Of a DNA stretch of 64,000 nucleotides, positions 1 to 64,000 are shown piece after piece. Origin of the DNA: Dyella terrae (GTDB lineage: Bacteria; Pseudomonadota; Gammaproteobacteria; Xanthomonadales; Rhodanobacteraceae). Under the pieces are notes generated by a model. That model was not told where the DNA came from and did no database searches. It was given only the letters and a program-made list of their open reading frames with translations. The translations under genes and the position numbers were made by a program. The stretch lies in NCBI RefSeq assembly GCF_004322705.1, contig NZ_SIZZ01000001.1:1178001-1242000 (forward strand), written 5' to 3'. Numbering within the stretch: position 1 is the first letter of the stretch; the number at the start of each line of letters is the position of its first letter.

Positions 1-387
1 TTAGTTGACCTTTCCAGTCAACTTGACGTCTTCAATCGCCTGCATCGCTACAGTGAAGCCGTTCAGCTCGTCGAGCAGATCAAAGAAGCGAGCCAATATC
101 TCTTGGAGCTCGATCTGGTGAACGATGAACTCCGCGTAAGGGGGTTTACCGCCAAAGAGCGTGACAAAGCGCAGAAGGAGTACACGGAGGCGGAAAAGCG
201 CCTTGGGGAGAACGGCGACGTCGTTCTTGTATCAGTGGAAAACGTGAACGCCCTTCGCAAGGCTTTTCCGAACTACTTTGCAGACACCACTCTCTTCATA
301 GCAACACTTGACGAAGTGCTGGCCTGGGAATCCGACGAAGTGAATAACCTCCTGATCGAATGGCTCAGTAAACGCCCTGAAGAATAA
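1..387 (+). CDS. C-terminal part of a probable RelA/SpoT-domain protein (5' end outside the window)
   Basis: The reading frame is open from base 1 to a TAA at 385-387, giving about 128 residues with no start of its own, so it is the tail of a gene that begins to the left. A TTG at 103 is in frame but has no reason to be a start. The visible part is acidic and helical and ends with the pattern VLVSVENVNALRKAFPNYF, then an F-A-D-T-T stretch. From memory this resembles the C-terminus of stand-alone RelA/SpoT-domain proteins, which make (p)ppGpp or related alarmones; the catalytic domain would lie off the window. The assignment is recognition of a short pattern and not a demonstrated match. It sits in the low-G+C block with two other accessory genes. 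Confidence 0.5.
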   Translation, partial: LVDLSSQLDVFNRLHRYSEAVQLVEQIKEASQYLLELDLVNDELRVRGFTAKERDKAQKEYTEAEKRLGENGDVVLVSVENVNALRKAFPNYFADTTLFIATLDEVLAWESDEVNNLLIEWLSKRPEE

Positions 388-585
388 GTCATGCAATAGA
401 ACGGTTCGTTCTTATCAATCTCCATATGATCGCACCACTTGTGATCCTAGATTCTTCCATCACAACACCGAACAGCTGCTTCGATAATTCAGCGCACATG
501 CTGTTGGGCCGAGTTGATGGACCGCACGCGGCACGTCTCGGCCCGATGCATGGATAGCGTAAGCTGCGCGTGACCGGCGGTGCTT

Positions 586-620
586 AAGTGAGGGATTGAA
601 CCTGCAATCCCCTGCCACTT
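586..620 (-). terminator. Imperfect hairpin at the 3' end of the 619-1329 gene
   Basis: GGGATTG (592-598) and CAATCCC (605-611) form a perfect 7-bp inverted repeat with a 6-base loop, extended by AAGTG/CACTT at 586-590 and 616-620. It abuts the stop codon of the minus-strand gene. There is no downstream T-run, so it is at best a weak terminator or an RNA-stabilising stem. Confidence 0.3.
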
Positions 621-1329
621 ACCCCGCAGGTTCGGTCACGAATTCCAATAGTTCACGCCCAACCAGTGAAATGATCATCCGCTGAAAATTACTGGAAGCT
701 AGACGAGTTCCGGCACGATAGTCGTTAGTGAGCAAGCCGCGCGAGTTAAGGTCCCTGAGAACTAGCGCAAGGTATTCGCGGTCAACCCCATCGAGGGCCA
801 CCAGCTGAGCGAGTCGCTCCAGTGCCTTGTCATCCGACATGTCCACCATGCCTGCGTCAACCCCGAACAACTTGTCGCCGTAAATTTTCAGAACAACAAA
901 GTGCGATGCGTCCAGTTCATCGACTAACCGAATGAAAAGACGTTTCCGTTCAGCCGGTGCATCTAGTACAGCCGAGTTTGCTACGCATGCAAGTAGACGC
1001 GTTCTCTTTTCGCTGGAAGCCGAACGCCTGCCAGATTCGATGGCCGCAAATACAACGTCCTGGAAGCCCTCGTCATTTGCAAGGCTCGTTGCGGAAATTC
1101 CGCGTTGCTCAAGCGCATTGATAGCGTTCGCAACTTGCTCAAGAAATTCTTGAGTGCGGCGCTGCGCAGGGCTAACGATGGCGAGCTGCACAGCCTCGGA
1201 CAGAAACGGGCCAACAAGGGGCACCGATCCAAGGCCTGCTTTGACAGCCATTGAGTGAATCACATCGCCGGCGGTCGCACGAGAATCGGGAGCAGTCAAT
1301 CGGCCGTCTTTGCTCATTTCATGGTCCAT
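619..1329 (-). CDS. Hypothetical protein, accessory region, 236 aa
   Basis: I cannot name this gene. The product starts with about 30 polar residues, then has a glycine/proline-containing hydrophobic stretch (GLGSVPLVGPFLSEAVQLAI, about residues 33-52). A mostly helical domain follows with an early charged PAQRRTQEFLEQ segment, a middle EKRTRLLACVANSAVL segment and a late VDELDASHFVVLKIYGD segment. That order resembles an unnamed family often met in genomic islands, but I know no function for it. The start ATG at 1329 overlaps by 11 bases the end of a short upstream frame (1319-1501). Base composition is clearly more A+T-rich than in the core genes to the right. A membrane-associated or immunity-type role would be speculation. 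Confidence 0.6.
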   Translation of the reverse strand: MDHEMSKDGRLTAPDSRATAGDVIHSMAVKAGLGSVPLVGPFLSEAVQLAIVSPAQRRTQEFLEQVANAINALEQRGISATSLANDEGFQDVVFAAIESGRRSASSEKRTRLLACVANSAVLDAPAERKRLFIRLVDELDASHFVVLKIYGDKLFGVDAGMVDMSDDKALERLAQLVALDGVDREYLALVLRDLNSRGLLTNDYRAGTRLASSNFQRMIISLVGRELLEFVTEPAG

Positions 1330-1501
1330 GAAGGAATGCCAAGCTTGCGAACGATATCAAGCCCGACAGGAGCTGCACCTCAGTAAGGTCAACTTCCTTT
1401 TGAACTTGCTCTTTCGAGAATAGCTCAAGTGCCTCATCACGACTTTCTGACGGGCGCTTGCTGATAACTGTGTCGTCGATAGTCCCATCGATTGATTCAA
1501 A
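1319..1501 (-). pseudogene. Coding-like frame without a start codon, possible 5'-truncated gene
   Basis: Sixty sense codons are open between an upstream TGA (1502-1504) and a TGA at 1319-1321. The conceptual peptide is acidic and ordinary in composition (for example SRDEALELFSKEQVQKEVDL) but has no ATG or TTG, and its only GTG lies 17 codons from the end. It overlaps the start of the next gene by 11 bases, as translationally coupled genes do. The most likely reading is the decayed 3' end of a gene that once preceded the 236-aa protein; chance is not excluded. Confidence 0.25.
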
Positions 1502-1751
1502 TCATTGCGTGCGATCCCGCCCTGACCCGAACTGACTCACGGTATATGCGTTACTTTCAGCAACATCCCTCGCACAGCATTGAGGGATACTGTCGTATCT
1601 GCGAGCCCCAGTTGAATAGGGTAGTAATGGTGAGACTCTCCGATGATTGGCAATCGGCCGCCATTAGATCCCTTGGCAACGCCCGCACTACCGAACGTAT
1701 GTCAGCTCGAAAATTTGCGCACAAGCGATCTGAAAGAGTCCGCAGTTAACT
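1330..1751. other. Gap of about 420 bp with no confident gene
   Basis: Apart from the start-less minus frame at 1319-1501, this stretch holds only a plus-strand frame ending at 1749. It could begin at TTG 1492 or ATG 1546 and contains a C-x2-C pair (GYCRICE). It has no visible ribosome site and its arginine-rich, low-complexity end is unlike a real protein, so I do not call it. The gap is A+T-rich compared with the core genome. Confidence 0.4.
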
Positions 1752-3062
1752 TCACTCTGGATCTTCAGAGGCTCCCGCAACAGCGGCAGCTGCAGCTGCC
1801 GCAGGTGCCGTCTTTATTGTTTTCGCGACCGATAGGGCACGACCAGCAAAATCTTTCATCTGCTCGGCAAACCCGGGCACAACCCTTAACGCTTCTTTTA
1901 CTGCGCTTGAAGACAGCAGCTCGTGCCACGGACTTCCATGTGTCTCGGTTTCTACAAGCCTCAGAGGCAATTCATCTAGTCGATTAAGAGCAGATGCGAG
2001 AAGGCGCGCCTCCATGTCCTTGTCAAATCGAGCGGCCTCACGACGGAAGCCCTCGTAAGCCCGCGAGATGGACGCCTTGAATGCGTAATCTTCAGCGAGC
2101 CTGAATCTCTGCCCGATCTGCTTTGTTGCCAACCAGGCAAACCAAACCGGCGCGCCCACCGAAAGCAGAGACAATAGTAGATTCAAGATAATCACTGCGC
2201 TGGACGCACTTGGCAGTTTTATCAAATCAGACAATGCATGGAGCTGATGAGATCCGAAATAGCTACCAGCCCCCAGCGCAACCAACAATCCCAGGACCCA
2301 AACCCACATTGACTTAGACAATGTGTCTGAGCGTTCATTGAATGCTGCAGCCAAACCTACGCTTGTGGCAGCTGAGTAAGCTGTCTCACAGCGCTGAAGC
2401 ACTGCAATCGCCTCCTGGGAACTTTGGCTGAGACTATATTCAGCAGCATTAGCCTTATCCCGAAGACCTGAAAGAAGCCCGATATCCTCATTCGCGCCAA
2501 GCAGTAGATCTGATATCTGTTGGCGCGCATCTGATAGCGACTCTAGATCAGTTGGCAATTGGTCTGCGGCTTCATATGCCTTTTCAATTCGCTCGACCAT
2601 CGAAGTCAACGAGATTGATTTTGGTTCCAGCGACTTGAGCCGGGCTTCGAGGCCACGCAGTTGCTGAGTAGTCTTGCGCAGTTTTTCTGAAGCTTCCGAT
2701 TGAAGATCTCGTACCAGAGCCGGTGCGAGGACATTCCTCAATCCTTGCAGAGTCAGCATGTAGGCGGGAACTGCCAGACCAGCATTGGACCACATGTTCG
2801 GGATCGTCTGGCCGCGCAGATGGGCTAGTCTACGGACGTAATCGTTTATCTTAGATTCGGCATCACCAAGATCTTCCACACCCTTCTCATCAATCAGCTC
2901 GACGATCGACTCCGCCTCAGCGGCTAACTCTGCTCTTGTAAGACCAGGAAATGACCAATTGTTGTGTATATTTCCGAGCGGCTCGTCATTGGGTAGTGCC
3001 GACTCAAGCGCGCTGACAACATGCTCGAGTTCTGCCTTAACCTTTTGAAGTACTTCGTTCAT
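1752..3062 (-). CDS. Coiled-coil protein with two central membrane segments, hypothetical, 436 aa
   Basis: No family recognised. I chose the ATG at 3062 over a GTG at 3080 because AAGGGGG sits 6-7 bases upstream of it. The N-terminal half (to about residue 240) is long-helical and probably coiled-coil, rich in Leu/Glu/Lys/Gln, including a Glu-Ala-Arg-Leu-Lys-Ser-Leu-Glu-type heptad region. Two hydrophobic segments follow (one starting WVWVLGLLVALGAG, the second around AVIILNLLLSLLS), then a charged RRE-rich region and an alanine run of nine residues near the C-terminus. The layout suggests an inner-membrane protein with large cytoplasmic domains. It lies between the hypothetical gene at 619-1329 and an intact tRNA-Ser, at the edge of the A+T-rich block, so it is likely island cargo. 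A defence or mobile-element role is possible but nothing in the sequence proves it. Confidence 0.75.
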   Translation of the reverse strand: MNEVLQKVKAELEHVVSALESALPNDEPLGNIHNNWSFPGLTRAELAAEAESIVELIDEKGVEDLGDAESKINDYVRRLAHLRGQTIPNMWSNAGLAVPAYMLTLQGLRNVLAPALVRDLQSEASEKLRKTTQQLRGLEARLKSLEPKSISLTSMVERIEKAYEAADQLPTDLESLSDARQQISDLLLGANEDIGLLSGLRDKANAAEYSLSQSSQEAIAVLQRCETAYSAATSVGLAAAFNERSDTLSKSMWVWVLGLLVALGAGSYFGSHQLHALSDLIKLPSASSAVIILNLLLSLLSVGAPVWFAWLATKQIGQRFRLAEDYAFKASISRAYEGFRREAARFDKDMEARLLASALNRLDELPLRLVETETHGSPWHELLSSSAVKEALRVVPGFAEQMKDFAGRALSVAKTIKTAPAAAAAAAVAGASEDPE

Positions 3063-3201
3063 TAAATCCCCCTTATTCACACTATCCCTAGTTCGACCGA
3101 ATATAGGTGATATGCGCGCGACAGAAAATCTGTCATTCCGACGGCAGAACTCGCACCCCGGGTGGGGCAGCAGGAACTAGACGAAAGGATTGGGAACTAA
3201 G

Positions 3202-3223
3202 TTGGTTCGACGTTGAGAACCAA
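3202..3223 (-). other. Perfect 7-bp inverted repeat just downstream of tRNA-Ser
   Basis: TTGGTTC at 3202-3208 and GAACCAA at 3217-3223 flank an 8-base loop, 17 bases beyond the 3' end of the tRNA. There is no T-run. It could be a 3' processing or termination stem, or an arm site of a former attachment region. Confidence 0.35.
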
Positions 3224-3239
3224 ATGCAGAAGGCTAATT

Positions 3240-3329
3240 TGGCGGAAGGGGTGGGATTCGAACCCACGGGAAGGTCTCCCTTCCGACGGTTTTCAAGACC
3301 GTTGCAATCGACCACTCTGCCACCCTTCC
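3240..3329 (-). tRNA. tRNA-Ser (anticodon UGA), complete, CCA encoded
   Basis: Read on the minus strand, the gene folds as a class II tRNA. The acceptor stem is GGAAGGG/CCCTTCC with discriminator G and an encoded CCA. The anticodon stem is ACGGT/ACCGT around loop CTTGAAA (anticodon TGA). A long variable arm (GGAAGG-GAGA-CCTTCC) marks serine or leucine type, and the T arm is GTGGG-TTCGAAT-CCCAC. All stems pair, so it should be functional. Its 5' half differs from the truncated tRNA-Ser at 3446-3486 except for the 13 bases around the anticodon. Confidence 0.95.
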
Positions 3330-3445
3330 GAGGTGCGCGGGACGCCATTGCAACGTCCGTGGATTTTTCTTCGCAAACAACAGTTTTGGAAACTGATGCA
3401 TTAAAGATAACTACTTGTTTTTGCTGGTGATTTTTAACTCACAAA

Positions 3446-3486
3446 GTTTTCAAGACCGGTGCCTTAAACCGCTCGGCCACTCTTCC
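3446..3486 (-). pseudogene. Truncated tRNA-Ser(UGA): 5' half only
   Basis: On the minus strand the sequence begins GGAAGAGTGGCCGAGCGG and runs through the D arm and the anticodon CTTGAAA, like a normal serine tRNA. After the AC that follows the anticodon loop it changes to TTTGTGAG and A+T-rich DNA, with no variable arm, T arm or 3' acceptor strand. It cannot make a tRNA. It directly follows serS, where a native serine tRNA would plausibly sit, and its last 13 bases (CGGTCTTGAAAAC) are identical to the same part of the intact tRNA at 3240-3329. This is the pattern left by recombination in an anticodon loop. Confidence 0.85.
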
Positions 3487-3561
3487 GTAACTTTCAGTGA
3501 TCGTGAGGCAAGTGGCCCATCGTACCTCAATGGGTCGCCATCGATACGATCTTCAACGAAA

Positions 3562-4939
<1,378 letters not shown>

Positions 4940-4945
4940 CGGGGC

Positions 4946-5521
4946 TCAGAGCGAACGGCGCTCGGCCCGTCCCATCCACCAGGCCATCGCCGCGCCGGCA
5001 ATGATCCAGCCAACCAGTTGCTCGATCAGCGCCGCCAGGGTGAAGTCGGTCGGGAACCGGTACCAGTTCCAGTACGGCAACAGATTGGACAGCCAGCCGA
5101 AGATCGCCAGCACTGCCGCCACGGTGACGCGCCGACTGAAGCTCCATGCGGCCAGGCCCATCACGAAGGCCAGCGCCAAGGCCGACAACGTGTCCGACGC
5201 CCACTGACGCGCGAGTTGCGGGCCCATCTGCGTCATGTCATCGCCCTGCGGCAGATAGACCATGAAGGCGTAGGGATTGCTCTTGGTTTTTTCCGCGTAA
5301 GCCGCCGTGGCCGCCTTGTCGGACATTTTGGCCGGATCGAACGACGGCAGGATGTAGATGCCCGCCTGCGGCCCCAGCCCTTCATGCAGGCTGGTCAGTA
5401 CCTTGTCTTCGGCCGTCGGGAATTGCATTCCCATCATACCAAGGCCCAGCACCATGTGCGCGACGGCGCCCCAGATGAACATCACGATGCCGCCGATAAT
5501 GCCTGCAACGAGTACACGCAT
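4946..5521 (-). CDS. Conserved small membrane protein of unknown function
   Basis: 191 residues from the ATG at 5521, which follows a good ribosome site (GAGGGGAAGG); an upstream GTG at 5542 is less likely. One N-terminal membrane segment (VLVAGIIGGIVMFIWGAVAH) is followed by a roughly 80-residue polar domain carrying YAEKTKSNPYAFMVYLPQG. Three hydrophobic segments follow, the last ending AGAAMAWWMGRAERRSL. This suggests one external domain held between membrane spans. I do not recognise a named family. It lies between serS and a DsbA-fold gene, with its own terminator. Confidence 0.8.
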   Translation of the reverse strand: MRVLVAGIIGGIVMFIWGAVAHMVLGLGMMGMQFPTAEDKVLTSLHEGLGPQAGIYILPSFDPAKMSDKAATAAYAEKTKSNPYAFMVYLPQGDDMTQMGPQLARQWASDTLSALALAFVMGLAAWSFSRRVTVAAVLAIFGWLSNLLPYWNWYRFPTDFTLAALIEQLVGWIIAGAAMAWWMGRAERRSL

Positions 5522-5600
5522 GTCCTTCCCCTCCTCTCCCAAAGGTGGGTCGAGCCTATGCCGGGCTGCGCGCCGCTCGCAAGGTCATGCGCAACAGGGC

Positions 5601-6230
5601 TCAGGCCTTGCGAGCGACGCCTATGGGAAGTCCGGTAATGCGCTTCATTTCCGAATCGTCGAACAGGCCGCGGTCGCGAAGATAGGCCATCGCGAAGTCG
5701 TGGGCGTCGCCACCCCAGAAGAGCTGGCCATCGATGGACAAGGTGGGCACGCCATAGACACCCGCGGCAATGGCCGCTTCGGTGTTCTCGCGCAGTTGCT
5801 GCTTCACGAGCGGGTCGGCCAGCGCCGCGACGGGATCGGCGATCCCCAAGGGGGCGGCGACCGATTGCAGCGACTCAGCGGTATCGGCAACCTGACCCTG
5901 CGCCCATATCCAGCTGAAGATCGCGTCGACTGCCTCAATCGTATTGCCCGCTGCAATACTCAGCCGAAGCGAGGCCAGGGGGTTGAACGGATGCTGCGGG
6001 GGAAAGCGCAGCGGTTGGCCGGCCTCGCGTGCACGCCACAGCACGAAGCGGTAGCTGAATTCGCGTTTGGCGGGGATCTCGGCGGGCCCTTTCTGACCGA
6101 CGTGATCGAGCACGCTGGCAAACAGGATCGGGTGAAGCGTCACCTGCTGCGTTTGCGCCAGCGCCTTGATCTTCGGCCATTGCAGCCACGCAAAGGGCGA
6201 GATGAAGTCGAAATACCAGATCACGCTCAT
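5601..6230 (-). CDS. DsbA-fold oxidoreductase, 2-hydroxychromene-2-carboxylate isomerase-like
   Basis: 209 residues with the thioredoxin-fold start MSVIWYFDFISPFAW. In this kappa-class GST/HCCA isomerase family the Ser of D-F-I-S-P (about residue 11) replaces the Cys pair of DsbA and binds glutathione. The C-terminal part has AAGVYGVPTLSIDGQLFWGG, the conserved cis-Pro loop and following strand. Known members isomerise 2-hydroxychromene-2-carboxylate in naphthalene breakdown, but no such catabolic genes are nearby, so the true substrate is unknown. It starts 28 bases after the end of rarA and is probably co-transcribed with it. Confidence 0.88.
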   Translation of the reverse strand: MSVIWYFDFISPFAWLQWPKIKALAQTQQVTLHPILFASVLDHVGQKGPAEIPAKREFSYRFVLWRAREAGQPLRFPPQHPFNPLASLRLSIAAGNTIEAVDAIFSWIWAQGQVADTAESLQSVAAPLGIADPVAALADPLVKQQLRENTEAAIAAGVYGVPTLSIDGQLFWGGDAHDFAMAYLRDRGLFDDSEMKRITGLPIGVARKA

Positions 6231-6257
6231 GCAGGCTTCCCTTGAAGATATGGACGT

Positions 6258-7589
6258 CTATTTCTCGCGCGCCTGCTTGCGCGCTTCGCGCAGGCTCAGC
6301 AACTTCTCGCGCAACTTGAGTTCGAGGCCACGTTCGACAGGCTCGTAAAACACCGTGCCGTCGAGTGCGTCGGGCAGGCATTGCTGTCCCAGCGCGATAC
6401 CACCTTCGGCGTCGTGGTCGTACTGGTAATCCTTACCGTAGCCCAGCCCCTTCATCAGGCGTGTCGGCGCATTGCGCAGGTGCATCGGAACGTCCAGCGT
6501 GCCGGTTTCCGATACGACGGCGCAGGCCTGGTTGTACGCCTTGTAGGCCGCATTGCTTTTGGGCGCGATCGCCAGCCAGATCGCCAGCTGGGCCAGGCCA
6601 AGCTCGCCCTCGGGGCTACCGAGGCGCTCGTAGGTATCCCAGGCATCCAGCGCCATGCGCCAGGCGCGCGGCTCGGCAAGGCCCACGTCTTCGACCGCCA
6701 TGCGCGTCATGCGGCGCGCCAGATAAAGGGGATCGACGCCGCCATCGAGCATGCGGCACAGCCAGTAGATCGCGGCATCCGGGTCGGACGAGCGGACGGA
6801 CTTATGCAGCGCCGAGATCTGGTCGTAGAACTGCTCACCGCCCTTGTCGAAACGACGCGTGCGATCGGCCAGCACCTGTTCGAGCGTGGCGTCATCGATG
6901 GTGTTGTCCTGGGCCAGCTCGGCCGCAATCTCGAGCAAGGTCAGCGCACGACGTACATCGCCATCGGCGGCACGACCGATCAGGTGCAGGGATGCGTCAG
7001 ATATCTGCAGTTGCTGGTCGCCCAGGCCACGCTCGGTATCTTCGAGCGCCCGCCGCAACGCCGCAACGATGTCGCCCCCGGATACCGCTTCGAGCACATG
7101 CACGCGGCAGCGCGACAGCAACGCGGAGTTGAGTTCGAAGGACGGGTTTTCGGTGGTGGCGCCGACGAAGATGATCACGCCGCGCTCGATATGCGGCAGG
7201 AACGCATCCTGCTGGGCCTTGTTGAACCGATGCACTTCGTCGACGAAAAGCACGGTGCGCCGACCCTGGGCAAAATTGGCTTCAGCCTCAGCCAGCGCCT
7301 TGCGCACCTCAGGCAGGCCGGAAAGCACGGCGGAGATGGCGCGAAAATCGGCATCGGCGTAGCGCGCCACCAGCAACGCCAGCGTGGTCTTGCCGCAACC
7401 GGGTGGCCCCCACAGGATCATCGAATGCACGCGCCCGGCTTCCAGCGCGCGACGCAGGGCCTTGCCCGGCGCCAGCACGCGCTGCTGGCCGACAATCTCG
7501 TCAAGGCTGCGCGGACGCATGCGCTCGGCGAGAGGCTTGAGATCGTCGGGTTCGGGGAAGAGACCGGGGGAGGAGCTGCTCAAGGACAT
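6258..7589 (-). CDS. rarA: Replication-associated recombination protein A (AAA+ ATPase)
   Basis: RarA/MgsA acts at stalled replication forks and single-strand gaps, a relative of clamp-loader subunits. The 443-residue protein has Walker A GPPGCGKT at residues 61-68, Walker B VLFVDEVHRFNKAQQ near 120, an SRCRVHVL arginine-finger region and the C-terminal tetramerisation part with YGKDYQYDHD, all standard for the family. The ATG at 7589 has GGGGA just upstream. It follows lolA by 45 bases on the same strand; the order ftsK-lolA-rarA is conserved in this bacterial group. Confidence 0.97.
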   Translation of the reverse strand: MSLSSSSPGLFPEPDDLKPLAERMRPRSLDEIVGQQRVLAPGKALRRALEAGRVHSMILWGPPGCGKTTLALLVARYADADFRAISAVLSGLPEVRKALAEAEANFAQGRRTVLFVDEVHRFNKAQQDAFLPHIERGVIIFVGATTENPSFELNSALLSRCRVHVLEAVSGGDIVAALRRALEDTERGLGDQQLQISDASLHLIGRAADGDVRRALTLLEIAAELAQDNTIDDATLEQVLADRTRRFDKGGEQFYDQISALHKSVRSSDPDAAIYWLCRMLDGGVDPLYLARRMTRMAVEDVGLAEPRAWRMALDAWDTYERLGSPEGELGLAQLAIWLAIAPKSNAAYKAYNQACAVVSETGTLDVPMHLRNAPTRLMKGLGYGKDYQYDHDAEGGIALGQQCLPDALDGTVFYEPVERGLELKLREKLLSLREARKQAREK

Positions 7590-7634
7590 TCCCCGATCAT
7601 AACGCGGCCGGGGAATGACCGTGGCGGGGCGGGC

Positions 7635-8294
7635 TCAGTTCTTCAGCGGCGCCGTCTGCATCACCGGCGCATCGCCGATCACATCGGCGCCCTTCGGCGG
7701 CACGAAATTGAACGTGGCCGGCGGGATGGACGGATTGCGCTGCCAGGCGGAAAAGCGGATATCGGTGACGGCCCCGAGCTGGTCGCGGAACGTCATGCGG
7801 GCCAGGCCATTGGCATCGAATCCCAGGTCGGCGTAATCGAACTGCGGATCCTTGCCCGTCGACGTCAGACGCAGCCAGACCAGGCCATCGCGCTCGCCCT
7901 GCTCCACCACCTTGAAGTCGCGATCCATCTGCTTGAGATCGGTCAGCACGGTGAGCGGGCTGTGGGCCTCTTCAGTGCTCTGGACGCGCACGGTGACCTG
8001 CTCGAGTTCCGGGTCGTACAGCCACACGCGGCTGCCATCGGCCACGATGGTCTGCTTGTAGGGCGTGGTCGTGTCCCAACGGAACTGGCGCGGCGCTTCG
8101 AGCGCCAGCGTGCCGCTGCTGGCCTTGCCGGGATGGCCGGTCGCGTCAGTCAGGGTCTGGGTAAACTTGCCGGTGAGCGAGTGCAGGCCCTGGGCAAAGA
8201 CGTCCAGCCGCGCGCGGGCCGGGCCACTGGCGGCCTGGGCGGTGGCGCACAGCGTCAGCGCGAGCGTGGCAGTGAAAGCGATGAAGCGGTTCAT
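7635..8294 (-). CDS. lolA: Outer-membrane lipoprotein carrier protein (periplasmic chaperone)
   Basis: LolA takes mature lipoproteins from LolCDE across the periplasm to LolB. The start is the ATG at 8294 (219 residues) because it opens a classic signal peptide, MNRFIAFTATLALTLCATAQA with cleavage after AQA; a longer frame upstream has no such feature. The mature part shows the family pattern: an N-terminal LTGKFTQTLTD strand, PRQFRWDTTTPYKQTIVADG and a central VWLYDPELEQVTV. It lies between ftsK and rarA. Confidence 0.97.
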   Translation of the reverse strand: MNRFIAFTATLALTLCATAQAASGPARARLDVFAQGLHSLTGKFTQTLTDATGHPGKASSGTLALEAPRQFRWDTTTPYKQTIVADGSRVWLYDPELEQVTVRVQSTEEAHSPLTVLTDLKQMDRDFKVVEQGERDGLVWLRLTSTGKDPQFDYADLGFDANGLARMTFRDQLGAVTDIRFSAWQRNPSIPPATFNFVPPKGADVIGDAPVMQTAPLKN

Positions 8295-8422
8295 GGGATC
8301 CCTGTTCCGTGGTGCGCGGGTGCCGCATTGTGGCGCCCATGGGCTTAATGGTGGCGGAGTGAGGCCGGGCGCGGTGAGGCTGGGCGCGGCACGTCCCGTG
8401 AATCCGCCCGCTGCGCGGGCCG

Positions 8423-8494
8423 TGAATGGTAAATGGGAAGAGCCGGCCTGGGTGAAGGTGCGCTCCGCTTTTTCCATTCACCATTCACCATTCA
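8423..8494. repeat. Tandem and inverted CCATTCA/TGAATGG repeat between ftsK and lolA
   Basis: Three exact tandem copies of CCATTCA (8474-8494) face inverted copies TGAATGG and TAAATGG at 8423-8436. The two arms can pair over about 15 bases with two or three mismatches, giving a long stem around a loop of about 30 bases. It is immediately followed by GGCGGC-GTCA-GCCGCC (8497-8512) next to the ftsK stop. This could be a dispersed intergenic repeat or a terminator-like structure downstream of ftsK. Confidence 0.7.
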
Positions 8495-8521
8495 CAGGCG
8501 GCGTCAGCCGCCGGCCCCACC

Positions 8522-10846
8522 TCAATGCTTCGGTGGAGGGGGTGCAAGCACTTCGCGATTGCCATTGTGCTGCGGCGCGCTCACCACGCCGTCCTGCTCC
8601 ATCTGCTCGATGAGGCGGGCGGCGCGGTTGTAGCCGATGCGCAGATGGCGCTGGACGCCGGAAATCGAGGCGCGACGGCTTTCGGTCACGATGCGCACGG
8701 CCTTGTCGTAAAGCTGGGCGTCGGCATCGCCGCCTTCTTCGCCATCCTGCGGCAGTCCGGCGTCGTTGATGAACTTCCCGTCCGACGTGGCCTGCACTTC
8801 TTCCAGCACGCCCTCGATGTACTGCGGCGCGCCCTGGGAACGCAGCCAGTTGACCACGTTGTGCACCTCGTGATCGTCCACGAAGGCACCATGCACGCGG
8901 TCAGGCGTGGCGGTGCCAGGGGGCAGGTAAAGCATGTCGCCGTGGCCCAGCAGGGTTTCGGCGCCGGACTGGTCGAGGATGGTGCGCGAGTCGATCTTGC
9001 TCGAGACCTGGAACGCGATGCGCGTGGGGATATTGGCCTTGATCAGGCCGGTGATCACATCCACGGACGGGCGCTGCGTCGCCAGCACCAGGTGCACGCC
9101 GGCCGCACGGGCCTTCTGCGCCAGGCGGGCGATGAGTTCTTCCACCTTCTTGCCGACGATCATCATCATGTCGGCGAACTCGTCGATGATCACGACGATG
9201 TACGGCAAGGGCTCCAGCGGCTCGGCAGCGAGATTGGGCATCTCGGGATTCGGGCGGAACAGCGGATCGAGCAAGGGCTGGCCCGAATTCTCCGCGTCGC
9301 GCACCTTCTTGTTGAAGCCGGCCAGGTTACGCACACCCACGGCCGCCATCAGCTTGTAGCGGCGCTCCATCTCGGCCACGCACCAGCGCAGCGCGTTGGC
9401 GGCTTCCTTCATATCGGTGACGACCGGCGCCAGCAGATGCGGAATGCCTTCGTAAACCGAAAGCTCCAGCATCTTCGGATCGATCATGATCATGCGCACG
9501 TCCTTGGCGCTGGCCTTGTAGAGCAGGCTCAGCACCATGGCGTTCACCGCCACGGACTTACCCGAACCGGTGGTACCGGCCACGAGCAAATGCGGCATCT
9601 TGGCCAGATCGGCCACCGCCGGACGTCCGGCAATGTCCTTGCCCAGCGCCAGCGAGAGCGGTGACTTGAGCTGGTCGTACTTGTCCGAACGCAGGATCTC
9701 CGACAGATACACGATCTGCTTCTTGCTGTTCGGGATTTCCAGGCCGATGACGTTCTTGCCCGGAATCACGTCCACCACGCGCACGCTGACCACGGAGAGG
9801 CCACGCGCAATGTCCTTGTCCAGGCTCGACACCTGCGAGCCGCGCACACCCGCGGCGGGCTCCAGCTCGAAGCGGGTGATCACCGGGCCGGGATAGACGC
9901 CGACGACCTTCGCCTCGATGCGGAAATCCTTTAGCTTCAGCTCGACCTGGCGCGAGAGCACTTCGAGCGTCTCTTCCGAATAGCCCGGGCCCTGCGGCGG
10001 TGCTTCATCCAGCAGAGAAAGCGGCGGCAGTTCGCCCGGCGAGGAGGCACCGGTGAACAGAGGAATCTGCGTTTCGACCTTGGCGCGCTCGCTCTTCACC
10101 ACCGGCGCCGGCTGCGGCTCGATGCGCACCGGCTCGCGCCTGGCCTGCTTGACGGCCTCGGTTTTCTTGACCACTTCGCGCTCGGCACGGGCCTGGCGCG
10201 CAGCCAGCACTTCGGGTGCCTCGCGCAACTTGCCGCCGAACCAGCTGGCGATCTTCAGCACGCCCTGGCCCGTGACATCCATCAGCTTGAACCAGGACAG
10301 ACCCGTTGCCAGCGTCACGGCAATCAGGAACACCGCCAGCAACAGCAACGGCGCACCCTTGTCGCCGAACGCATGCAGCACGCCATCACCGACCCATTTG
10401 CCGATAATGCCGCCCACGCCCTGCGGCTGCACGGGCGTGTGGACGTTGAGATAAAGCAACGCCGGCGTGGTGATGAAGAAGAACACGAAGCCAATCAGGC
10501 GCAGCGACGGCTCCCAGGGCTGCACGGTGCGCACGCCGCGATGGCGCAGCACCTGGATGCCCAGGATCAGCAGCAGCAACGGAAAACAGTACGACACCAG
10601 GCCAAAGATGTAGCGCAGCAGGTTCGCGATATTCGCGCCCACCTGCCCGCCGAAATTGCGGGTGATATCGACCGTGCTTGCATGACCCCAGCTGGGGTCC
10701 TGGTCGTTGTAGCTGAACAGGCAGACCAGCAGATAAAGCGCCAGCGGCAGCAACAGCAACGCACCGGCTTCACGCAGGCGGCGCTTGAGCTCCTCGCTGA
10801 GGCCGCTCGGTTCCTTGGCTTTCTTGACGTTCGCGCTACGCGCCAC
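8522..10846 (-). CDS. ftsK: DNA translocase FtsK
   Basis: Septum-located motor that pumps chromosomal DNA toward dif and activates XerCD. 774 residues: four or five N-terminal membrane segments (about residues 25-205), a short charged linker, then a RecA-like motor with Walker A GTTGSGKS and Walker [13 protein letters not shown]. The C-terminal winged-helix gamma domain ([20 protein letters not shown]) reads KOPS sites. The linker is much shorter than in the roughly 1330-residue E. coli protein, as is common outside the enterics. It is followed by a repeat structure and lolA. Confidence 0.98.
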
Positions 10847-10939
10847 CGTGTTCCTTGTCCTTCAGGGGTAGAAAGTGAAGAAAGCTTCTAACGCGTTGGA
10901 CCGCTAAAAGCCAGCAGCCAGGTTCCAGGCCGCGAAAAC

Positions 10940-10967
10940 CATCACCCCGGCCTTGGCCGGGGTGATG
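10940..10967 (-). terminator. Terminator downstream of ald
   Basis: A perfect stem of 11-13 bp (CATCACCCCGGCC/GGCCGGGGTGATG) lies 21 bases after the ald stop on the minus strand and is followed there by GGTTTTCG. The T-run is short but the stem is very stable. Confidence 0.8.
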
Positions 10968-10988
10968 GGGCAAAGCATAGAGCATCTA

Positions 10989-12053
10989 TCAGAACATGCC
11001 CTTGAGTGCCGGATGAACGAGCTGACCGGCGTCGACGTTGATGCCGCCGTTGAGCGGCTTGAACTCGCGCCATTCGTTACCGGCGGCAAGGCGCTGCACG
11101 TACGGCAGGATGGCGGCGGAGATGGCCACCGACGAGGTCTGCGGCACGGCGCCCGGCATGTTGGTCACGCAGAAGTGCGTCACGCCGTGAACGTCGTAGG
11201 TCGGCTCCTTCCAGGTGGTCGGACGCGAGGTTTCGAAGCAACCGCCCTGGTCGATGGAGATGTCCACCAGCACGCTGCCCTTCTCCATGGTCTTGACCAT
11301 TTCTTCGGTGACAACGCGCGGCGCCTTGGCGCTGGGGATCAGCACGGCACCGACCACGATGTCAGCGTCCTGCACTTCCTCGGCCACCGACGACTCATAG
11401 GCGTACAGCGCGGTGACGTTCGGACCCATGGCCATCATTTCGGCCAGGCGATCCTGACGCTTGTCGAACACGACCACGTTGGCACCGGCCGCAGCGGCGA
11501 GCGCGGCAGCGTTGCCACCGGCGGCGCCGGCGCCGAGCACGACGACCTTGCCACGCGGCGTCGAAGCCATGCCGCCCAGCAGCTTGCCCTTGCCACCCTG
11601 CGGACGATGCAGGAGCGTGGTGCCCATCTGCGTTGCAATGCGGCCGGCGATGACGGACATCGGCAGCAGCAGCGGCAGGTTGCCGTTTTCTTCCACCGAC
11701 TCGAACGCCACGCCGGTCAGGCCGATGTCGAGCAGTGTCTTGGTGAGATCCGGCTCGGCGGCAAGATGCAGGTAGCAGAACAGCAGGTGATGCTTCTTGA
11801 GGAGGGCGAGGTCGCCGGCAATCGGCTCCTTCACCTTGACGATCAGCTCGCCGGCGTCATACAGCGCCGCGGCATCGGGAACCACCTTCACGCCAACCTT
11901 GGCATAGGCCTCATCGGAGAAGCCGCTCTTGAGACCGGCGCCAGCCTGGATGAACACCTCGTGGCCGCGGCGGACCAGATCGGCGGCAGCAGCGGGAACC
12001 AGGGCAACGCGACCTTCGAGGGTCTTGGTTTCAGACGGAATACCAATACGCAT
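10989..12053 (-). CDS. ald: Alanine dehydrogenase
   Basis: NAD-dependent enzyme interconverting L-alanine with pyruvate and ammonia. The 354-residue protein has the MRIGIPSETKTLEGRVAL N-terminus, HLAAEPDL with the catalytic-region histidine near residue 96, the nucleotide-binding VVVLGAGAAGGNAAALA around residue 170, and the late DQGGCFETSRPTTWKEPTY region, all typical of Ald. Length is slightly below the usual 370. A single gene with its own terminator, divergent from trxB. Confidence 0.96.
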   Translation of the reverse strand: MRIGIPSETKTLEGRVALVPAAAADLVRRGHEVFIQAGAGLKSGFSDEAYAKVGVKVVPDAAALYDAGELIVKVKEPIAGDLALLKKHHLLFCYLHLAAEPDLTKTLLDIGLTGVAFESVEENGNLPLLLPMSVIAGRIATQMGTTLLHRPQGGKGKLLGGMASTPRGKVVVLGAGAAGGNAAALAAAAGANVVVFDKRQDRLAEMMAMGPNVTALYAYESSVAEEVQDADIVVGAVLIPSAKAPRVVTEEMVKTMEKGSVLVDISIDQGGCFETSRPTTWKEPTYDVHGVTHFCVTNMPGAVPQTSSVAISAAILPYVQRLAAGNEWREFKPLNGGINVDAGQLVHPALKGMF

Positions 12054-13460
<1,407 letters not shown>

Positions 13461-13468
13461 TCGGCTTG

Positions 13469-14128
13469 ATGTCGTCGCATCACGCAACGCTGCATTACAT
13501 CCACGACCCGCTGTGCGGTTGGTGTTACGCCGCGCAGCCTTTGGTGAGCGCGGCCATGCGGCAGCTGGGTGCGCGAGTTGACCTGATACTGCATGCCGGC
13601 GGCCTTTTCGCCGAGCCCCGTACGCTCGATCACGAACTGGGCGAGCACATCGCCCATTCCGACGAGCGCATCGCGCAGCTCAGCGGGCAGTTCTTCGGCA
13701 AGCCTTATCTCGAGGGCCTGCTCGCCGACCCAACGACGGTGCTGTTCTCCCTGCCACCCATCACGGCCATCCTTGCCGCACGGTCGATCGATGCGTCTCT
13801 GGCCTATCCGATGCTGGTCGCGATCCAGGCGGCGCATTACCAGCGGGGCCTGCGCGTGGTCGATCCGGACATTCTGGTGGAGATGGCAGAAGAACTGGCC
13901 ATCGATGGCGACACGTTCCGCCAGTCGTATGCGCGCGTGCGCAGCACTGATCTGCTCGAACATATCGAAGCCAGCCGCCGCCTGCTCAACGAAGTGCATG
14001 GCCACGGCTTTCCCACTCTGGTGCTCGAAGTCCACGGCAAGCGACAGGTGCTGCCGCATCATCTCGATTACGGCAAGCCCGAAGCCTTCGTGGAGCGTCT
14101 CGCGGCACGCTTGCCTGCGGTCCATTGA
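13469..14128 (+). CDS. DsbA-family protein with CGWC active site
   Basis: 219 residues from the ATG at 13469 (a TTG lies one codon earlier). The thioredoxin-fold start LHYIHDPLCGWCYAAQP carries a CGWC redox motif at about residues 16-19, and GHGFPTLVLE near the end has the cis-Pro. No signal peptide is present, so it should work in the cytoplasm, as in the FrnE-like branch of DsbA proteins. It follows trxB by only 8 bases, which fits thiol-disulfide chemistry supplied by the thioredoxin system; the substrate is unknown. Its stop overlaps the next start. Confidence 0.88.
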   Translation: MSSHHATLHYIHDPLCGWCYAAQPLVSAAMRQLGARVDLILHAGGLFAEPRTLDHELGEHIAHSDERIAQLSGQFFGKPYLEGLLADPTTVLFSLPPITAILAARSIDASLAYPMLVAIQAAHYQRGLRVVDPDILVEMAEELAIDGDTFRQSYARVRSTDLLEHIEASRRLLNEVHGHGFPTLVLEVHGKRQVLPHHLDYGKPEAFVERLAARLPAVH

Positions 14129-15270
14129 CCGTGATCGAAGCGCGATTCCACGCGGGCATGTGCGAGATTCCCGCCCAGGCCTGGGACGCGCTTCGCACCG
14201 ATGACAACCCCTTTCTCTCCCACGCTTTCCTGCTTGGCCTGGAGCAGACCGGCTGCATCCGGGAGGATTGGGGGTGGCGCGCGCACCATCTGGGCATCTA
14301 CGACAGTGGTGTGCTGATCGGCGCTGCGCCGCTGTACCTCAAGGGCAATTCGCACGGCGAGTTCGTTTTCGACTGGAGCTGGGCCAGCGCGTGGGAACGC
14401 GCGGGTAGGGACTACTACCCGAAGCTGCTCAATGCCGTGCCCTACTCTCCCGTGCCGGGCACACGATTGCTTGCGGGAAACACCCCACGCAGCGCAGACA
14501 TCCGCGAGGCGCTGGTCGAGGCCATGCGCGCGCTGGCCGATGAGGCCGGCTTGTCATCCGTGCACGCCAACTTCCTCGACGCGAACGACCTGCCCGCCTT
14601 TGGCGATCACTGGCTTGTACGCACCGACGTGCAGTTCCACTGGCCCAATCGCGACTACGCCGACTTCGACCAGTTCCTCACTACGCTCAATCACAAGAAG
14701 CGGAAGAACATCCGCCATGAACGCGCCCAAGTCGCGCGCAGCGGACTGCGCGTCGAGATGCGCGATGGTGATTCACTGAGCGCGGATGCGTGGCGACGCA
14801 TCCATGCGCTGTACGAGAGCACGTTCGATGCCAAAGGCAATCACGCGGCCCTGACGCGCGCGTTCTTCGACTATCTCGGTCAAGAGATGGGCCGGCATGT
14901 GCAAGCCTCGCTTGCCTGGGATGGCGACCGCCTGATCGCCATGGCGCTGTTCCTGCAAAGCAGCCAGTGCCTGTATGGCCGCTATTGGGGCTGCGAGGCG
15001 GATATTCCCGGGCTGCATTTCGAACTTTGCTATTACCAGGGCATCGAGCACGCCATCCGCCACGGCCTGAGCCGGTTCGAACCCGGCGCCCAGGGCGAGC
15101 ACAAGCTCGCGCGCGGTTTCCTGCCGATCACGACGCACTCGCGCCACTATCTCGCCGACAAGGGATTTCGCGCCGCGGTACGAACGGCGCTTGCGCGCGA
15201 GGCCGAACACATTGACGCTTATCGCCACGACCTGCTCGACCACAGCCCCTACGCTCACGGCCGCGACTGA
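14125..15270 (+). CDS. GNAT-type acyltransferase of the DUF482/peptidogalycan biosynthesis family
   Basis: 381 residues if the TTG at 14125 is used, overlapping the preceding stop; a GTG at 14131 would remove two residues and is equally possible. Family marks are NPFLSHAFLLGLE near the start, LNHKKRKNIRHERAQV in the middle and FEPGAQGEHKLARGF near the end. The fold is a FemAB-like double acetyltransferase. The substrate is not known from sequence; amino-acyl or acetyl transfer to a small molecule or peptide is likely. Placement directly before aat, another GNAT-fold enzyme using aminoacyl-tRNA, is notable. Confidence 0.9.
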   Translation: MTVIEARFHAGMCEIPAQAWDALRTDDNPFLSHAFLLGLEQTGCIREDWGWRAHHLGIYDSGVLIGAAPLYLKGNSHGEFVFDWSWASAWERAGRDYYPKLLNAVPYSPVPGTRLLAGNTPRSADIREALVEAMRALADEAGLSSVHANFLDANDLPAFGDHWLVRTDVQFHWPNRDYADFDQFLTTLNHKKRKNIRHERAQVARSGLRVEMRDGDSLSADAWRRIHALYESTFDAKGNHAALTRAFFDYLGQEMGRHVQASLAWDGDRLIAMALFLQSSQCLYGRYWGCEADIPGLHFELCYYQGIEHAIRHGLSRFEPGAQGEHKLARGFLPITTHSRHYLADKGFRAAVRTALAREAEHIDAYRHDLLDHSPYAHGRD

Positions 15271-15275
15271 ATCCC

Positions 15276-16013
15276 ATGATCCGCCTGCCCCTGCTCGACG
15301 CCAGCCGCCCGGAGCATTTCCCGGACCCGCGCCGCGCCATGGCCGAACCGAACGGCTTGCTGGCCTTCGGTGGCGATCTGTCGCCCCGACGCCTGTTGGC
15401 CGCTTACGCGCGGGGTATCTTCCCGTGGTTCAACGAGGACGAACCCATCCTGTGGTGGTCACCCGATCCGCGCTGCGTCTTCCACACGGAACGACTTCAG
15501 CCCAATCGAAGCCTGCGACGCCAGCTGGCTGGCAAATCCTGGTGGATCAGCGCCGATCAGGCCTTCCGTGACGTGGTGGAAGCCTGCGCCGCGCCACGGC
15601 CGCGCCAGTCCGGCACGTGGATTTCGCCGGCCATGCTCGACGCCTATGTCGGCCTGCACGCCATGGGGCACGCGCACAGCATCGAAGTGTGGGATGACGA
15701 TCGTCTGATTGGGGGGATCTATGGCGTGGCCATCGGCCGCCTGTTTTGCGGCGAATCCATGTTCAGCGTCGAGAGCGGCGGGTCGAAGGTGGCCCTGCTG
15801 GCCCTGGCCGACCTGCTGCATCGCTGGGGATTCCCGTTGATCGATGCGCAGGTGACCAACAGTCACCTTATGAGCATGGGCGCCGTGGAGTACCCGCGCG
15901 GAGAGTTCCTGCGCATGGTCGAACAACTGGTCCAGGTGCCGGGACAGCCCGGCACCTGGCGTCGCTTCACGCCCCTGCTGGCGGAAAGCTGGGAACGCAT
16001 TCGCGGAAGCTGA
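15276..16013 (+). CDS. aat: Leucyl/phenylalanyl-tRNA-protein transferase
   Basis: Moves Leu or Phe from its tRNA to proteins with N-terminal Arg or Lys, marking them for ClpS/ClpAP degradation (N-end rule). The 245-residue protein has the family core LLAFGGDLSPRRLLAAYARG, IFPWF and ILWWSPDPRCVF, then LFCGESMFS and DAQVTNSHLMSMGA. It begins 5 bases after the acyltransferase stop and ends three bases from the convergent cysteine hydrolase gene, with no terminator visible between. Confidence 0.97.
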   Translation: MIRLPLLDASRPEHFPDPRRAMAEPNGLLAFGGDLSPRRLLAAYARGIFPWFNEDEPILWWSPDPRCVFHTERLQPNRSLRRQLAGKSWWISADQAFRDVVEACAAPRPRQSGTWISPAMLDAYVGLHAMGHAHSIEVWDDDRLIGGIYGVAIGRLFCGESMFSVESGGSKVALLALADLLHRWGFPLIDAQVTNSHLMSMGAVEYPRGEFLRMVEQLVQVPGQPGTWRRFTPLLAESWERIRGS

Positions 16014-16016
16014 AGT

Positions 16017-16661
16017 TCACGCGGCTTTCGCAGCGCGCAACGCCTTCGCGTTCCGATAAGAATCGAGAATGGTCTCGCGCACCGGTACCGCACCGGTGGC
16101 CAAGCCGTGCAACCACTCATCCGTCGTCAGCACGGCGGCAAAGCGCGACTGCTCGACCACGGCAAATACACGGTGAATCTCCTCCGCGGTCGCATGGCCC
16201 GCACGGTTCGCGTACGACACCGCGCCCGAGGCATCGTGCAGGAGTTCCACCGCAATACCGCGATCGAAGGCGTGCTTGATGGTGGTGTCGTTGCAGTTGT
16301 GGGTCATGTAGCCCACGACGCTCAGCGTATCGATCCCGCGCTGATCGAGCCATTCGGCCAGGCCCGTCCCTGAAAACGCGCTCGGTAGCGCCTTGCCGAA
16401 GTAAGCGTCACGAGGGCGGCGCGCGATCTCCGGATGCAGTTCCCAACCCTGCGAGCCCTCGGCAAAGGCCGGCGCGTCGGCGGGTGAGTTCTGCTGGATG
16501 ACGATCACCGGGATGCCAGCGGCCGTCGCGGCGTCCATGGCGCGGGTGATCTTCGGCAGGCTGTCTTCGACCGGGGGAAATTCAATCTGAAGGTTACCGC
16601 TGAAATACTCGTTCTGGACGTCAATGACGATCAGGGCGCGACGCGGATTCGACACGTTCAT
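16017..16661 (-). CDS. Isochorismatase-family cysteine hydrolase
   Basis: 214 residues from the ATG at 16661, preceded by AGGAAGG; a longer frame upstream is only open antisense to the neighbour. The fold marks are ALIVIDVQNEYF (catalytic Asp), a Lys in FGKALPSAF and VVGYMTHNCNDTTIKHA with the nucleophilic Cys. Members hydrolyse isochorismate, nicotinamide and other amides; the substrate here is not evident. It is divergent from a GlxA-type regulator 120 bases away, a common pairing in which the regulator controls the hydrolase. Confidence 0.9.
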   Translation of the reverse strand: MNVSNPRRALIVIDVQNEYFSGNLQIEFPPVEDSLPKITRAMDAATAAGIPVIVIQQNSPADAPAFAEGSQGWELHPEIARRPRDAYFGKALPSAFSGTGLAEWLDQRGIDTLSVVGYMTHNCNDTTIKHAFDRGIAVELLHDASGAVSYANRAGHATAEEIHRVFAVVEQSRFAAVLTTDEWLHGLATGAVPVRETILDSYRNAKALRAAKAA

Positions 16662-16780
16662 GGGACCTTCCTGGTGGTGTTGGGGTGGGCACATGGTGAT
16701 GGCGGAGGCACTTGCGCGGGAGTGGCCCGAAGGACAATCATCGATGGCATCGGGCCAACCGATGCCAGCAGGCTGTCGCC

Positions 16781-17758
16781 GTGCGCAAGATCCGTATCGT
16801 GGTCGTCGCCTTCGACCGCATCTCGCCATTCCATCTGTCCGTCCCATGCGCCGTCTTCTCGGCGCCGCCTCGCGAGGGAGCCTCGCCCTTCCGCCTGCGC
16901 GTGTGTTCCGCCGAAGGCAAGCGCCTGCACAGCGACGCTGGCTTCGACATCGCCACGCCCTACGGCCTGGATGAAATCGGCCGCGCCGACGTGGTGATCG
17001 TGCCGTCCTGGCGCGACGCCGACGAACGCCCGCCAGAAGCGCTCCTCGCCGCACTGCAACGTGCGGCCAAACGCGGCAAGCGCATCGTTGGACTTTGCCT
17101 GGGCGCGTTTGTCCTCGCCCATGCGGGTTTGCTGAATGACCATCGGGCGACCACGCACTGGTTCGCCACCGAGCATTTGGCCACCGCGTTTCCGGCCATC
17201 ACCGTCGATCGCGATGTGCTGTATGTGGACGAAGGCCAGATGGTTACGTCCGCGGGCGTCGCGGCAGGCATCGATTGTTGCCTTCACCTGGTGCGCCAGA
17301 TGCTCGGCGCCGAACAGGCCAACACGATTGCCCGGCGCATGGTCGTTTCGCCCTTCCGTACGGGCGGGCAAGCGCAGTTCATCGACCAGCCCGTGCCCGT
17401 GCTACCTGCCGATGAGCGCATGGCACGGCTCCTGGAGGACATCCGGCGCCAGCTTCACCTGCCTCACCTGCTGGACGACATCGCGGACCGCGTCGCCATG
17501 AGTCGACGCAGTTTTACCCGTCACTTCCGACAACTCACGGGCAGCAGCTTCGGCGACTGGCTGATGGCGCAACGACTCGGCCACGCGCAACACCTGCTTG
17601 AGACCACGAGTCTGCCGCTGGAACGCATCGCTCAGGACATCGGCCTGGGTTCACCCGTCACGCTGCGCCAGCAGTTCCAGCGGGCGTTTCGCACTTCGCC
17701 GATGAACTATCGCCGCACTTTCAATGGTGAGCGGGCTCAGGCGCGTGGAGCGGCGTGA
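16781..17758 (+). CDS. GlxA-family transcriptional regulator (DJ-1/PfpI domain + AraC HTH)
   Basis: 325 residues from GTG 16781, chosen because the DJ-1/PfpI fold begins at once (KIRIVVVAFDRISPFHLSVP). The first domain has the nucleophile-elbow-like GLCLGAFVLAHAGLL and ATTHW. Residues about 210-315 are an AraC-type double helix-turn-helix (ADRVAMSRRSFTRHFRQLTG and IGLGSPVTLRQQFQRAF). Such proteins sense a small metabolite and activate a nearby operon, probably the divergent hydrolase. The last 38 bases overlap the end of the convergent HD-GYP gene. Confidence 0.92.
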   Translation: MRKIRIVVVAFDRISPFHLSVPCAVFSAPPREGASPFRLRVCSAEGKRLHSDAGFDIATPYGLDEIGRADVVIVPSWRDADERPPEALLAALQRAAKRGKRIVGLCLGAFVLAHAGLLNDHRATTHWFATEHLATAFPAITVDRDVLYVDEGQMVTSAGVAAGIDCCLHLVRQMLGAEQANTIARRMVVSPFRTGGQAQFIDQPVPVLPADERMARLLEDIRRQLHLPHLLDDIADRVAMSRRSFTRHFRQLTGSSFGDWLMAQRLGHAQHLLETTSLPLERIAQDIGLGSPVTLRQQFQRAFRTSPMNYRRTFNGERAQARGAA

Positions 17759-18578
17759 CCGGCGCCACCGAACTGGCGGCGAGGCCAATGTGCTTGAGCT
17801 CGGCGTAGTGATCGAGGAATAACGCGACCATCCGCGGATCGAGCTGCGTGCCGGCCGCGTCGCGCAGGTAAGCGAGCACCTTGGGCTCGGGCCACGCTGG
17901 TTTATAGACGCGCGGAAAACTCAGCGCGTCCCACACGTCCACCACGCTGAACACGCGCGCCGCCAGCGGAATGGCTTCGCCCCGCAACCCGCGCGGGTAA
18001 CCCGTGCCGTCCCAGCGCTCATGATGATTGAAAGGGATATCGACGACGGGCCGAAGGAAATCCACCCGTTGCAGCAAGTCATGCCCGATCTGCGGATGCG
18101 TGCGCATCACCCGGGTTTCCTGCGCATCGAGCGGGCCAGGCTTGATCAGGATGGCATCGGGCAGCGCCAGCTTGCCGATGTCATGCAGCAGCGCACCGAA
18201 CTTGGCGTGCTGCAGTTCCAGCTCGCCCATGCCGGCCAGTCGCGCCAGGGCGACGGTCATGCGCATCACGCGTTCGGAATGGTCGCGGGTCTCCTTGTGG
18301 CGGATATCCATCGCCGATACCAGCACGCGCAGCGATTGTTCATGGCCACGCAGCAACATCTTGTTGGCCTGCGCCAGCCGGCGCATTTCGCGATCGATCA
18401 GGAGATAAAGCAGGATGCCGGTCGCCAGGACAAAGACGAAACCCTTGATGCTCTGCAACAGAGCCAGCAGGTTCGGATCGCTGATCAGGTGACTGAGCGC
18501 ACGATCCGACAGCCAGATCCAGAGACCGGCAACGGCCAGATACATCAGGAATGCACGCGTCTGCGGCTTCACTCGCAT
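17721..18578 (-). CDS. Membrane HD-GYP domain protein, probable cyclic-di-GMP phosphodiesterase
   Basis: 285 residues from the ATG at 18578, which has GGAGG four bases upstream. Two membrane segments come first (LMYLAVAGLWIWLSD and GFVFVLATGILLYLLI), then a short helix and an HD-GYP domain. The HD pair is in HDIGKLALPD, followed by HHERWDGTGYPRGLRG, with the GYP triad intact, and IPLAARVFSVVDVWDAL. This predicts an active phosphodiesterase turning c-di-GMP into pGpG or GMP. No sensory domain is seen apart from the membrane part. Its 3' end overlaps the convergent GlxA-type gene by 38 bases. Confidence 0.92.
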   Translation of the reverse strand: MRVKPQTRAFLMYLAVAGLWIWLSDRALSHLISDPNLLALLQSIKGFVFVLATGILLYLLIDREMRRLAQANKMLLRGHEQSLRVLVSAMDIRHKETRDHSERVMRMTVALARLAGMGELELQHAKFGALLHDIGKLALPDAILIKPGPLDAQETRVMRTHPQIGHDLLQRVDFLRPVVDIPFNHHERWDGTGYPRGLRGEAIPLAARVFSVVDVWDALSFPRVYKPAWPEPKVLAYLRDAAGTQLDPRMVALFLDHYAELKHIGLAASSVAPVTPLHAPEPAHH

Positions 18579-18728
18579 GAAGCCTCCGCGACCATTCCGT
18601 CCTGGATCGACTCCCTGTACACGAGCACCCTTCCCCCCGGAAGATGACGGTTGGAGCTTAGCGTCATTTGTGTCACGGGGTTGTGGTTTTTCCGGCCATG
18701 TGTGCCACAAGTACTGGACGAAAAAGTC

Positions 18729-19418
18729 CTAGGCGTGGGCGGGCGCCAGCACGAAGATGATCGAGGCGGGCCGGCCTGTTTCCGGGTGCAGCGGTTCATC
18801 GACGCGAATGACCCGCAAACCGCTGGCGGTGAAGGTGTCCAGCCATCCGCCGAGCGTGCGGAAATACCAGGGCGCAGGCGTGCTGAAGCCTTCGCCGCAG
18901 CCGGCCCAGGAACCATCCCGCCAACCGTCGCGATACGGCGCATCGCCACACGCCATCAGCGGATGCAGGGTCTGAACGATCAGCACACCGCCATGGTTGA
19001 GCATGCCGGGGACCGCCGTGAGCAAGGCCTCGACCGATGCTTTCCCCAGCAACGAGAAATTGCAGACTGCCACGTCGGCGCGCTCATCCAGCGCGCCAGC
19101 GGCGAGTTCCGCGTAGGACAGGCATTCGAAACGGCCCCGCCCGAGGGCGCGGGCCTGGTCAACGAGCGCAGAAACGGCATCGACGCCCATGACGTCCAGT
19201 CCCTGGGCCGAAAGCACCCGGGCCAGCCAACCCTCGCCACACCCGATATCGATCACCTGCCGTGGCGCGCAAGCGAGCACAGCTTCGATGATGGCGCGGT
19301 CAGTGGCCAGCCGGCGGCTTTCGATGCGTTGCTCCTGGACGGCGGAGGTCCAGGGTTGCGCATTCAGGTGCCAGGCGCTGAGGATCGCTTCTTCCAGAGA
19401 CTGCGTGCGGCTGTCCAT
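18729..19418 (-). CDS. Class I SAM-dependent methyltransferase
   Basis: 229 residues. Motif I is VIDIGCGEGWLARVLSAQG near residue 56, followed by VMGVDAVSALV (acidic motif II), ADVAVCNFSLLG (motif IV) and GGVLIVQTLHPL (motif V-VI). The C-terminal half has PWYFRTLGGWLDTFTASGL, typical of small-molecule methyltransferases. Substrate unknown. It lies downstream of ispG on the same strand with a 70-base gap and may be read through from it. Confidence 0.88.
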   Translation of the reverse strand: MDSRTQSLEEAILSAWHLNAQPWTSAVQEQRIESRRLATDRAIIEAVLACAPRQVIDIGCGEGWLARVLSAQGLDVMGVDAVSALVDQARALGRGRFECLSYAELAAGALDERADVAVCNFSLLGKASVEALLTAVPGMLNHGGVLIVQTLHPLMACGDAPYRDGWRDGSWAGCGEGFSTPAPWYFRTLGGWLDTFTASGLRVIRVDEPLHPETGRPASIIFVLAPAHA

Positions 19419-19488
19419 GACGCTCCGTAGCGGGATGCCCGCGCCGTAGTCTGCACAGGTGTTGTTGATTTTGCGTAGGCGGGCTGTC

Positions 19489-20748
19489 TCAGGCGCCCCG
19501 GCCCACGTATTTGGTGGCCACGTAGTTGTCCAGGATGGCGATGAATTCGTCCGCGATGCGGTCGCCGCGCAAGGTCATCGCCTTCTCGCCGTCGATAAAC
19601 ACGGGCGCCGAGGGGGCCTCGCCATTGCCCGGCAGGGAGATGCCAATATTGGCGTGCTTGGATTCGCCCGGGCCGTTGACCACGCACCCCATGACCGCCA
19701 GGGTGAGGTTTTCCACGCCGTCGTACTTGACCCGCCACTCGGGCATCTTTTCGCGCACATGCGCCTGCACCGACTTGGCCAGCTCCTGGAAGAACTCGCT
19801 GGTGGTCCGGCCGCAGCCGGGGCATGCCGTGACCAGCGGCGTGAATGCGCGCAGGCCCATGGTCTGCAGTAGTTCCTGCGCCACCACCACTTCACCGGTA
19901 CGCGAGGCACCCGGTTCCGGGGTCAGCGAGATGCGGATGGTGTCGCCGATGCCTTCCTGCAGCAGCACGGCCAGGGCCGCGCTGGACGCCGTGATGCCCT
20001 TCGAACCCATGCCGGCCTCAGTGAGACCCAGGTGCAGGGCGTAATCGCAGCGATGCGCGATATCGCGATACACGGCAATCAGCTCCTGCACGCCCGACAC
20101 CTTGCAGGACAGGATGATGCGGTCGCGCGGCAGGCCGATCTCCTCGGCGCGAATGGCCGAATCCAGCGCCGAGCGGATGAGCGCCTCGCGGGCTACATGG
20201 CTCGCATCCCACGGCTCAGCCCGCTGGTGGTTCTCGTCCATCAGCATGGCCACCATGCTCTGGTCCAGCGAACCCCAGTTGGCGCCGATGCGCACCGGCT
20301 TGCCGTACTGGATGGCCTTTTCGATGATCGCGGCAAACTGGCTGTCTTTCTTTTTGCCGAAGCCGACGTTGCCCGGATTGATGCGGTATTTCGCCAGAGC
20401 TTCGGCACAGGCCGGCTCGCCTTCCAGCAGCTGGTGGCCGTTGTAGTGGAAGTCGCCAATGATCGGCACGTCCACGCCCATCATCTCCAGGCGCTCGCGG
20501 ATACGCGGCACGGCAGCCGCGGCAGCGGGCGTGTTCACCGTGATGCGCACCAGTTCGGAGCCGGCGCGGGCCAGCTCGGCGATCTGTTTGGCCGTGCTGA
20601 CCGGGTCCTCGGTATCCGTATTGGTCATCGACTGGACCACGATGGGGGCGCCGCCGCCCACGGTGATCTTGCCGATCTGCACGCCCACGCTGGGGCGACG
20701 CTGGCCCGGCTCAGCCGGACGGGGGGAAGAAGAACGCTTGTCGCTCAT
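19489..20748 (-). CDS. ispG: 4-hydroxy-3-methylbut-2-en-1-yl diphosphate synthase (flavodoxin/ferredoxin)
   Basis: Penultimate step of the MEP isoprenoid pathway, a [4Fe-4S] enzyme. 419 residues from the ATG at 20748; a GTG five codons earlier is possible but less likely. The TIM barrel starts [21 protein letters not shown]. The C-terminal ferredoxin-like part carries the cluster cysteines in TACPGCGRT and [14 protein letters not shown]. Two-domain bacterial form of normal length (E. coli 372), with a slightly longer N-terminus. Confidence 0.97.
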
Positions 20749-21023
20749 GAAGAAACCAGACACCGGTCCGCGCCCTTGCGCGGCAATGCCCTAAGGATAC
20801 TTCATGCCTGTGACAGGGTTGCTGACTGACACGGGGCGGCGGCCTGGAACGATGGCGAAAGCCGGATTTCCTGGGCCTGGGCACGCGACCGGTCGTTCCT
20901 GTGACTGCCGCGACTTAGGACACTTCCTTGCGGCCTTTTCTTGATGCGGCATAACCGCGCAGAACGCTGATAACGGCCCCGGGCGAGCGATGATTTCGCA
21001 TGTTCCGGTACAAGGAGTCCGAC

Positions 21024-21773
21024 ATGTCCGTGGCCTACGCCCCCTCCGATTCGATCCGACCGTCCCATCGCGGCATCCACGCGCCCGGATGCGCCGGCTG
21101 CGCCCATGTGTCGGCCTGCCAGGCTGGCGGCTACGGGCGCGACGAGCTGAGCGGCATGCGCAGCATCGTCGAACGCGCCGGCCTGCTTCGCGATGGCGAG
21201 TATCTCTACCGCCCCCGCTCGCCCTTCCGCTCGCTCTACGCGGTGCAGAGCGGCATGGCCAAGACGGTATCGGTGGATTCGGCCGGTCGCGAAATGGTGC
21301 TGGCGTTCCATCTTCCCGGTGAATTGTTCGGGCTGGATGCGATCTGCCTTGGCTACCATGACAACGCCGTGATCTCGCTTGGCCGCACCCAGTTCTGCCG
21401 CTTCCCGTTCGAAGCCCTGCGCTGCCTCGCCAACCGTGAACCGGAGGTGCAGTGGCACCTCATCAACACGATGAGCCGGCAGATTCATCACCAGAGCCTG
21501 AGCAGCGGCGACTATCCCGCCGAAGAGCGCATGGCCGCTTTCCTGGTGGATCTGGTTGATCGCCGGGCATCGCTGGGCCTGGCGACCGATCACCTGCCAC
21601 TGCCGATGTCGCGTGCCGACATCGGGAATCACCTGCGCCTGGCGACGGAAACGGTCAGTCGCCTCTTCGCGCGTTTCCGAGATGCGGGTTTCGTTCGCAT
21701 CGAGCGTCATGTCGTTCATTTGAACGATCTTCGCGGGTTGCGCGAGGTCGCGCGGCACGTGCTTGAGCGGTAA
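21024..21773 (+). CDS. fnr: FNR-type oxygen-sensing transcriptional regulator
   Basis: Crp/Fnr-family regulator, 249 residues from the ATG at 21024 preceded by AAGGAG; an earlier ATG at 21000 lacks such a site. It keeps the cluster cysteines of true FNR: C23, C26 and C32 in the GCAGCAHVSAC stretch and a fourth, C108, in GLDAICLGY, so a [4Fe-4S] oxygen sensor is expected. The cyclic-nucleotide-like barrel is followed by the helix-turn-helix MSRADIGNHLRLATETVSR, whose recognition helix is FNR-like. It is followed by a strong terminator and then the cbb3 oxidase operon, which it probably activates at low oxygen. Confidence 0.95.
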   Translation: MSVAYAPSDSIRPSHRGIHAPGCAGCAHVSACQAGGYGRDELSGMRSIVERAGLLRDGEYLYRPRSPFRSLYAVQSGMAKTVSVDSAGREMVLAFHLPGELFGLDAICLGYHDNAVISLGRTQFCRFPFEALRCLANREPEVQWHLINTMSRQIHHQSLSSGDYPAEERMAAFLVDLVDRRASLGLATDHLPLPMSRADIGNHLRLATETVSRLFARFRDAGFVRIERHVVHLNDLRGLREVARHVLER

Positions 21774-21803
21774 ACGCCCCGGCGTCTGATCGCCGGACCC
21801 GCT

Positions 21804-21835
21804 AAAAGCCCCGACCTTCGTCGGGGCTTTTTTGT
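21804..21835 (+). terminator. Strong rho-independent terminator after fnr
   Basis: AAAGCCCCGAC-CTTC-GTCGGGGCTTTTTT: an 11-bp stem with a stable tetraloop and a run of six T, 31 bases after the fnr stop. It isolates fnr from the ccoN operon. Confidence 0.95.
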
Positions 21836-21942
21836 TTGCGGCGGCATGACACTCCATCGCTATCGTTTTCGACCTTATTCACCGCATCTTCGCGACATAA
21901 CGACGCAATGCCCATCCAGCCGCGGCAGAACGACACACCACG

Positions 21943-21956
21943 CTGACTCACGTCAA
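21943..21956 (+). promoter_or_regulatory. FNR-like box upstream of ccoN
   Basis: CTGACTCACGTCAA keeps the inverted TGA-C/G-TCA core with the 4-base spacer of the consensus TTGAT-N4-ATCAA, with three departures. A TACGCT hexamer at 21979-21984 fits a -10 box and would put the start point near 21991, so the box centre lies at about -41.5, the usual position for FNR-activated promoters. Both the neighbouring fnr gene and the cbb3 target support the call; no binding has been shown. Confidence 0.6.
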
Positions 21957-22015
21957 CGCCAACCGATGGGCCGATTCCTACGCTGCGCTCAATTTCAAGG
22001 AGGCAGCAGGGGCCC

Positions 22016-23449
22016 ATGGGCAGCGCACTCGTTCCAACCACCTATAACGACAAGGTCGTCCGGCAGTTCCTTGCCGCGGCCGTGTTCTGGGGCATCGTCG
22101 GCATGGCGGTCGGCGTGCTCGCCGCGGCACAGCTGGCGTGGCCGGCACTCAACTTCGACATTCCGTGGCTGACCTACAGCCGCATCCGCCCCTTGCATAC
22201 CAACGGCGTGATCTTCGCCTTCGGCGGCAGCGCGCTGATGGCCAGCTGCTATTACGTCGTGCAGCGCACCTGCCACACGCGCGTGTTCTCGGACAAGATC
22301 GCCACCTTCACCTTCTGGGGCTGGCAGGCCGTGCTGGTGTCGGCGGTGATCACGCTGCCGCTGGGCATCACCCAGAGCAAGGAATACGCCGAGCTGGAAT
22401 GGCCGATCGATCTGCTGATCGCCATCGTCTGGGTGGCCTTCGGCGTCAACTTCTTCGGCACGCTGGTCAAGCGCCGCATCCGCCATATCTACGTGGCGAA
22501 CTGGTACTACGGCGCCTTCATCATCGCGGTCGGCCTGCTGCATATCGTCAACAACATCGCCATCCCGGTGTCGCTGGGCAAGTCGTACATCGTCTACTCC
22601 GGCGCGGTCGACGCGATGGTGCAGTGGTGGTACGGGCACAACGCGGTGGCGTTCTTCCTGACCGCCGGCTTCCTGGCGATGATGTACTACTTCGTGCCGC
22701 GCCAGGCCGAACGCCCGCTGTGGAGCTACCGCTTCTCGATCGTCAACTTCTGGGCGCTGATCTCGATGTACATGTGGGCGGGCTCGCACCACCTGCTGTA
22801 CACGGCGCTGCCGGACTGGGTGCAGTCGGTCGGCATGATCTTCTCGCTGATCCTGCTGATGCCCAGCTGGGGCTCGGCGGCGAACGGCCTGATGACCTAC
22901 AACGGCGTCTGGTACAAGCTCAAGACCGATCCGATCACGCGCTTCATGGTGATGGCCCTGGTGTTCTACGCCGCGGCCACCTTCGAAGGCTCGATGATGG
23001 CGATCAAGTCGGTCAATGCGCTGTCGCACTACACCGACTGGACCATCGCCCACGTGCATTCGGGTGCGCTCGGCTGGGTGGCGATGATCACCATCGGATC
23101 GCTTTACGCCATGGGTCCGCGCGTGTTCGGCCAAAGCGAGATGTACTCCACTCGCCTGATCAACGTGCATTTCTGGCTGCACGTCGGCGGCACAATCATG
23201 TATGTGTTCGCCATGTGGACCGCGGGCGTGACCGAAGGCGTGATGTGGCGCAAAACGCTGCCCACCGGCTCGCTGGCCTACAGCTTCATGGACAGCCTGC
23301 GCGCCATCCATCCCTTCTACATCATCCGCGCCATGGGCGGCGGACTCATCGTCGGCGGCATGTTCGTGATGGCCTGGAACATGTGGCGCACGTATGCGCC
23401 GGCCCGCGTCAGCGGCATCGAGCCGGTCGCCATTCCGCAGGGAGCCTGA
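22016..23449 (+). CDS. ccoN: cbb3-type cytochrome c oxidase subunit I
   Basis: Catalytic subunit of the high-affinity proton-pumping oxidase, holding low-spin heme b and the heme b3-CuB centre in the inner membrane. 477 residues and about 12 membrane spans. Conserved histidines occur in [29 protein letters not shown] (CuB/Tyr-His region), [15 protein letters not shown] and [21 protein letters not shown] lies about 12 bases before the ATG. First gene of the cco operon, three bases before ccoO. Confidence 0.98.
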
Positions 23450-23452
23450 GCC

Positions 23453-24142
23453 ATGAGCCACCAACCACCCGTCGGCTTCCGTCGTTACCGCTATTTCGAG
23501 TTCATCGAAACCCACGCCGGCTTGCTCGGCATCCTGATCGCCATCGCCGTCTCGTTTGGCGGCATGGCCGAAATCATCCCACTGTTTTTCCAGGCGCATG
23601 TGGTGAAGGCCGCGCCTGGCGTGGAACCGCGCGACCCGCTCAAGCTGGCCGGCTTTGACGTCTATGTGCGCGAAGGCTGCTACGGCTGCCACTCGCAGAT
23701 GATTCGTACGTTGCGTGCCGAAACCGAACGCTACGGCCATTACTCCGAGGCAGGAGAGTCGGTGTACGACCATCCGCACCAGTGGGGCAGCAAGCGCACC
23801 GGCCCGGACCTCGCCCGCGTCGGCGGCAAGTACAGCGACGACTGGCAGCGCCAGCACCTGATGAACCCGCGCAGCGTGCCGGGCGGCAAGGACTCGAACA
23901 TGCCCGGCTATCCGTGGCTGGCCGAACGCCCGCTCGATGCCGCGGACGTGCAGTCGCGCATGAAGGTGCTGCGCATGCTCGGTACGCCGTACGACGACGC
24001 GGAAATCGCATCGGCGCCCGACGTGCTCAAGGGCAAGACCGAGATGGATGCGCTCGTCGCCTATCTGCAAAGCCTCGGCACTGCCCTGCCCGCCATCGGC
24101 GTGCACAACCGTCAGGCAAGCACCACGGAGGCCGCGCCGTGA
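23453..24142 (+). CDS. ccoO: cbb3-type cytochrome c oxidase subunit II (mono-heme)
   Basis: 229 residues: an N-terminal membrane anchor ([21 protein letters not shown]), then a periplasmic cytochrome c domain with the heme site CYGCH at residues 76-80 and a downstream axial Met, probably in [19 protein letters not shown]. It relays electrons from CcoP to CcoN. Its stop shares four bases (GTGA) with the ccoQ start. Confidence 0.97.
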
Positions 24143-24324
24143 ACAGCGCATGGATCGGACATCTGTACGGCGTCAGCATCCTCGTCCTGATGACGCTGTT
24201 CCTCGGCATCTGGGCCTGGGCCTGGAGTCGTCATAACAAGAAGACCTTCGACGCGGCGGCCCGCCTGCCGCTCGAAGCGGACCGGCGCGTGAACGAACGC
24301 GCATCGCAGGAGGCACGTCCATGA
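24139..24324 (+). CDS. ccoQ: cbb3-type oxidase small subunit CcoQ
   Basis: 61 residues from GTG 24139. One membrane segment ([21 protein letters not shown]) and a basic cytoplasmic tail starting [15 protein letters not shown], the family hallmark. CcoQ stabilises the assembled complex. The start overlaps the ccoO stop (GTGA) and the stop overlaps the ccoP start (ATGA). Confidence 0.93.
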
Positions 24325-25244
24325 CCTTGTTCTGGAGCATTTACGTCGGCGTGCTGGTCACCAGCAACCTCGCCCTGGCGATCTTCCTGTACTTCTACGG
24401 TACGCGGGTGAAGATCCCGATCGAAGGCGACGGCACCACCGGCCATAGCTGGGACAACGGCCACCTGCGTGAATCCGTGCGCAGGCTGCCGCGCTGGTGG
24501 GCCGTGATGTCGCTTACCTCGATCCTGGTCGCCATCGGTTACCTCGTGCTGTTCCCGGGGTTTGGCAATTACAAGGGCCTGCTCGGCTGGACGTCGGAAA
24601 AGCAGGTCTCCGAGGCGCGCGAAGAAAACGCTGCGCGCCTGGAGGAGCTCTTTGAGCGCTACCGCAAGTACCCGGTCGACAAGCTGTCTGACGACGCCAC
24701 CGCGCGCCAGTACGGCCATCGCCTGTTCCAGGACAACTGCGCCGCGTGCCATGGCGCCCAGGCCGAAGGCGGCCACGGCTTCCCGGCACTGACGGTCAAT
24801 GGCGATGACGGCGACTACGTGGTGGCCACCGCCTTGACGGGACGCACCGGCGTGATGCCGCCCTGGGGGCAGGTGCTGGGCGAGGAAGGCGTCAAGGATG
24901 TCGCCAACTACGTGCTGAGCCTGTCCAACGAGCCGCATGATGCCGCGAGCGCCACCGCTGGCAAGCCGAAGTTCGAGCAGACCTGCGTCGCCTGTCACGG
25001 CGCCGACGGCCATGGCAACAAGGCGTTGGGTGCGCCCAATCTCGCCGACCAAAGCTGGATCTACGGCAAGGATCTGGCGACCGTCGAACAGACCATCCGT
25101 GACGGTCGAAGCGGTCACATGCCGGCGTGGAAAGACCGGCTGGGCGAAGACCAGGTACGCCTGATCGCTGCATGGCTGCGCCACAACGCCCTGGAGCACA
25201 GGGCCAGCGAAGACGCCGTTCCGGTCGCCGATACGCGCCCATGA
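24321..25244 (+). CDS. ccoP: cbb3-type cytochrome c oxidase subunit III (di-heme)
   Basis: 307 residues with two N-terminal membrane segments (starting FWSIYVGVLVTSNLALAIF and WWAVMSLTSILVAIGYLVL). Two cytochrome c domains follow with heme sites CAACH (from residue 140) and CVACH (from residue 222), and methionine ligands in GVMPPWG and GHMPAWK. It accepts electrons from soluble cytochrome c or bc1. The start overlaps ccoQ and the stop overlaps fixH. Confidence 0.97.
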   Translation: MTLFWSIYVGVLVTSNLALAIFLYFYGTRVKIPIEGDGTTGHSWDNGHLRESVRRLPRWWAVMSLTSILVAIGYLVLFPGFGNYKGLLGWTSEKQVSEAREENAARLEELFERYRKYPVDKLSDDATARQYGHRLFQDNCAACHGAQAEGGHGFPALTVNGDDGDYVVATALTGRTGVMPPWGQVLGEEGVKDVANYVLSLSNEPHDAASATAGKPKFEQTCVACHGADGHGNKALGAPNLADQSWIYGKDLATVEQTIRDGRSGHMPAWKDRLGEDQVRLIAAWLRHNALEHRASEDAVPVADTRP

Positions 25245-25729
25245 GCATGCCCGTCGATCGCCCCTTCCGCTGGTATCGCGAGCCCGTCGCATGGCTTGGC
25301 ATCGCCGTGCTGATCGGGGCGATCGGTGGCTGCATCTCGCTGATTCGAACGGCATCGCAACACGTGGACGCCGATCTGCCGGACCCGGTGGATCGGCGTG
25401 CGCGCATGCAGGTGTCGGCGCAGCGATTCTCTTCCACGTTGCCGGCTCAGGCACGACTGGAACGACAGGACGGCGAACTGCATCTGCAAGGCTCGTCAGA
25501 ATCGAGCGCGCCTGCGACGGTGCAAGTCCTGTTCTGGACCACGCGCGCCGAACACGACGTCAGCGTGCCGATGCATCGCCGCCCCGACGGCAGCTACGTC
25601 GGCACGGTACCGACACTCCCCGACATGCCGATGCATGTGCGCGTCGACACGCCATCGCGTGACGACGCCCTGGTCGGCGAATGGCCAGCCCTGGCCGATG
25701 CCACTGATTTGCGGGAACCCGCGCGTTGA
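25241..25729 (+). CDS. fixH: FixH-family protein (cbb3 oxidase assembly)
   Basis: 162 residues: a short cytoplasmic lead FRWYREP, one membrane segment (VAWLGIAVLIGAIGGCISL), then a periplasmic beta-rich domain including RLERQDGELHLQG. FixH proteins are needed for cbb3 oxidase maturation together with the copper ATPase FixI/CcoI. The place between ccoP and ccoI, with 4-base overlaps on both sides, makes the call firm although the soluble domain is weakly conserved. Confidence 0.85.
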   Translation: MSMPVDRPFRWYREPVAWLGIAVLIGAIGGCISLIRTASQHVDADLPDPVDRRARMQVSAQRFSSTLPAQARLERQDGELHLQGSSESSAPATVQVLFWTTRAEHDVSVPMHRRPDGSYVGTVPTLPDMPMHVRVDTPSRDDALVGEWPALADATDLREPAR

Positions 25730-28137
25730 CCTCAAGCGTTTGCCACCATTGCGGTGAACCCGTTCCTGCAGGGACGCATTTTCAAGCCACGATCCGCGAT
25801 CGTCGTGCGACGTTTTGCTGCGCCGGTTGCAAGGCCGCGGCCGAGTGGATCGAGCAGCTTGGCCTGGGCGATTACTACCAGTTGCGCAGCAGCCCGGCGC
25901 GCAAGCCGGAAGACGACGACCTTGCCGGACTCCATGTGTGGACGGACGCCGACCTCGACCGCCACGTCGTTCGCGTGGTCGATCCGGCGCAAAGCGAAGT
26001 CTGCCTGCTGATCGAAGGTATGCGATGTTCGGCATGCGTGTGGCTGATCGAACGCAGCCTCGGCGCGCTGGCAGGTGTCACAAAGGTGCAGGTCAATGCC
26101 TCGGCGTCCCGGGCGCGCGTGGTCTGGGATACACAGCAGACACCGCTTCCCACCCTGCTGGAAACCATCGCGCGTGCCGGCTATCGCGCACTCCCGCTGG
26201 ACGCCCGTGCGCTTGACGATGCGCGGCGTCACGAGACGCGCGATGCGCTCAAGCGACTGGCCGTGGCCGGCTTCGGTTCGATGCAGGCCATGATGTATGG
26301 CGTGGCCTTGTATGTCGGCGCCTTTCAGGACATGGATGACAGCACCCGTGATCTGTTGCGGTGGATCGGCTTTGTCGTTGCGACGCCGGTCGTGCTGTAT
26401 GCGGCCAAACCCTTCTTTGCGGGCGCGTGGCGCAACCTTTGCGCGCGCCGCCTGGGCATGGACGTGCCTGTTGCACTCGCCGTAGCACTGATCTACGCCG
26501 CCAGCCTGGTCGAGGCGTTCAAGGGCGGCGCCGAGGTGTACTTCGACTCGGTCAGCATGTTCGTGTTCTTCCTGTTGCTGGGGCGCTTCCTTGAAATGCG
26601 CGCACGCCACCGCTCGGGTGACCTGGTTGACGTGCTGGCCCGCATGACGCCGACGGTGGCCGACCGCTATCGGGAGGACGGCAGTCTGGAACGCGTGGCG
26701 GCGACCACCCTGCGAGCCGGCGACGTGGTGCACGTCGCTGAGGGCGGCGCGATTCCTGCCGATGGCGTCTTGCTCGACGAGACCTGCCGGGTCGACGAAT
26801 CCCTGCTTACCGGCGAATCGGTGGCCGCGGCAAAGCACCATGGCGACATGCTGGTCGCGGGGAGCGTTTTGCAGGACGGACCGGTGCGCGTACGCGTGGA
26901 GCGCGTCGGCGCCGACACCGCGCTGGCTGGCATCGTGGCGATGGTCACACGCGCGCAAACCGAACGCCCACAACTGGCGGTGGCAGGTGAAAACGCCGCA
27001 TCGCGTTTCGTGGCGCGCGTCCTCGCACTGACTGTGATCACGGCGATCGGCTGGTCGATGGTCGATCCCTCGCGCGTGCTGACGGCCACACTGGCCGTAC
27101 TGGTGGTGTCCTGCCCCTGCGCCTTTGCTCTCGCCGTGCCCGCGGCCATGACGCGTGCGCTGGCCGTATTGGCGCAACGCGGCGTGCTGGTCGCGCACGC
27201 TGATGCCATCGAAACCCTGGCCCTGGCCGACCACGTGGTGTTCGACAAGACCGGCACTCTGACCCTGCCTTATTTCCGCCAGCACATCGGCGACCCCGAA
27301 GCACTGGCGCTGGCCGTTGCGCTGGCACGGGCCAGCAGTCATCCGGTGGCGAAGGCCATTGCCGAATCGCTGGACGCCGCCGAGTCACTTCCCGTCGCCG
27401 AACAGGTCAAGGTACACGTCGGCCAGGGCATCGAAGGCACCATCGCGGGTAAGCGTCTGCGCCTGGGGCGCAGCAGCTTTGCGCTACGCGGGCTCGCTGG
27501 CGAAGGAGGCCTCGCGGATGCCGTATTGCTGGCGGATGATCAAGGTGCGCTCGCGGTGTTCCATCCGCAGGAACGCCTGCGCGCGGGTGCGGCCTGGTGC
27601 GTGTCCGAGCTGCAGGAGCAAGGGCTCGAGGTCGAGATCGTCAGCGGCGATGCCTCGCGTCGTGTGCATGCGATCGCTTCGGCCCTGGGTGTGAGCCGCT
27701 GGCGCGCCGGTCAGCGGCCGGAAGACAAGCTGACCCGTTTGCAGGGGCTGCGCGCCCAGGGCAAACGTGTGATCGCCGTGGGCGATGGCATCAATGATGC
27801 CCCGGTGCTGGCCGGTGCGGACGTGTCCGTGGCCATGGGAAGTGGCACGCAGCTCGCTCAGGCCAGCAGCGATATCGTGTTGACGTCGACACGATTGCAG
27901 GCGCTTCCCGAAGCGCGGCGCATTGCCATCCGCACCTTGCAGATCCTGCGCCAGAACCATCGCTGGTCGCTGGTCTACAACCTCTGCGTCGTACCCCCTG
28001 CCGCTTTCGGTCTGGTGCCGCCATGGCTTGCTGCCATCGGCATGTCCACCAGTTCGTTGTTCGTCGTCCTCAATGCATTGCGCATTGGCCGCGACGAAAA
28101 AGCGCAGGACGCGCTGACCCGGGAAGCCCACGCATGA
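25726..28137 (+). CDS. ccoI: Copper-exporting P-type ATPase for cbb3 assembly
   Basis: 803 residues from a TTG that overlaps the fixH stop. Order: a metal-rich N-terminus with CHHCGEPV and FCCAGCKAA, a heavy-metal-associated domain with GMRCSACVW, then eight expected membrane segments with the ion-path motif SCPCAFAL. The phosphorylation site is FDKTGTLTL and the hinge is VGDGINDAPVLAGADV. This P1B ATPase (FixI/CcoI) delivers copper to the periplasm for the CuB site of CcoN. Confidence 0.96.
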   Translation: MTSSVCHHCGEPVPAGTHFQATIRDRRATFCCAGCKAAAEWIEQLGLGDYYQLRSSPARKPEDDDLAGLHVWTDADLDRHVVRVVDPAQSEVCLLIEGMRCSACVWLIERSLGALAGVTKVQVNASASRARVVWDTQQTPLPTLLETIARAGYRALPLDARALDDARRHETRDALKRLAVAGFGSMQAMMYGVALYVGAFQDMDDSTRDLLRWIGFVVATPVVLYAAKPFFAGAWRNLCARRLGMDVPVALAVALIYAASLVEAFKGGAEVYFDSVSMFVFFLLLGRFLEMRARHRSGDLVDVLARMTPTVADRYREDGSLERVAATTLRAGDVVHVAEGGAIPADGVLLDETCRVDESLLTGESVAAAKHHGDMLVAGSVLQDGPVRVRVERVGADTALAGIVAMVTRAQTERPQLAVAGENAASRFVARVLALTVITAIGWSMVDPSRVLTATLAVLVVSCPCAFALAVPAAMTRALAVLAQRGVLVAHADAIETLALADHVVFDKTGTLTLPYFRQHIGDPEALALAVALARASSHPVAKAIAESLDAAESLPVAEQVKVHVGQGIEGTIAGKRLRLGRSSFALRGLAGEGGLADAVLLADDQGALAVFHPQERLRAGAAWCVSELQEQGLEVEIVSGDASRRVHAIASALGVSRWRAGQRPEDKLTRLQGLRAQGKRVIAVGDGINDAPVLAGADVSVAMGSGTQLAQASSDIVLTSTRLQALPEARRIAIRTLQILRQNHRWSLVYNLCVVPPAAFGLVPPWLAAIGMSTSSLFVVLNALRIGRDEKAQDALTREAHA

Positions 28138-28304
28138 CCACCATGTTGATTTTGATTCCGCTGACCTTCCTGCTGCTCTTGGTGGCAGGCGCGGCGTTCT
28201 TCTGGGCCGTCAACCAGGACCAGTTCGAAGACATGGACAGCGCCGGTCTGGTGCCGTTGACCGACCGCGCCACGCAAGCTGGCAAGGAGAAGGAATCGCC
28301 GTGA
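28134..28304 (+). CDS. ccoS: cbb3-type oxidase assembly protein CcoS
   Basis: 56 residues: one N-terminal membrane segment (LILIPLTFLLLLVAGAAFF), then WAVNQDQFEDMDSAG, the conserved signature of CcoS. Needed for cofactor insertion into the cbb3 oxidase. The ATG overlaps the ccoI stop and its stop overlaps the next GTG. Confidence 0.95.
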   Translation: MTTMLILIPLTFLLLLVAGAAFFWAVNQDQFEDMDSAGLVPLTDRATQAGKEKESP

Positions 28305-29020
28305 CGGGCAGCCTCAACATAGTGGCTGCGCTGTTGCTGGGGCTGGCGGCATCCGGGCATTGCGTGCTGATGTGCGGGGGTATCTCCGGCGCGCTCGCGC
28401 TGGGGACGCAACGCAATGCGCGCGGGAAGCCAAAGGCCTCGTTGCTATTGGCCTATCAGCTCGGGCGCCTTGCCGGGTATGCCATGGCGGGCATCGTGTT
28501 CGGCTCGATCGGCGCCGGGCTTTTCCTGCTGTTTGACCAGGATGGGTTGCGCACGGGCCTGCGCATGCTTGCCGCGCTCGCTTTCGCACTGGCTGCACTC
28601 GCGCTCTGGCGCGGCCGTGGCTGGCTCGAAAGCGCCCTTGGCTCACGCGTATGGCGCCGACTGGCACCGCAGGCTCGTCGACTGTTCCCGGTGAACAACG
28701 TCGCGCGCGCCATGGGCATTGGCTTGATCTGGGGCTGGATGCCCTGCGGCTTCGTTTACACCGTCCTGCTGCTGGCACTGGCAAGCTTCGACCCGTGGCG
28801 AAGCGCCGCGACCATGCTGGCTTTTGGCGTTGGCACCCTGCCCTCCATGCTGGTAGCAGCCTTTGGTGCAGGGTGGTTCGCACGATGGATGGCGACGCGC
28901 ACGGCACGCAACGCGACGGCAGGCATCCTGGTCTTGATGGCGCTGGCGACGCTGGCCGGCCCCTGGCTCGCCCATTGGGGCATGCCGCATCTGACGCGCT
29001 GGATGCCGATGGATTGCTGA
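28301..29020 (+). CDS. Sulfite exporter TauE/SafE-family membrane protein
   Basis: 239 residues from GTG 28301 (GTGA overlap with ccoS), six or so membrane segments. Conserved elements are LAASGHCVLMCGGISGAL at the start, YQLGRLAGYAMAGIVFG, and GLIWGWMPCGFVYTVLLLAL. The Cys pair and the MPCG motif suggest a redox or copper-linked role; members in this position are part of the cbb3/copper assembly gene set. Last gene of the cco operon. Confidence 0.92.
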   Translation: MTGSLNIVAALLLGLAASGHCVLMCGGISGALALGTQRNARGKPKASLLLAYQLGRLAGYAMAGIVFGSIGAGLFLLFDQDGLRTGLRMLAALAFALAALALWRGRGWLESALGSRVWRRLAPQARRLFPVNNVARAMGIGLIWGWMPCGFVYTVLLLALASFDPWRSAATMLAFGVGTLPSMLVAAFGAGWFARWMATRTARNATAGILVLMALATLAGPWLAHWGMPHLTRWMPMDC

Positions 29021-29097
29021 GTGGCGCTTATCGCGTGCGGTGAGTTCGATTAACCTCACGGGATGTCTTGTTCGCTCCCGCTTCCGCCGATCCGCAC

Positions 29098-29697
29098 ATG
29101 AGCACGTCGCCCTTGTTCATGCTTGCCGCGCCTTGCCAGCACAGCGAGGACATCAAGAAGAGCCGCTTCCTCGCCCAGGCTGCACCCGTGCAGTCGCCGG
29201 ACGAAGCGCTGGCCTTCGTGCGCAAGGTGTCCGATCCGGCCGCGACGCATAACTGCTGGGCTTATCGCATCGGACAGGACTATCGCTTCAATGATGACGG
29301 CGAACCCGGTGGCACCGCCGGTCGCCCCATCTTGCAGGCGATCGAGGGCCAGGGCATCGACCTGGCGGTGGTGGTGGTGACCCGTTGGTATGGCGGCATC
29401 AAGCTCGGTGCGGGCGGCCTGGTTCGCGCCTATGGCGGTACGGCCGCGGAATGCCTGCGCGTGGCGGCGCGCGTGCCGATCATCGTGTCGGTCCGGATGC
29501 AGATCACGTGCGAGTTCGCCGAGCAGGCCCTGCTCAAGGCGCGCCTTCGCGAGCTGGGCGCGGATGTGGAGAGCGAATCGTTCGAGGCTGACGGCGTCAC
29601 CCTGGTGTTCCGCATGCCGCAGGATGTCGCGACCGCGGCGTCCGCGCGGGTGGTCGATATCACCCGGGGACGCGTGGAGCCGCGCTGGGTGGATTAA
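29098..29697 (+). CDS. yigZ: YigZ/IMPACT-family protein
   Basis: 199 residues from the ATG at 29098; an upstream frame to 29068 looks non-coding. The UPF0029 core is present: HNCWAYRIGQDYRFNDDGEP, GTAGRPILQAI, VVVTRWYGGIKLGAGGLVRAY. A smaller DUF1949 ferredoxin-like domain follows. The family is related to eukaryotic IMPACT; its bacterial role is not settled. Confidence 0.93.
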   Translation: MSTSPLFMLAAPCQHSEDIKKSRFLAQAAPVQSPDEALAFVRKVSDPAATHNCWAYRIGQDYRFNDDGEPGGTAGRPILQAIEGQGIDLAVVVVTRWYGGIKLGAGGLVRAYGGTAAECLRVAARVPIIVSVRMQITCEFAEQALLKARLRELGADVESESFEADGVTLVFRMPQDVATAASARVVDITRGRVEPRWVD

Positions 29698-29774
29698 CAC
29701 ATCATGGCGCCCTAACGGTTGGAATGAACTCCCCACACCCCCATCTGCGCTCCATTGCGGCCAGAATCCCACGC

Positions 29775-31547
29775 ATGAGCACTCCTCCGGCAACCGACAC
29801 CCCGCCCCAACGCCGCCTTGGCGCCCTGCGCCAGATCTGGCCTTTCCTGAAGCCGCATCGCGCGCTGGCCATCGGCTGGCTTGTGTTCCTCGCCATATCG
29901 TCCGGCTCGACGCTCGTCTTGCCCATGGCCGTGCGACACATGATCGACCAGGGCTTTGGCAGTTCCAGCGCCGCGGCGATCAATGCCACCTTCCTGGGAC
30001 TGTTCGGCGTGGCGGTCGTGCTCGCCTTCTCCACCGCCGCACGCTACTTCTGCATCACGCTGCTGGGTGAACGCACGCTGGCAGCCTTGCGCGCAAAGCT
30101 TTATGCCCACGTCATCCGCCTCGATGTCGGCTTTTTCGAGCGCAGCCGCGTGGGAGAACTGATCTCGCGACTGGGCACGGATACCGAGGTGGTCCAGGCG
30201 CTGATCGGCTCGGGTATTTCGGTTGCCTTGCGCAGTGTCGTCACGCTGGTGGGTGCGGTCATTGCGATGACCATCACCATCCCGCGCCTGGCCGGCTTCA
30301 CCGCGCTGGTCATCCCCGCGATGATGCTGCCGATCCTGGTGTTCGGTCGTCGCGTGCGGAAGCTTTCCCGCCAAAGCCAGGACCGGCTGGCCGATGCCGC
30401 CGCCATCGCCAACGAAACGCTCAATGCCGCGCCGGCGGTAAAGGCCTACGCTCGCGAAGATATTGAAAGCACGCGTTACGGCAGCGCCATCTCGCGGGCA
30501 CTGGCCACGGCACGCAAGCGCATCGGCACGCGCTCGATGCTGACGGCAGCGGTGATCGTCCTGATGTTCGGCGCCATCACGCTGGTGCTGTGGATCGGTG
30601 CACGTGACGTGCTGGCCGGTACGCTGACGGCTGGCGTGCTCAGCCAGTTCGTGCTGTATGCGATTTTCGCTGCGGGCTCAGTGGCCGGCTTGTCCGAGGT
30701 CTGGGGTGACGTGCTGCGCGCGGCCGGTGCCATGGAGCGCATCGGTGAACTGCTGCATGAGCGTGCTGACATCAGCAGCCCGGCACAACCCACCCTGCTT
30801 CCGCGTCCAGTGCGTGGCGAGCTGCGCTTTGATCAGGTCGAATTCCACTACCCGTCGCGTCCGGATGCGCCGGCGCTGCATGATTTCTCCCTGAGCATCG
30901 CGCCGGGCGAAACCGTGGCGTTGGTCGGGCCGTCCGGTGCGGGCAAGAGCACGGTGTTCTCCCTGCTCCTGCGCTTCTACGATCCGCAGCGTGGACGCAT
31001 CAGCCTCGATGGCGTGGATCTGAAGGCGCTGGCCTTGCCTGAACTGCGGGGCGGTATTGCCCTGGTTCCGCAGGAGACGGTGATTTTCAGCGGCACGGCG
31101 GCGGACAACATCCGTTTCGGGCGCGAGGACGCCAGCAACGAAGAAGTCGTCGAAGCAGCCCGCGCGGCCGAGGCGCATGAGTTCATCAGTGCCCTCAACG
31201 GCGGTTACGAGTCCGAGCTTGGCGAACGTGGTGTGCGACTTTCCGGCGGCCAGCGCCAGCGCATTGCGATCGCACGCGCCATCCTTCGCGATGCGCCGCT
31301 CCTGCTCCTGGATGAAGCGACGTCCGCACTTGATGCACAGTCCGAAGCTGCCATCCAACAGGCGCTCGAACGTCTGGAAAAGGGCCGCACCACGCTGGTT
31401 ATCGCCCATCGCCTTGCCACCGTGCAGCGCGCCGACCGCATCGTGGTGATGGACGGCGGTCGCATCGTGGCACAGGGCACGCACGACAGCTTGCTTGCCG
31501 AAGGTGGCTTGTATGCGGAGCTGGCCCGACTGCAGTTCGTGGCCTGA
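29775..31547 (+). CDS. ABC exporter, fused permease and ATPase (MsbA/multidrug type)
   Basis: 590 residues from ATG 29775; an ATG at 29724 would add 17 residues of poor character. Residues about 20-310 are a six-span exporter domain. The ATPase part has Walker A GPSGAGKST, the signature LSGGQRQRIAIARAIL, Walker B LLLLDEATSALD and the H-loop VIAHRLATV. Homodimeric half-transporter; the substrate could be lipid or drug and is not shown by the sequence or neighbours. Confidence 0.93.
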   Translation: MSTPPATDTPPQRRLGALRQIWPFLKPHRALAIGWLVFLAISSGSTLVLPMAVRHMIDQGFGSSSAAAINATFLGLFGVAVVLAFSTAARYFCITLLGERTLAALRAKLYAHVIRLDVGFFERSRVGELISRLGTDTEVVQALIGSGISVALRSVVTLVGAVIAMTITIPRLAGFTALVIPAMMLPILVFGRRVRKLSRQSQDRLADAAAIANETLNAAPAVKAYAREDIESTRYGSAISRALATARKRIGTRSMLTAAVIVLMFGAITLVLWIGARDVLAGTLTAGVLSQFVLYAIFAAGSVAGLSEVWGDVLRAAGAMERIGELLHERADISSPAQPTLLPRPVRGELRFDQVEFHYPSRPDAPALHDFSLSIAPGETVALVGPSGAGKSTVFSLLLRFYDPQRGRISLDGVDLKALALPELRGGIALVPQETVIFSGTAADNIRFGREDASNEEVVEAARAAEAHEFISALNGGYESELGERGVRLSGGQRQRIAIARAILRDAPLLLLDEATSALDAQSEAAIQQALERLEKGRTTLVIAHRLATVQRADRIVVMDGGRIVAQGTHDSLLAEGGLYAELARLQFVA

Positions 31548-31554
31548 CTCACAA

Positions 31555-31578
31555 GGCGAGGACGATCACGTCCTCGCC
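31555..31578. terminator. Bidirectional terminator between convergent ABC exporter and cutC
   Basis: Perfect 10-bp stem GGCGAGGACG-ATCA-CGTCCTCGCC, placed between the stops at 31547 and 31584. T-runs are poor in both directions but position and stem strength support the role. Confidence 0.75.
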
Positions 31579-31583
31579 TCGCT

Positions 31584-32318
31584 TTACAGCCGGCGAAGCG
31601 CCGCCACCATGTCGGCAATCTGCGCCGCGTCGCTGCGGATCTCGCCAGCTTCCATGTCATCCAGCGCCGGGCGCTGGTACTGCATGCCGGATGGCAGCTG
31701 GCGCTTGGCCGAGGCATGGAACTCACGCGCACCCGTCGTGGCGACCAGGCCGGCGATGTTGGTCGCCGAGATGCCGGCGCCGGGCATGACGCTGATGCAA
31801 CCGATGCCCTGGGTGACCAGCTTGCGCAGGGTCATCGCCCCGTCGATGGCCGAAACCTGGCCACCCGAGGTAAGTACTCGCTCCACGCCAAGCGTGATCA
31901 GATCCTCCAACGCGCGCTCCAGATCGCGCGTCAGATCGAAGGCGCGATGGAAGGTGACGCCCATGCGGCCAACGGCATTCATCAGCGACTTGCAGCGGGC
32001 GACGTCGACGTCGCCTTCGGCGTTGAGCACACCGATGACCACGCCGTCGCAACCCAGTGCCTCACAGGTTTCGATATCCCGCTGCATCTGCTCGCATTCG
32101 AGGTCGGTGTAGAGGAAATCACCTGCGCGCGGGCGAATCAGCACATACAGCGGGATATGCACGTGTTCGCGTGCCATGGCGATCTGCGCCACCGAGGGCG
32201 TGATGCCGCCCAGCTCCAGCGCAGAACACAATTCCACGCGCGAGGCGCCGCCCTGCTGGGCGGCGATGGCGGAGGCCACCGAATTGGCGGCGACCTCCAG
32301 CGTGTACGGCAAGGCCAT
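31584..32318 (-). CDS. cutC: CutC-family protein (copper homeostasis)
   Basis: 244 residues from the ATG at 32318. TIM-barrel family with LEVAANSVASAIAAQQGGASRVELC at the start, VLIRPRAGDFLYTDLE and GVLNAEGDVDVARCKSL in the middle, and RVLTSGGQVSAIDG later, all CutC hallmarks. The copper link comes from E. coli genetics and is disputed; the enzymatic role is unknown. The start shares one base with the stop of the asparaginase gene, so both are probably one transcript. Confidence 0.95.
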   Translation of the reverse strand: MALPYTLEVAANSVASAIAAQQGGASRVELCSALELGGITPSVAQIAMAREHVHIPLYVLIRPRAGDFLYTDLECEQMQRDIETCEALGCDGVVIGVLNAEGDVDVARCKSLMNAVGRMGVTFHRAFDLTRDLERALEDLITLGVERVLTSGGQVSAIDGAMTLRKLVTQGIGCISVMPGAGISATNIAGLVATTGAREFHASAKRQLPSGMQYQRPALDDMEAGEIRSDAAQIADMVAALRRL

Positions 32319-33355
32319 CAGTAGACGCTCTTGGACGCAAACAAGGCGTCCTGCTTGCCGGCATCGCACACCGCGTAGGAGAAGCCGGACTGGATGGCAT
32401 AGGCGCCGATCTCGCCTTCTCGATTCATGGCGATAAAGCCGACCTGCAGGTCCTTCATGTTCGGACGGCGCTTGACGATGCGCATGACCGCCTCTTCGCA
32501 CGCCTGCTGCGGCGAGCGGCCCTGACGCATCAGCTCGACCACCAGGAAGCTGCCGACATTACGGATGACTTCCTCGCCGACGCCGGTCGACGTGGCGGCA
32601 CCGACTTCACCGTCGACATAAAGACCCGCACCGATGATCGGGCTGTCACCCACGCGACCGCGCAGCTTCCAGGCCATGCCGCTGGTGGTGCAGGCGCCGG
32701 CCAGCCGGCCGTGCTCGTCGATCGCCAGCATGCCGATGGTGTCGTGGTTGTCCTTGCCGCCGGGCAGGCCCAGCGTGGCGTCGGGCTTCTTGCCGTAGTC
32801 GCGCACTTCGCTGTTGGCCACGGGCTGGTAATGGGCGGTCTTCTGCCATTCCTTCCAGGCTGCCTCGGATTCAGGCGTAAGCAGCTTCTCCTTTTTGAAG
32901 CCCTGCTCCACGGCGAATTGCAGGGCGCCCTCGCCGACCAGCAGCACGTGCGGGGTGCGCTCCATAACGCGGCGCGCCACGGAAATGGGATGGGCGATGT
33001 TTTCGAGGGCCGCCACGGCGCCGCAGCGACCGTCGGCGTCCATGATGCTTGCATCGAGGGACACGTGGCCGTCGCGGTCGGGGTAACCGGCGCGTCCGAC
33101 ACTGTGGTTTTTCAGGTCGGCCTCCGGCACCTGGACGCCCTTTTCCACAGCGTCCAGTGCATGGCCATGACTGGCCAGTACCTGCCAGGCCGCGAGGTTC
33201 GCCGGCACGCCGAAGTCCCAGGTGGAGATGACGCGCGGCATGCGCTTGCCGGACTTGGCGGGGGCGTCTGCGCCGGCGGCCAGCACCTTGCCGCCCACGG
33301 CCATGGCCGATGCGCCAAGCAGCGACGCCTTCAAGAAGTTTCTACGGTTTGCCAT
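32318..33355 (-). CDS. Exported N4-(beta-N-acetylglucosaminyl)-L-asparaginase / isoaspartyl peptidase family
   Basis: 345 residues. The N-terminus has twin arginines in ANRRNFLKASLLGASAMAVG, a probable Tat signal. This Ntn-hydrolase is made as a precursor and cleaved before the catalytic Thr in HDTIGMLAID (about residue 205); VSLDASIMDADGRCGAV and GRVGDSPIIGAGLYVD complete the aspartylglucosaminidase pattern. Expected to split GlcNAc-Asn or related amides in the periplasm. Together with nagZ, some amino-sugar scavenging is possible. Confidence 0.92.
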   Translation of the reverse strand: MANRRNFLKASLLGASAMAVGGKVLAAGADAPAKSGKRMPRVISTWDFGVPANLAAWQVLASHGHALDAVEKGVQVPEADLKNHSVGRAGYPDRDGHVSLDASIMDADGRCGAVAALENIAHPISVARRVMERTPHVLLVGEGALQFAVEQGFKKEKLLTPESEAAWKEWQKTAHYQPVANSEVRDYGKKPDATLGLPGGKDNHDTIGMLAIDEHGRLAGACTTSGMAWKLRGRVGDSPIIGAGLYVDGEVGAATSTGVGEEVIRNVGSFLVVELMRQGRSPQQACEEAVMRIVKRRPNMKDLQVGFIAMNREGEIGAYAIQSGFSYAVCDAGKQDALFASKSVY

Positions 33356-33369
33356 TTGCTACTCCACTG

Positions 33370-33404
33370 AAAAAAAGAAAACCCCGCGCCTCGCGGCGCG
33401 GGGT
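33370..33404 (-). terminator. Rho-independent terminator after the cold-shock gene
   Basis: ACCCCGCGCC-TCGC-GGCGCGGGGT, a 10-bp stem. Read on the minus strand it is followed by TTTTCTTTTTTTTC, a good U-tract. It ends csp transcription before the asparaginase gene. Confidence 0.92.
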
Positions 33405-33446
33405 CTTCAATGACATCGATGGCCGGCATGGATCCGGCTCGTCGAA

Positions 33447-33653
33447 TCAACCCGCGAGTTCGACGCCAGAAGCCTGGGCGCCCTTCGGGCCCTGCGTCAC
33501 TTCGAACTTCACGCGCTGGCCTTCCTGCAGGCTGCGGAAGCCCTTGGCGTTGATCGCCGAAAAGTGGACGAACACGTCCTCCCCACCGTCCTCAGGCGCG
33601 ATGAAGCCGAAGCCCTTGGCGTCGTTGAACCACTTGACCGTACCGAAACGCAT
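33447..33653 (-). CDS. Cold-shock-domain protein
   Basis: 68 residues from the ATG at 33653, standard CspA length. It keeps both RNA-binding motifs: KGFGFI (RNP1) and VFVHF (RNP2), within the single five-strand OB fold starting [17 protein letters not shown]. It acts as an RNA chaperone. The untranslated leader of at least 100 bases upstream fits cold-shock control, although no specific box is recognised. Confidence 0.96.
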
Positions 33654-33815
33654 TGCGTGAACCTCTGAATCATGGATTGGATGCACCATGGTGTCCTGCA
33701 GAACCACCTAAACCCCTTGGTCCGCCGCCCCTGGCACAATAGGAAGTATCAACATGTTTCATGGTAAAGCGCAATATCCGGACTCGCTTTCCCCCAAACC
33801 GGTGGGCCAGGCTGA

Positions 33816-34559
33816 TCAGCTTTTAAGCAACTGGGCAAGAATTCGCGGCACCTCGGCCGTTGCTGCGGCCAGGTGGGCGAAGATCTCCTCGATCGAAATC
33901 TCGTCCTCGTCCCCGCAGCCGGCCGCGAAGTTGGCGACCAGCGCAAGGCAGGCATAGGCAACGTCCAGCTCGCGCGCCAGTACGGCTTCGGGCATGCCCG
34001 TCATGCCGACCAGATCGCAACCGTCGCGCTTCATGCGCGCGATCTCCGCCCGGGTTTCCAGTCGCGGACCTTGTGTTGCACCGTAGCAACCGCCGTCGAG
34101 CACGGCGACGTCAGCCTTTGCGGAGGCCTCGATCAACTCCCGGCGCAGCGACTCGGTATACGGCTCGGAGAAATCGATGTGCCGAACCTCGGCGCCTTCG
34201 ACGTCGCAGAAGCTGGTGTAGCGACCGTGGGTGTAGTCGATGATCTGATCCGGCACGACGATGACGCGCGGCCCCATGTCCGCACGGATCCCGCCCACCG
34301 CATTGACGCCAATGACCTTGCGCGCGCCCAGCGAGTGCAGCGCCCAGAGGTTGGCCCGGTAGTTCACCCGGTGCGGCGGCACGGTATGGCTTTCGCCATG
34401 GCGCGCCAGGAAGGCCACTCGCTTGCCGGCGAATTCGCCGACCACCACGTCACCCGACGCCGGGCCGTACGGCGTGTCGACGCTATGGCGCGAAGTGTTT
34501 TCCAGACCAGGGAACTGGTAAAGGCCGCTGCCGCCAATGACGGCCAGATCGATAGTCAC
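33816..34559 (-). CDS. mtnP: S-methyl-5'-thioinosine phosphorylase (MTAP/PNP family)
   Basis: 247 residues from GTG 34559, chosen because the fold begins at once with MTIDLAVIGGSGLYQFPGL. Other marks are FLARHGESHTVPPHRVNYRAN (phosphate and ribose site), NAVGGI and GCYGATQGPRLETRAEI with RDGCDLVGMTGMPEA. The pattern is close to the Pseudomonas enzyme that splits methylthioinosine, formed when methylthioadenosine is first deaminated, rather than to true MTA phosphorylase. The hpt gene two genes downstream in coordinate order could recycle the hypoxanthine released. Confidence 0.9.
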   Translation of the reverse strand: MTIDLAVIGGSGLYQFPGLENTSRHSVDTPYGPASGDVVVGEFAGKRVAFLARHGESHTVPPHRVNYRANLWALHSLGARKVIGVNAVGGIRADMGPRVIVVPDQIIDYTHGRYTSFCDVEGAEVRHIDFSEPYTESLRRELIEASAKADVAVLDGGCYGATQGPRLETRAEIARMKRDGCDLVGMTGMPEAVLARELDVAYACLALVANFAAGCGDEDEISIEEIFAHLAAATAEVPRILAQLLKS

Positions 34560-34581
34560 GTGGGTGTGTCCTTTTCTTGGG

Positions 34582-35136
34582 TCAGCCGCGCAGGGCGGCC
34601 AGCCGGGTAGCGTAATTCTGGAGATGGCGCGCCATGGCCTCACGCGTGCGCTCGTCGGCCAGCTTGCCGTCGACGATCTTGGTATGTGCCTGGAACACCA
34701 GTACCTCGCCCTGCGGCTCGGTCTGGGCCCCGGCGCGGCGAAGCACCAACCGCAATGCATCCTGCGCACGCACGGTGCCGGTGATGCCGGGGCTCGCGCC
34801 CATGATGCAGACGATCTTGCCGGCGAGCGCAGCGACCTTGCGCTCCTTGCCACTGCGCGATGCCCAGTCAATCGCGTTCTTGAGCACGCCGGTGATGCCG
34901 CCGTTGTATTCGGGACAGGCGATCAGGATGCCGTCGGCCTCGTCGATGGCCTGCTTCAGCGCAGCCACCGGCGCGGGGTCGCCCTGCTCTTCCACGTCCT
35001 GGTCGAACAGGGGCAAGTCATGCAGCCGGTGGATGCGTATGTTCATCCCCTCCGGCGCCAGCTCCTGCGCGGCGTGCAGCAACGCGGTATTGAACGAGGC
35101 AGCGCGCAGGCTGCCGGAAATGCCCAGGATGTTCAT
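34582..35136 (-). CDS. NADPH-dependent FMN reductase family protein
   Basis: 184 residues from ATG 35136. Flavodoxin-like fold: MNILGISGSLRAASFN binds the FMN phosphate, CPEYNGGITGVLKNAIDW is the family signature, and IVCIMGASPG follows. Members reduce quinones, azo dyes, chromate or free flavin. It sits between hpt and the methylthioinosine phosphorylase gene with short gaps, so co-transcription is likely, but a functional link to purines is not obvious. Confidence 0.93.
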   Translation of the reverse strand: MNILGISGSLRAASFNTALLHAAQELAPEGMNIRIHRLHDLPLFDQDVEEQGDPAPVAALKQAIDEADGILIACPEYNGGITGVLKNAIDWASRSGKERKVAALAGKIVCIMGASPGITGTVRAQDALRLVLRRAGAQTEPQGEVLVFQAHTKIVDGKLADERTREAMARHLQNYATRLAALRG

Positions 35137-35164
35137 GCGGTAGTCCCCGACTCGCGCGAGGCGA

Positions 35165-35725
35165 TTACTTAAGTGCGTAGATGGCTGGCAGGTTGCGGCC
35201 CTGCTCGTAGTAGTCCATGCCGAATCCGAACACGTAGCGATCCGGGAGCTCGACGCCATTGAAGTCGGCGGCGATACCCTCGACCAGGCGATCGTGCTGC
35301 TTGGTGCACAGGCTGACGATCAGCACTTTCTTCGCGCCGCGGCGCAAGCAGTCATCGCGGACGGCCTTCAGTGTGTGCCCCTCGTCGAGAATATCGTCAA
35401 CCAGAAGGACAGTACGGCCTTCCAGCGGGACCATCGGCTCACGCAACCAGGTGAGTTCGCTGCCTGAGGTGGCACCGCGATAACGGGTGGCGTGCACGTA
35501 GTCGAATTCCACGTCCGTGCGAATGGCCAGCGCCAGATGTCCGGCGAAGATCAGCGCACCGTTCATCACGGTGAGGAACACTGCCCTTTCGCCATCGAGC
35601 GCCGCATCGATCTGGCGCCCCATGTCGGCAATGACGCCTTCGAGGGTGGCGCGGTCGAACAGCAGATCGGAATCGGCAAGCGCGGCGCGAAGCGACGGCG
35701 CGGCCTTGGCGGCGGGTGCGGTCAT
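35165..35725 (-). CDS. hpt: Hypoxanthine-guanine phosphoribosyltransferase
   Basis: 186 residues. The PRPP-binding loop is VLLVDDILDEGHTL, with FLTVMNGALIFAG and a late VFGFGMDYYEQGRNLP that matches the family's C-terminal base-binding loop. It converts hypoxanthine or guanine to IMP or GMP. The start overlaps the nagZ stop by four bases. Confidence 0.95.
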   Translation of the reverse strand: MTAPAAKAAPSLRAALADSDLLFDRATLEGVIADMGRQIDAALDGERAVFLTVMNGALIFAGHLALAIRTDVEFDYVHATRYRGATSGSELTWLREPMVPLEGRTVLLVDDILDEGHTLKAVRDDCLRRGAKKVLIVSLCTKQHDRLVEGIAADFNGVELPDRYVFGFGMDYYEQGRNLPAIYALK

Positions 35726-36738
35726 GAGTGATGTTCCTGGGCGTCGAGCGCCGTGATGCGGGCGATGAAGCGATCGCGTTGCGGGTTGTCGGTGAGGCCT
35801 TCCCAGGTGGCGCCCAGGGCACCACGCAGGGGCGAGAGTCGTTCGGGCGACGCGGCGGCGCGCCCCTGGACGGCGGCGATGGCCTCTTCGACCACGTCAG
35901 GGAAGCAGGCCAGCACGAGATCGCAGCCGGCGTCGAGGTGCGCATGCACGCGCGCGGCCACGCCACCGGCAGCACCGGCGGCGGCCATGCTGATGTCGTC
36001 GCTGATCACCGCGCCCTTGAAGCCGAGCTCACCGCGCAGGATCTGCTGGATCCACACATTGGAAAAACCGGCCGGGTTCGCGTCGACTTCCGGATAGACC
36101 ACGTGCGCCATCATCACGGCTTCGACGCGGGCATCGATGCACTCGGCGAATGGGTAGAGATCGTTGCGGCGGATGGTCTCCAGGCTGCGCGGATCGACCG
36201 CCGCGGCCTTGTGCGTATCCACTTCGACCGAGCCATGCCCGGGGAAGTGCTTGAGCACCCCCGCCATGCCGGCCAGATGCATGCCGCGCACATAGGCCTG
36301 GCCCAGTTCGGCGGCAGCGGTGGGATCGGCATGGAATGCGCGCAGGCCGATGGCCGCGTTGCCACGGGCCAGATCCACCACGGGGGCAAAACTGAAATCC
36401 ACGCCGATCGCGCGCATTTCGCTACCCATCACCCATGCGTGTTCTTCGGCGAGGCGGATCGCCTCATTCGCATCGCGATCGTAAACCTCGCCCACACTCG
36501 ACAACGGCGGCAAGCGGGTAAATCCATCGCGGAAACGCTGCACCGGCCCGCCTTCCTGGTCGACGGCGACGAGGATGTCTTCGCCAGCGACCTCGCGAAT
36601 CGATTCGATGAGCGCCATCACCTGGTCGCGCGACGCGAAGTTGCGGGCGAACAGGATGACGCCTGATACACCCGGCGCGACCAGCCAGCCACGCTCGGCA
36701 TCGGAAAGCTCCAGACCCGCCAGGCCGATCATCAGCAT
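35722..36738 (-). CDS. nagZ: Beta-N-acetylhexosaminidase (peptidoglycan recycling)
   Basis: Glycoside hydrolase family 3, 338 residues, cytoplasmic. Signatures are VSGVILFARNF, DQEGGPVQRF, VLKHFPGHGSVEVDTHK (the mobile catalytic-loop histidine) and AVISDDISMAAAG with the nucleophilic Asp. It removes GlcNAc from anhydromuropeptides during wall recycling. Overlaps hpt by four bases and the upstream CYTH gene by seven. Confidence 0.97.
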   Translation of the reverse strand: MLMIGLAGLELSDAERGWLVAPGVSGVILFARNFASRDQVMALIESIREVAGEDILVAVDQEGGPVQRFRDGFTRLPPLSSVGEVYDRDANEAIRLAEEHAWVMGSEMRAIGVDFSFAPVVDLARGNAAIGLRAFHADPTAAAELGQAYVRGMHLAGMAGVLKHFPGHGSVEVDTHKAAAVDPRSLETIRRNDLYPFAECIDARVEAVMMAHVVYPEVDANPAGFSNVWIQQILRGELGFKGAVISDDISMAAAGAAGGVAARVHAHLDAGCDLVLACFPDVVEEAIAAVQGRAAASPERLSPLRGALGATWEGLTDNPQRDRFIARITALDAQEHHS

Positions 36739-37274
36739 CCGCCTTCTCCTTCCTGTGCCCGTGCATCAGTGGCATCACGCTCGGCCTGCGACCAACGCGC
36801 ATACGGATGAGCGATCAGGTTGACGTTGTAGTAGCGCACCAGCGAACTCACTTCGGTCCCAAGCCACGAGGGCGTCGGATACGCAGCGTCTGCGGCGTCC
36901 AGTTCCACTTCCGCCACGACCAGCCCCGCGTTGTCGCCCTTGAACTCATCGACCTCGAACAATACGCCGTCGACAGTGACAAAGTGGCGAATCTTTTCCA
37001 CCACGCCGTCGCACAGATCCGCCAGCATGCGGCGCGCATCGTCGACGGGGATGTCGTATTCGTATTCGGCCCGCTCGATGCCCAGCTCGGCCGACTTGAT
37101 GTTCAGCCAGGCCTTCGGCCCAGCCAGGCGCACCCGGACCGACGATCGTGCCAGACCGGCCTGCAAGGCAGCGCCGCTGATGAGGTAGCCCTGCGCCATC
37201 GCTTCGCTGCGCGCGGCAGTGGCACGCCAGTCGTCACCGCGAACAAGAAACTTGCGTTCAATCTCGACGCCCAT
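36732..37274 (-). CDS. CYTH-domain protein (triphosphate tunnel metalloenzyme)
   Basis: 180 residues from ATG 37274. The signature E-x-E-x-K is in VEIERKFLVRG (residues 3-13). Alternating Arg/Lys/Glu strands follow (SSVRVRLAG, AWLNIKSA, YEYDIPVDDAR, LFEVDEFKGDNAGLVVAEVEL). These enzymes act on inorganic tripolyphosphate or thiamine triphosphate, or less often make cAMP; the short single-domain form favours a phosphatase. Part of the tight rlmD-CYTH-nagZ-hpt run. Confidence 0.92.
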   Translation of the reverse strand: MGVEIERKFLVRGDDWRATAARSEAMAQGYLISGAALQAGLARSSVRVRLAGPKAWLNIKSAELGIERAEYEYDIPVDDARRMLADLCDGVVEKIRHFVTVDGVLFEVDEFKGDNAGLVVAEVELDAADAAYPTPSWLGTEVSSLVRYYNVNLIAHPYARWSQAERDATDARAQEGEGGC

Positions 37275-37281
37275 GCCGGCC

Positions 37282-38598
37282 TCAGTCGCGTTCGAACAAG
37301 GCGATGGATTCCACGTGCGCGGTGTGCGGGAACATGTCCATGACGCCTGCCGCACTCAGGCGGAAGCCGTGCTTCTGCACCAGGATGCCGGCGTCGCGCG
37401 CCAGTGAACCCGGATGGCAGGACACATAGACCACGCGATGCGTATCGCGACCCGGCAGGTATTCCAGCACCTTGTCGGCACCAGCACGCGGCGGATCGAG
37501 CAGGATCTTGTCCCAGGACTGTTTGGCCCACGGCATGTGGCGCTGGTCTTCGAACAGGTTGGCGACTTCAAAACGGGCGTGCTGGATGCCATTGCGCATG
37601 GCGTTTTCCGCCGCGCGCTCGACCAGCCCATGCTCGCCTTCGATGCCCACGGCTTCGGCGACACGCCGGGCAATGGGCAAGGTGAAGTTGCCCAGTCCAC
37701 AGAACAGATCAAGCACGCGATCCGTCGGCTGCGGATCGAGCAGTTCCATGGCGCGCGCCATCATGCGCTGGTTCATGCCGGCATTGACCTGCACGAAATC
37801 CAGCGGACGGAACTCGAGCTCGACGTCCTGGATATCATCACGTCCACTGCCGATGCGGAACGACAGGCGGGCATCTTCCGGCCACAGCGCATGCACGCTG
37901 CTGATGCCACCGGGCTGCAGGTAGATGGCGAAACCGTGTTCCTTGCCAAAGGCCACGAGAGCGGACGTATCGCGTTCACTCAGCGGCTTGAGGTGACGGA
38001 ACACCAGGGCCATGATGTCGTCGCCCGCGGCGAACTCGATCTGCGCGATGTCCTGCGCCGCATCCATCCCGCTGATCAGGTTGGCGAGCAGGCCGATCTT
38101 CGGGCCCAGCGACGGGTGCACGACTTCGCACTGTTCGATATCGGCGACGAAGCGCGGATTGTCTTCTTCGCGGAAGCCGACGAGCACGCGACCCTTCTTG
38201 GTGACATAACGCACCGACAAACGGCCCTTGCGCCGGTAACCCCAGGGCTGGTCAGTGAGCGGCGGCAGCCACGTCTGCGGCGTCACCTTGCCGATGCGCT
38301 CGAAGTTCTCGGCCAGCACGCGCTGCTTGGCATGGATCTGCGATGGCGCGTCCATGTGCTGGAGCGAACAACCGCTGCACTGGCCGTAGTGACGGCACTT
38401 CGGCTCGACACGATGTTCGGAGCGGGTGCGCCACTCCACCACCTCGGCCTCGTCAAAATGGCGATGGCGCTTGCGGATGCGCAGGAGGACGTCCTCGCCC
38501 GGCAGGGCACCCGACACGAAGACGGCCTTGCCGTCCACGCGCGCGACACCGCGGCCGTCGTGACTGAGGTCGATGATGTTGGCTTCGAATTCTTTCAT
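37282..38598 (-). CDS. rlmD: 23S rRNA (uracil-1939-C5)-methyltransferase
   Basis: 438 residues. The N-terminal TRAM domain (ANIIDLSHDGRGVARVDGKAVFV) is followed by a [4Fe-4S] site with C68, C74 and C77 in CRHYGQCSGC plus a later Cys in ADIEQCEVVHP. The C-terminal SAM domain has VLDLFCGLGNFTLPIA, DPPRAGADKV and the catalytic VYVSCHPGSLARD. Normal length for RlmD. First gene of the run ending at hpt. Confidence 0.96.
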   Translation of the reverse strand: MKEFEANIIDLSHDGRGVARVDGKAVFVSGALPGEDVLLRIRKRHRHFDEAEVVEWRTRSEHRVEPKCRHYGQCSGCSLQHMDAPSQIHAKQRVLAENFERIGKVTPQTWLPPLTDQPWGYRRKGRLSVRYVTKKGRVLVGFREEDNPRFVADIEQCEVVHPSLGPKIGLLANLISGMDAAQDIAQIEFAAGDDIMALVFRHLKPLSERDTSALVAFGKEHGFAIYLQPGGISSVHALWPEDARLSFRIGSGRDDIQDVELEFRPLDFVQVNAGMNQRMMARAMELLDPQPTDRVLDLFCGLGNFTLPIARRVAEAVGIEGEHGLVERAAENAMRNGIQHARFEVANLFEDQRHMPWAKQSWDKILLDPPRAGADKVLEYLPGRDTHRVVYVSCHPGSLARDAGILVQKHGFRLSAAGVMDMFPHTAHVESIALFERD

Positions 38599-38621
38599 CA
38601 GCAGCTTTCAAAAAGGCGTAC

Positions 38622-38645
38622 GCCCGGACAGGTGACGCTCCGGGC
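38622..38645 (-). terminator. Terminator-like hairpin after ydbL
   Basis: GCCCGGA/TCCGGGC, 7 bp with a 10-base loop. On the minus strand it is followed after a few bases by CCTTTTTG. It separates the ydbH-ydbL pair from rlmD. Confidence 0.6.
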
Positions 38646-38678
38646 GGACACTTGAGTGGGAATGAGGCGCGGCGCGGT

Positions 38679-39287
38679 CTATTTCTGCTTCCACGCGCCC
38701 GAGGCGTCCTGATAATACCAGCCTGCCTTGGCCCGCTCGACCCAGCCCTTGGCAAAGGTGGCGCGGATCTGCGACTCCCACTCCGGATGGTTGTTCGCAT
38801 TGGCCACTTCGCGATAAAGCGCGTTGCGGTCGCGGTTTTCGTCGGCCACGGTCGCATTCACCTCGGCACGCTGGTTCAAGGGCACCAGGGCTGCATCGCG
38901 CACGGCGACGAGGCCGTCCTTGGTGAAGCCGACGGCGCCGGCATCGAACAGGGACCCGAGCGAACTACGAAAGCGCTCCTGCATGCGGCCACGGATCGCT
39001 TCGCTGGTGGCGGTCTGGACGCGGATGTCCGGCTGTTCTGCGGCATAGGCGGCCGGGATCAGCAGGTCCAGCAACATCGCAGACGGCTGCTTGCCGGGCT
39101 TGGAAGGCTCCGGAGTATCCGAACTCCCGGACGGCTTGGCCGCAGGCTTGCTGTTATCCAGCACCGTGCCGATGAACTGGTCGGCAGCCTTCTGCGCAGC
39201 GGCTTCCGGGAAGTACACGTTGATGGTGACGCATCCCACCAGGGCCACGAACAGCGACGTCAACAAGAAATACACGAGCTTGCGCAT
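38679..39287 (-). CDS. YdbL/DUF1318-family lipoprotein with a YnbE-like N-terminus
   Basis: 202 residues from ATG 39287. The signal peptide ends with the lipobox LVGC (Cys19), so it is a lipoprotein. It is followed at once by VTINVYFPEAAAQKAAD, which resembles the beta-strand part of the small lipoprotein YnbE. A Pro/Ser/Lys-rich linker and a second hydrophobic patch (LLDLLIPAAYAAEQP, about residues 72-86) lead into the YdbL domain, which ends VERAKAGWYYQDASGAWKQK. In E. coli ydbH, ynbE and ydbL are three genes acting in phospholipid transport to the outer membrane. Here no separate ynbE lies between, which suggests one protein covers both parts. It begins 40 bases after ydbH ends. Confidence 0.85.
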   Translation of the reverse strand: MRKLVYFLLTSLFVALVGCVTINVYFPEAAAQKAADQFIGTVLDNSKPAAKPSGSSDTPEPSKPGKQPSAMLLDLLIPAAYAAEQPDIRVQTATSEAIRGRMQERFRSSLGSLFDAGAVGFTKDGLVAVRDAALVPLNQRAEVNATVADENRDRNALYREVANANNHPEWESQIRATFAKGWVERAKAGWYYQDASGAWKQK

Positions 39288-39326
39288 GACCGGCTCCGGT
39301 TGATGGAACGCCAAGACTACCGCGAA

Positions 39327-41351
39327 TCAGTGCACTTCCGGCGTCGTGCCTTCGGTCGCAGCCTTGAGGCGACGGACCAGGGTCGGCCAGTCCACTTGGG
39401 TCTGGTGACCGACCACCTGAAGGCGGGGAATGCCGCTGCCTTCGACGATGGTGTAGCCGTCCGCATCGGCGCCGTCCAGCCCGCTCATACGGCAGACATT
39501 GCCCTGGAGCGTGCAGTTGAGTCCGATGCGCTTGTATCCGAACGTCTTGAACAGTTTCAGCACGGCGCCCTGCAAGCCGGCCGCAATGCCACCGCCGCCC
39601 ACCGACACGATGCTGTTGACCGCGCGCTGACTGATACGCCCCCCGCTGCCTGCCAGCAGGCGGGCCTGGAATGCCACCGGACTCCAGTTCACCAGGCGCA
39701 GATCCTCGATCGAACCGTCCATGCGACCGGTGATGTTGCCGATGTCGAAGACGCTGGTCATGGCGCCCAGATCCAGCTGCCGCAGCGTGACATCGCCCGC
39801 GAGCACGGGACTGGTGCCGAACGGATCCTGCAGCGACAGACGGGTCACGTCGACGAATCCGTCGAACACGTTCACCGACAAGCCACCTTCGAGTTCCACC
39901 CGATCGTCGACCCAGCGCAGGGACGGAATCGCCCCACCCAGCGTACCGGGGAATTCCGGCCATCCCATGGTGCGGCTGAAGGCAGCCATGTCGACGCCGG
40001 TCAGCGCCATCGACGTACTGAAGCGCTTGCCGCGTGCGGCCGCCGGACGCCAGTCGAGGGCATCCAGGTGCAGGCGGCCATTGAGTACGCTGATGTCGAC
40101 GGGCTTTTGCATCGCCAGCGTGCCATCGCGACTCAGCCAGCTGGTCTGCGCTGCGCCATTGGCGAGACGGTAGATCTGCAGGCTGCGCCAGCTGAGCGTC
40201 GTGGCAGGACGATCGCCGCGGAGCGTCCAGTCCATGCCACCTTTGAGTCCGGCCACGGACATGCGGCCATCGCCATCGGCGAAGTCGAGTCCATCGGTAT
40301 CGAAAGCAAAGCTGCGCAGGCCGTCATCATCCATGTCGAGCGCACCGCTCAACTGCCCGTTGATGCGCGCATTGCGCATGCCCATCGTGGCGAGCCAGGA
40401 CTGGCCGTAGCGCTGATAGGCCGCCGGGAAACTGGCTTCGAACTTGCTGAAGGTCAGGCGCTGGAGATTGCCTTTGGCATCGAAGCCGAGTGAGCCGTCC
40501 AGTTGCAGCGCATCGGCGTCGCCAATGCGCAAGCGACTGAGGTCGACAGCGCCGTTCTTTGCGCTGGCGTCCAGGCCAAGCTGCACGGCGTGATCGGGGA
40601 GTTTCGCGTAGACCGGCCCCATCAGCAGCTCGCCGCCGCGAAGGCTGCCGTCCAGACCGATGCGGGTCGGCCCCGAGGTCGTGTCCAGATTGAGCCGGCC
40701 GGTAGCATTGACCTTCTGCCCCGCCATCGTGCCTGTCGGCGTATCGAAGCCCAGCTCGGTGAGACCGAACTGCCCGGACGCCTGGACACCGTTCTGCTGG
40801 ATATCCAGAGCGAGCTCGGCGTCGACCCGGCCACCGGTCAAGCGGCCCGACCAGGCGCCGGCCAACAGACCCTGGAGCCAGCCACTGGGCAGGTCGCTGA
40901 GGCTGATCTGCGCATGGGTCGGCTGGTCCAGCGGAAGGGCTGTGCTGGCGGTGGCCTTGCCCTGGCTCAGATCCGCCTGGAAGGTGTTGGCCGCGTCATC
41001 CAGCACCAGGTTGACCGTGGCGTCGCTCAAGGCGCCGCCGGGAGCGCCGGTCATCTTGAGGGTGCCGTCGAACAGCCAGCGCAGGTGGGTATCCCGCGAC
41101 AGCACGCCCTGCATATCCATGCCGACGCGGCGCCAGCCAATGGCGGATACCTCCGCGCGGCTGGCCTTGATCCGAACCGTCAGACCACCCTGCCCGTCCT
41201 CGCCTACGCGGATCTGGACGTCCTGCAGCTTTACGCCGGGGGCGGAAATCGTCCTGGCCGCGAGCACCGTGTCGGCGCGCGCGGGTACGGCCAGGGCCAA
41301 ACCCAACAAGGCGCACAGATACAACCAAAGGTGGCTTGATGTGAGACGCAT
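39327..41351 (-). CDS. ydbH: YdbH-family AsmA-like lipid transport protein
   Basis: 674 residues from ATG 41351, opening with a signal or anchor segment LWLYLCALLGLALAVPARA. The rest is repetitive beta-strand sequence rich in Gly/Asp/Leu (for example DGTLKMTGAPGGALSDATVN), as in the AsmA-like bridge proteins that carry phospholipids across the periplasm. The C-terminal half has FDGFVDVTRLSLQDPFGTSPV and RLLAGSGGRISQRAVNS, family features. E. coli YdbH is about 880 residues, so this is a shorter form. Paired with the YdbL-like lipoprotein. Confidence 0.85.
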   Translation of the reverse strand: MRLTSSHLWLYLCALLGLALAVPARADTVLAARTISAPGVKLQDVQIRVGEDGQGGLTVRIKASRAEVSAIGWRRVGMDMQGVLSRDTHLRWLFDGTLKMTGAPGGALSDATVNLVLDDAANTFQADLSQGKATASTALPLDQPTHAQISLSDLPSGWLQGLLAGAWSGRLTGGRVDAELALDIQQNGVQASGQFGLTELGFDTPTGTMAGQKVNATGRLNLDTTSGPTRIGLDGSLRGGELLMGPVYAKLPDHAVQLGLDASAKNGAVDLSRLRIGDADALQLDGSLGFDAKGNLQRLTFSKFEASFPAAYQRYGQSWLATMGMRNARINGQLSGALDMDDDGLRSFAFDTDGLDFADGDGRMSVAGLKGGMDWTLRGDRPATTLSWRSLQIYRLANGAAQTSWLSRDGTLAMQKPVDISVLNGRLHLDALDWRPAAARGKRFSTSMALTGVDMAAFSRTMGWPEFPGTLGGAIPSLRWVDDRVELEGGLSVNVFDGFVDVTRLSLQDPFGTSPVLAGDVTLRQLDLGAMTSVFDIGNITGRMDGSIEDLRLVNWSPVAFQARLLAGSGGRISQRAVNSIVSVGGGGIAAGLQGAVLKLFKTFGYKRIGLNCTLQGNVCRMSGLDGADADGYTIVEGSGIPRLQVVGHQTQVDWPTLVRRLKAATEGTTPEVH

Positions 41352-41395
41352 GTCGCGCCATTCTGCCAAAATCAGCTGAACGACACGGACTAGTC

Positions 41396-42154
41396 ATGTT
41401 CAACACCCCTACTTCCGGCCCTTCCGGTTCTCCGGATTGTTCCAACACCCTGCGTGTCCTGGTCGCGGACGACGACCCGGCCAGCCGGCTTTTCCTCGTG
41501 GAAGCCATGCGTACGCTGGGTTTGAGCGCCGAGGCCTGCAATGACGGCCCCTCGGCCATTGCCCGGGGTCGGGAAGAAACCTTCGACCTGCTCCTCCTCG
41601 ATTGCCGCATGCCCGGGGCCGGGGCCGAGGAGGTCCTGAGCGAGTTGCGGGCCGACCCACAGGCCCATTCAGGCGAAAGCACGGCCGTCGCCACCAGCGC
41701 GGACATGGACGCTGCCCAGCGCCAGCAACTGATTTCCAGCGGTTTCACTGACGTACTTCAAAAGCCCTGCGACCTGGCCGACCTGCGTCGCATCGTGTCT
41801 CTGGTTCACCCGCTGATCTCGACGCAGCCGGTGCTGGATGACAGCCAGGGCCTGGCCAGCACCGGCAATCCGCAGATCCTTCAGGCCATGCGGTCCCTGC
41901 TTCGCGACGAGCTGGTGGCGCTTTATCAGGAGCTGGACAGCCTCAGACCGGAGAGCCCCGCATTTGCCGACCGGCTCCATCGCCTGCGCGCGTCATGTGG
42001 CTTCTGCGGCGCAGTGGCCCTGGCCGAGCGCGTGGTGCAGGTGCGTGATTGCCTGGCGTCCGGTGGCAGGGTGCCGGAGGATGTGCTCGGCCGGTTTCGG
42101 CAGACACTGATTTCCACCATCGAGGCGCTCGATCCGCACGTCACCGTGGCCTGA
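41396..42154 (+). CDS. Response regulator with receiver and C-terminal Hpt-like domain
   Basis: 252 residues. The receiver (about 19-140) is complete: acidic pocket D25-D27 (VADDDPAS), phospho-Asp D69 (LLLLDCRMPG), Thr100/Ser101 and Lys123 (LQKP). The C-terminal helical part (about 155-250) has H195 in LHRLRASCGFCGA, which fits the Hpt pattern H-x-L-(K/R)-(G/A)-S-x3-G-A, so it is probably a phosphotransfer domain. No DNA-binding or enzymatic output is present. It likely shuttles phosphate for a hybrid kinase encoded elsewhere. Single gene divergent from ydbH. Confidence 0.85.
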   Translation: MFNTPTSGPSGSPDCSNTLRVLVADDDPASRLFLVEAMRTLGLSAEACNDGPSAIARGREETFDLLLLDCRMPGAGAEEVLSELRADPQAHSGESTAVATSADMDAAQRQQLISSGFTDVLQKPCDLADLRRIVSLVHPLISTQPVLDDSQGLASTGNPQILQAMRSLLRDELVALYQELDSLRPESPAFADRLHRLRASCGFCGAVALAERVVQVRDCLASGGRVPEDVLGRFRQTLISTIEALDPHVTVA

Positions 42155-42197
42155 TCATTCGCGCTGCAACGGCACCGCGAACTTCAACGTGCATGGC

Positions 42198-42905
42198 CTA
42201 ACGCCTGACCGCAGCACCCAGGACGCGCCATGCGCGCAGTTCAGCGCCACCCAGATGAAAGCGGATGACGTCCCTCATCATGCTGCGCAGTGCCGAAAGC
42301 CCCACGGTGTCCGGCGCCTGGTCGCTTCCCAGGGCCAGCAAGTCGCTGCCCCGCAAGGCATGCGGGACATCAGCCCGGCACGGCGTGGCACCCAGTTCAG
42401 CGTGATAGCGGTAGTGAAGCCCGGGCGCGATGGGTTCGCCTGACTCGCCCTCGAATTCCAGCTGCAACGCGTAGCCGCAGACATCAAGCAAGTCGCGTTC
42501 AAACCTGCGCAGCGTCCAGGCCTGCGATTCGCTCGATCCCAGGCGCGCCAGCAGGGTGGCGTAGGCCTCGAAAAGATCCGGCATGGGATCCTGGCGAACG
42601 GTTAGCCGGACCACCAGTTCATTGACGTAGAGACCAGCCAGGCCAGCCTGCCCTTCGAGGCGAACGCCGGGGCCCACCGATTCGGCACCCTGCAAGGCGG
42701 CCAGTTCGCCCTTGAGCATGAGATCCAGCGACAATCGCTGGAAGGGCTCCAGCTGGGATCGCTGGAGCCGCGCCTTTTCGCGCCGTACGCCCCGTGCCAC
42801 CACGCCGATACGACCGAATTCGGGCGTCAGGCATTCGAGCAGCATGGAGGTTTCGCGGTAAGGCCGCGCGTGCAGGACGAAGGCTGGCTGTTGCTGGACT
42901 CTCAT
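42198..42905 (-). CDS. recO: DNA repair protein RecO
   Basis: 235 residues. The N-terminal OB fold shows AFVLHARPYRETSMLLECLTPEFGRI and VARGVRREKA; helical region with LAGLYVNELVVRLT. RecO loads RecA on SSB-coated DNA with RecR. The four-Cys zinc site of some RecO proteins is absent, as in many gammaproteobacteria. Last gene of the lepA-lepB-rnc-era-recO run, 82 bases after era. pdxJ, often next, is not here. Confidence 0.95.
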   Translation of the reverse strand: MRVQQQPAFVLHARPYRETSMLLECLTPEFGRIGVVARGVRREKARLQRSQLEPFQRLSLDLMLKGELAALQGAESVGPGVRLEGQAGLAGLYVNELVVRLTVRQDPMPDLFEAYATLLARLGSSESQAWTLRRFERDLLDVCGYALQLEFEGESGEPIAPGLHYRYHAELGATPCRADVPHALRGSDLLALGSDQAPDTVGLSALRSMMRDVIRFHLGGAELRAWRVLGAAVRR

Positions 42906-42987
42906 GGCGGGAGCTCAGACGAAATCGTCGCGCGGGAGTATCGGGGCCAACGCATGGGCGTTGTCCCCGGAAAGGCGGAGGCTTCGC

Positions 42988-43929
42988 TCAGTCGGTGTAA
43001 CCAAACTTCTTGAGCATGGTTTCATCGTCGACCCAGCCTTCGCGCACCTTCACCCACAGGCGCAGGAACACCTTGCGTTCAAACAGGGTTTCCATCTTGC
43101 GACGGGCGGACGTGCCGATGGCCTTGAGCTGCGCGCCACCGTTGCCAATGACGATGGCCTTCTGACCATCACGCTCGACCCAGATCACCGCGTGGATTTC
43201 CGCCACGCCATCGTCGCGATCCTTGAACTGCTCGATCTCGACTGTGGTGGCGTACGGCAATTCCTGGTCGAGGCGCAGCATCAGCTGCTCGCGCACCATT
43301 TCCGCGGCAAGAAAACGCTCGCTGCGATCGGTGACTTCGTCGTCGCCATACACCGGCGGCTGCACGGGCAGGCGCTTGAGGATGCCCTGCTCGAGATCCT
43401 TCAGGCCCTTTTCCTTGAGCGCGCTGACGTAATAGACGTCATCGAAGCTGCGATGCTCCATCAGGTCGGCGACGAACGGCAGCAGTGTCGACTTGTCTTT
43501 GCTCAGATCCACCTTGTTGATGGCGAGCAGGCGCGGGACTTTCTGTTCGACCAGCGCTTCATAGAGCGCCTGGTCTTCGTCGGTCCACCGGTTGGCCTCG
43601 ATCACCTGCACGGCCAGGTCGACTTCGCTGATGGCCGAACGCGCGGCACGATTGAGGCTGCGGTTCATCGCACGCTTGGCCCCGCGATGCAGGCCGGGCG
43701 TGTCGACGTAAAGGATCTGCCCCGCCTCGCTGGTCGCGATGCCCAGGATGCGATGACGCGTGGTCTGGGGGCGCGGGCTGACGATGGACAGCCGGAATCC
43801 GATCAGCGCGTTGAGCAGGGTCGACTTGCCCACGTTGGGGCGCCCCGCCAGGGCGACGAGCCCGCAGCGGAAGTCGTCGTGGGGCAGCTCGGCCGGTTCA
43901 CCGGCATCAAAAGTTTCGTCTTCAATCAT
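42988..43929 (-). CDS. era: GTPase Era
   Basis: 313 residues. G1 is [15 protein letters not shown]3 DTPGLH and G4 [10 protein letters not shown]-terminal KH RNA-binding domain includes [26 protein letters not shown]. Era binds the 3' end of 16S rRNA and aids 30S maturation. Its start shares four bases (ATGA) with the rnc stop, a coupling seen in most proteobacteria. Confidence 0.98.
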
Positions 43930-44582
43930 GATCTGGATTCCTGCAACTGGCGCAGCACGGACTCAGCCGCGTCCTGCTCGGCGGCGCGCCGGCTCCCGCC
44001 ACGCCCTTCGGCGACGAGGGCCTGTGGCTCTTCGATAGCACAGGTTACGTCAAAAGTCTTGGCGTGGTCTTCGCCGTGGCTGTCTTTCAATTCGTACTGG
44101 GGTAACGGCCAACCCTTGGCCTGGAGCCATTCCTGTAACCGGGTCTTGGCGTCTTTGGAGGATCGCGGAATGGCCGCGATGCGCTCGTCGAACAGCTCCC
44201 GGACCCAGTTCCGGCAGGCATCGAAGTCGCTGTCCTGGTAGACCGCGGCCACCATGGCCTCGAAAGCGTCGGCAAGGATGGAATCACGGCGGAACCCGCC
44301 GCTCTTGAGTTCGCCGGAACCGAGCTTGAGATCATCCCCCAGCTCCAGCTCCCGCGCCACCACCGCCAGCGCCTGACCGTTGACGAGCTGCGCGCGCAAA
44401 CGCGACAGCTCGCCTTCGCTGGCGTTGGGATGGGCGTCATACAACATCTCGGCGACGATCACCCCGAGCAGGGCGTCGCCGAGGAATTCCAACCGCTCAT
44501 TGTTCGGCTTGCCGGCACTGCGATGGGTGAGTGCCAGTTGCGCCAGAGCCGGATCGCGGAAGCGGTAAGTAAGTTTTGCCAA
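43926..44582 (-). CDS. rnc: Ribonuclease III
   Basis: 218 residues: RNase III domain with the signature [13 protein letters not shown] and the catalytic region [11 protein letters not shown], then a double-stranded-RNA-binding domain ending [18 protein letters not shown]. It processes rRNA and double-stranded RNAs. It overlaps era and lies three bases after the DUF4845 stop. Confidence 0.98.
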
Positions 44583-44585
44583 ACT

Positions 44586-44966
44586 TCAGTAACCCACGTT
44601 GCCCTGCAGCGTCACGGTCTTTTCGAAATGCAGCAGGAAGTCGATGTTGTACATGAACGGCACGCGCTTCTCGTATTCCACGTGAAGTTCGGCCGCGTTA
44701 TTCACACGCTTGAGCGTGATGTCCTGGGGCTTGATGGTGGAGTCGTCCACGTACTGGAAGCCCATCTTGAACATCAGGTCGCGACGAATATCGTCCAGCG
44801 TCTTGCCTTCCACACCTGCCGAAGCCACCTGGCTCATGGCCTTGTTAACGCCCATGAACTCGGTATAGGCCGGCACCAGCTTCATGGCCATGAAGCCGAA
44901 GAACCCCACCACCAGCAAAACGATCAAAAAACCGATCAGGGTGATACCTGACTGCTTGCCCTTCAT
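44586..44966 (-). CDS. DUF4845 protein with pilin-like N-terminus
   Basis: 126 residues from ATG 44966. A short basic lead MKGKQSG is followed by ITLIGFLIVLLVVGFFGFMAMKLVP, which looks like a prepilin (G then hydrophobic helix) but has Gly where type IV pilins have Glu+5. A small soluble domain follows, with KMGFQYVDDSTIKPQDITLKR split over its centre. The family sits between lepB and rnc across the group; function unknown. Confidence 0.9.
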   Translation of the reverse strand: MKGKQSGITLIGFLIVLLVVGFFGFMAMKLVPAYTEFMGVNKAMSQVASAGVEGKTLDDIRRDLMFKMGFQYVDDSTIKPQDITLKRVNNAAELHVEYEKRVPFMYNIDFLLHFEKTVTLQGNVGY

Positions 44967-45113
44967 AGTCCCCTCGCTATGCCGCACGGGCGGCTCCCCT
45001 CGACCTTGGATTCAGTGCCTGCCCGCCGGCGATCGGCCGGCATGGCGAGCGGATTCTCGCGCTATGCCGGCTCGTCGTCACCTGCGACGAGTCGACCCGC
45101 ATCACGCTTTGAC

Positions 45114-46025
45114 TTAGTGGATGACCCGGCCGATGCGCGAGAAGTCCACCCAGCCCGAACCCACGCCCTTCCAGCTCAGCCAGATCAGGAACGCCTTGCC
45201 GGCCAGATTCTCCTCCGGCATGCAGCCCCACCAGCGGCTATCGGTACTGTTGTAACGGTTGTCGCCCATGACCAGGTAGCAGCCTTGCGGGACGATGGCC
45301 GGAACCGCGGGACTGGGAATCGATGGCGGGTGGTTGAAGTTCGGCATGCGAGCGATCAGGTGATCGACCGACTTGCCGTCCTGCGTCTGGAGATGCTCGG
45401 TCCACAGGGTCGCACCCATTTCCAGCATCAGGCGGGACTCGTCACGCTTGGGATCGCCGACGTACGGACCGACCAGATCGGCCGCGACCGTCTGGCCGTT
45501 GATCATCAACTGATCACCGTGCACTTCGATGCGATCGCCCGGCAGGCCGATCACGCGCTTGATCCAGTTGGCGTTCGGTACCGGTGCTTCCGGATGCTCG
45601 CAGCTCTGGTCACCGCTGCGCACCAGCTTGCCGTTCACATTGCAGAGGTAGCCCGGGAACCGGAACACCACGACATCGCCGCGCTTGGGCTCACCGATCG
45701 AGACGAACTTGTTGTTGAAGGCCGGCATGCGCAGGCCGTAGGCAAACTTGTTGACGAGGATGAAGTCACCCACGTCCAGGGTCGGCATCATGGAACCCGA
45801 GGGAATCCGGAACGGTTCGGCCACGAACGAGCGCAGCAACAGCACCACCAGGACGACCGGAAACAGCGACCGGGCCCAGTCGACGGGTACCGGATCCTGG
45901 ACTTCCTTTCCGGCCGCATCGGCCCGGGCCTTGCGCTGCTTGTACAGGAACAGGCGATCCAGACCCCAAATAACACCGAAAACAACGGTCAGGCCAAGCA
46001 AAATCGCCGAAAAATCAAAATCCAT
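45114..46025 (-). CDS. lepB: Signal peptidase I
   Basis: 303 residues. Two N-terminal membrane segments (ILLGLTVVFGVIWGLDRLF and SLFPVVLVVLLLRSFV). The catalytic Ser78 is in IPSGSMMPTL and the general-base Lys156 in IKRVIGLPGD. Boxes D and E include PGYLCNVNG and GDNRYNSTDSRWWG. It cleaves signal peptides of exported proteins on the periplasmic face. It follows lepA by about 100 bases. Confidence 0.98.
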   Translation of the reverse strand: MDFDFSAILLGLTVVFGVIWGLDRLFLYKQRKARADAAGKEVQDPVPVDWARSLFPVVLVVLLLRSFVAEPFRIPSGSMMPTLDVGDFILVNKFAYGLRMPAFNNKFVSIGEPKRGDVVVFRFPGYLCNVNGKLVRSGDQSCEHPEAPVPNANWIKRVIGLPGDRIEVHGDQLMINGQTVAADLVGPYVGDPKRDESRLMLEMGATLWTEHLQTQDGKSVDHLIARMPNFNHPPSIPSPAVPAIVPQGCYLVMGDNRYNSTDSRWWGCMPEENLAGKAFLIWLSWKGVGSGWVDFSRIGRVIH

Positions 46026-46127
46026 GAGAGCTCCTTCGGAGCGGAATGCAGGTCTCGGACAAGAGCATAGAACGCGGCGCGTTGGCGTGATCTATGGCGT
46101 TTACCCTATTCCCACATCCCGACTTTT

Positions 46128-47918
46128 CTACTTATCGACCTTCAAGACGGCCAGGAAGGCTTCCTGCGGAATCTCCACTCGGCCCACCTGCTTCATGCGC
46201 TTCTTGCCTTCTTTCTGCTTCTCCAGCAGCTTCTTCTTGCGGCTGACGTCGCCGCCATAGCACTTGGCCAGAACGTTCTTGCGCAGGGCTTTCACGGTGG
46301 ACCGCGCAATGACCTGGGCGCCGATGGCTGCCTGAATGGCTACGTCGAACTGCTGCCGGGGAATGAGATCCTTCATGCGCTCGACCAGGTCGCGACCGCG
46401 CCGATCGGCGTGGCTGCGATGAACGATGAGCGACAGGGCATCCACGCGATCGCCATTGATAAGCACATCGGTGCGCACGAACGGACCGGCGTCAAAGCGC
46501 TCCAGATGGTAATCCATCGACGCGTAGCCACGCGAAACCGACTTCAGGCGATCGAAGAAATCAAGCACGACTTCGGCCAGCGGAAGCTCGTAGCTGATCT
46601 GCACCTGGCTCGCCAGGTACTGAATGCCACGCTGGATGCCGCGCTTCTCTTCACACAAGGTGATGATGTTACCGATGTAATCGGCCGGCGTGAGGATGTT
46701 CGCGACGATGATCGGTTCGCGAATCTCCTGCACCACGGTGGACGGCGGCAGCTTGGCCGGGTTGTCCAGCAGCATGATCGAGCCGTCGTTCTTGAGAATT
46801 TCGTACACCACCGTCGGTGCGGTGGTAATCAGATCCAGATCGTACTCGCGCTCCAGGCGCTCCTGCACGATTTCCATGTGCAGCATGCCCAGGAAGCCAC
46901 AGCGGAATCCGAAACCCATGGCTTCGGAGCTTTCCGGCTCAAAGAACAACGCGGCATCGTTAAGGCGCAGCTTGTCCAGCGCCTCGCGCAAGGCAGGGTA
47001 ATCGTCGGCAGAAACCGGGAACAGGCCGGCGAACACGCGCGGCTGCATCGTCTGGAAGCCAGGCAACGCATGGTCGGCGGGCTTGCCCGCGTGCGTGAGC
47101 GTGTCGCCCACCGGGGCTCCGTGCACGTCCTTGATCGAGGCGGTGATCCAGCCCACCTCGCCCGATGCGAGCTTGTCGAGCTTCTTGCGCTTGGGCGTGA
47201 ACACGCCCACTTCGCTCACTTCATGCGCGCGGCCGGTGGACATCACAAGCAGCTTGTCGCCCGGTCGGATTTCGCCCTGGATGATGCGCACGAGCGACAC
47301 CACGCCCAGGTAATTGTCGAACCAGGAGTCAATGATCAGGGCTTGCAGGCGATCCGTGTTTCCCGGCTTCGGCGGCGGAATGCGCGCGACGATGGCCTCG
47401 AGCACTTCGGTGACGTTCAGTCCCGTCTTGGCGCTCACAGCCACGGCCTCGTCGGCCTCGATGCCGATGACCGCTTCGATCTCGCCTTTCACCTTTTCCG
47501 GATCGGCGGTCGGCAGGTCGATCTTGTTCAGCACCGGCACCACTTCCAGCCCCATTTCGACGGCCGTATAGCAGTTGGCCACCGACTGGGCTTCCACGCC
47601 CTGGGCGGCGTCAACCACCAGCAGCGCACCTTCGCACGCCGCCAGCGAACGGCTCACTTCATAGGAAAAGTCGACGTGGCCGGGGGTATCGATGAAGTTG
47701 AGCTGGTAGGTCTTGCCGTCGCGCGCCTTGTACGGCAGCGACACGGACTGGGCCTTGATGGTAATGCCGCGCTCGCGTTCGATCGGATTGCTGTCCAGCA
47801 CCTGGGCTTCCATCTCGCGCTCGGACAGGCCGCCGCAGATCTGGATGATGCGGTCCGCAAGCGTGGACTTGCCGTGATCGATATGAGCAATGATGGAGAA
47901 GTTGCGGATCAGTTCCAT
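46128..47918 (-). CDS. lepA: Elongation factor 4 (ribosomal back-translocase)
   Basis: 596 residues from ATG 47918, where the family N-terminus [19 protein letters not shown] begins; the frame continues upstream to 48245 but is not family-like. GTPase motifs are [17 protein letters not shown] and [11 protein letters not shown]-like domains follow, and the C-terminal LepA domain ends [19 protein letters not shown]. The function is biogenesis/fidelity of the 30S subunit. Upstream are mucD, rseA and rpoE. Confidence 0.98.
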
Positions 47919-48179
47919 GGAACACGCTGGCTGCATTCTCTGCCGGGCGGCACCCGCCGGCAGCGTCCACCGGGATGGTGATACGAACCCGGCATTATCG
48001 CATGGAATGGCTGGAGACCGGGGAAGCGGGCGCACCGTGCCCCTCCCGGGCTGAGTCCGCGACAGGTCCTGCCATGAGCCTGCGACGGGCGAAAGAGGCT
48101 CGCTCCCACGGCGCAGCCCGCCGCTGGCGGCCTCAAGCGCGCCCGGAGGGCGCAGGAACGATGACCTCTCGACCGGGCC
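47919..48179. other. Intergenic stretch between mucD and lepA
   Basis: Together with the terminator at 48180-48213 this gap is just over 300 bp. It is G+C-rich with no convincing reading frame and no clear promoter hexamers. Because a strong terminator ends the mucD transcript, a lepA promoter should lie here, but I cannot point to it. Confidence 0.4.
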
Positions 48180-48213
48180 AAAAAAAGCCCCGCACGAGGG
48201 CGGGGCCTTTTTT
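48180..48213 (-). terminator. Strong terminator after mucD
   Basis: A7-GCCCCGC facing GCGGGGC-C-T6: a 7-bp GC stem extended by A-T pairs, with U-tracts on both strands. It lies 18 bases after the mucD stop. Confidence 0.93.
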
Positions 48214-48231
48214 GCGGCTATCGCGAGCGGC

Positions 48232-49719
48232 TTACTCGTCGTCACCCTTGCCTGGCACGGTCAGCCCCACGAACCCGCTCTGGTCACCGTGGCGAACCAG
48301 CAGCAGGACGGTATCACCTGCCTTGAGGCCCTTGGTGGCATCACGGAACGCCGCTGCACTACCGACGCGTTGCTGATTGACCATCAGGATGACATCGCCC
48401 GGCTGAAGGCCGGCACGCGCCGCGACGGGGCCGGTGATATCACTGATCACCACGCCCTCGCCCGCCTTCAGGCCCAGTTCCTTGCGGGTATCGCTGTCGG
48501 CATCTTCCACCGACAGACCCAGGGCAGTGGTGCCACTGCGCGTCGGCGCCGGCTCACCACTTCCCTGCGTGACCGCACCGGTCTTGCTGTCCCGCTTCAT
48601 CTCACCGACGGTTACCGTGACATCCTGCTTCTTGCCGTCGCGAAGGATCTGCAAGGTGGCCTTGCTGCCGGGCGGTGTCATGCCCACCAGCGGCGGGAGG
48701 TCGGCCACCTGGCTGATCGCCTGGCCGTTATAGGCCAGGATCACGTCCCCTGCCTTCAGGCCGGCCTTTTCGGCGCCACTCCCCGGGGATACCTGGGTGA
48801 CGGCTGCGCCGGCACTGCTGCCGAGCTTGAAAGCCTTTGCCATGTCGTCAGTGATCGGCTGCATCATCACGCCCAGCTGTCCACGCGTGACGTAACCCTT
48901 TTCCTTGATCTGCTTGACCACGTTCATGGCGACATCGATCGGTATCGAGAAGGCCACGCCAAGATATCCGCCGGTGTTGGAGTAGATCTGGGAGTTCACG
49001 CCTACGACGCGCCCCTGCAGATCGAACAGCGGACCACCGGAATTGCCACGATTGATCGGCACATCGGTCTGAATGAATGACGTGTAGGGTTGATCCTGAC
49101 TGCCCAGGTTTCGTCCGACTGCACTGACGATGCCCTGGGTCACCGTGTAGTCGAAGCCAAAGGGTGAACCGATGGCCAGCACCCACTGCCCCGGCTTGAG
49201 CGTGCGCGAATCACCGATGGAAACGAAGGGGAGTGCGCCGCCCGCATCGACCTTGAGCAAGGCGATGTCGTACTGGGGATCGCTGCCAACCACTTTGGCG
49301 GTGAGCGTGCGTCGATCCTGAAGACGCACGGTGACGGTGTCGGCATCGTCAACGACGTGGGTATTGGTAAGGATGTAGCCGTCAGCGGAAATGATGAAGC
49401 CCGAGCCCAGTGACGTGCGCTGCTGCTCCTCCGGCGACGGCATCATGGGCATGCCGAAGAAACGTCGGAACATATCCATCTGCGGATCGTCCGGCGTGGC
49501 GCGCCCCTGGGCCTGTCGTCCCTTGCGCGCTGTCTTGCCTGTGTACTTCGCCTCCACGTGGACCACGGCCGGTGCGTTTTTCTGCACGATGCCGGTGAAA
49601 TCAGGAAGGCCGGCGACCGGAGCAGCTGGCGCGGCAGGCGTCTGCGCCTGGGCACCGCCAATGACGGCAAGACTGACCAGCGCGCAGCAAACCGCGCGAC
49701 GCAGGGTCATGGACTTCAT
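48232..49719 (-). CDS. mucD: Periplasmic Do-type serine protease (DegP/MucD)
   Basis: 495 residues from ATG 49719, preceded by AAGGAG. Signal peptide [19 protein letters not shown] ending AQA. The trypsin-like triad is H121 (LTNTHVVDD), D151 (YDIALLKVD) and S227 (RGNSGGPLF). Two PDZ domains follow, including [15 protein letters not shown] and [17 protein letters not shown]. It degrades or refolds misfolded envelope proteins. Co-located with rpoE-rseA, as mucD is in Pseudomonas, so sigma-E control is expected. Confidence 0.97.
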
Positions 49720-49765
49720 GCATTTCTCCTTGAAGACGGGTGAGATGAGAAGGCGCGCACGATCG

Positions 49766-49788
49766 ATCGACCCATGGCATGGGTCGAT
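49766..49788. promoter_or_regulatory. Perfect 11-bp inverted repeat in the rseA-mucD gap
   Basis: ATCGACCCATG (49766-49776), one central base, then CATGGGTCGAT (49778-49788). It is 46 bases upstream of the mucD start and 62 bases after rseA. No T-run follows, so it is not a terminator. A near-zero spacer is typical of an operator for a dimeric regulator; as RNA it would be a compact hairpin. Nothing identifies the binding protein. Confidence 0.65.
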
Positions 49789-49850
49789 TGACGTACGAGC
49801 AAAGGAACGGAAGGAGCGGCAGCGACCCGGATCACGGTGCACCGCAGGCC

Positions 49851-50516
49851 TCACTGATTGGCGACTGCCTGGCGCGATGCCGGCTGGTGCGACTGCTGAT
49901 CGGGGTGCAGCAGCAACAGATAGCTGCCATCCCCGTTGTTGATCGCGCGGTAGCGATCAATTTGATACGGATTGGATGGATTGCGACTGTACAGATAGGT
50001 GCTGTCACCGCTGTCGACCGTTGCGGCCGCCTGTTGCGTCAGCTGCGACGGCAAACCGGTGTACTGATTGAGCCACGGCGGAGCCGCGGCCGGCGACGTC
50101 GACTGGGTAATCGTGTTGGCATTGGCGTCCTGCGAAGGCGTCACGGACGCCGTCGTCAGCGACGTCGCACCGGAATGGCCGGCACCCGGACCCACCGGCT
50201 GCGAAACCATCAGGGCCGCCACGGCAACACTGGCCGCAATGGCACCACCTGCGGACCAGCGCAGCCAATGGCGTTTCCCGGTGCCTGCCACGGCGCCCGA
50301 CTCCTGTTCGATCGCCAGCATCACCCGGGCCGAGAAGCCCGAGGTCGCCAATGGAGTCACCTGCCCGCGCACGCCATCGCGCACGAGGTGATAGCGCGTC
50401 CAGGCGTGCTGCAACGCCGCATCGTGATCGATTCGACGCAGAAGGAAGCGCAGCTCTTCAGCACTGAGCTCGCCGTCCATACCGGCCGAAAGGTTTTCGC
50501 GTTGGGTATCAGTCAT
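49851..50516 (-). CDS. rseA: Sigma-E anti-sigma factor (RseA/MucA type)
   Basis: 221 residues. The N-terminal cytoplasmic sigma-binding domain has RENLSAGMDGELSAEELRFLL and a Trp in HAWTRYHLVRDGVRG, as in RseA/MucA. One membrane segment follows (AGGAIAASVAVAALMV, about residues 89-104). The periplasmic part is Ser/Thr/Gln-rich and ends with a domain carrying DGSYLLLLHPD. It holds RpoE inactive until cleaved under envelope stress. The start overlaps the rpoE stop by four bases. Confidence 0.93.
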   Translation of the reverse strand: MTDTQRENLSAGMDGELSAEELRFLLRRIDHDAALQHAWTRYHLVRDGVRGQVTPLATSGFSARVMLAIEQESGAVAGTGKRHWLRWSAGGAIAASVAVAALMVSQPVGPGAGHSGATSLTTASVTPSQDANANTITQSTSPAAAPPWLNQYTGLPSQLTQQAAATVDSGDSTYLYSRNPSNPYQIDRYRAINNGDGSYLLLLHPDQQSHQPASRQAVANQ

Positions 50517-51109
50517 GGAGTCAGGTCCTCGCGGTCGGACAACAGCGGCCGCAATTTCTCGTCAATTGCCTCACGTGCCCGGAAGATACGTGAACGAACC
50601 GTACCGATCGGACAGCCCATCGCCTCGGCGATTTCTTCATAGCTGAGACCGTCCACTTCCCGCAAGGTAATGGCCGTGCGCAGCTCTTCGGGCAAGGCTT
50701 GGACAGTCGAATACACCGTTTGTTCAATTTCCTGTCGCATTAATTCGCGTTCAGGTGTGGCGCTTTCGTGCATGCGGTCCGCGCCGGGCACGAAAACGGC
50801 GTCATCCACGGCGATATCGTCGGTCGGCGGCCGGCGCCCCATCGCCACCAGGTGATTTTTCGCCGTGTTGACGGCGATCTTGTACATCCAGGTGTAGAAC
50901 GCGCTTTCTCCGCGGAACGAGCCAATGGCGCGCCAGGCGCGCACGAACGCCTCTTGCGCGACGTCTTCGCACTCGGCGTAGTTGTTGATGTAGCGCGAGA
51001 TCAGGCCGATGACCTTGTGCTGGTACTTGCGCACCAACAGGTCAAACGCCCGCTTGTCCCCTTTTTGGACCCGCTCGACCAGCGCGCTATCCAGCTCGTT
51101 TTCGCCCAT
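50513..51109 (-). CDS. rpoE: RNA polymerase sigma factor RpoE (ECF, sigma-E)
   Basis: 198 residues from ATG 51109 with an AAGGAGA site upstream. Region 2 contains YAECEDVAQEAFVRAWRAIGSFRGESAFYTWMYKIAVN (split here by description: D-V-A-Q-E core and W-x-Y/Ile helix). Region 4 contains GLSYEEIAEAMGCPIGTVRS. It is the ECF02-type envelope stress sigma factor. A good sigma-E-type promoter lies about 60 bases upstream, so it should be autoregulated. Confidence 0.97.
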   Translation of the reverse strand: MGENELDSALVERVQKGDKRAFDLLVRKYQHKVIGLISRYINNYAECEDVAQEAFVRAWRAIGSFRGESAFYTWMYKIAVNTAKNHLVAMGRRPPTDDIAVDDAVFVPGADRMHESATPERELMRQEIEQTVYSTVQALPEELRTAITLREVDGLSYEEIAEAMGCPIGTVRSRIFRAREAIDEKLRPLLSDREDLTP

Positions 51110-51172
51110 CCGGGCCGTCTCCTTGATTACTGCTGCCACTCGCGTCGGATTCCGCCGGCTTGGTCGATCCGC

Positions 51173-51199
51173 TAAGACAAGGATCGCCGTCGCAAGTTC
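51173..51199 (-). promoter_or_regulatory. Sigma-E-type promoter of the rpoE operon
   Basis: On the minus strand TGAACTT (ending at plus coordinate 51194) is followed by 15 bases and GTCTTA (plus 51173-51178). The consensus is GGAACTT-N15/16-GTCTAA or TCTGA, so only one base differs in each element. The implied start point is about 58 bases before the rpoE ATG. This fits positive autoregulation, known in other proteobacteria. Confidence 0.8.
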
Positions 51200-51332
51200 A
51201 GCATGCTGCCACGGATGCCCCAGGCCCAGTGCTGAATGGCATTTTCCGTCCCGGCCTGCCTTCTGGCCGGACGCCCCAAGAACGAAATATGGGGACTTTG
51301 GTGCACGAGGCAACCCAGGAAAACCGCCCCGG

Positions 51333-53888
51333 CTATTCCTCGGCCGCCACTGAGGCTAGCAAGCGCTGACGCTCGGACAGGAGCTTCTCGAAGCTCGGCG
51401 TGGGCAACGGACGGCAGAACAGATACCCCTGCAGCTCATCGCAACGGTTGGCCCGGAGGAACTGCAGGTGCTGCTCGATCTCCACGCCTTCGGCCACCAC
51501 GCCGCGCTTGAGGCGGTGCGCCATATCGATGGTGGCGCGAACGATGGCCTCGTCGTCCGGATCGACACCAATGTTGCGAACGAAACTCTGGTCGATCTTG
51601 ATCCGGTCGGCCGGCAGCTTGCGCAGGTAATCGAGCGAGGCCGCGCCGGTTCCGAAGTCGTCGATGGCAATGCGCACACCCATGCGCTGCAGGCCGTGCA
51701 GGTTGTCGACCAGGTTGGGCGCCGCCTTGATGCTGATGCTCTCGGTGACCTCCATCTCGAGGAGGTTCGGATCCAGCCCGCTTTCGGTCAGGGCCGACGC
51801 AACCACTTCCAGAAGATTGGCCTGCATCAATTGCACTGCGGACAGATTCACGCCAAGGCGCAGGCGCAGGCCGAACTTGCGCTCCCACTCCTGTGCCTGC
51901 TTGCACGCGGTGCGCAGTACCCATTCGCCGATGGAAACGATCAGGCCGGTTTCCTCGGCCAGCGGAATGAAGAAACCAGGGCCGATGAAACCCAGCTCGG
52001 GATGTTCCCAGCGCACCAGCGCTTCCATGCCAACGATATCTTCAGTGACCGCGTCGACCTGCGGCTGGTAGAACACGCGCAACTCGCCGTTATGTTCGGC
52101 ATGTCGCAGGCCGGATTTCAGCGCCATGTTCTGCTGCTGGGCCTGTTCCGCGCTGACTTCGTAGATCTGGTAGTTGTTGCGGCCCAGGCTCTTGGCGGCG
52201 TACATCGCCTCGTCGGCGTGCTTGAGCAAGGTTTCGGCGTCCGGCGCATCGTCCGGGAAGAAACTCACGCCGATCGACGCAGTGATCTGCAACTCGGTGC
52301 CGTCATCGATGCGCAGTGGCGCTTCCATTACCTGCACGATCTTCTCGGCAACGCGCAGCACGTCCTCACTCTTGACGATGTGCCGCAGGATCACCACGAA
52401 TTCGTCGCCCGCGTAGCGCGCCACCGTATCCGATGCGCGCACGCTGCTACGCAACCGCTGTGTGGTGGTGATCAGCACCTGGTCGCCAATGGCATGGCCC
52501 AGCGTGTCGTTGATCGTCTTGAAGCGGTCGAGGTCGACGAACAGCAGCGCGAAGCATTCGCCGGTGCGGTTCGCTTCGCGGATGATGGTGTCCAGTCGAT
52601 CATTGAACAGCAAACGATTCGGAAGCCCCGTCAGCGCATCGAGCAAGCCTTCCGCACGACCTTGTTCGCGCGTGCGGCCCAGTTCGAGCGCGTGCGCGAA
52701 ACGCGCGGCGGCGGCGCGCAACACGGGTTCAATCACCGCCGGCTCGGCGAAGGCCTGGCGGGTGCCGGCGAGCAATGCACCCAGCACGGCATTGCGCTCG
52801 TCCACCAAAGGCAACCCGGCAAATCCGGACAGTCCCAACTGCTCGATCAAGGGATCCACCGGCGCCAGTCGCTTGGCGTCCGTTGGATGCATCATCGTCT
52901 GGCCCGCCAGCACGAGCCTTAGCGAGCTTTGCAGTTGCGGACCGGGCCACAGTTGCTCGTCACCGCGCCACATCTGCGAAAGCTGGACCGGAGCGCCACC
53001 ATCTTCCGGTCGCGCCGACCAGACGGCCAGGTAATCCAGGCCCAGCTCCTCATAAATCAACTTGGAAATGCCAGCGAGGCTGTCGTCGCCGCGACCGTGA
53101 TTGAACAGGCGCGCCAACAGGGTCAGCGCCAGTTCGGCGCGGGTACTGGCACGCAGGCTGCGGAACACCAGGGCGATGGCGTCGCGGCCGGCGTGACGCA
53201 CCTTGCGCGCACTCACCTCACCCTGATCGAACGCTTGCCCTGCACGTCGCTGGCAGGGATACCAGTCGCGCGTCGTGTCCTGGAGCACCTGCTCCAGATT
53301 TCCCGACCCCATGCGCAAGATGTCGGTGGCCGGCAGGCCATGAAGGCGATCCACCGACACACCGGTCCGCCGTGCAAGCGACGGGCTGGCCTCCAGGATG
53401 CGTCCACGCTGGGGTTCGACGATCAGCCATTCGCCCTCCATTTCATCGAAGGCAAAGCGGTAGTCGCCATGATCCGGGGCAAGCACGACCGGGCTGGCGG
53501 GTGCCGGCGGCGGCACGTCCATGCGCTGCAGGCGGTGCCAGCGCGCGATCAGCTCGCTGTCGACCTGCGCTGCCTGCAGCCAGTCGGTGACACCCGACGG
53601 CAACTGGGTTGGCTTGATCGACGCATGCGGCGCCAGGACCGCCAGGAGCGGCGTGCTGGCGCACGATGGAATACGCCGCAGTTGCTCGACGCACGCCAAC
53701 GCATCACGGGCATCGCCATCAAGCACGACGATCAGCAGATCCAGTGCCGCGCGCTCTTCCAGCAGGATTGACGCATGCGCCGTGTCTCGCGCCGAATGCA
53801 CCGCGAAATGCCCTTCACGATCGAGCGCGTCGAAGATGATGCGCCGCATGTCACGCTGGGCGGCTACGACAAGAATGCTCTGACTCAT
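51333..53888 (-). CDS. Diguanylate cyclase/phosphodiesterase: degenerate receiver, PAS, GAF, GGDEF and EAL domains
   Basis: 851 residues from ATG 53888. Residues about 1-120 look like a receiver domain without the acidic pair or conserved Lys, so it is probably not phosphorylated. About 145-250 is PAS-like (GDYRFAFDEMEGEWLIVEP), about 260-425 GAF-like. The GGDEF domain has RYAGDEF (Ala for the first Gly, still usually active), and an allosteric I-site RASD five residues before it. The EAL domain is intact: GMEALVRWEHPE, NLSAVQL, EVTES, IDDFGTGAASLDYL, KIDQSFV. It may both make and break c-di-GMP. A small hypothetical gene lies 10 bases upstream in the same direction. Confidence 0.93.
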   Translation of the reverse strand: MSQSILVVAAQRDMRRIIFDALDREGHFAVHSARDTAHASILLEERAALDLLIVVLDGDARDALACVEQLRRIPSCASTPLLAVLAPHASIKPTQLPSGVTDWLQAAQVDSELIARWHRLQRMDVPPPAPASPVVLAPDHGDYRFAFDEMEGEWLIVEPQRGRILEASPSLARRTGVSVDRLHGLPATDILRMGSGNLEQVLQDTTRDWYPCQRRAGQAFDQGEVSARKVRHAGRDAIALVFRSLRASTRAELALTLLARLFNHGRGDDSLAGISKLIYEELGLDYLAVWSARPEDGGAPVQLSQMWRGDEQLWPGPQLQSSLRLVLAGQTMMHPTDAKRLAPVDPLIEQLGLSGFAGLPLVDERNAVLGALLAGTRQAFAEPAVIEPVLRAAAARFAHALELGRTREQGRAEGLLDALTGLPNRLLFNDRLDTIIREANRTGECFALLFVDLDRFKTINDTLGHAIGDQVLITTTQRLRSSVRASDTVARYAGDEFVVILRHIVKSEDVLRVAEKIVQVMEAPLRIDDGTELQITASIGVSFFPDDAPDAETLLKHADEAMYAAKSLGRNNYQIYEVSAEQAQQQNMALKSGLRHAEHNGELRVFYQPQVDAVTEDIVGMEALVRWEHPELGFIGPGFFIPLAEETGLIVSIGEWVLRTACKQAQEWERKFGLRLRLGVNLSAVQLMQANLLEVVASALTESGLDPNLLEMEVTESISIKAAPNLVDNLHGLQRMGVRIAIDDFGTGAASLDYLRKLPADRIKIDQSFVRNIGVDPDDEAIVRATIDMAHRLKRGVVAEGVEIEQHLQFLRANRCDELQGYLFCRPLPTPSFEKLLSERQRLLASVAAEE

Positions 53889-53898
53889 GGGCGCCGCC

Positions 53899-54393
53899 TC
53901 AGAGCAACCAGCGGCCATCGCGCAGGCGCGGACGCTGGGCCGCCTTGACCTGGCAACTCATGCGCACGATCACGTCATTGAACCCGTCCACAAGGTTCGA
54001 CGGCGCGTCGAGCAGGACGATGCGGCGGATGTGGCCCGTGGCCGTGCGCGCCAGCTGACGCACCAGGGCGGCATCCGGCCCCGCCATCGGCGTCGGCACA
54101 TCCTTCAGGAAATACACCCCAAAGTGGTTGCTTTGCTGGATGTAGCGCAAAACGAGGCCAAGGCGCTGGCTGCCTGCCATCACGGCATGCTCCTCGCGCA
54201 GGTTGCCCAGTCCGGCCGAGGGGTGCCACAGATACACCGCCTGGCCGCTACGGCGCACCAACTGGCGCAGCTGGGCAATCAGCGTCTCGCTGTCGACATC
54301 CTCCAGGGCAATCAGGCAGCCGCGATTGGCCAGGATCCGGTCAAGGATTTCGGCACCAGGCTGGACAGGAGTCGGGGCAAGTGGCGTGCTCAT
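53899..54393 (-). CDS. Conserved hypothetical protein upstream of the GGDEF-EAL gene
   Basis: 164 residues, soluble, no signal peptide. The order of elements, CLIALEDVDSETLIAQLRQLVRRSG, VYLWHPSAGLGNLREEH, YIQQSNHFGVYFLKDVP and HIRRIVLLDAPSNLVDGFNDV, suggests an alpha/beta fold with strand-helix units that has lost any obvious active site. No family recognised. Its stop is 10 bases before the start of the c-di-GMP enzyme, so the two are probably co-translated and may work together. Confidence 0.8.
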   Translation of the reverse strand: MSTPLAPTPVQPGAEILDRILANRGCLIALEDVDSETLIAQLRQLVRRSGQAVYLWHPSAGLGNLREEHAVMAGSQRLGLVLRYIQQSNHFGVYFLKDVPTPMAGPDAALVRQLARTATGHIRRIVLLDAPSNLVDGFNDVIVRMSCQVKAAQRPRLRDGRWLL

Positions 54394-54595
54394 TCAGGTC
54401 TAAATTACGCGGTCCAGGGGCGTTCGCCTAGCGGCTCGTGAGCGTGGACTTAAATTGCCGTAAGTTTCCATGCGTTGGCTCACAAGCCGCGTTTTTACGC
54501 GATTTTCATGTGCCGTACGCCAGCGCATCGAACTGTCTCGCATTCGACGCTACGGACGGGTATGGTGCGAGGTTTCACAGCCAGACCAGACCACC

Positions 54596-56653
54596 ATGTT
54601 CGAAGGATTGCGCTTCAACCACTGGAAGACGAGCCTGGACGATCAGGGCATCGTGACCCTGTCCCTCGACCGCGCCAACAGCAGCGTCAATGCCCTCTCC
54701 CGCGAGGTACTGGACGAGCTGGGCCAGATCGTCGAGCGCCTGGCCATCGAAAAGCCGGCCGGCGTGCTGATCCACTCCGCCAAGCCTTCGGGCTTTGCGG
54801 TGGGCGCGGACATCAAGGAATTCGTCGAATACGCCAAGCAGGGCACGGTGCTGGAAAACATCCAGAACGGGCAGCGGGTGTTCGAGGCCCTGGCTCGCCT
54901 GAACTGCCCGACGGTGGCTGCCATCCATGGCGCCTGCATGGGCGGCGGCACGGAGCTGAGCCTGGCCTGTCGCCAGCGCATCGCCGCCGATGACGAGAAA
55001 ACCAAGATCGGTTTGCCCGAAGTCATGCTCGGCATCCATCCGGGCTGGGGTGGCACGGCCCGCCTGCCGCGCCTGATCGGCGCCACGGATGCCCTGCCCG
55101 TCATGCTGACGGGCCGGGGCCTGTCGGCGAAGCGCGCGCTTGCCATGGGCGTGGTCGATCGCCTGGCCCCGCCGGCCGAGCTGCTTGCCGAAGCCCGCGC
55201 CCTGTTGCGTCGCCCGCATGTTCGACCCTTCGCGCAGCGCGCCAAGGCGTGGGCGACCAACACCTGGATGGCGCGCCAGATCCTCGCGCCCATGGTGGTC
55301 AAGCAAACTGCCGCGAAGGTGCGCAGGGAGCATTACCCCGCGCCGTTCGCCCTGATCGATGTGTGGAAGCGTGGTGGATCGAGCATCCAGCAACGCCTCA
55401 AGCTCGAAGCCCGGTCCGTGGCCAAGCTGGCTGAGACGAGCACCGCGCGCAACCTGATCCGCATTTTCCTCTTGCAGGAACGCCTCAAGGGCCAGGGCAG
55501 CGGCATCGAGCACGGCATCAAGCATGTGCACGTCGTGGGTGCGGGTGTGATGGGCGGCGATATCGCCGCTTGGGCCGCGTTCAAGGGTTTCCAGGTCACC
55601 CTGCAGGATCGCGAGATGAAGTTCATCCAGCCGGCGCTGGACCGGGCGCGCGTGCTTTACGAGAAGAAGCTCAAGTCGGCGGACAAGGTCGAGGAAGTCG
55701 TGCGCCGGTTGCGCGCCGACGTCGAAGGCAAGGGCGTGGCCGACGCCGATCTCGCCATCGAGGCCATCTTCGAAAATGCCGAGGCAAAGAAGGCTTTGTA
55801 TGCCTCCATCGAACCGCAGTTCCAGGCCGACGAAATCCTCGCGACCAATACGTCAAGCATTCCGCTCGACGAATTGCGCCAGGGCGTGAAAGCGCCGCAA
55901 CGTTTCCTTGGTCTGCACTTCTTCAATCCCGTGGCACAAATGCCGCTGGTCGAAGTGGTGCGCCACGACGGCCTGGATCCGAATATCGAGAAGCGCGCCC
56001 TCGCCTTCTGCAAAGCCATTGGCAAGCTGCCCGTCGCGGTCAAGGGCACGCCGGGCTTCCTCGTCAACCGCATCCTGATGCCGTACCTGCTCGAAGCTAT
56101 GCGCCTGTACAGCGAAGGCGTGCCCGGACCGGTGCTCGACAAGGAGGCCAAGAAATTTGGCATGCCGATGGGGCCGATCGAACTGGCCGATACGGTCGGA
56201 CTGGACGTATGCGCATCGGTGGGCAAGGAGCTCGCCCCGTTCCTCGGCCTGGAATTGCCGCCGGGTCTTGACGAGAAACTCGCGGCCGGCAAGCGCGGCA
56301 AGAAAGATGGCCAGGGCATCTACGTGTGGGTCGATGGCAAGCCGCAGAAGCCGGAGGTGGATCCCGACTACGTGGTGCCGGCCGACCTGCAGGACCGCAT
56401 GATTCTGCCCATGGTCAACGAAGCCGTCGCCTGCCTTGCCGATGGCGTGGTCGACGACGCCGATCTGCTGGATGCCGGCGTGATCTTCGGCACGGGCTTC
56501 GCGCCGTTCCGCGGCGGCCCGATCCAATACGCGCGCAGCGAAGGCCCGGCGGTGATCAAGGGCAAGCTGGAACGACTCGCCCAACGCTACGGTGATCGCT
56601 TCGCACCGAAAAATGGCTGGGACCTTCCGGATCTCGCCAAGTCCGACATCTAA
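54596..56653 (+). CDS. Fatty-acid oxidation multifunctional enzyme, FadB/FadJ-like (enoyl-CoA hydratase + 3-hydroxyacyl-CoA dehydrogenase)
   Basis: 685 residues from ATG 54596; the longer frame to 54470 lacks family character. The N-terminal crotonase domain has PSGFAVGADIKEF (oxyanion region), HGACMGGGTELSLAC and KIGLPEVMLGIHPGWGGTARLPRL with both catalytic Glu residues. The dehydrogenase domain has VHVVGAGVMGGDIAAWAA and FLGLHFFNPVAQMPLVEVV with the catalytic His. It carries out two steps of beta-oxidation; the partner thiolase is not in the window. Divergent from the 53899-54393 gene. Confidence 0.94.
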   Translation: MFEGLRFNHWKTSLDDQGIVTLSLDRANSSVNALSREVLDELGQIVERLAIEKPAGVLIHSAKPSGFAVGADIKEFVEYAKQGTVLENIQNGQRVFEALARLNCPTVAAIHGACMGGGTELSLACRQRIAADDEKTKIGLPEVMLGIHPGWGGTARLPRLIGATDALPVMLTGRGLSAKRALAMGVVDRLAPPAELLAEARALLRRPHVRPFAQRAKAWATNTWMARQILAPMVVKQTAAKVRREHYPAPFALIDVWKRGGSSIQQRLKLEARSVAKLAETSTARNLIRIFLLQERLKGQGSGIEHGIKHVHVVGAGVMGGDIAAWAAFKGFQVTLQDREMKFIQPALDRARVLYEKKLKSADKVEEVVRRLRADVEGKGVADADLAIEAIFENAEAKKALYASIEPQFQADEILATNTSSIPLDELRQGVKAPQRFLGLHFFNPVAQMPLVEVVRHDGLDPNIEKRALAFCKAIGKLPVAVKGTPGFLVNRILMPYLLEAMRLYSEGVPGPVLDKEAKKFGMPMGPIELADTVGLDVCASVGKELAPFLGLELPPGLDEKLAAGKRGKKDGQGIYVWVDGKPQKPEVDPDYVVPADLQDRMILPMVNEAVACLADGVVDDADLLDAGVIFGTGFAPFRGGPIQYARSEGPAVIKGKLERLAQRYGDRFAPKNGWDLPDLAKSDI

Positions 56654-56665
56654 GCGGCGCCGACT

Positions 56666-56709
56666 GAAAAAGAGAGAGGCGGGTGCGCATGCATCCGCCT
56701 CTCTTTTTG
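56666..56709. terminator. Bidirectional terminator between the beta-oxidation gene and DUF2058 gene
   Basis: AAAAAGAG-AGAGGCGG facing CCGCCTCTCTTTTT around a 12-base loop, giving a 10-bp stem and U-tracts in both directions, between convergent genes. Confidence 0.92.
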
Positions 56710-56742
56710 TCCGTCATACCGACGCTATCGACCGTGGCAGTG

Positions 56743-57333
56743 TCACCAAATCAGGTCATCGGGCACGCCATCGTCACCCACGCCCGATGCATTCGGATCG
56801 ACCAGCAGCGCCAGCTGATGCGCGTCGATCTCGCGGACCTGCGTGGCAATCTCGCGCGAAACGATCAGGTAACGCCCGCCGATCTGCACGACACCCAGTT
56901 CACCCGTGTTGATGGCCGCCAGCTGCTCGGCATCCACATGCACGCGACGAATCTTGCCGCCGTACTCGAAATGGCGAACCTGCTCGACGTCGTTCTTGTT
57001 GAGTGCCTTACCCTGAAGCAGCTGCTGGATCTTCTGCTTCTGTTCGCGCTTGATGCGCGCCTGCTCCTGGGCTTCCTGCTCGGCGCGCTTGCGCTCAGTC
57101 GCTTCGGTTTGCGCGCGGATGGCGTAGGCCATGGCCAGATCCATCTCGCCCGAAGGCTTCTTCGCCGCCGGCGCCGATGGGCGACCTTGCTGTTGTGACT
57201 TGCCGCCATGACGTCCACCACCGCCTTTGGGTGGCGCACCCTTGCCGCCCTGCGGCTGGGTCTGGCGTTTTTCTTCACGGACCTGTTTGACGATACCGCT
57301 CTTGAGGAGCTGATCGCGCAGGGAATCGGCCAT
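56743..57333 (-). CDS. DUF2058 protein (YaiL-like)
   Basis: 196 residues. Starts MADSLRDQLLKSGIVKQ, then a Lys/Gly/Gln-rich, probably disordered stretch (about 20-60), a long charged helix (ATERKRAEQEAQEQARIKRE) and a C-terminal domain with GKIRRVHVDAEQLAAINTGE and YLIVSREIA. The basic linker suggests nucleic-acid or ribosome contact. Function unknown. Confidence 0.93.
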   Translation of the reverse strand: MADSLRDQLLKSGIVKQVREEKRQTQPQGGKGAPPKGGGGRHGGKSQQQGRPSAPAAKKPSGEMDLAMAYAIRAQTEATERKRAEQEAQEQARIKREQKQKIQQLLQGKALNKNDVEQVRHFEYGGKIRRVHVDAEQLAAINTGELGVVQIGGRYLIVSREIATQVREIDAHQLALLVDPNASGVGDDGVPDDLIW

Positions 57334-57362
57334 GTTCGGAAACCTGTATTACGTGGATTGAA

Positions 57363-57581
57363 TCAATAATGTGGCGGCGGCGGTTCGCTGTGCGGATCGT
57401 GCGCTTGCCCAAGGCGAAGTGCTACCAGTTCCTGACGCAAATCGCGGAGCGCCTGCTCCAGCGCCAGAACCCGCTGCGCCTGCTCGGTCTCGACCGTCTG
57501 CAGTGCGTTGACGGTCTCGTCGATGAAGGCGAGCCGCACTTCCAGCTCGGTCAGTCGTGCCTCGAAATCAGCTTGCGACAC
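57363..57581 (-). CDS. slyX: SlyX-family protein
   Basis: 72 residues, a single long coiled coil (ARLTELEVRLAFIDETVNAL) followed by a short Pro/His-rich tail ending PPPPHY, as in SlyX. Function unknown. One base separates its start from the ugd stop, so it follows ugd in one transcript. Confidence 0.92.
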   Translation of the reverse strand: MSQADFEARLTELEVRLAFIDETVNALQTVETEQAQRVLALEQALRDLRQELVALRLGQAHDPHSEPPPPHY

Positions 57582-57582
57582 G

Positions 57583-58920
57583 TCACACCCTCAGACTACG
57601 ACCGCGACCGATGCCGTAGTAAGCCAGCCCGGCTTCCTCGACCGCTTCGGGATCATAAAGATTGCGCCCATCGAATACGGCAGGCTCCTTCAGCGCCTGG
57701 CGGATTCGCGCGAAATCAGGGCTCCGGAACGCTTTCCACTCGGTGACGATGGCGAGGACGTCCGCGCCTTCAAGCGCCTGGTAGGCGCCCTCGCACAGCA
57801 CCAGGTCAGTACGGTTGCCGTAGATGCGATGCGTTTCCTCGCGCGCCTCAGGGTCGAACGCGCGCACCGTGGCGCCGGCGTTCCACAAGGCTTCCATCAG
57901 TTCGCGACTGGACGCCTCACGCATATCGTCGGTGTTCGGCTTGAAGGCCAGGCCCCACAGCGCGATCGTCTTGCCTTTCACATCACCATCAAAGTGGCGC
58001 GAAATCAGCTCGAACAGCTTGGTCTTCTGGTCGTGGTTCACCGCTTCGACGGCCCCCAGCAATCGCGCTTCGTAACCTACCCCGCGAGCGGTGCGCTCCA
58101 GCGCCTGCACATCCTTGGGGAAGCACGAACCACCGTAACCGGCACCCGGATAGATGAAGTGGTAACCGATGCGCGGATCGGAGCCGATGCCCTGGCGCAC
58201 GAGCTCCACATCGGCACCGACGCGCTCGGCGATGTTGGCGATCTCGTTCATGAAGCTGATCTTGGTCGCGAGCATGGCATTCGCCGCGTACTTGGTCAGC
58301 TCCGCCGATCGCTCGTCCATCACCACGGTGCGCTCGTGGTTGCGGTTGAACGGCGCATACAACTTGCGCAGCACCCCCACGGCTCGCTCGCTCGAACTGC
58401 CGATGATGATGCGGTCGGGACGCAGGCAGTCTTCCACCGCGTCGCCTTCCTTCAAGAACTCCGGATTGGAGACCACGTCGAACTCGACCGCTGCACCGCG
58501 CCGGGCCAACTCGGCGGCGATCGTCTCGCGCACGCGATCGGCGGTGCCCACGGGCACCGTCGACTTGTTCACCACCACGGCGTAGCGATCCAGATGCTGG
58601 CCGATGGTACGCGCCACGCCCAGGACATACTTGAGATCTGCGCTGCCGTCTTCGTCCGGCGGCGTGCCCACGGCGATGAAGATGACCTGACCGTGATCGA
58701 TGCCCGGTGCAGCGTCGGTCGTGAAGTCCAGCTGGCCGCTGGCGTGATTGCGCTTGACGATCGGCTCGAGCCCCGGCTCGTAGATAGGAATTTCGCCGCG
58801 CTTGAGGCGATCGACCTTAGGCTGGTCGATGTCGACGCAAACCACGTGATTGCCCATTTCGGCCAGACAGGCGCCGGTGACAAGGCCCACATAGCCCGTG
58901 CCGAAGATCGTGACTTTCAT
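57583..58920 (-). CDS. ugd: UDP-glucose 6-dehydrogenase
   Basis: 445 residues. N-terminal Rossmann motif [18 protein letters not shown], the substrate-binding EVVSNPEF-type region ([15 protein letters not shown]), and the catalytic Cys in [13 protein letters not shown]. It makes UDP-glucuronate for polysaccharide or lipid A modification. No polysaccharide cluster adjoins, as in several Xanthomonadales. Confidence 0.97.
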
Positions 58921-59024
58921 GTCGCGGGGATTCCGAAATACCGAGGAAGCGGATTCTAACAGCCCTGTGCAGGGGCGATGGGAGTCAACCGGAAGTCCGG
59001 GGCTGGCGCCAGCCGCTCAAAGCA

Positions 59025-59052
59025 ACGGGGCGCGAATTGCTTCGCGCCCCGT
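59025..59052 (-). terminator. Terminator downstream of the FKBP gene
   Basis: A perfect 12-bp stem ACGGGGCGCGAA-TTGC-TTCGCGCCCCGT, 26 bases after the stop on the minus strand. The T-run is weak but the stem is exceptionally stable. Confidence 0.8.
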
Positions 59053-59078
59053 GCGGACTTGCTCAGGTTAACCGGCGA

Positions 59079-59852
59079 TTACTGCTTGCCGGCGCCCTGC
59101 TCGCCACCGGCCGGCGTCGGGCCGGTCTTCTTCAGCGTCACGTCGAAAACGATCGTGGCGTTCGGCGGGAAGCCGTTCTGCGGCTGTGCACCGTAGGCGA
59201 TGTTCGACGGGATGAACAGCTTGTAGTGACCACCCACCTGCATCAGCTGCAGGCCTTCGCGGAAGCCCGGAATCACGCTGCCGAGCGGAATCGTGGCCGG
59301 ACCGGCCTGGCCTTCGTGCTTGGAGGAGTCGTCAAAGACTTCGCCATTGACAAACGAACCGACGTAGTCGACCTGGACGGTGTCGTTCGGGCCCGGGCGA
59401 GCGCCCGTACCCTGGGTGATCACCTGGTACTGCAGGCCCGACGCCGTGGACTTCACGCCCGGCGCGGTCTTGTTCTTGGCGATGAAGGCGTCGCCTTCGG
59501 ACTTGTTCTTGGCAGCGACCTTCTCGTACTCAGCCTTGGCCTTGGTCTGCAGGTTCGCGACGAAAGCGTCACGGACCGTCTTGGCTTCGGCTTCGGTCAT
59601 GGTCGGCTTCTGGCCGGACAGGGCGGAAGTCACCGCACGGCCGACGACGGCCGGGTCCACTTCTTCACGCACCAGCGGAGGCAACTGGCTCGCCAGATCC
59701 CAGCCAACCACATAGCTGGCCTTGGTCTTGTCCACGGCGCCTGCAGCGGCAGGGGCAGCGGTCTTGGCAGCCTGAGCGTGCACGCCGGCAGTCAGGCCGA
59801 GCGCCACAGCCAGCGCGGCGGCCGTCAGCGTGGGACGCGAAAATTGCTTCAT
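59079..59852 (-). CDS. Periplasmic FKBP-type peptidyl-prolyl isomerase (Mip/FkpA type)
   Basis: 257 residues. Signal peptide MKQFSRPTLTAAALAVALG ending HAQA. A helical dimerisation region (about 30-140) is followed by the FKBP domain with VQVDYVGSFVNGEVFDDS, VIPGFREGLQLMQVGGHYKL, FIPSNIAYG and PPNATIVFDVTL. Mip/FkpA layout: it catalyses proline isomerisation and acts as a chaperone in the periplasm. Single gene with its own terminator. Confidence 0.96.
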   Translation of the reverse strand: MKQFSRPTLTAAALAVALGLTAGVHAQAAKTAAPAAAGAVDKTKASYVVGWDLASQLPPLVREEVDPAVVGRAVTSALSGQKPTMTEAEAKTVRDAFVANLQTKAKAEYEKVAAKNKSEGDAFIAKNKTAPGVKSTASGLQYQVITQGTGARPGPNDTVQVDYVGSFVNGEVFDDSSKHEGQAGPATIPLGSVIPGFREGLQLMQVGGHYKLFIPSNIAYGAQPQNGFPPNATIVFDVTLKKTGPTPAGGEQGAGKQ

Positions 59853-60083
59853 TTGAACTCCCTCGTGTTGGATGTCCCGGTGCGTACCGGACGAGCCTCC
59901 CCGATGGAGGCAGTCCCCGCATTGTGCGGCGCCTTGTGCGTCTTAGCAACGAGATGACCCACAAGACCACGGGGAACCGTAAAGGTTCACCGGGAAATCA
60001 CGTCGTGGCTTCTTGCGAACCCTTGCCGGACAAGGGGTTTAGCGTGATGAGCGTCTCACGCCATAGCGACCCCAAGCACTGGA

Positions 60084-61853
60084 TCACCCGTGCCCGCCGC
60101 CCGGTCGCCCGTCCCTTTCCAGGGTGTCTCGCAGTGCCGCCTGCAGGCGCGCATGCACTTGCACAAGCACGCGCCACAACAACCATGTCAGCACCAGACC
60201 CACCAGGACGAGCACCAGCGCGACTTCGCGCGGCGGCAGGATGGTCGACGCCAGTGCCGCCACCAGCAGGCCAAGAATCCACATCGTGGCCAGCGGGATG
60301 ATCTTCGCCAGCACCGCGCGCAAGCGCATCGTCAACGACCCGCCGACATGCTCGGGAATGCTCAGCTCCGCCAGCAACATGCCCAGCGCGGCGGCCTTGC
60401 GATACGCCGCCACGATCATCGGCAGGGACAGCAGCGCGGCCAGCGACCAGGCCACGCTGCGCTTCACCAGCGGCCGGTTGTCGAGGATCTCCCAGTGGAA
60501 GAAGCCCCGGCGATACAGGTAGGCCATGATCAGGAAAACCGCCACCACCAGCATCATGTTGATGATCACGTGCCAGACGAGGCGCCGGATCATCTTCATC
60601 ACCATCGCCCCCTGCCCGCTCAGGCTGAGGTTGCCCATCCAGTCCGTATAGGCGGTGAACAGGCCCGTGAGATTCGACGGCAGCTTTCGCGCCATCACAT
60701 CGGCAAGCGGATCGGCGGCGCGAATCAGATAGGGCGTCAGGAATGTCGTGATCGCCGATACAGCGACGGCGACCGGATAGAGGAATCCGCTGGTCACCTT
60801 CAGGGAGAGGCCCAACGAGGCAATGACGAAGGAGAACTCGCCGATCTGCGCCAGGCCCATGCCCACACGCAATGACACGCGCCCTCCGTTGCCCGCCACG
60901 AACGTGCCGAAACTGCAGGTGATGACCTTGCCGACGATCACCACGATCGTGACCAGGGTGATGGGCGCGGCGTATTCCACCAGCAGTTTGGGATCGATCA
61001 GCATGCCAATGGCAACGAAAAACACCGCACTGAACATGTCCCGCACCGGGCCAATGATGCGCTCGACGCGCTCCACCGAATCGGATTCGCCCACGATGGC
61101 GCCGATCAGGAAGGCGCCCAGCGCGATGCTGTAGCCCATTTCGGTCACCAGCAGGCAGAAGCCGAAGCAGATGCCGAGCACGGCTACCAGCAAGACGTCA
61201 TCGCGACTGACCCGCGCAATGTAATCGACCACGCGCGGGACCAGCAGCAGGCCGACCACCAGTGACACCAGCAAGAACAACGTCAGACGGCCGACGGCTT
61301 CCATCGCCTGCCCGGCTTCCAGATCGCCGGTACTGGCAATGCCCGTGAGCAAGGCCATGAGCACGATAGCCAGCACGTCTTCAATGATGAGGATGCCGAA
61401 CATCAGTTGAGCGAAGCGCTCTTTCTTGAGGTTCAGATCGTCCAGCGCTTTCATGATGATGGTGGTGGACGACATCGACAGCATGGCGCCAAGGAACAGC
61501 GAGTCCATCGAGCTCCACCCGAAGAAGCGACCCATCTCGTAGCCGATCCACAGCATCAGCACGATTTCGCACAAGGCGGCGACAAGGGCCGCACCACCGA
61601 CCTCACGCAGCTTTTTCAGGCTGAATTCCAGACCCAGCGCGAACAGAAGCAGGATCATGCCCAGTTCGGACAAGGTGCGAATGGTGGCTTCGTCGTGGAT
61701 GAACACCACGGGGAACGTAAAAGGTCCGACCAGCACGCCGGCGATGATGTAGCCCAGTACCACCGGTTGCTTCAGTCGCTGAAAGATCACGGTCGTCAGA
61801 CCGGCGACCAGCATCACCGTGGCGAGGTCCTGGATGAACTGCAATGCGTGCAT
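60084..61853 (-). CDS. CPA2-type cation:proton antiporter (KefB/YbaL-like) without TrkA domain
   Basis: 589 residues and 12-14 membrane spans. Family motifs are VLGYIIAGVLVGPF near the start, LLLFALGLEFSLKKL, SMSSTTIIMKAL, and the transport-site region LIIEDVLAIVLMALL. It lacks the C-terminal NAD-binding TrkA-N domain of KefB/C and ends instead in extra hydrophobic segments and an Arg/His-rich tail. Likely K+/H+ or Na+/H+ exchange at the inner membrane. GGAAG precedes the ATG at 61853. Confidence 0.9.
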   Translation of the reverse strand: MHALQFIQDLATVMLVAGLTTVIFQRLKQPVVLGYIIAGVLVGPFTFPVVFIHDEATIRTLSELGMILLLFALGLEFSLKKLREVGGAALVAALCEIVLMLWIGYEMGRFFGWSSMDSLFLGAMLSMSSTTIIMKALDDLNLKKERFAQLMFGILIIEDVLAIVLMALLTGIASTGDLEAGQAMEAVGRLTLFLLVSLVVGLLLVPRVVDYIARVSRDDVLLVAVLGICFGFCLLVTEMGYSIALGAFLIGAIVGESDSVERVERIIGPVRDMFSAVFFVAIGMLIDPKLLVEYAAPITLVTIVVIVGKVITCSFGTFVAGNGGRVSLRVGMGLAQIGEFSFVIASLGLSLKVTSGFLYPVAVAVSAITTFLTPYLIRAADPLADVMARKLPSNLTGLFTAYTDWMGNLSLSGQGAMVMKMIRRLVWHVIINMMLVVAVFLIMAYLYRRGFFHWEILDNRPLVKRSVAWSLAALLSLPMIVAAYRKAAALGMLLAELSIPEHVGGSLTMRLRAVLAKIIPLATMWILGLLVAALASTILPPREVALVLVLVGLVLTWLLWRVLVQVHARLQAALRDTLERDGRPGGGHG

Positions 61854-62007
61854 GAGTGCTTCCGTTGCGAATCACCGCAAGACTAACAGCGGCACCTATG
61901 CGCTCGTAGCTTTCCGTTCGGGCGAAATCGCGAAAATGAAGACCCGTTACACATCCAAGACTTAGGCCTCGGCCGCAACTTTTTTGAAATTTTTTTATCG
62001 CGGACGC

Positions 62008-62036
62008 TTGACGAAATGGCGATCCCTATCTATTCT
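62008..62036 (+). promoter_or_regulatory. Strong sigma-70 promoter of the tRNA operon
   Basis: -35 TTGACG (62008-62013), a 17-base spacer and -10 TATTCT (62031-62036), 19 bases before tRNA-Ala. A T-rich UP-like tract (TTTTTTGAAATTTTTTTATC, about 61979-61999) lies just upstream, and a G+C-rich discriminator follows, which favours stringent (ppGpp) control. Confidence 0.88.
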
Positions 62037-62055
62037 TTCGGGCTCCACAGGACGT

Positions 62056-62131
62056 GGGGCCATAGCTCAGCTGGGAGAGCGCCTGCATGGCATGCAGGAG
62101 GTCGGCGGTTCGATCCCGCCTGGCTCCACCA
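62056..62131 (+). tRNA. tRNA-Ala (anticodon GGC)
   Basis: 76 bases with encoded CCA. Acceptor GGGGCCA/TGGCTCC, anticodon stem CCTGC/GCAGG around ATGGCAT (anticodon GGC), T arm GGCGG-TTCGATC-CCGCC. First of three tRNAs in one transcript. Confidence 0.97.
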
Positions 62132-62146
62132 ATCAAATTTGGAAAT

Positions 62147-62222
62147 GTCCCCATCGTCTAGAGGCCTAGGACATCACCCTTTCACGGTGGCGACCGGGGT
62201 TCGAATCCCCGTGGGGACGCCA
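62147..62222 (+). tRNA. tRNA-Glu (anticodon TTC)
   Basis: 76 bases with encoded CCA. Acceptor GTCCCCA/TGGGGAC, anticodon loop CTTTCAC (TTC), T arm CGGGG-TTCGAAT-CCCCG. 15 bases after tRNA-Ala. Confidence 0.97.
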
Positions 62223-62245
62223 GATTTGAAGCTTGTTGGGAACGC

Positions 62246-62322
62246 GGAGCGGTAGTTCAGTCGGTTAGAATGCTGGCCTGTCACGCCGGAGGTCGCGGGT
62301 TCGAGTCCCGTCCGCTCCGCCA
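62246..62322 (+). tRNA. tRNA-Asp (anticodon GTC)
   Basis: 77 bases with encoded CCA. Acceptor GGAGCGG/CCGCTCC, anticodon in GGCCTGTCACGCC (GTC), T arm GCGGG-TTCGAGT-CCCGT. 23 bases after tRNA-Glu. Confidence 0.97.
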
Positions 62323-62330
62323 TTATACGG

Positions 62331-62356
62331 AAAGCCCGCCTAGCGCGGGTTTTTTG
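62331..62356 (+). terminator. Rho-independent terminator of the tRNA operon
   Basis: AAGCCCGC-CTA-GCGCGGGTTTTTTG: a GC-rich stem (CCCGC/GCGGG) followed by six T, 9 bases after tRNA-Asp. Confidence 0.9.
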
Positions 62357-62411
62357 TTGCCTGTCGCCTGACCAGGCCCTGCTTCGGCCACTATCGCTCG
62401 CCTGCATCCCG

Positions 62412-62909
62412 TTACGACGCCGGATCGCCCGCCTGCTCTTCCCTGCGCTTTTCCAGCGGTTCCAGCGTACCGAGCGAATGCCCCTGCTCGGCGAGATATT
62501 CCAGCCAGCGCGAAAGAAACCCGTTCATGCGCAAACGATGCTGAAGGACGGTATGTGCCGGCGGAAACGGCCCGAGCACCTGCCAAAGGTGCCGTCCCGG
62601 ATGGCAATGCAATGCTTCGGCAACATGCGCATCCATGTACATCCGCAGCTGCGCCGATGGCGACGGATGCCCGGTATGGTCGTCGAGGAAGTCGTAGGTG
62701 AGCTCCAGCTCCAGCGTGTAGGGATGCTTCTCCTGCACCTGCAGGCGCACATCCAGGCCATCGTCCACGCTGGAAACATAAAAGCCAGGCTTCAGGCTGG
62801 CGGGATCGAACAACCTCACCAGCCGGTGGTAGTTCTCCGCGTACAACCCCATCAGGAATCCGAAGCGTCCCGGTAGCAAGGCATTGCGGCTGTCGAGCAC
62901 GGCACTCAT
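62412..62909 (-). CDS. DUF1249 protein (YqiB-like)
   Basis: 165 residues from ATG 62909. Family start GRFGFLMGLYAENYHRLVRLF, then a beta-rich LQVQEKHPYTLELELTYDF and the YMDAHVAEALHCHPG region. The function of the family is not known; E. coli yqiB lies near cpdA. Its start is 19 bases after the ppsR stop, so it probably shares that transcript. Confidence 0.9.
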   Translation of the reverse strand: MSAVLDSRNALLPGRFGFLMGLYAENYHRLVRLFDPASLKPGFYVSSVDDGLDVRLQVQEKHPYTLELELTYDFLDDHTGHPSPSAQLRMYMDAHVAEALHCHPGRHLWQVLGPFPPAHTVLQHRLRMNGFLSRWLEYLAEQGHSLGTLEPLEKRREEQAGDPAS

Positions 62910-62928
62910 GGGGTACGGCAACTCCTGA

Positions 62929-63744
62929 TCAGAACATGGTCCGCTCGATACCGAAGCGGTCGAAGATCTTGCTGGCAATCTCCTCGATGGAGACGTGGGT
63001 GGTGTTCAAATTCGGGATCCCTTCCCGACGCATCAGCTTGTCGGCCTGCTCCAGCTCCCAGCGGCACTGCTGCAAGGTGGCATAGCGGCTGCCGGCGCGG
63101 CGCTGTTCGCGAATCTGCGCCAGACGCTGGGGATCGATGGTGAGCCCAAAAAGACGATCGCGGTAGGGGCGAAGTCGCGCCGGGAGTTCGAGCTTGTCCA
63201 GGTCGTCGTCAGTGAGGGGGTAATTGGCGGCACTGACACCGTAATGCAAGGCCATGTACAGACAGGTCGGCGTCTTGCCGGAGCGGGAGACGCCCACCAG
63301 GATCAGGTCGGCCTGGGCATAGTCCACATCGATGCCATCGTCATGGGACAACGCGTAGTTGGTGGCGTTGATGCGCGCTTCGTACTTGTCGAAATCCACC
63401 AGGCCATGCGAGCGATTCACCGCGCCGGAACGCTTGGCGCCCAGTTCGTCTTCCAACGGGCCGATGAACGGCGCGAAGACATCGAGCATCAGGCCACCGC
63501 TGGTCGCCACAATGTCACAAAGATCCCGCGAGGCCATGGTGTTGACGACGATGGGACGTTCACCGGTCTGGGCGTAGCGTGTCTTGATGCGCAGCGCCGC
63601 GGCTTCGGCCTTGTGGGCATCATCGATGAACGGGAGGCGATGCTTGTCGAACTGCACCCCTTCGAACTGGGCCAGGATGCTGTTTCCGATGGTCTCCGCC
63701 GTAATACCAGTGGAGTCGGAGATGAAGAAAACGGTTCGGCGCAT
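62929..63744 (-). CDS. ppsR: Bifunctional regulator (kinase/pyrophosphorylase) of PEP synthase
   Basis: 271 residues from ATG 63744. DUF299 family: N-terminal FFISDSTGITAETIGNSIL, the P-loop GVSRSGKTPTCLYMA and the substrate region NYPLTDDDLD. It inactivates PpsA by ADP-dependent phosphorylation and reactivates it by phosphorolysis. It stands divergent from ppsA, its target, 223 bases away, a conserved arrangement. Confidence 0.97.
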   Translation of the reverse strand: MRRTVFFISDSTGITAETIGNSILAQFEGVQFDKHRLPFIDDAHKAEAAALRIKTRYAQTGERPIVVNTMASRDLCDIVATSGGLMLDVFAPFIGPLEDELGAKRSGAVNRSHGLVDFDKYEARINATNYALSHDDGIDVDYAQADLILVGVSRSGKTPTCLYMALHYGVSAANYPLTDDDLDKLELPARLRPYRDRLFGLTIDPQRLAQIREQRRAGSRYATLQQCRWELEQADKLMRREGIPNLNTTHVSIEEIASKIFDRFGIERTMF

Positions 63745-63908
63745 GGCAATCCAAAGGGTTTCCGATGATGTCGGCGAACACCTTAGCGCATGCGTCAATG
63801 CCTGTCTTTGCTTGACCCTTGGCTGACTGGTATGCAGTTGGCGCGGCAGTGGTTGGCAATGGTCTTCTTGTGCCGCGCAGCAAAGCCGGGGGACAATACC
63901 AGTTCTTT

Positions 63909-63929
63909 GCGGCCGGATTATCCGGCCGC
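63909..63929. promoter_or_regulatory. Stable hairpin in the ppsA leader
   Basis: Perfect 9-bp repeat GCGGCCGGA-TTA-TCCGGCCGC, 38 bases upstream of the ppsA start in the ppsR-ppsA gap. No T-run follows. It may be a leader hairpin or an operator; I cannot tell which. Confidence 0.55.
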
Positions 63930-63967
63930 GACCGCATTATCCCTGAAGAGCTCTTGAGGAGACTCCC

Positions 63968-64000
63968 TTGAACGATCTGGTGCTTTGGCTCGACTCGCTG
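63968..64000 (+). CDS. ppsA: Phosphoenolpyruvate synthase, first 11 codons (runs off the window)
   Basis: A TTG at 63968, preceded at good spacing by GAGGAG, opens a frame reading MNDLVLWLDSL to the last base. This matches the usual PpsA N-terminus, and ppsA divergent from ppsR is the normal layout. The frame stays open to the edge. PpsA turns pyruvate and ATP into PEP, AMP and phosphate in gluconeogenesis. A rare start codon for a central enzyme is worth noting. Confidence 0.85.
   Translation, partial: MNDLVLWLDSL

Follow-up and report, generated by a model that had tools for sequence, protein, structure and literature searches.

The question raised by this locus is how a serine tRNA gene came to be cut at its anticodon loop behind serS while a complete tRNA gene with the same anticodon lies close to the break, and on which gene the cell now relies for reading UCA codons. 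The window discussed below is the whole stretch of 64,000 nucleotides at C1:1178001-1242000, part of a genome of 4.22 Mb in nine contigs. An earlier note on this DNA had reported the 5' half of a tRNA-Ser and a complete UGA tRNA, and had proposed that an island broke the native gene and brought a full substitute or, alternatively, that a tandem pair decayed. The complete tRNA is confirmed by ARAGORN and the 5' half by our reading of the minus strand, and the features at the break are the following.

3446..3486, minus strand: 5' half of the native tRNA-Ser(UGA), on the attL side; it stops two bases past the anticodon loop and lies behind serS
3446..3456, minus strand: shared core GTCTTGAAAAC, common to both native halves
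3448-3454, minus strand: 7-bp anticodon loop CTTGAAA, within the core GTCTTGAAAAC
C1:1176310-1176369, minus strand: 3' half of the native tRNA-Ser(UGA), outside the window, 5.1 kb from the 5' half
3240..3329, minus strand: complete element-borne tRNA-Ser(UGA), found by ARAGORN
3562..4842, minus strand: serS, the chromosomal neighbour of the native tRNA, whose homologues in relatives were found by tblastn

The 3' half, which the earlier note counted as missing, was found when a 261-bp stretch was searched against 59 genomes of the family, including the genome under study. The segment at C1:1176310-1176369 was recovered with an E-value of 3.1e-13, shares 89% identity with the 3' portion of the complete tRNA, and reads GTCTTGAAAACCGG and onward through a complete T arm, the acceptor strand and CCA. 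Joined at GTCTTGAAAAC, the two native halves form a faultless tRNA-Ser(UGA) that agrees at all 90 bases with the intact tRNA of L092, a locus of another genome, which excludes a chance match. Because the rejoined halves are perfect, the cut must have hit an intact gene, and both halves have escaped decay. The first proposal of the earlier note, in which the native tRNA was broken by an island that supplied a substitute, is thereby supported, since both halves flank a 5.1-kb element of low G+C content and rejoin perfectly. ARAGORN detects no tRNA at the insertion junctions. The 13 bases that the earlier note saw shared at the break, CGGTCTTGAAAAC, are indeed common to the 5' half and the complete tRNA, and the genome has them nowhere else, but they are shared because both genes are UGA tRNAs and not because they mark a recombination junction; the counterpart to which the 5' half belongs is the distant 3' half. 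In the relatives that lack the element and whose loci were read, the native tRNA is intact and this fragment is absent. For example, in genome G030 serS is followed directly by one intact native tRNA, and G019, of the same genus as our genome, has serS, an intact tRNA and one structured tRNA-derived unit. In two further genomes of this genus, G053 (locus L099) and G040 (L100), the intact tRNA-Ser(UGA) is inverted with respect to serS and lies near a photolyase gene, which shows that the locus has undergone rearrangement within the genus.

The element measures 5,087 bp from core to core and has 52.6% G+C, compared with 58-68% per kb in the window from position 4001 on. Inward from the native 3' half, its genes are ordered HTH_17, XRE, RelA/SpoT, 236-aa protein, 442-aa protein and tRNA.

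C1:1176573-1176869, minus strand: HTH_17 gene, excisionase-like, outside the window
C1:1176892-1177200, plus strand: XRE regulator gene, repressor-like, outside the window
1..387, plus strand: 3' part of a RelA/SpoT-domain gene (382 aa) that begins outside the window at C1:1177239
619..1329, minus strand: cargo gene for a 236-aa protein with no Pfam match and a weak match to phrog_26838 (E 3.9e-5)
1752..3080, minus strand: cargo gene for a 442-aa protein with no Pfam match, matching phrog_34659 (E 2e-66)
3330..3445, minus strand: element end, the 116-bp spacer between core and substitute tRNA (42% G+C when counted from the loop, 118 bp)
3428-3437: TTAAAAATCA, in the spacer; each of the three sister elements described below has it there

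The best PHROG for the HTH_17 protein is the excisionase family phrog_66 (about E 2e-5 here and in the sister element of G051), and the RelA/SpoT gene matches the PADLOC candidate defence family PDC-S33 with an E-value of 1.5e-117. No integrase was recognised among the scanned ORFs of the element, and no phage structural genes among the element proteins searched. The earlier note had suggested looking for an integrase gene to the left of the window; the four PF00589 matches of the genome all lie away from the element, and the two found in frames of 401 and 435 aa could belong to integrases of mobile elements.

The complete tRNA carried by the element is the sole tRNA-Ser(UGA) found in the genome. 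Among 47 tRNA matches, all 10 of at least 82 bases were assigned by ARAGORN, and they comprise the serine tRNAs with anticodons GCT, GGA, CGA and TGA (one each), five leucine tRNAs and one tyrosine tRNA; neither these ten nor a genome-wide search with the 13-mer yielded a second UGA tRNA-Ser. UCA makes up 64 of 17,854 codons, and 34 of the 49 crude ORFs counted (those of 150 aa or more to the right of position 3500 of the window) use it. The UGA tRNA-Ser is essential in E. coli, and any loss of the island tRNA other than by precise excision is predicted here to kill the cell or burden it heavily, because no other tRNA with an anticodon for UCA was found. Precise excision, on the other hand, would rejoin the native gene and restore its tRNA, so that the cell would be bound only where precise excision is unavailable. 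The addiction-like anchor suggested in the earlier note would thus hold against imprecise loss and fail for precise excision, and the island tRNA is predicted to be indispensable only for as long as the element stays in place. The element tRNA lies on the same strand as the severed native 5' half, directly behind it and adjoining the attachment end, and may be read from the native tRNA promoter; a consensus promoter scan of the locus found no promoter-like site. We also considered a phage or plasmid origin of the substitute tRNA, for which the closest matches (84%) are uninformative. Five viral-contig stretches with the exact 5' sequence of the element tRNA were judged unrelated, the CTTGAAA core being found upstream in one of the five (at -1275); a member of this set, L142, has only 87 bp of upstream sequence.

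The same plan recurs in two other genomes, G051 and G035 (Dyella solisilvae, Rhodanobacteraceae): native 3' half, cargo, element-type tRNA, spacer and native 5' half. The native tRNA is therefore split in the anticodon loop in three genera, with a substitute carried each time. In G051 and G035 the rejoined halves are perfect 90-nt tRNAs identical to the intact tRNAs of loci L046 and L059. The native acceptor stem is GGAAGAG in our genome and GGAGAGA in G051 and G035, and the tRNAs of all three elements start with GGAAGGG. The core common to attL and attR is 11 bp in our genome, 13 bp in G051 and 7 bp, exactly CTTGAAA, in G035; 7 bp is described as the usual overlap size of tyrosine recombinases (PMC8371274). 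The three elements measure 5,087, 4,816 and 3,802 bp from core to core, have 51-54% G+C, and place the substitute 118, 127 and 173 bp from the loop. Similarity of their DNA is limited to the tRNA, the XRE region and parts close to the ends, and the cargo is dissimilar: a RelA/SpoT protein in our element, a caspase-domain protein in G035, and DUF2806 and DUF6650 proteins in G051. From its sequence the cargo often looks like phage defence, and it may serve that function. No integrase was found in the main ORFs of the G051 and G035 elements, and the HTH_17 gene of G035, where just 34 residues are matched, may be broken. Searches of G035 and G051 for another UGA tRNA-Ser gave no further native-type match, and the one further Ser gene in each has the anticodon CGA. 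Recurrence of this plan with different cargo looks like a strategy and not an accident.

We consider it likely that an integrative element of about 5.1 kb inserted into the loop of a single-copy tRNA-Ser(UGA) gene, destroyed that tRNA and carried its own replacement, and that it was probably moved in trans. Movement in trans is made probable by the content of the elements, where no integrase was found and only HTH_17, XRE and swappable cargo are present. The proposed course of events is as follows: 1) a tyrosine integrase supplied in trans by another element would cross over in CTTGAAA; 2) the attachment site of the element would match the target over just 7-13 bp and, because the match covers only the loop and the nearest bases, insertion would destroy the tRNA without restoring it; and 3) the complete tRNA beside the attachment end would keep the cell alive. 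A complete tRNA would also avoid the mismatched chimeras that restoration of a 3' half would risk in new hosts.

The attP of the helper element postulated in step 1) would hold GTCAATCA pairs and CTTGAAA. The four PF00589 loci, as fetched, contain neither the core nor the TTAAAAATC motif. A phmmer comparison of six ORFs from these four loci (two of the six on the wrong strand) with the ORFs of 67 loci, including the 100 kb to the left of the window, gave no match, at limited sensitivity. No integrase-bearing sister element was found with the XRE profile and the end-repeat pattern in 398 genomes of the order, or with the XRE profile in viral contigs. The end repeat of the elements occurs in 17 stretches of viral contigs, which by our estimate is about the number expected by chance. 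One of these 17 pattern matches, and the sole one with such an integrase nearby according to phmmer, is L163:4012-5303, where the end repeat, in exactly its G035 form, sits at the beginning of a tyrosine integrase with an arm-binding domain and adjoins what by eye appears to be the 3' end of a tRNA. In the three host genomes this integrase is matched only weakly and in part (25-31% identity); it is a possible relative of the missing helper, to be taken as a lead only.

The alternative that fares best is that the element is the remnant of an ordinary tRNA-targeting island or prophage that lost its integrase, as in a CIME, and acquired the substitute tRNA secondarily. By the definition in PMC5704250, CIMEs have lost their integration and transfer genes and keep their att sites, and our element resembles them as there described in that attL and attR are kept and integration and transfer genes were not found, while an excisionase-like gene remains. 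The lack of a recognised integrase beside excisionase-like and repressor-like XRE genes, together with the possibly broken HTH_17 of G035, is what one would expect of decay. Unlike the CIMEs of that description, however, the present elements form a set of three whose ends are related, whose cargo changes and which bring a substitute tRNA, and all three lack an integrase in the scanned ORFs yet retain intact ends, end repeats and XRE genes. Moreover, att sites of the proposed kind would be unable to restore the tRNA, and a substitute would probably have been needed from the first insertion. We regard decay from an ordinary island as possible but rather unlikely.

To see how widespread such elements are, we relied mainly on an XRE profile and an end-repeat pattern, both of which were built from the three elements and match these by construction; the genome collection holds one genome per species. 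The XRE profile matches 8 of the 398 genomes of the order at E <=1e-18. Our genome, G035 and G051 fall below 1e-50, the remaining five are no better than about 6e-21 (5.8e-21), and there is no fourth genome with E <1e-50 among the 398, which include five other genomes of the same genus as ours. The end repeat CCGTCAAWCN4GTCAAWCA is likewise found only in these three of the 398 genomes, at five places that all lie within the elements, and its reversed control has no match in the same 398 genomes. A pattern combining the core with TTAAAAATC was too loose to be useful (21 of 398 genomes, with 5 for the reversed control). Beyond the order, the XRE profile matches our genome alone at E <=1e-24 among 303 genomes of the class, gives one weak match in plasmids and none in viral contigs, and in a genome-contig collection finds G035 and one unrelated weak match; G051 was missed in this last search, so its reach is limited.

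This distribution bears on a second alternative, a single ancestral insertion that was inherited vertically and then lost in most relatives. The divergence of the XRE proteins (82% identity to ours in G035 and 72% in G051) is near that of SerS for the same two genomes (84-89%), as vertical descent would have it. Against it stand the occurrence in three genera with no fourth genome in 398 and none of the five other genomes of the genus, the entirely different cargo, and the still perfect native halves, which would be odd for ancient dead fragments; we hold vertical inheritance to be improbable.

We looked for further cases with the substitute tRNA as the query, which matched 95 of the 398 genomes at E <=1e-14; 30 loci were read. 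In G278 the native 5' half is intact and an element-type tRNA begins only 7 bp beyond it; next come a gene for 319 aa that matches nothing and a TIR gene (PF10137, PDC-S35). G360 has a decayed 5' half. Both genomes belong to another family and are absent from the XRE matches, and no native 3' half was found in the about 39 kb read for each; they may be independent cases or remnants. The 7-bp gap in G278 leaves almost no space for a separate promoter, and for this reason we favour the idea that the substitute is read from the native promoter.

In four other loci, L066, L067, L068 and L071 (genomes G341, G391, G372 and G123), there is an element-type tRNA-Ser(UGA), 89-92% identical, and no 5' half within 240 bp upstream; these are perhaps completed take-overs from which the element has since gone.

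The closest known system is the tRNA-dependent lysogeny of phages of Actinobacteria described by Guerrero-Bustamante and Hatfull (mBio 2024, PMC10865867), who call for work on its spread. As described there, the attachment sites lie in or near the anticodon loop, the common core is short (11, 13 and 7 bp in our elements) and the host tRNA is not rebuilt, all of which holds here. The same account deals with complete phages that have their own integrase, whereas in our element neither a phage structural gene nor an integrase was recognised among the proteins searched. The present elements are also small (3.8-5.1 kb), reside in Gammaproteobacteria, have swappable cargo and carry a tRNA-Ser(UGA) beside the attachment end. 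The tRNA of phage Fionnbharth shares sequence with gene 37, which is encoded on the other strand, and a promoter has been demonstrated upstream of this tRNA (PMC10865867). Because the tests for phage nature and for an own integrase were both negative, the element is not a strict member of tRNA-dependent lysogeny, and by analogy it works like one. The Lactobacillus johnsonii prophage Lj965, cited in PMC10865867, also encodes a cognate tRNA where the host tRNA is not rebuilt, and differs from our element in being a prophage.

The normal rule, as given in PMC4383910 and in a review of archaeal recombinases (PMC8371274), is that integration rebuilds the tRNA. Islander islands resemble our element in lying between a tRNA gene and a displaced fragment and in the anticodon-loop sublocation, but in the description of PMC4383910 an attP fragment restores the gene and an integrase is searched for, neither of which holds here. 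Tycheposons, as described in PMC10872708, likewise carry cargo and are bordered by a tRNA gene; they carry a tyrosine recombinase, none having been found in our element, and that description makes no claim of destruction of the native tRNA. Integrase-less elements of this kind are not reported in the literature searched, which does not prove their absence. What appears to be new is the existence of small, integrase-less, cargo-swapping elements in Gammaproteobacteria that use the logic of tRNA-dependent lysogeny.

We tentatively suggest, with rather less confidence than for the insertion itself, a family of minimal integrase-less hitchhikers that destroy an essential tRNA gene, bring a portable, self-contained replacement and retain replaceable anti-phage cargo. 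A complete tRNA would free such hitchhikers from having to match the acceptor stem of the host, the substitute would offer a fresh anticodon-loop target for later insertions, and, imprecise loss being costly, the replaceable anti-phage cargo would be kept. The three genera and their swapped cargo would extend tRNA-dependent logic to tiny elements that are not recognisable phages, and suggest that an essential tRNA gene can pass to mobile DNA. Such islands should escape any finder that, like Islander in the description of PMC4383910, depends on an integrase and a rebuilt tRNA.

The remaining alternative, in which a tandem tRNA-Ser(UGA) pair decayed (the second proposal of the earlier note) or recombination between tRNA copies left the 5' fragment, can be dismissed as extremely unlikely: extra tRNA-Ser-derived copies do stand beside the intact gene in many relatives, but the 3' half is intact 5.1 kb away and, joined to the 5' half, gives a faultless tRNA that another genome also has, the same split is found in three genera, and the extra copies in 12 of 31 loci differ in type, having a 74-78-base insert in the anticodon loop and no T arm.

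These extra copies are of interest in their own right. In the 12 loci (L044, L045, L047, L049 and L052-L059) they occur as single or tandem tRNA-Ser-derived units of about 160 bp upstream of an intact tRNA-Ser(UGA), and they are absent from our locus. Each unit consists of the 5' half of the tRNA as far as anticodon base 36 (in our numbering), the insert of 74-78 bases, the 3' strand of the anticodon stem and a GC hairpin, the T arm being lost. The insert forms several hairpins, two of them with GGA loops (e.g., GGCAGGATGCC and GGGCAGGATGCCC), which we take to resemble CsrA/RsmA sites. When one unit from each locus is aligned, a sequence changed on both sides is seen for 12 of the 45 predicted pairs. 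Units in the four of the 12 loci that were scanned (L044, L045, L047 and L053) have no Rfam match at the gathering threshold, and a literature search found nothing relevant. They have the look of a structured small RNA that derives from a tRNA and has not yet been described. Serial insertions, which we had considered as the origin of the tandem tRNA-Ser fragments of relatives, are ruled out, these being structured units with an anticodon-loop insert.

A different kind of extra tRNA-like copy, with long GC-rich inserts in the T loop, is seen by eye at L046, L050, L080, L082 and L085-L090, in several families of the order. Finally, an Rfam match to C4 antisense RNA (58.4 bits) lies at L045:1934-2016 on the minus strand, and the tRNA-Ser gene of G057 is about 3.4 kb away from it; C4 antisense RNAs act in phage immunity of the P1/P7 type.
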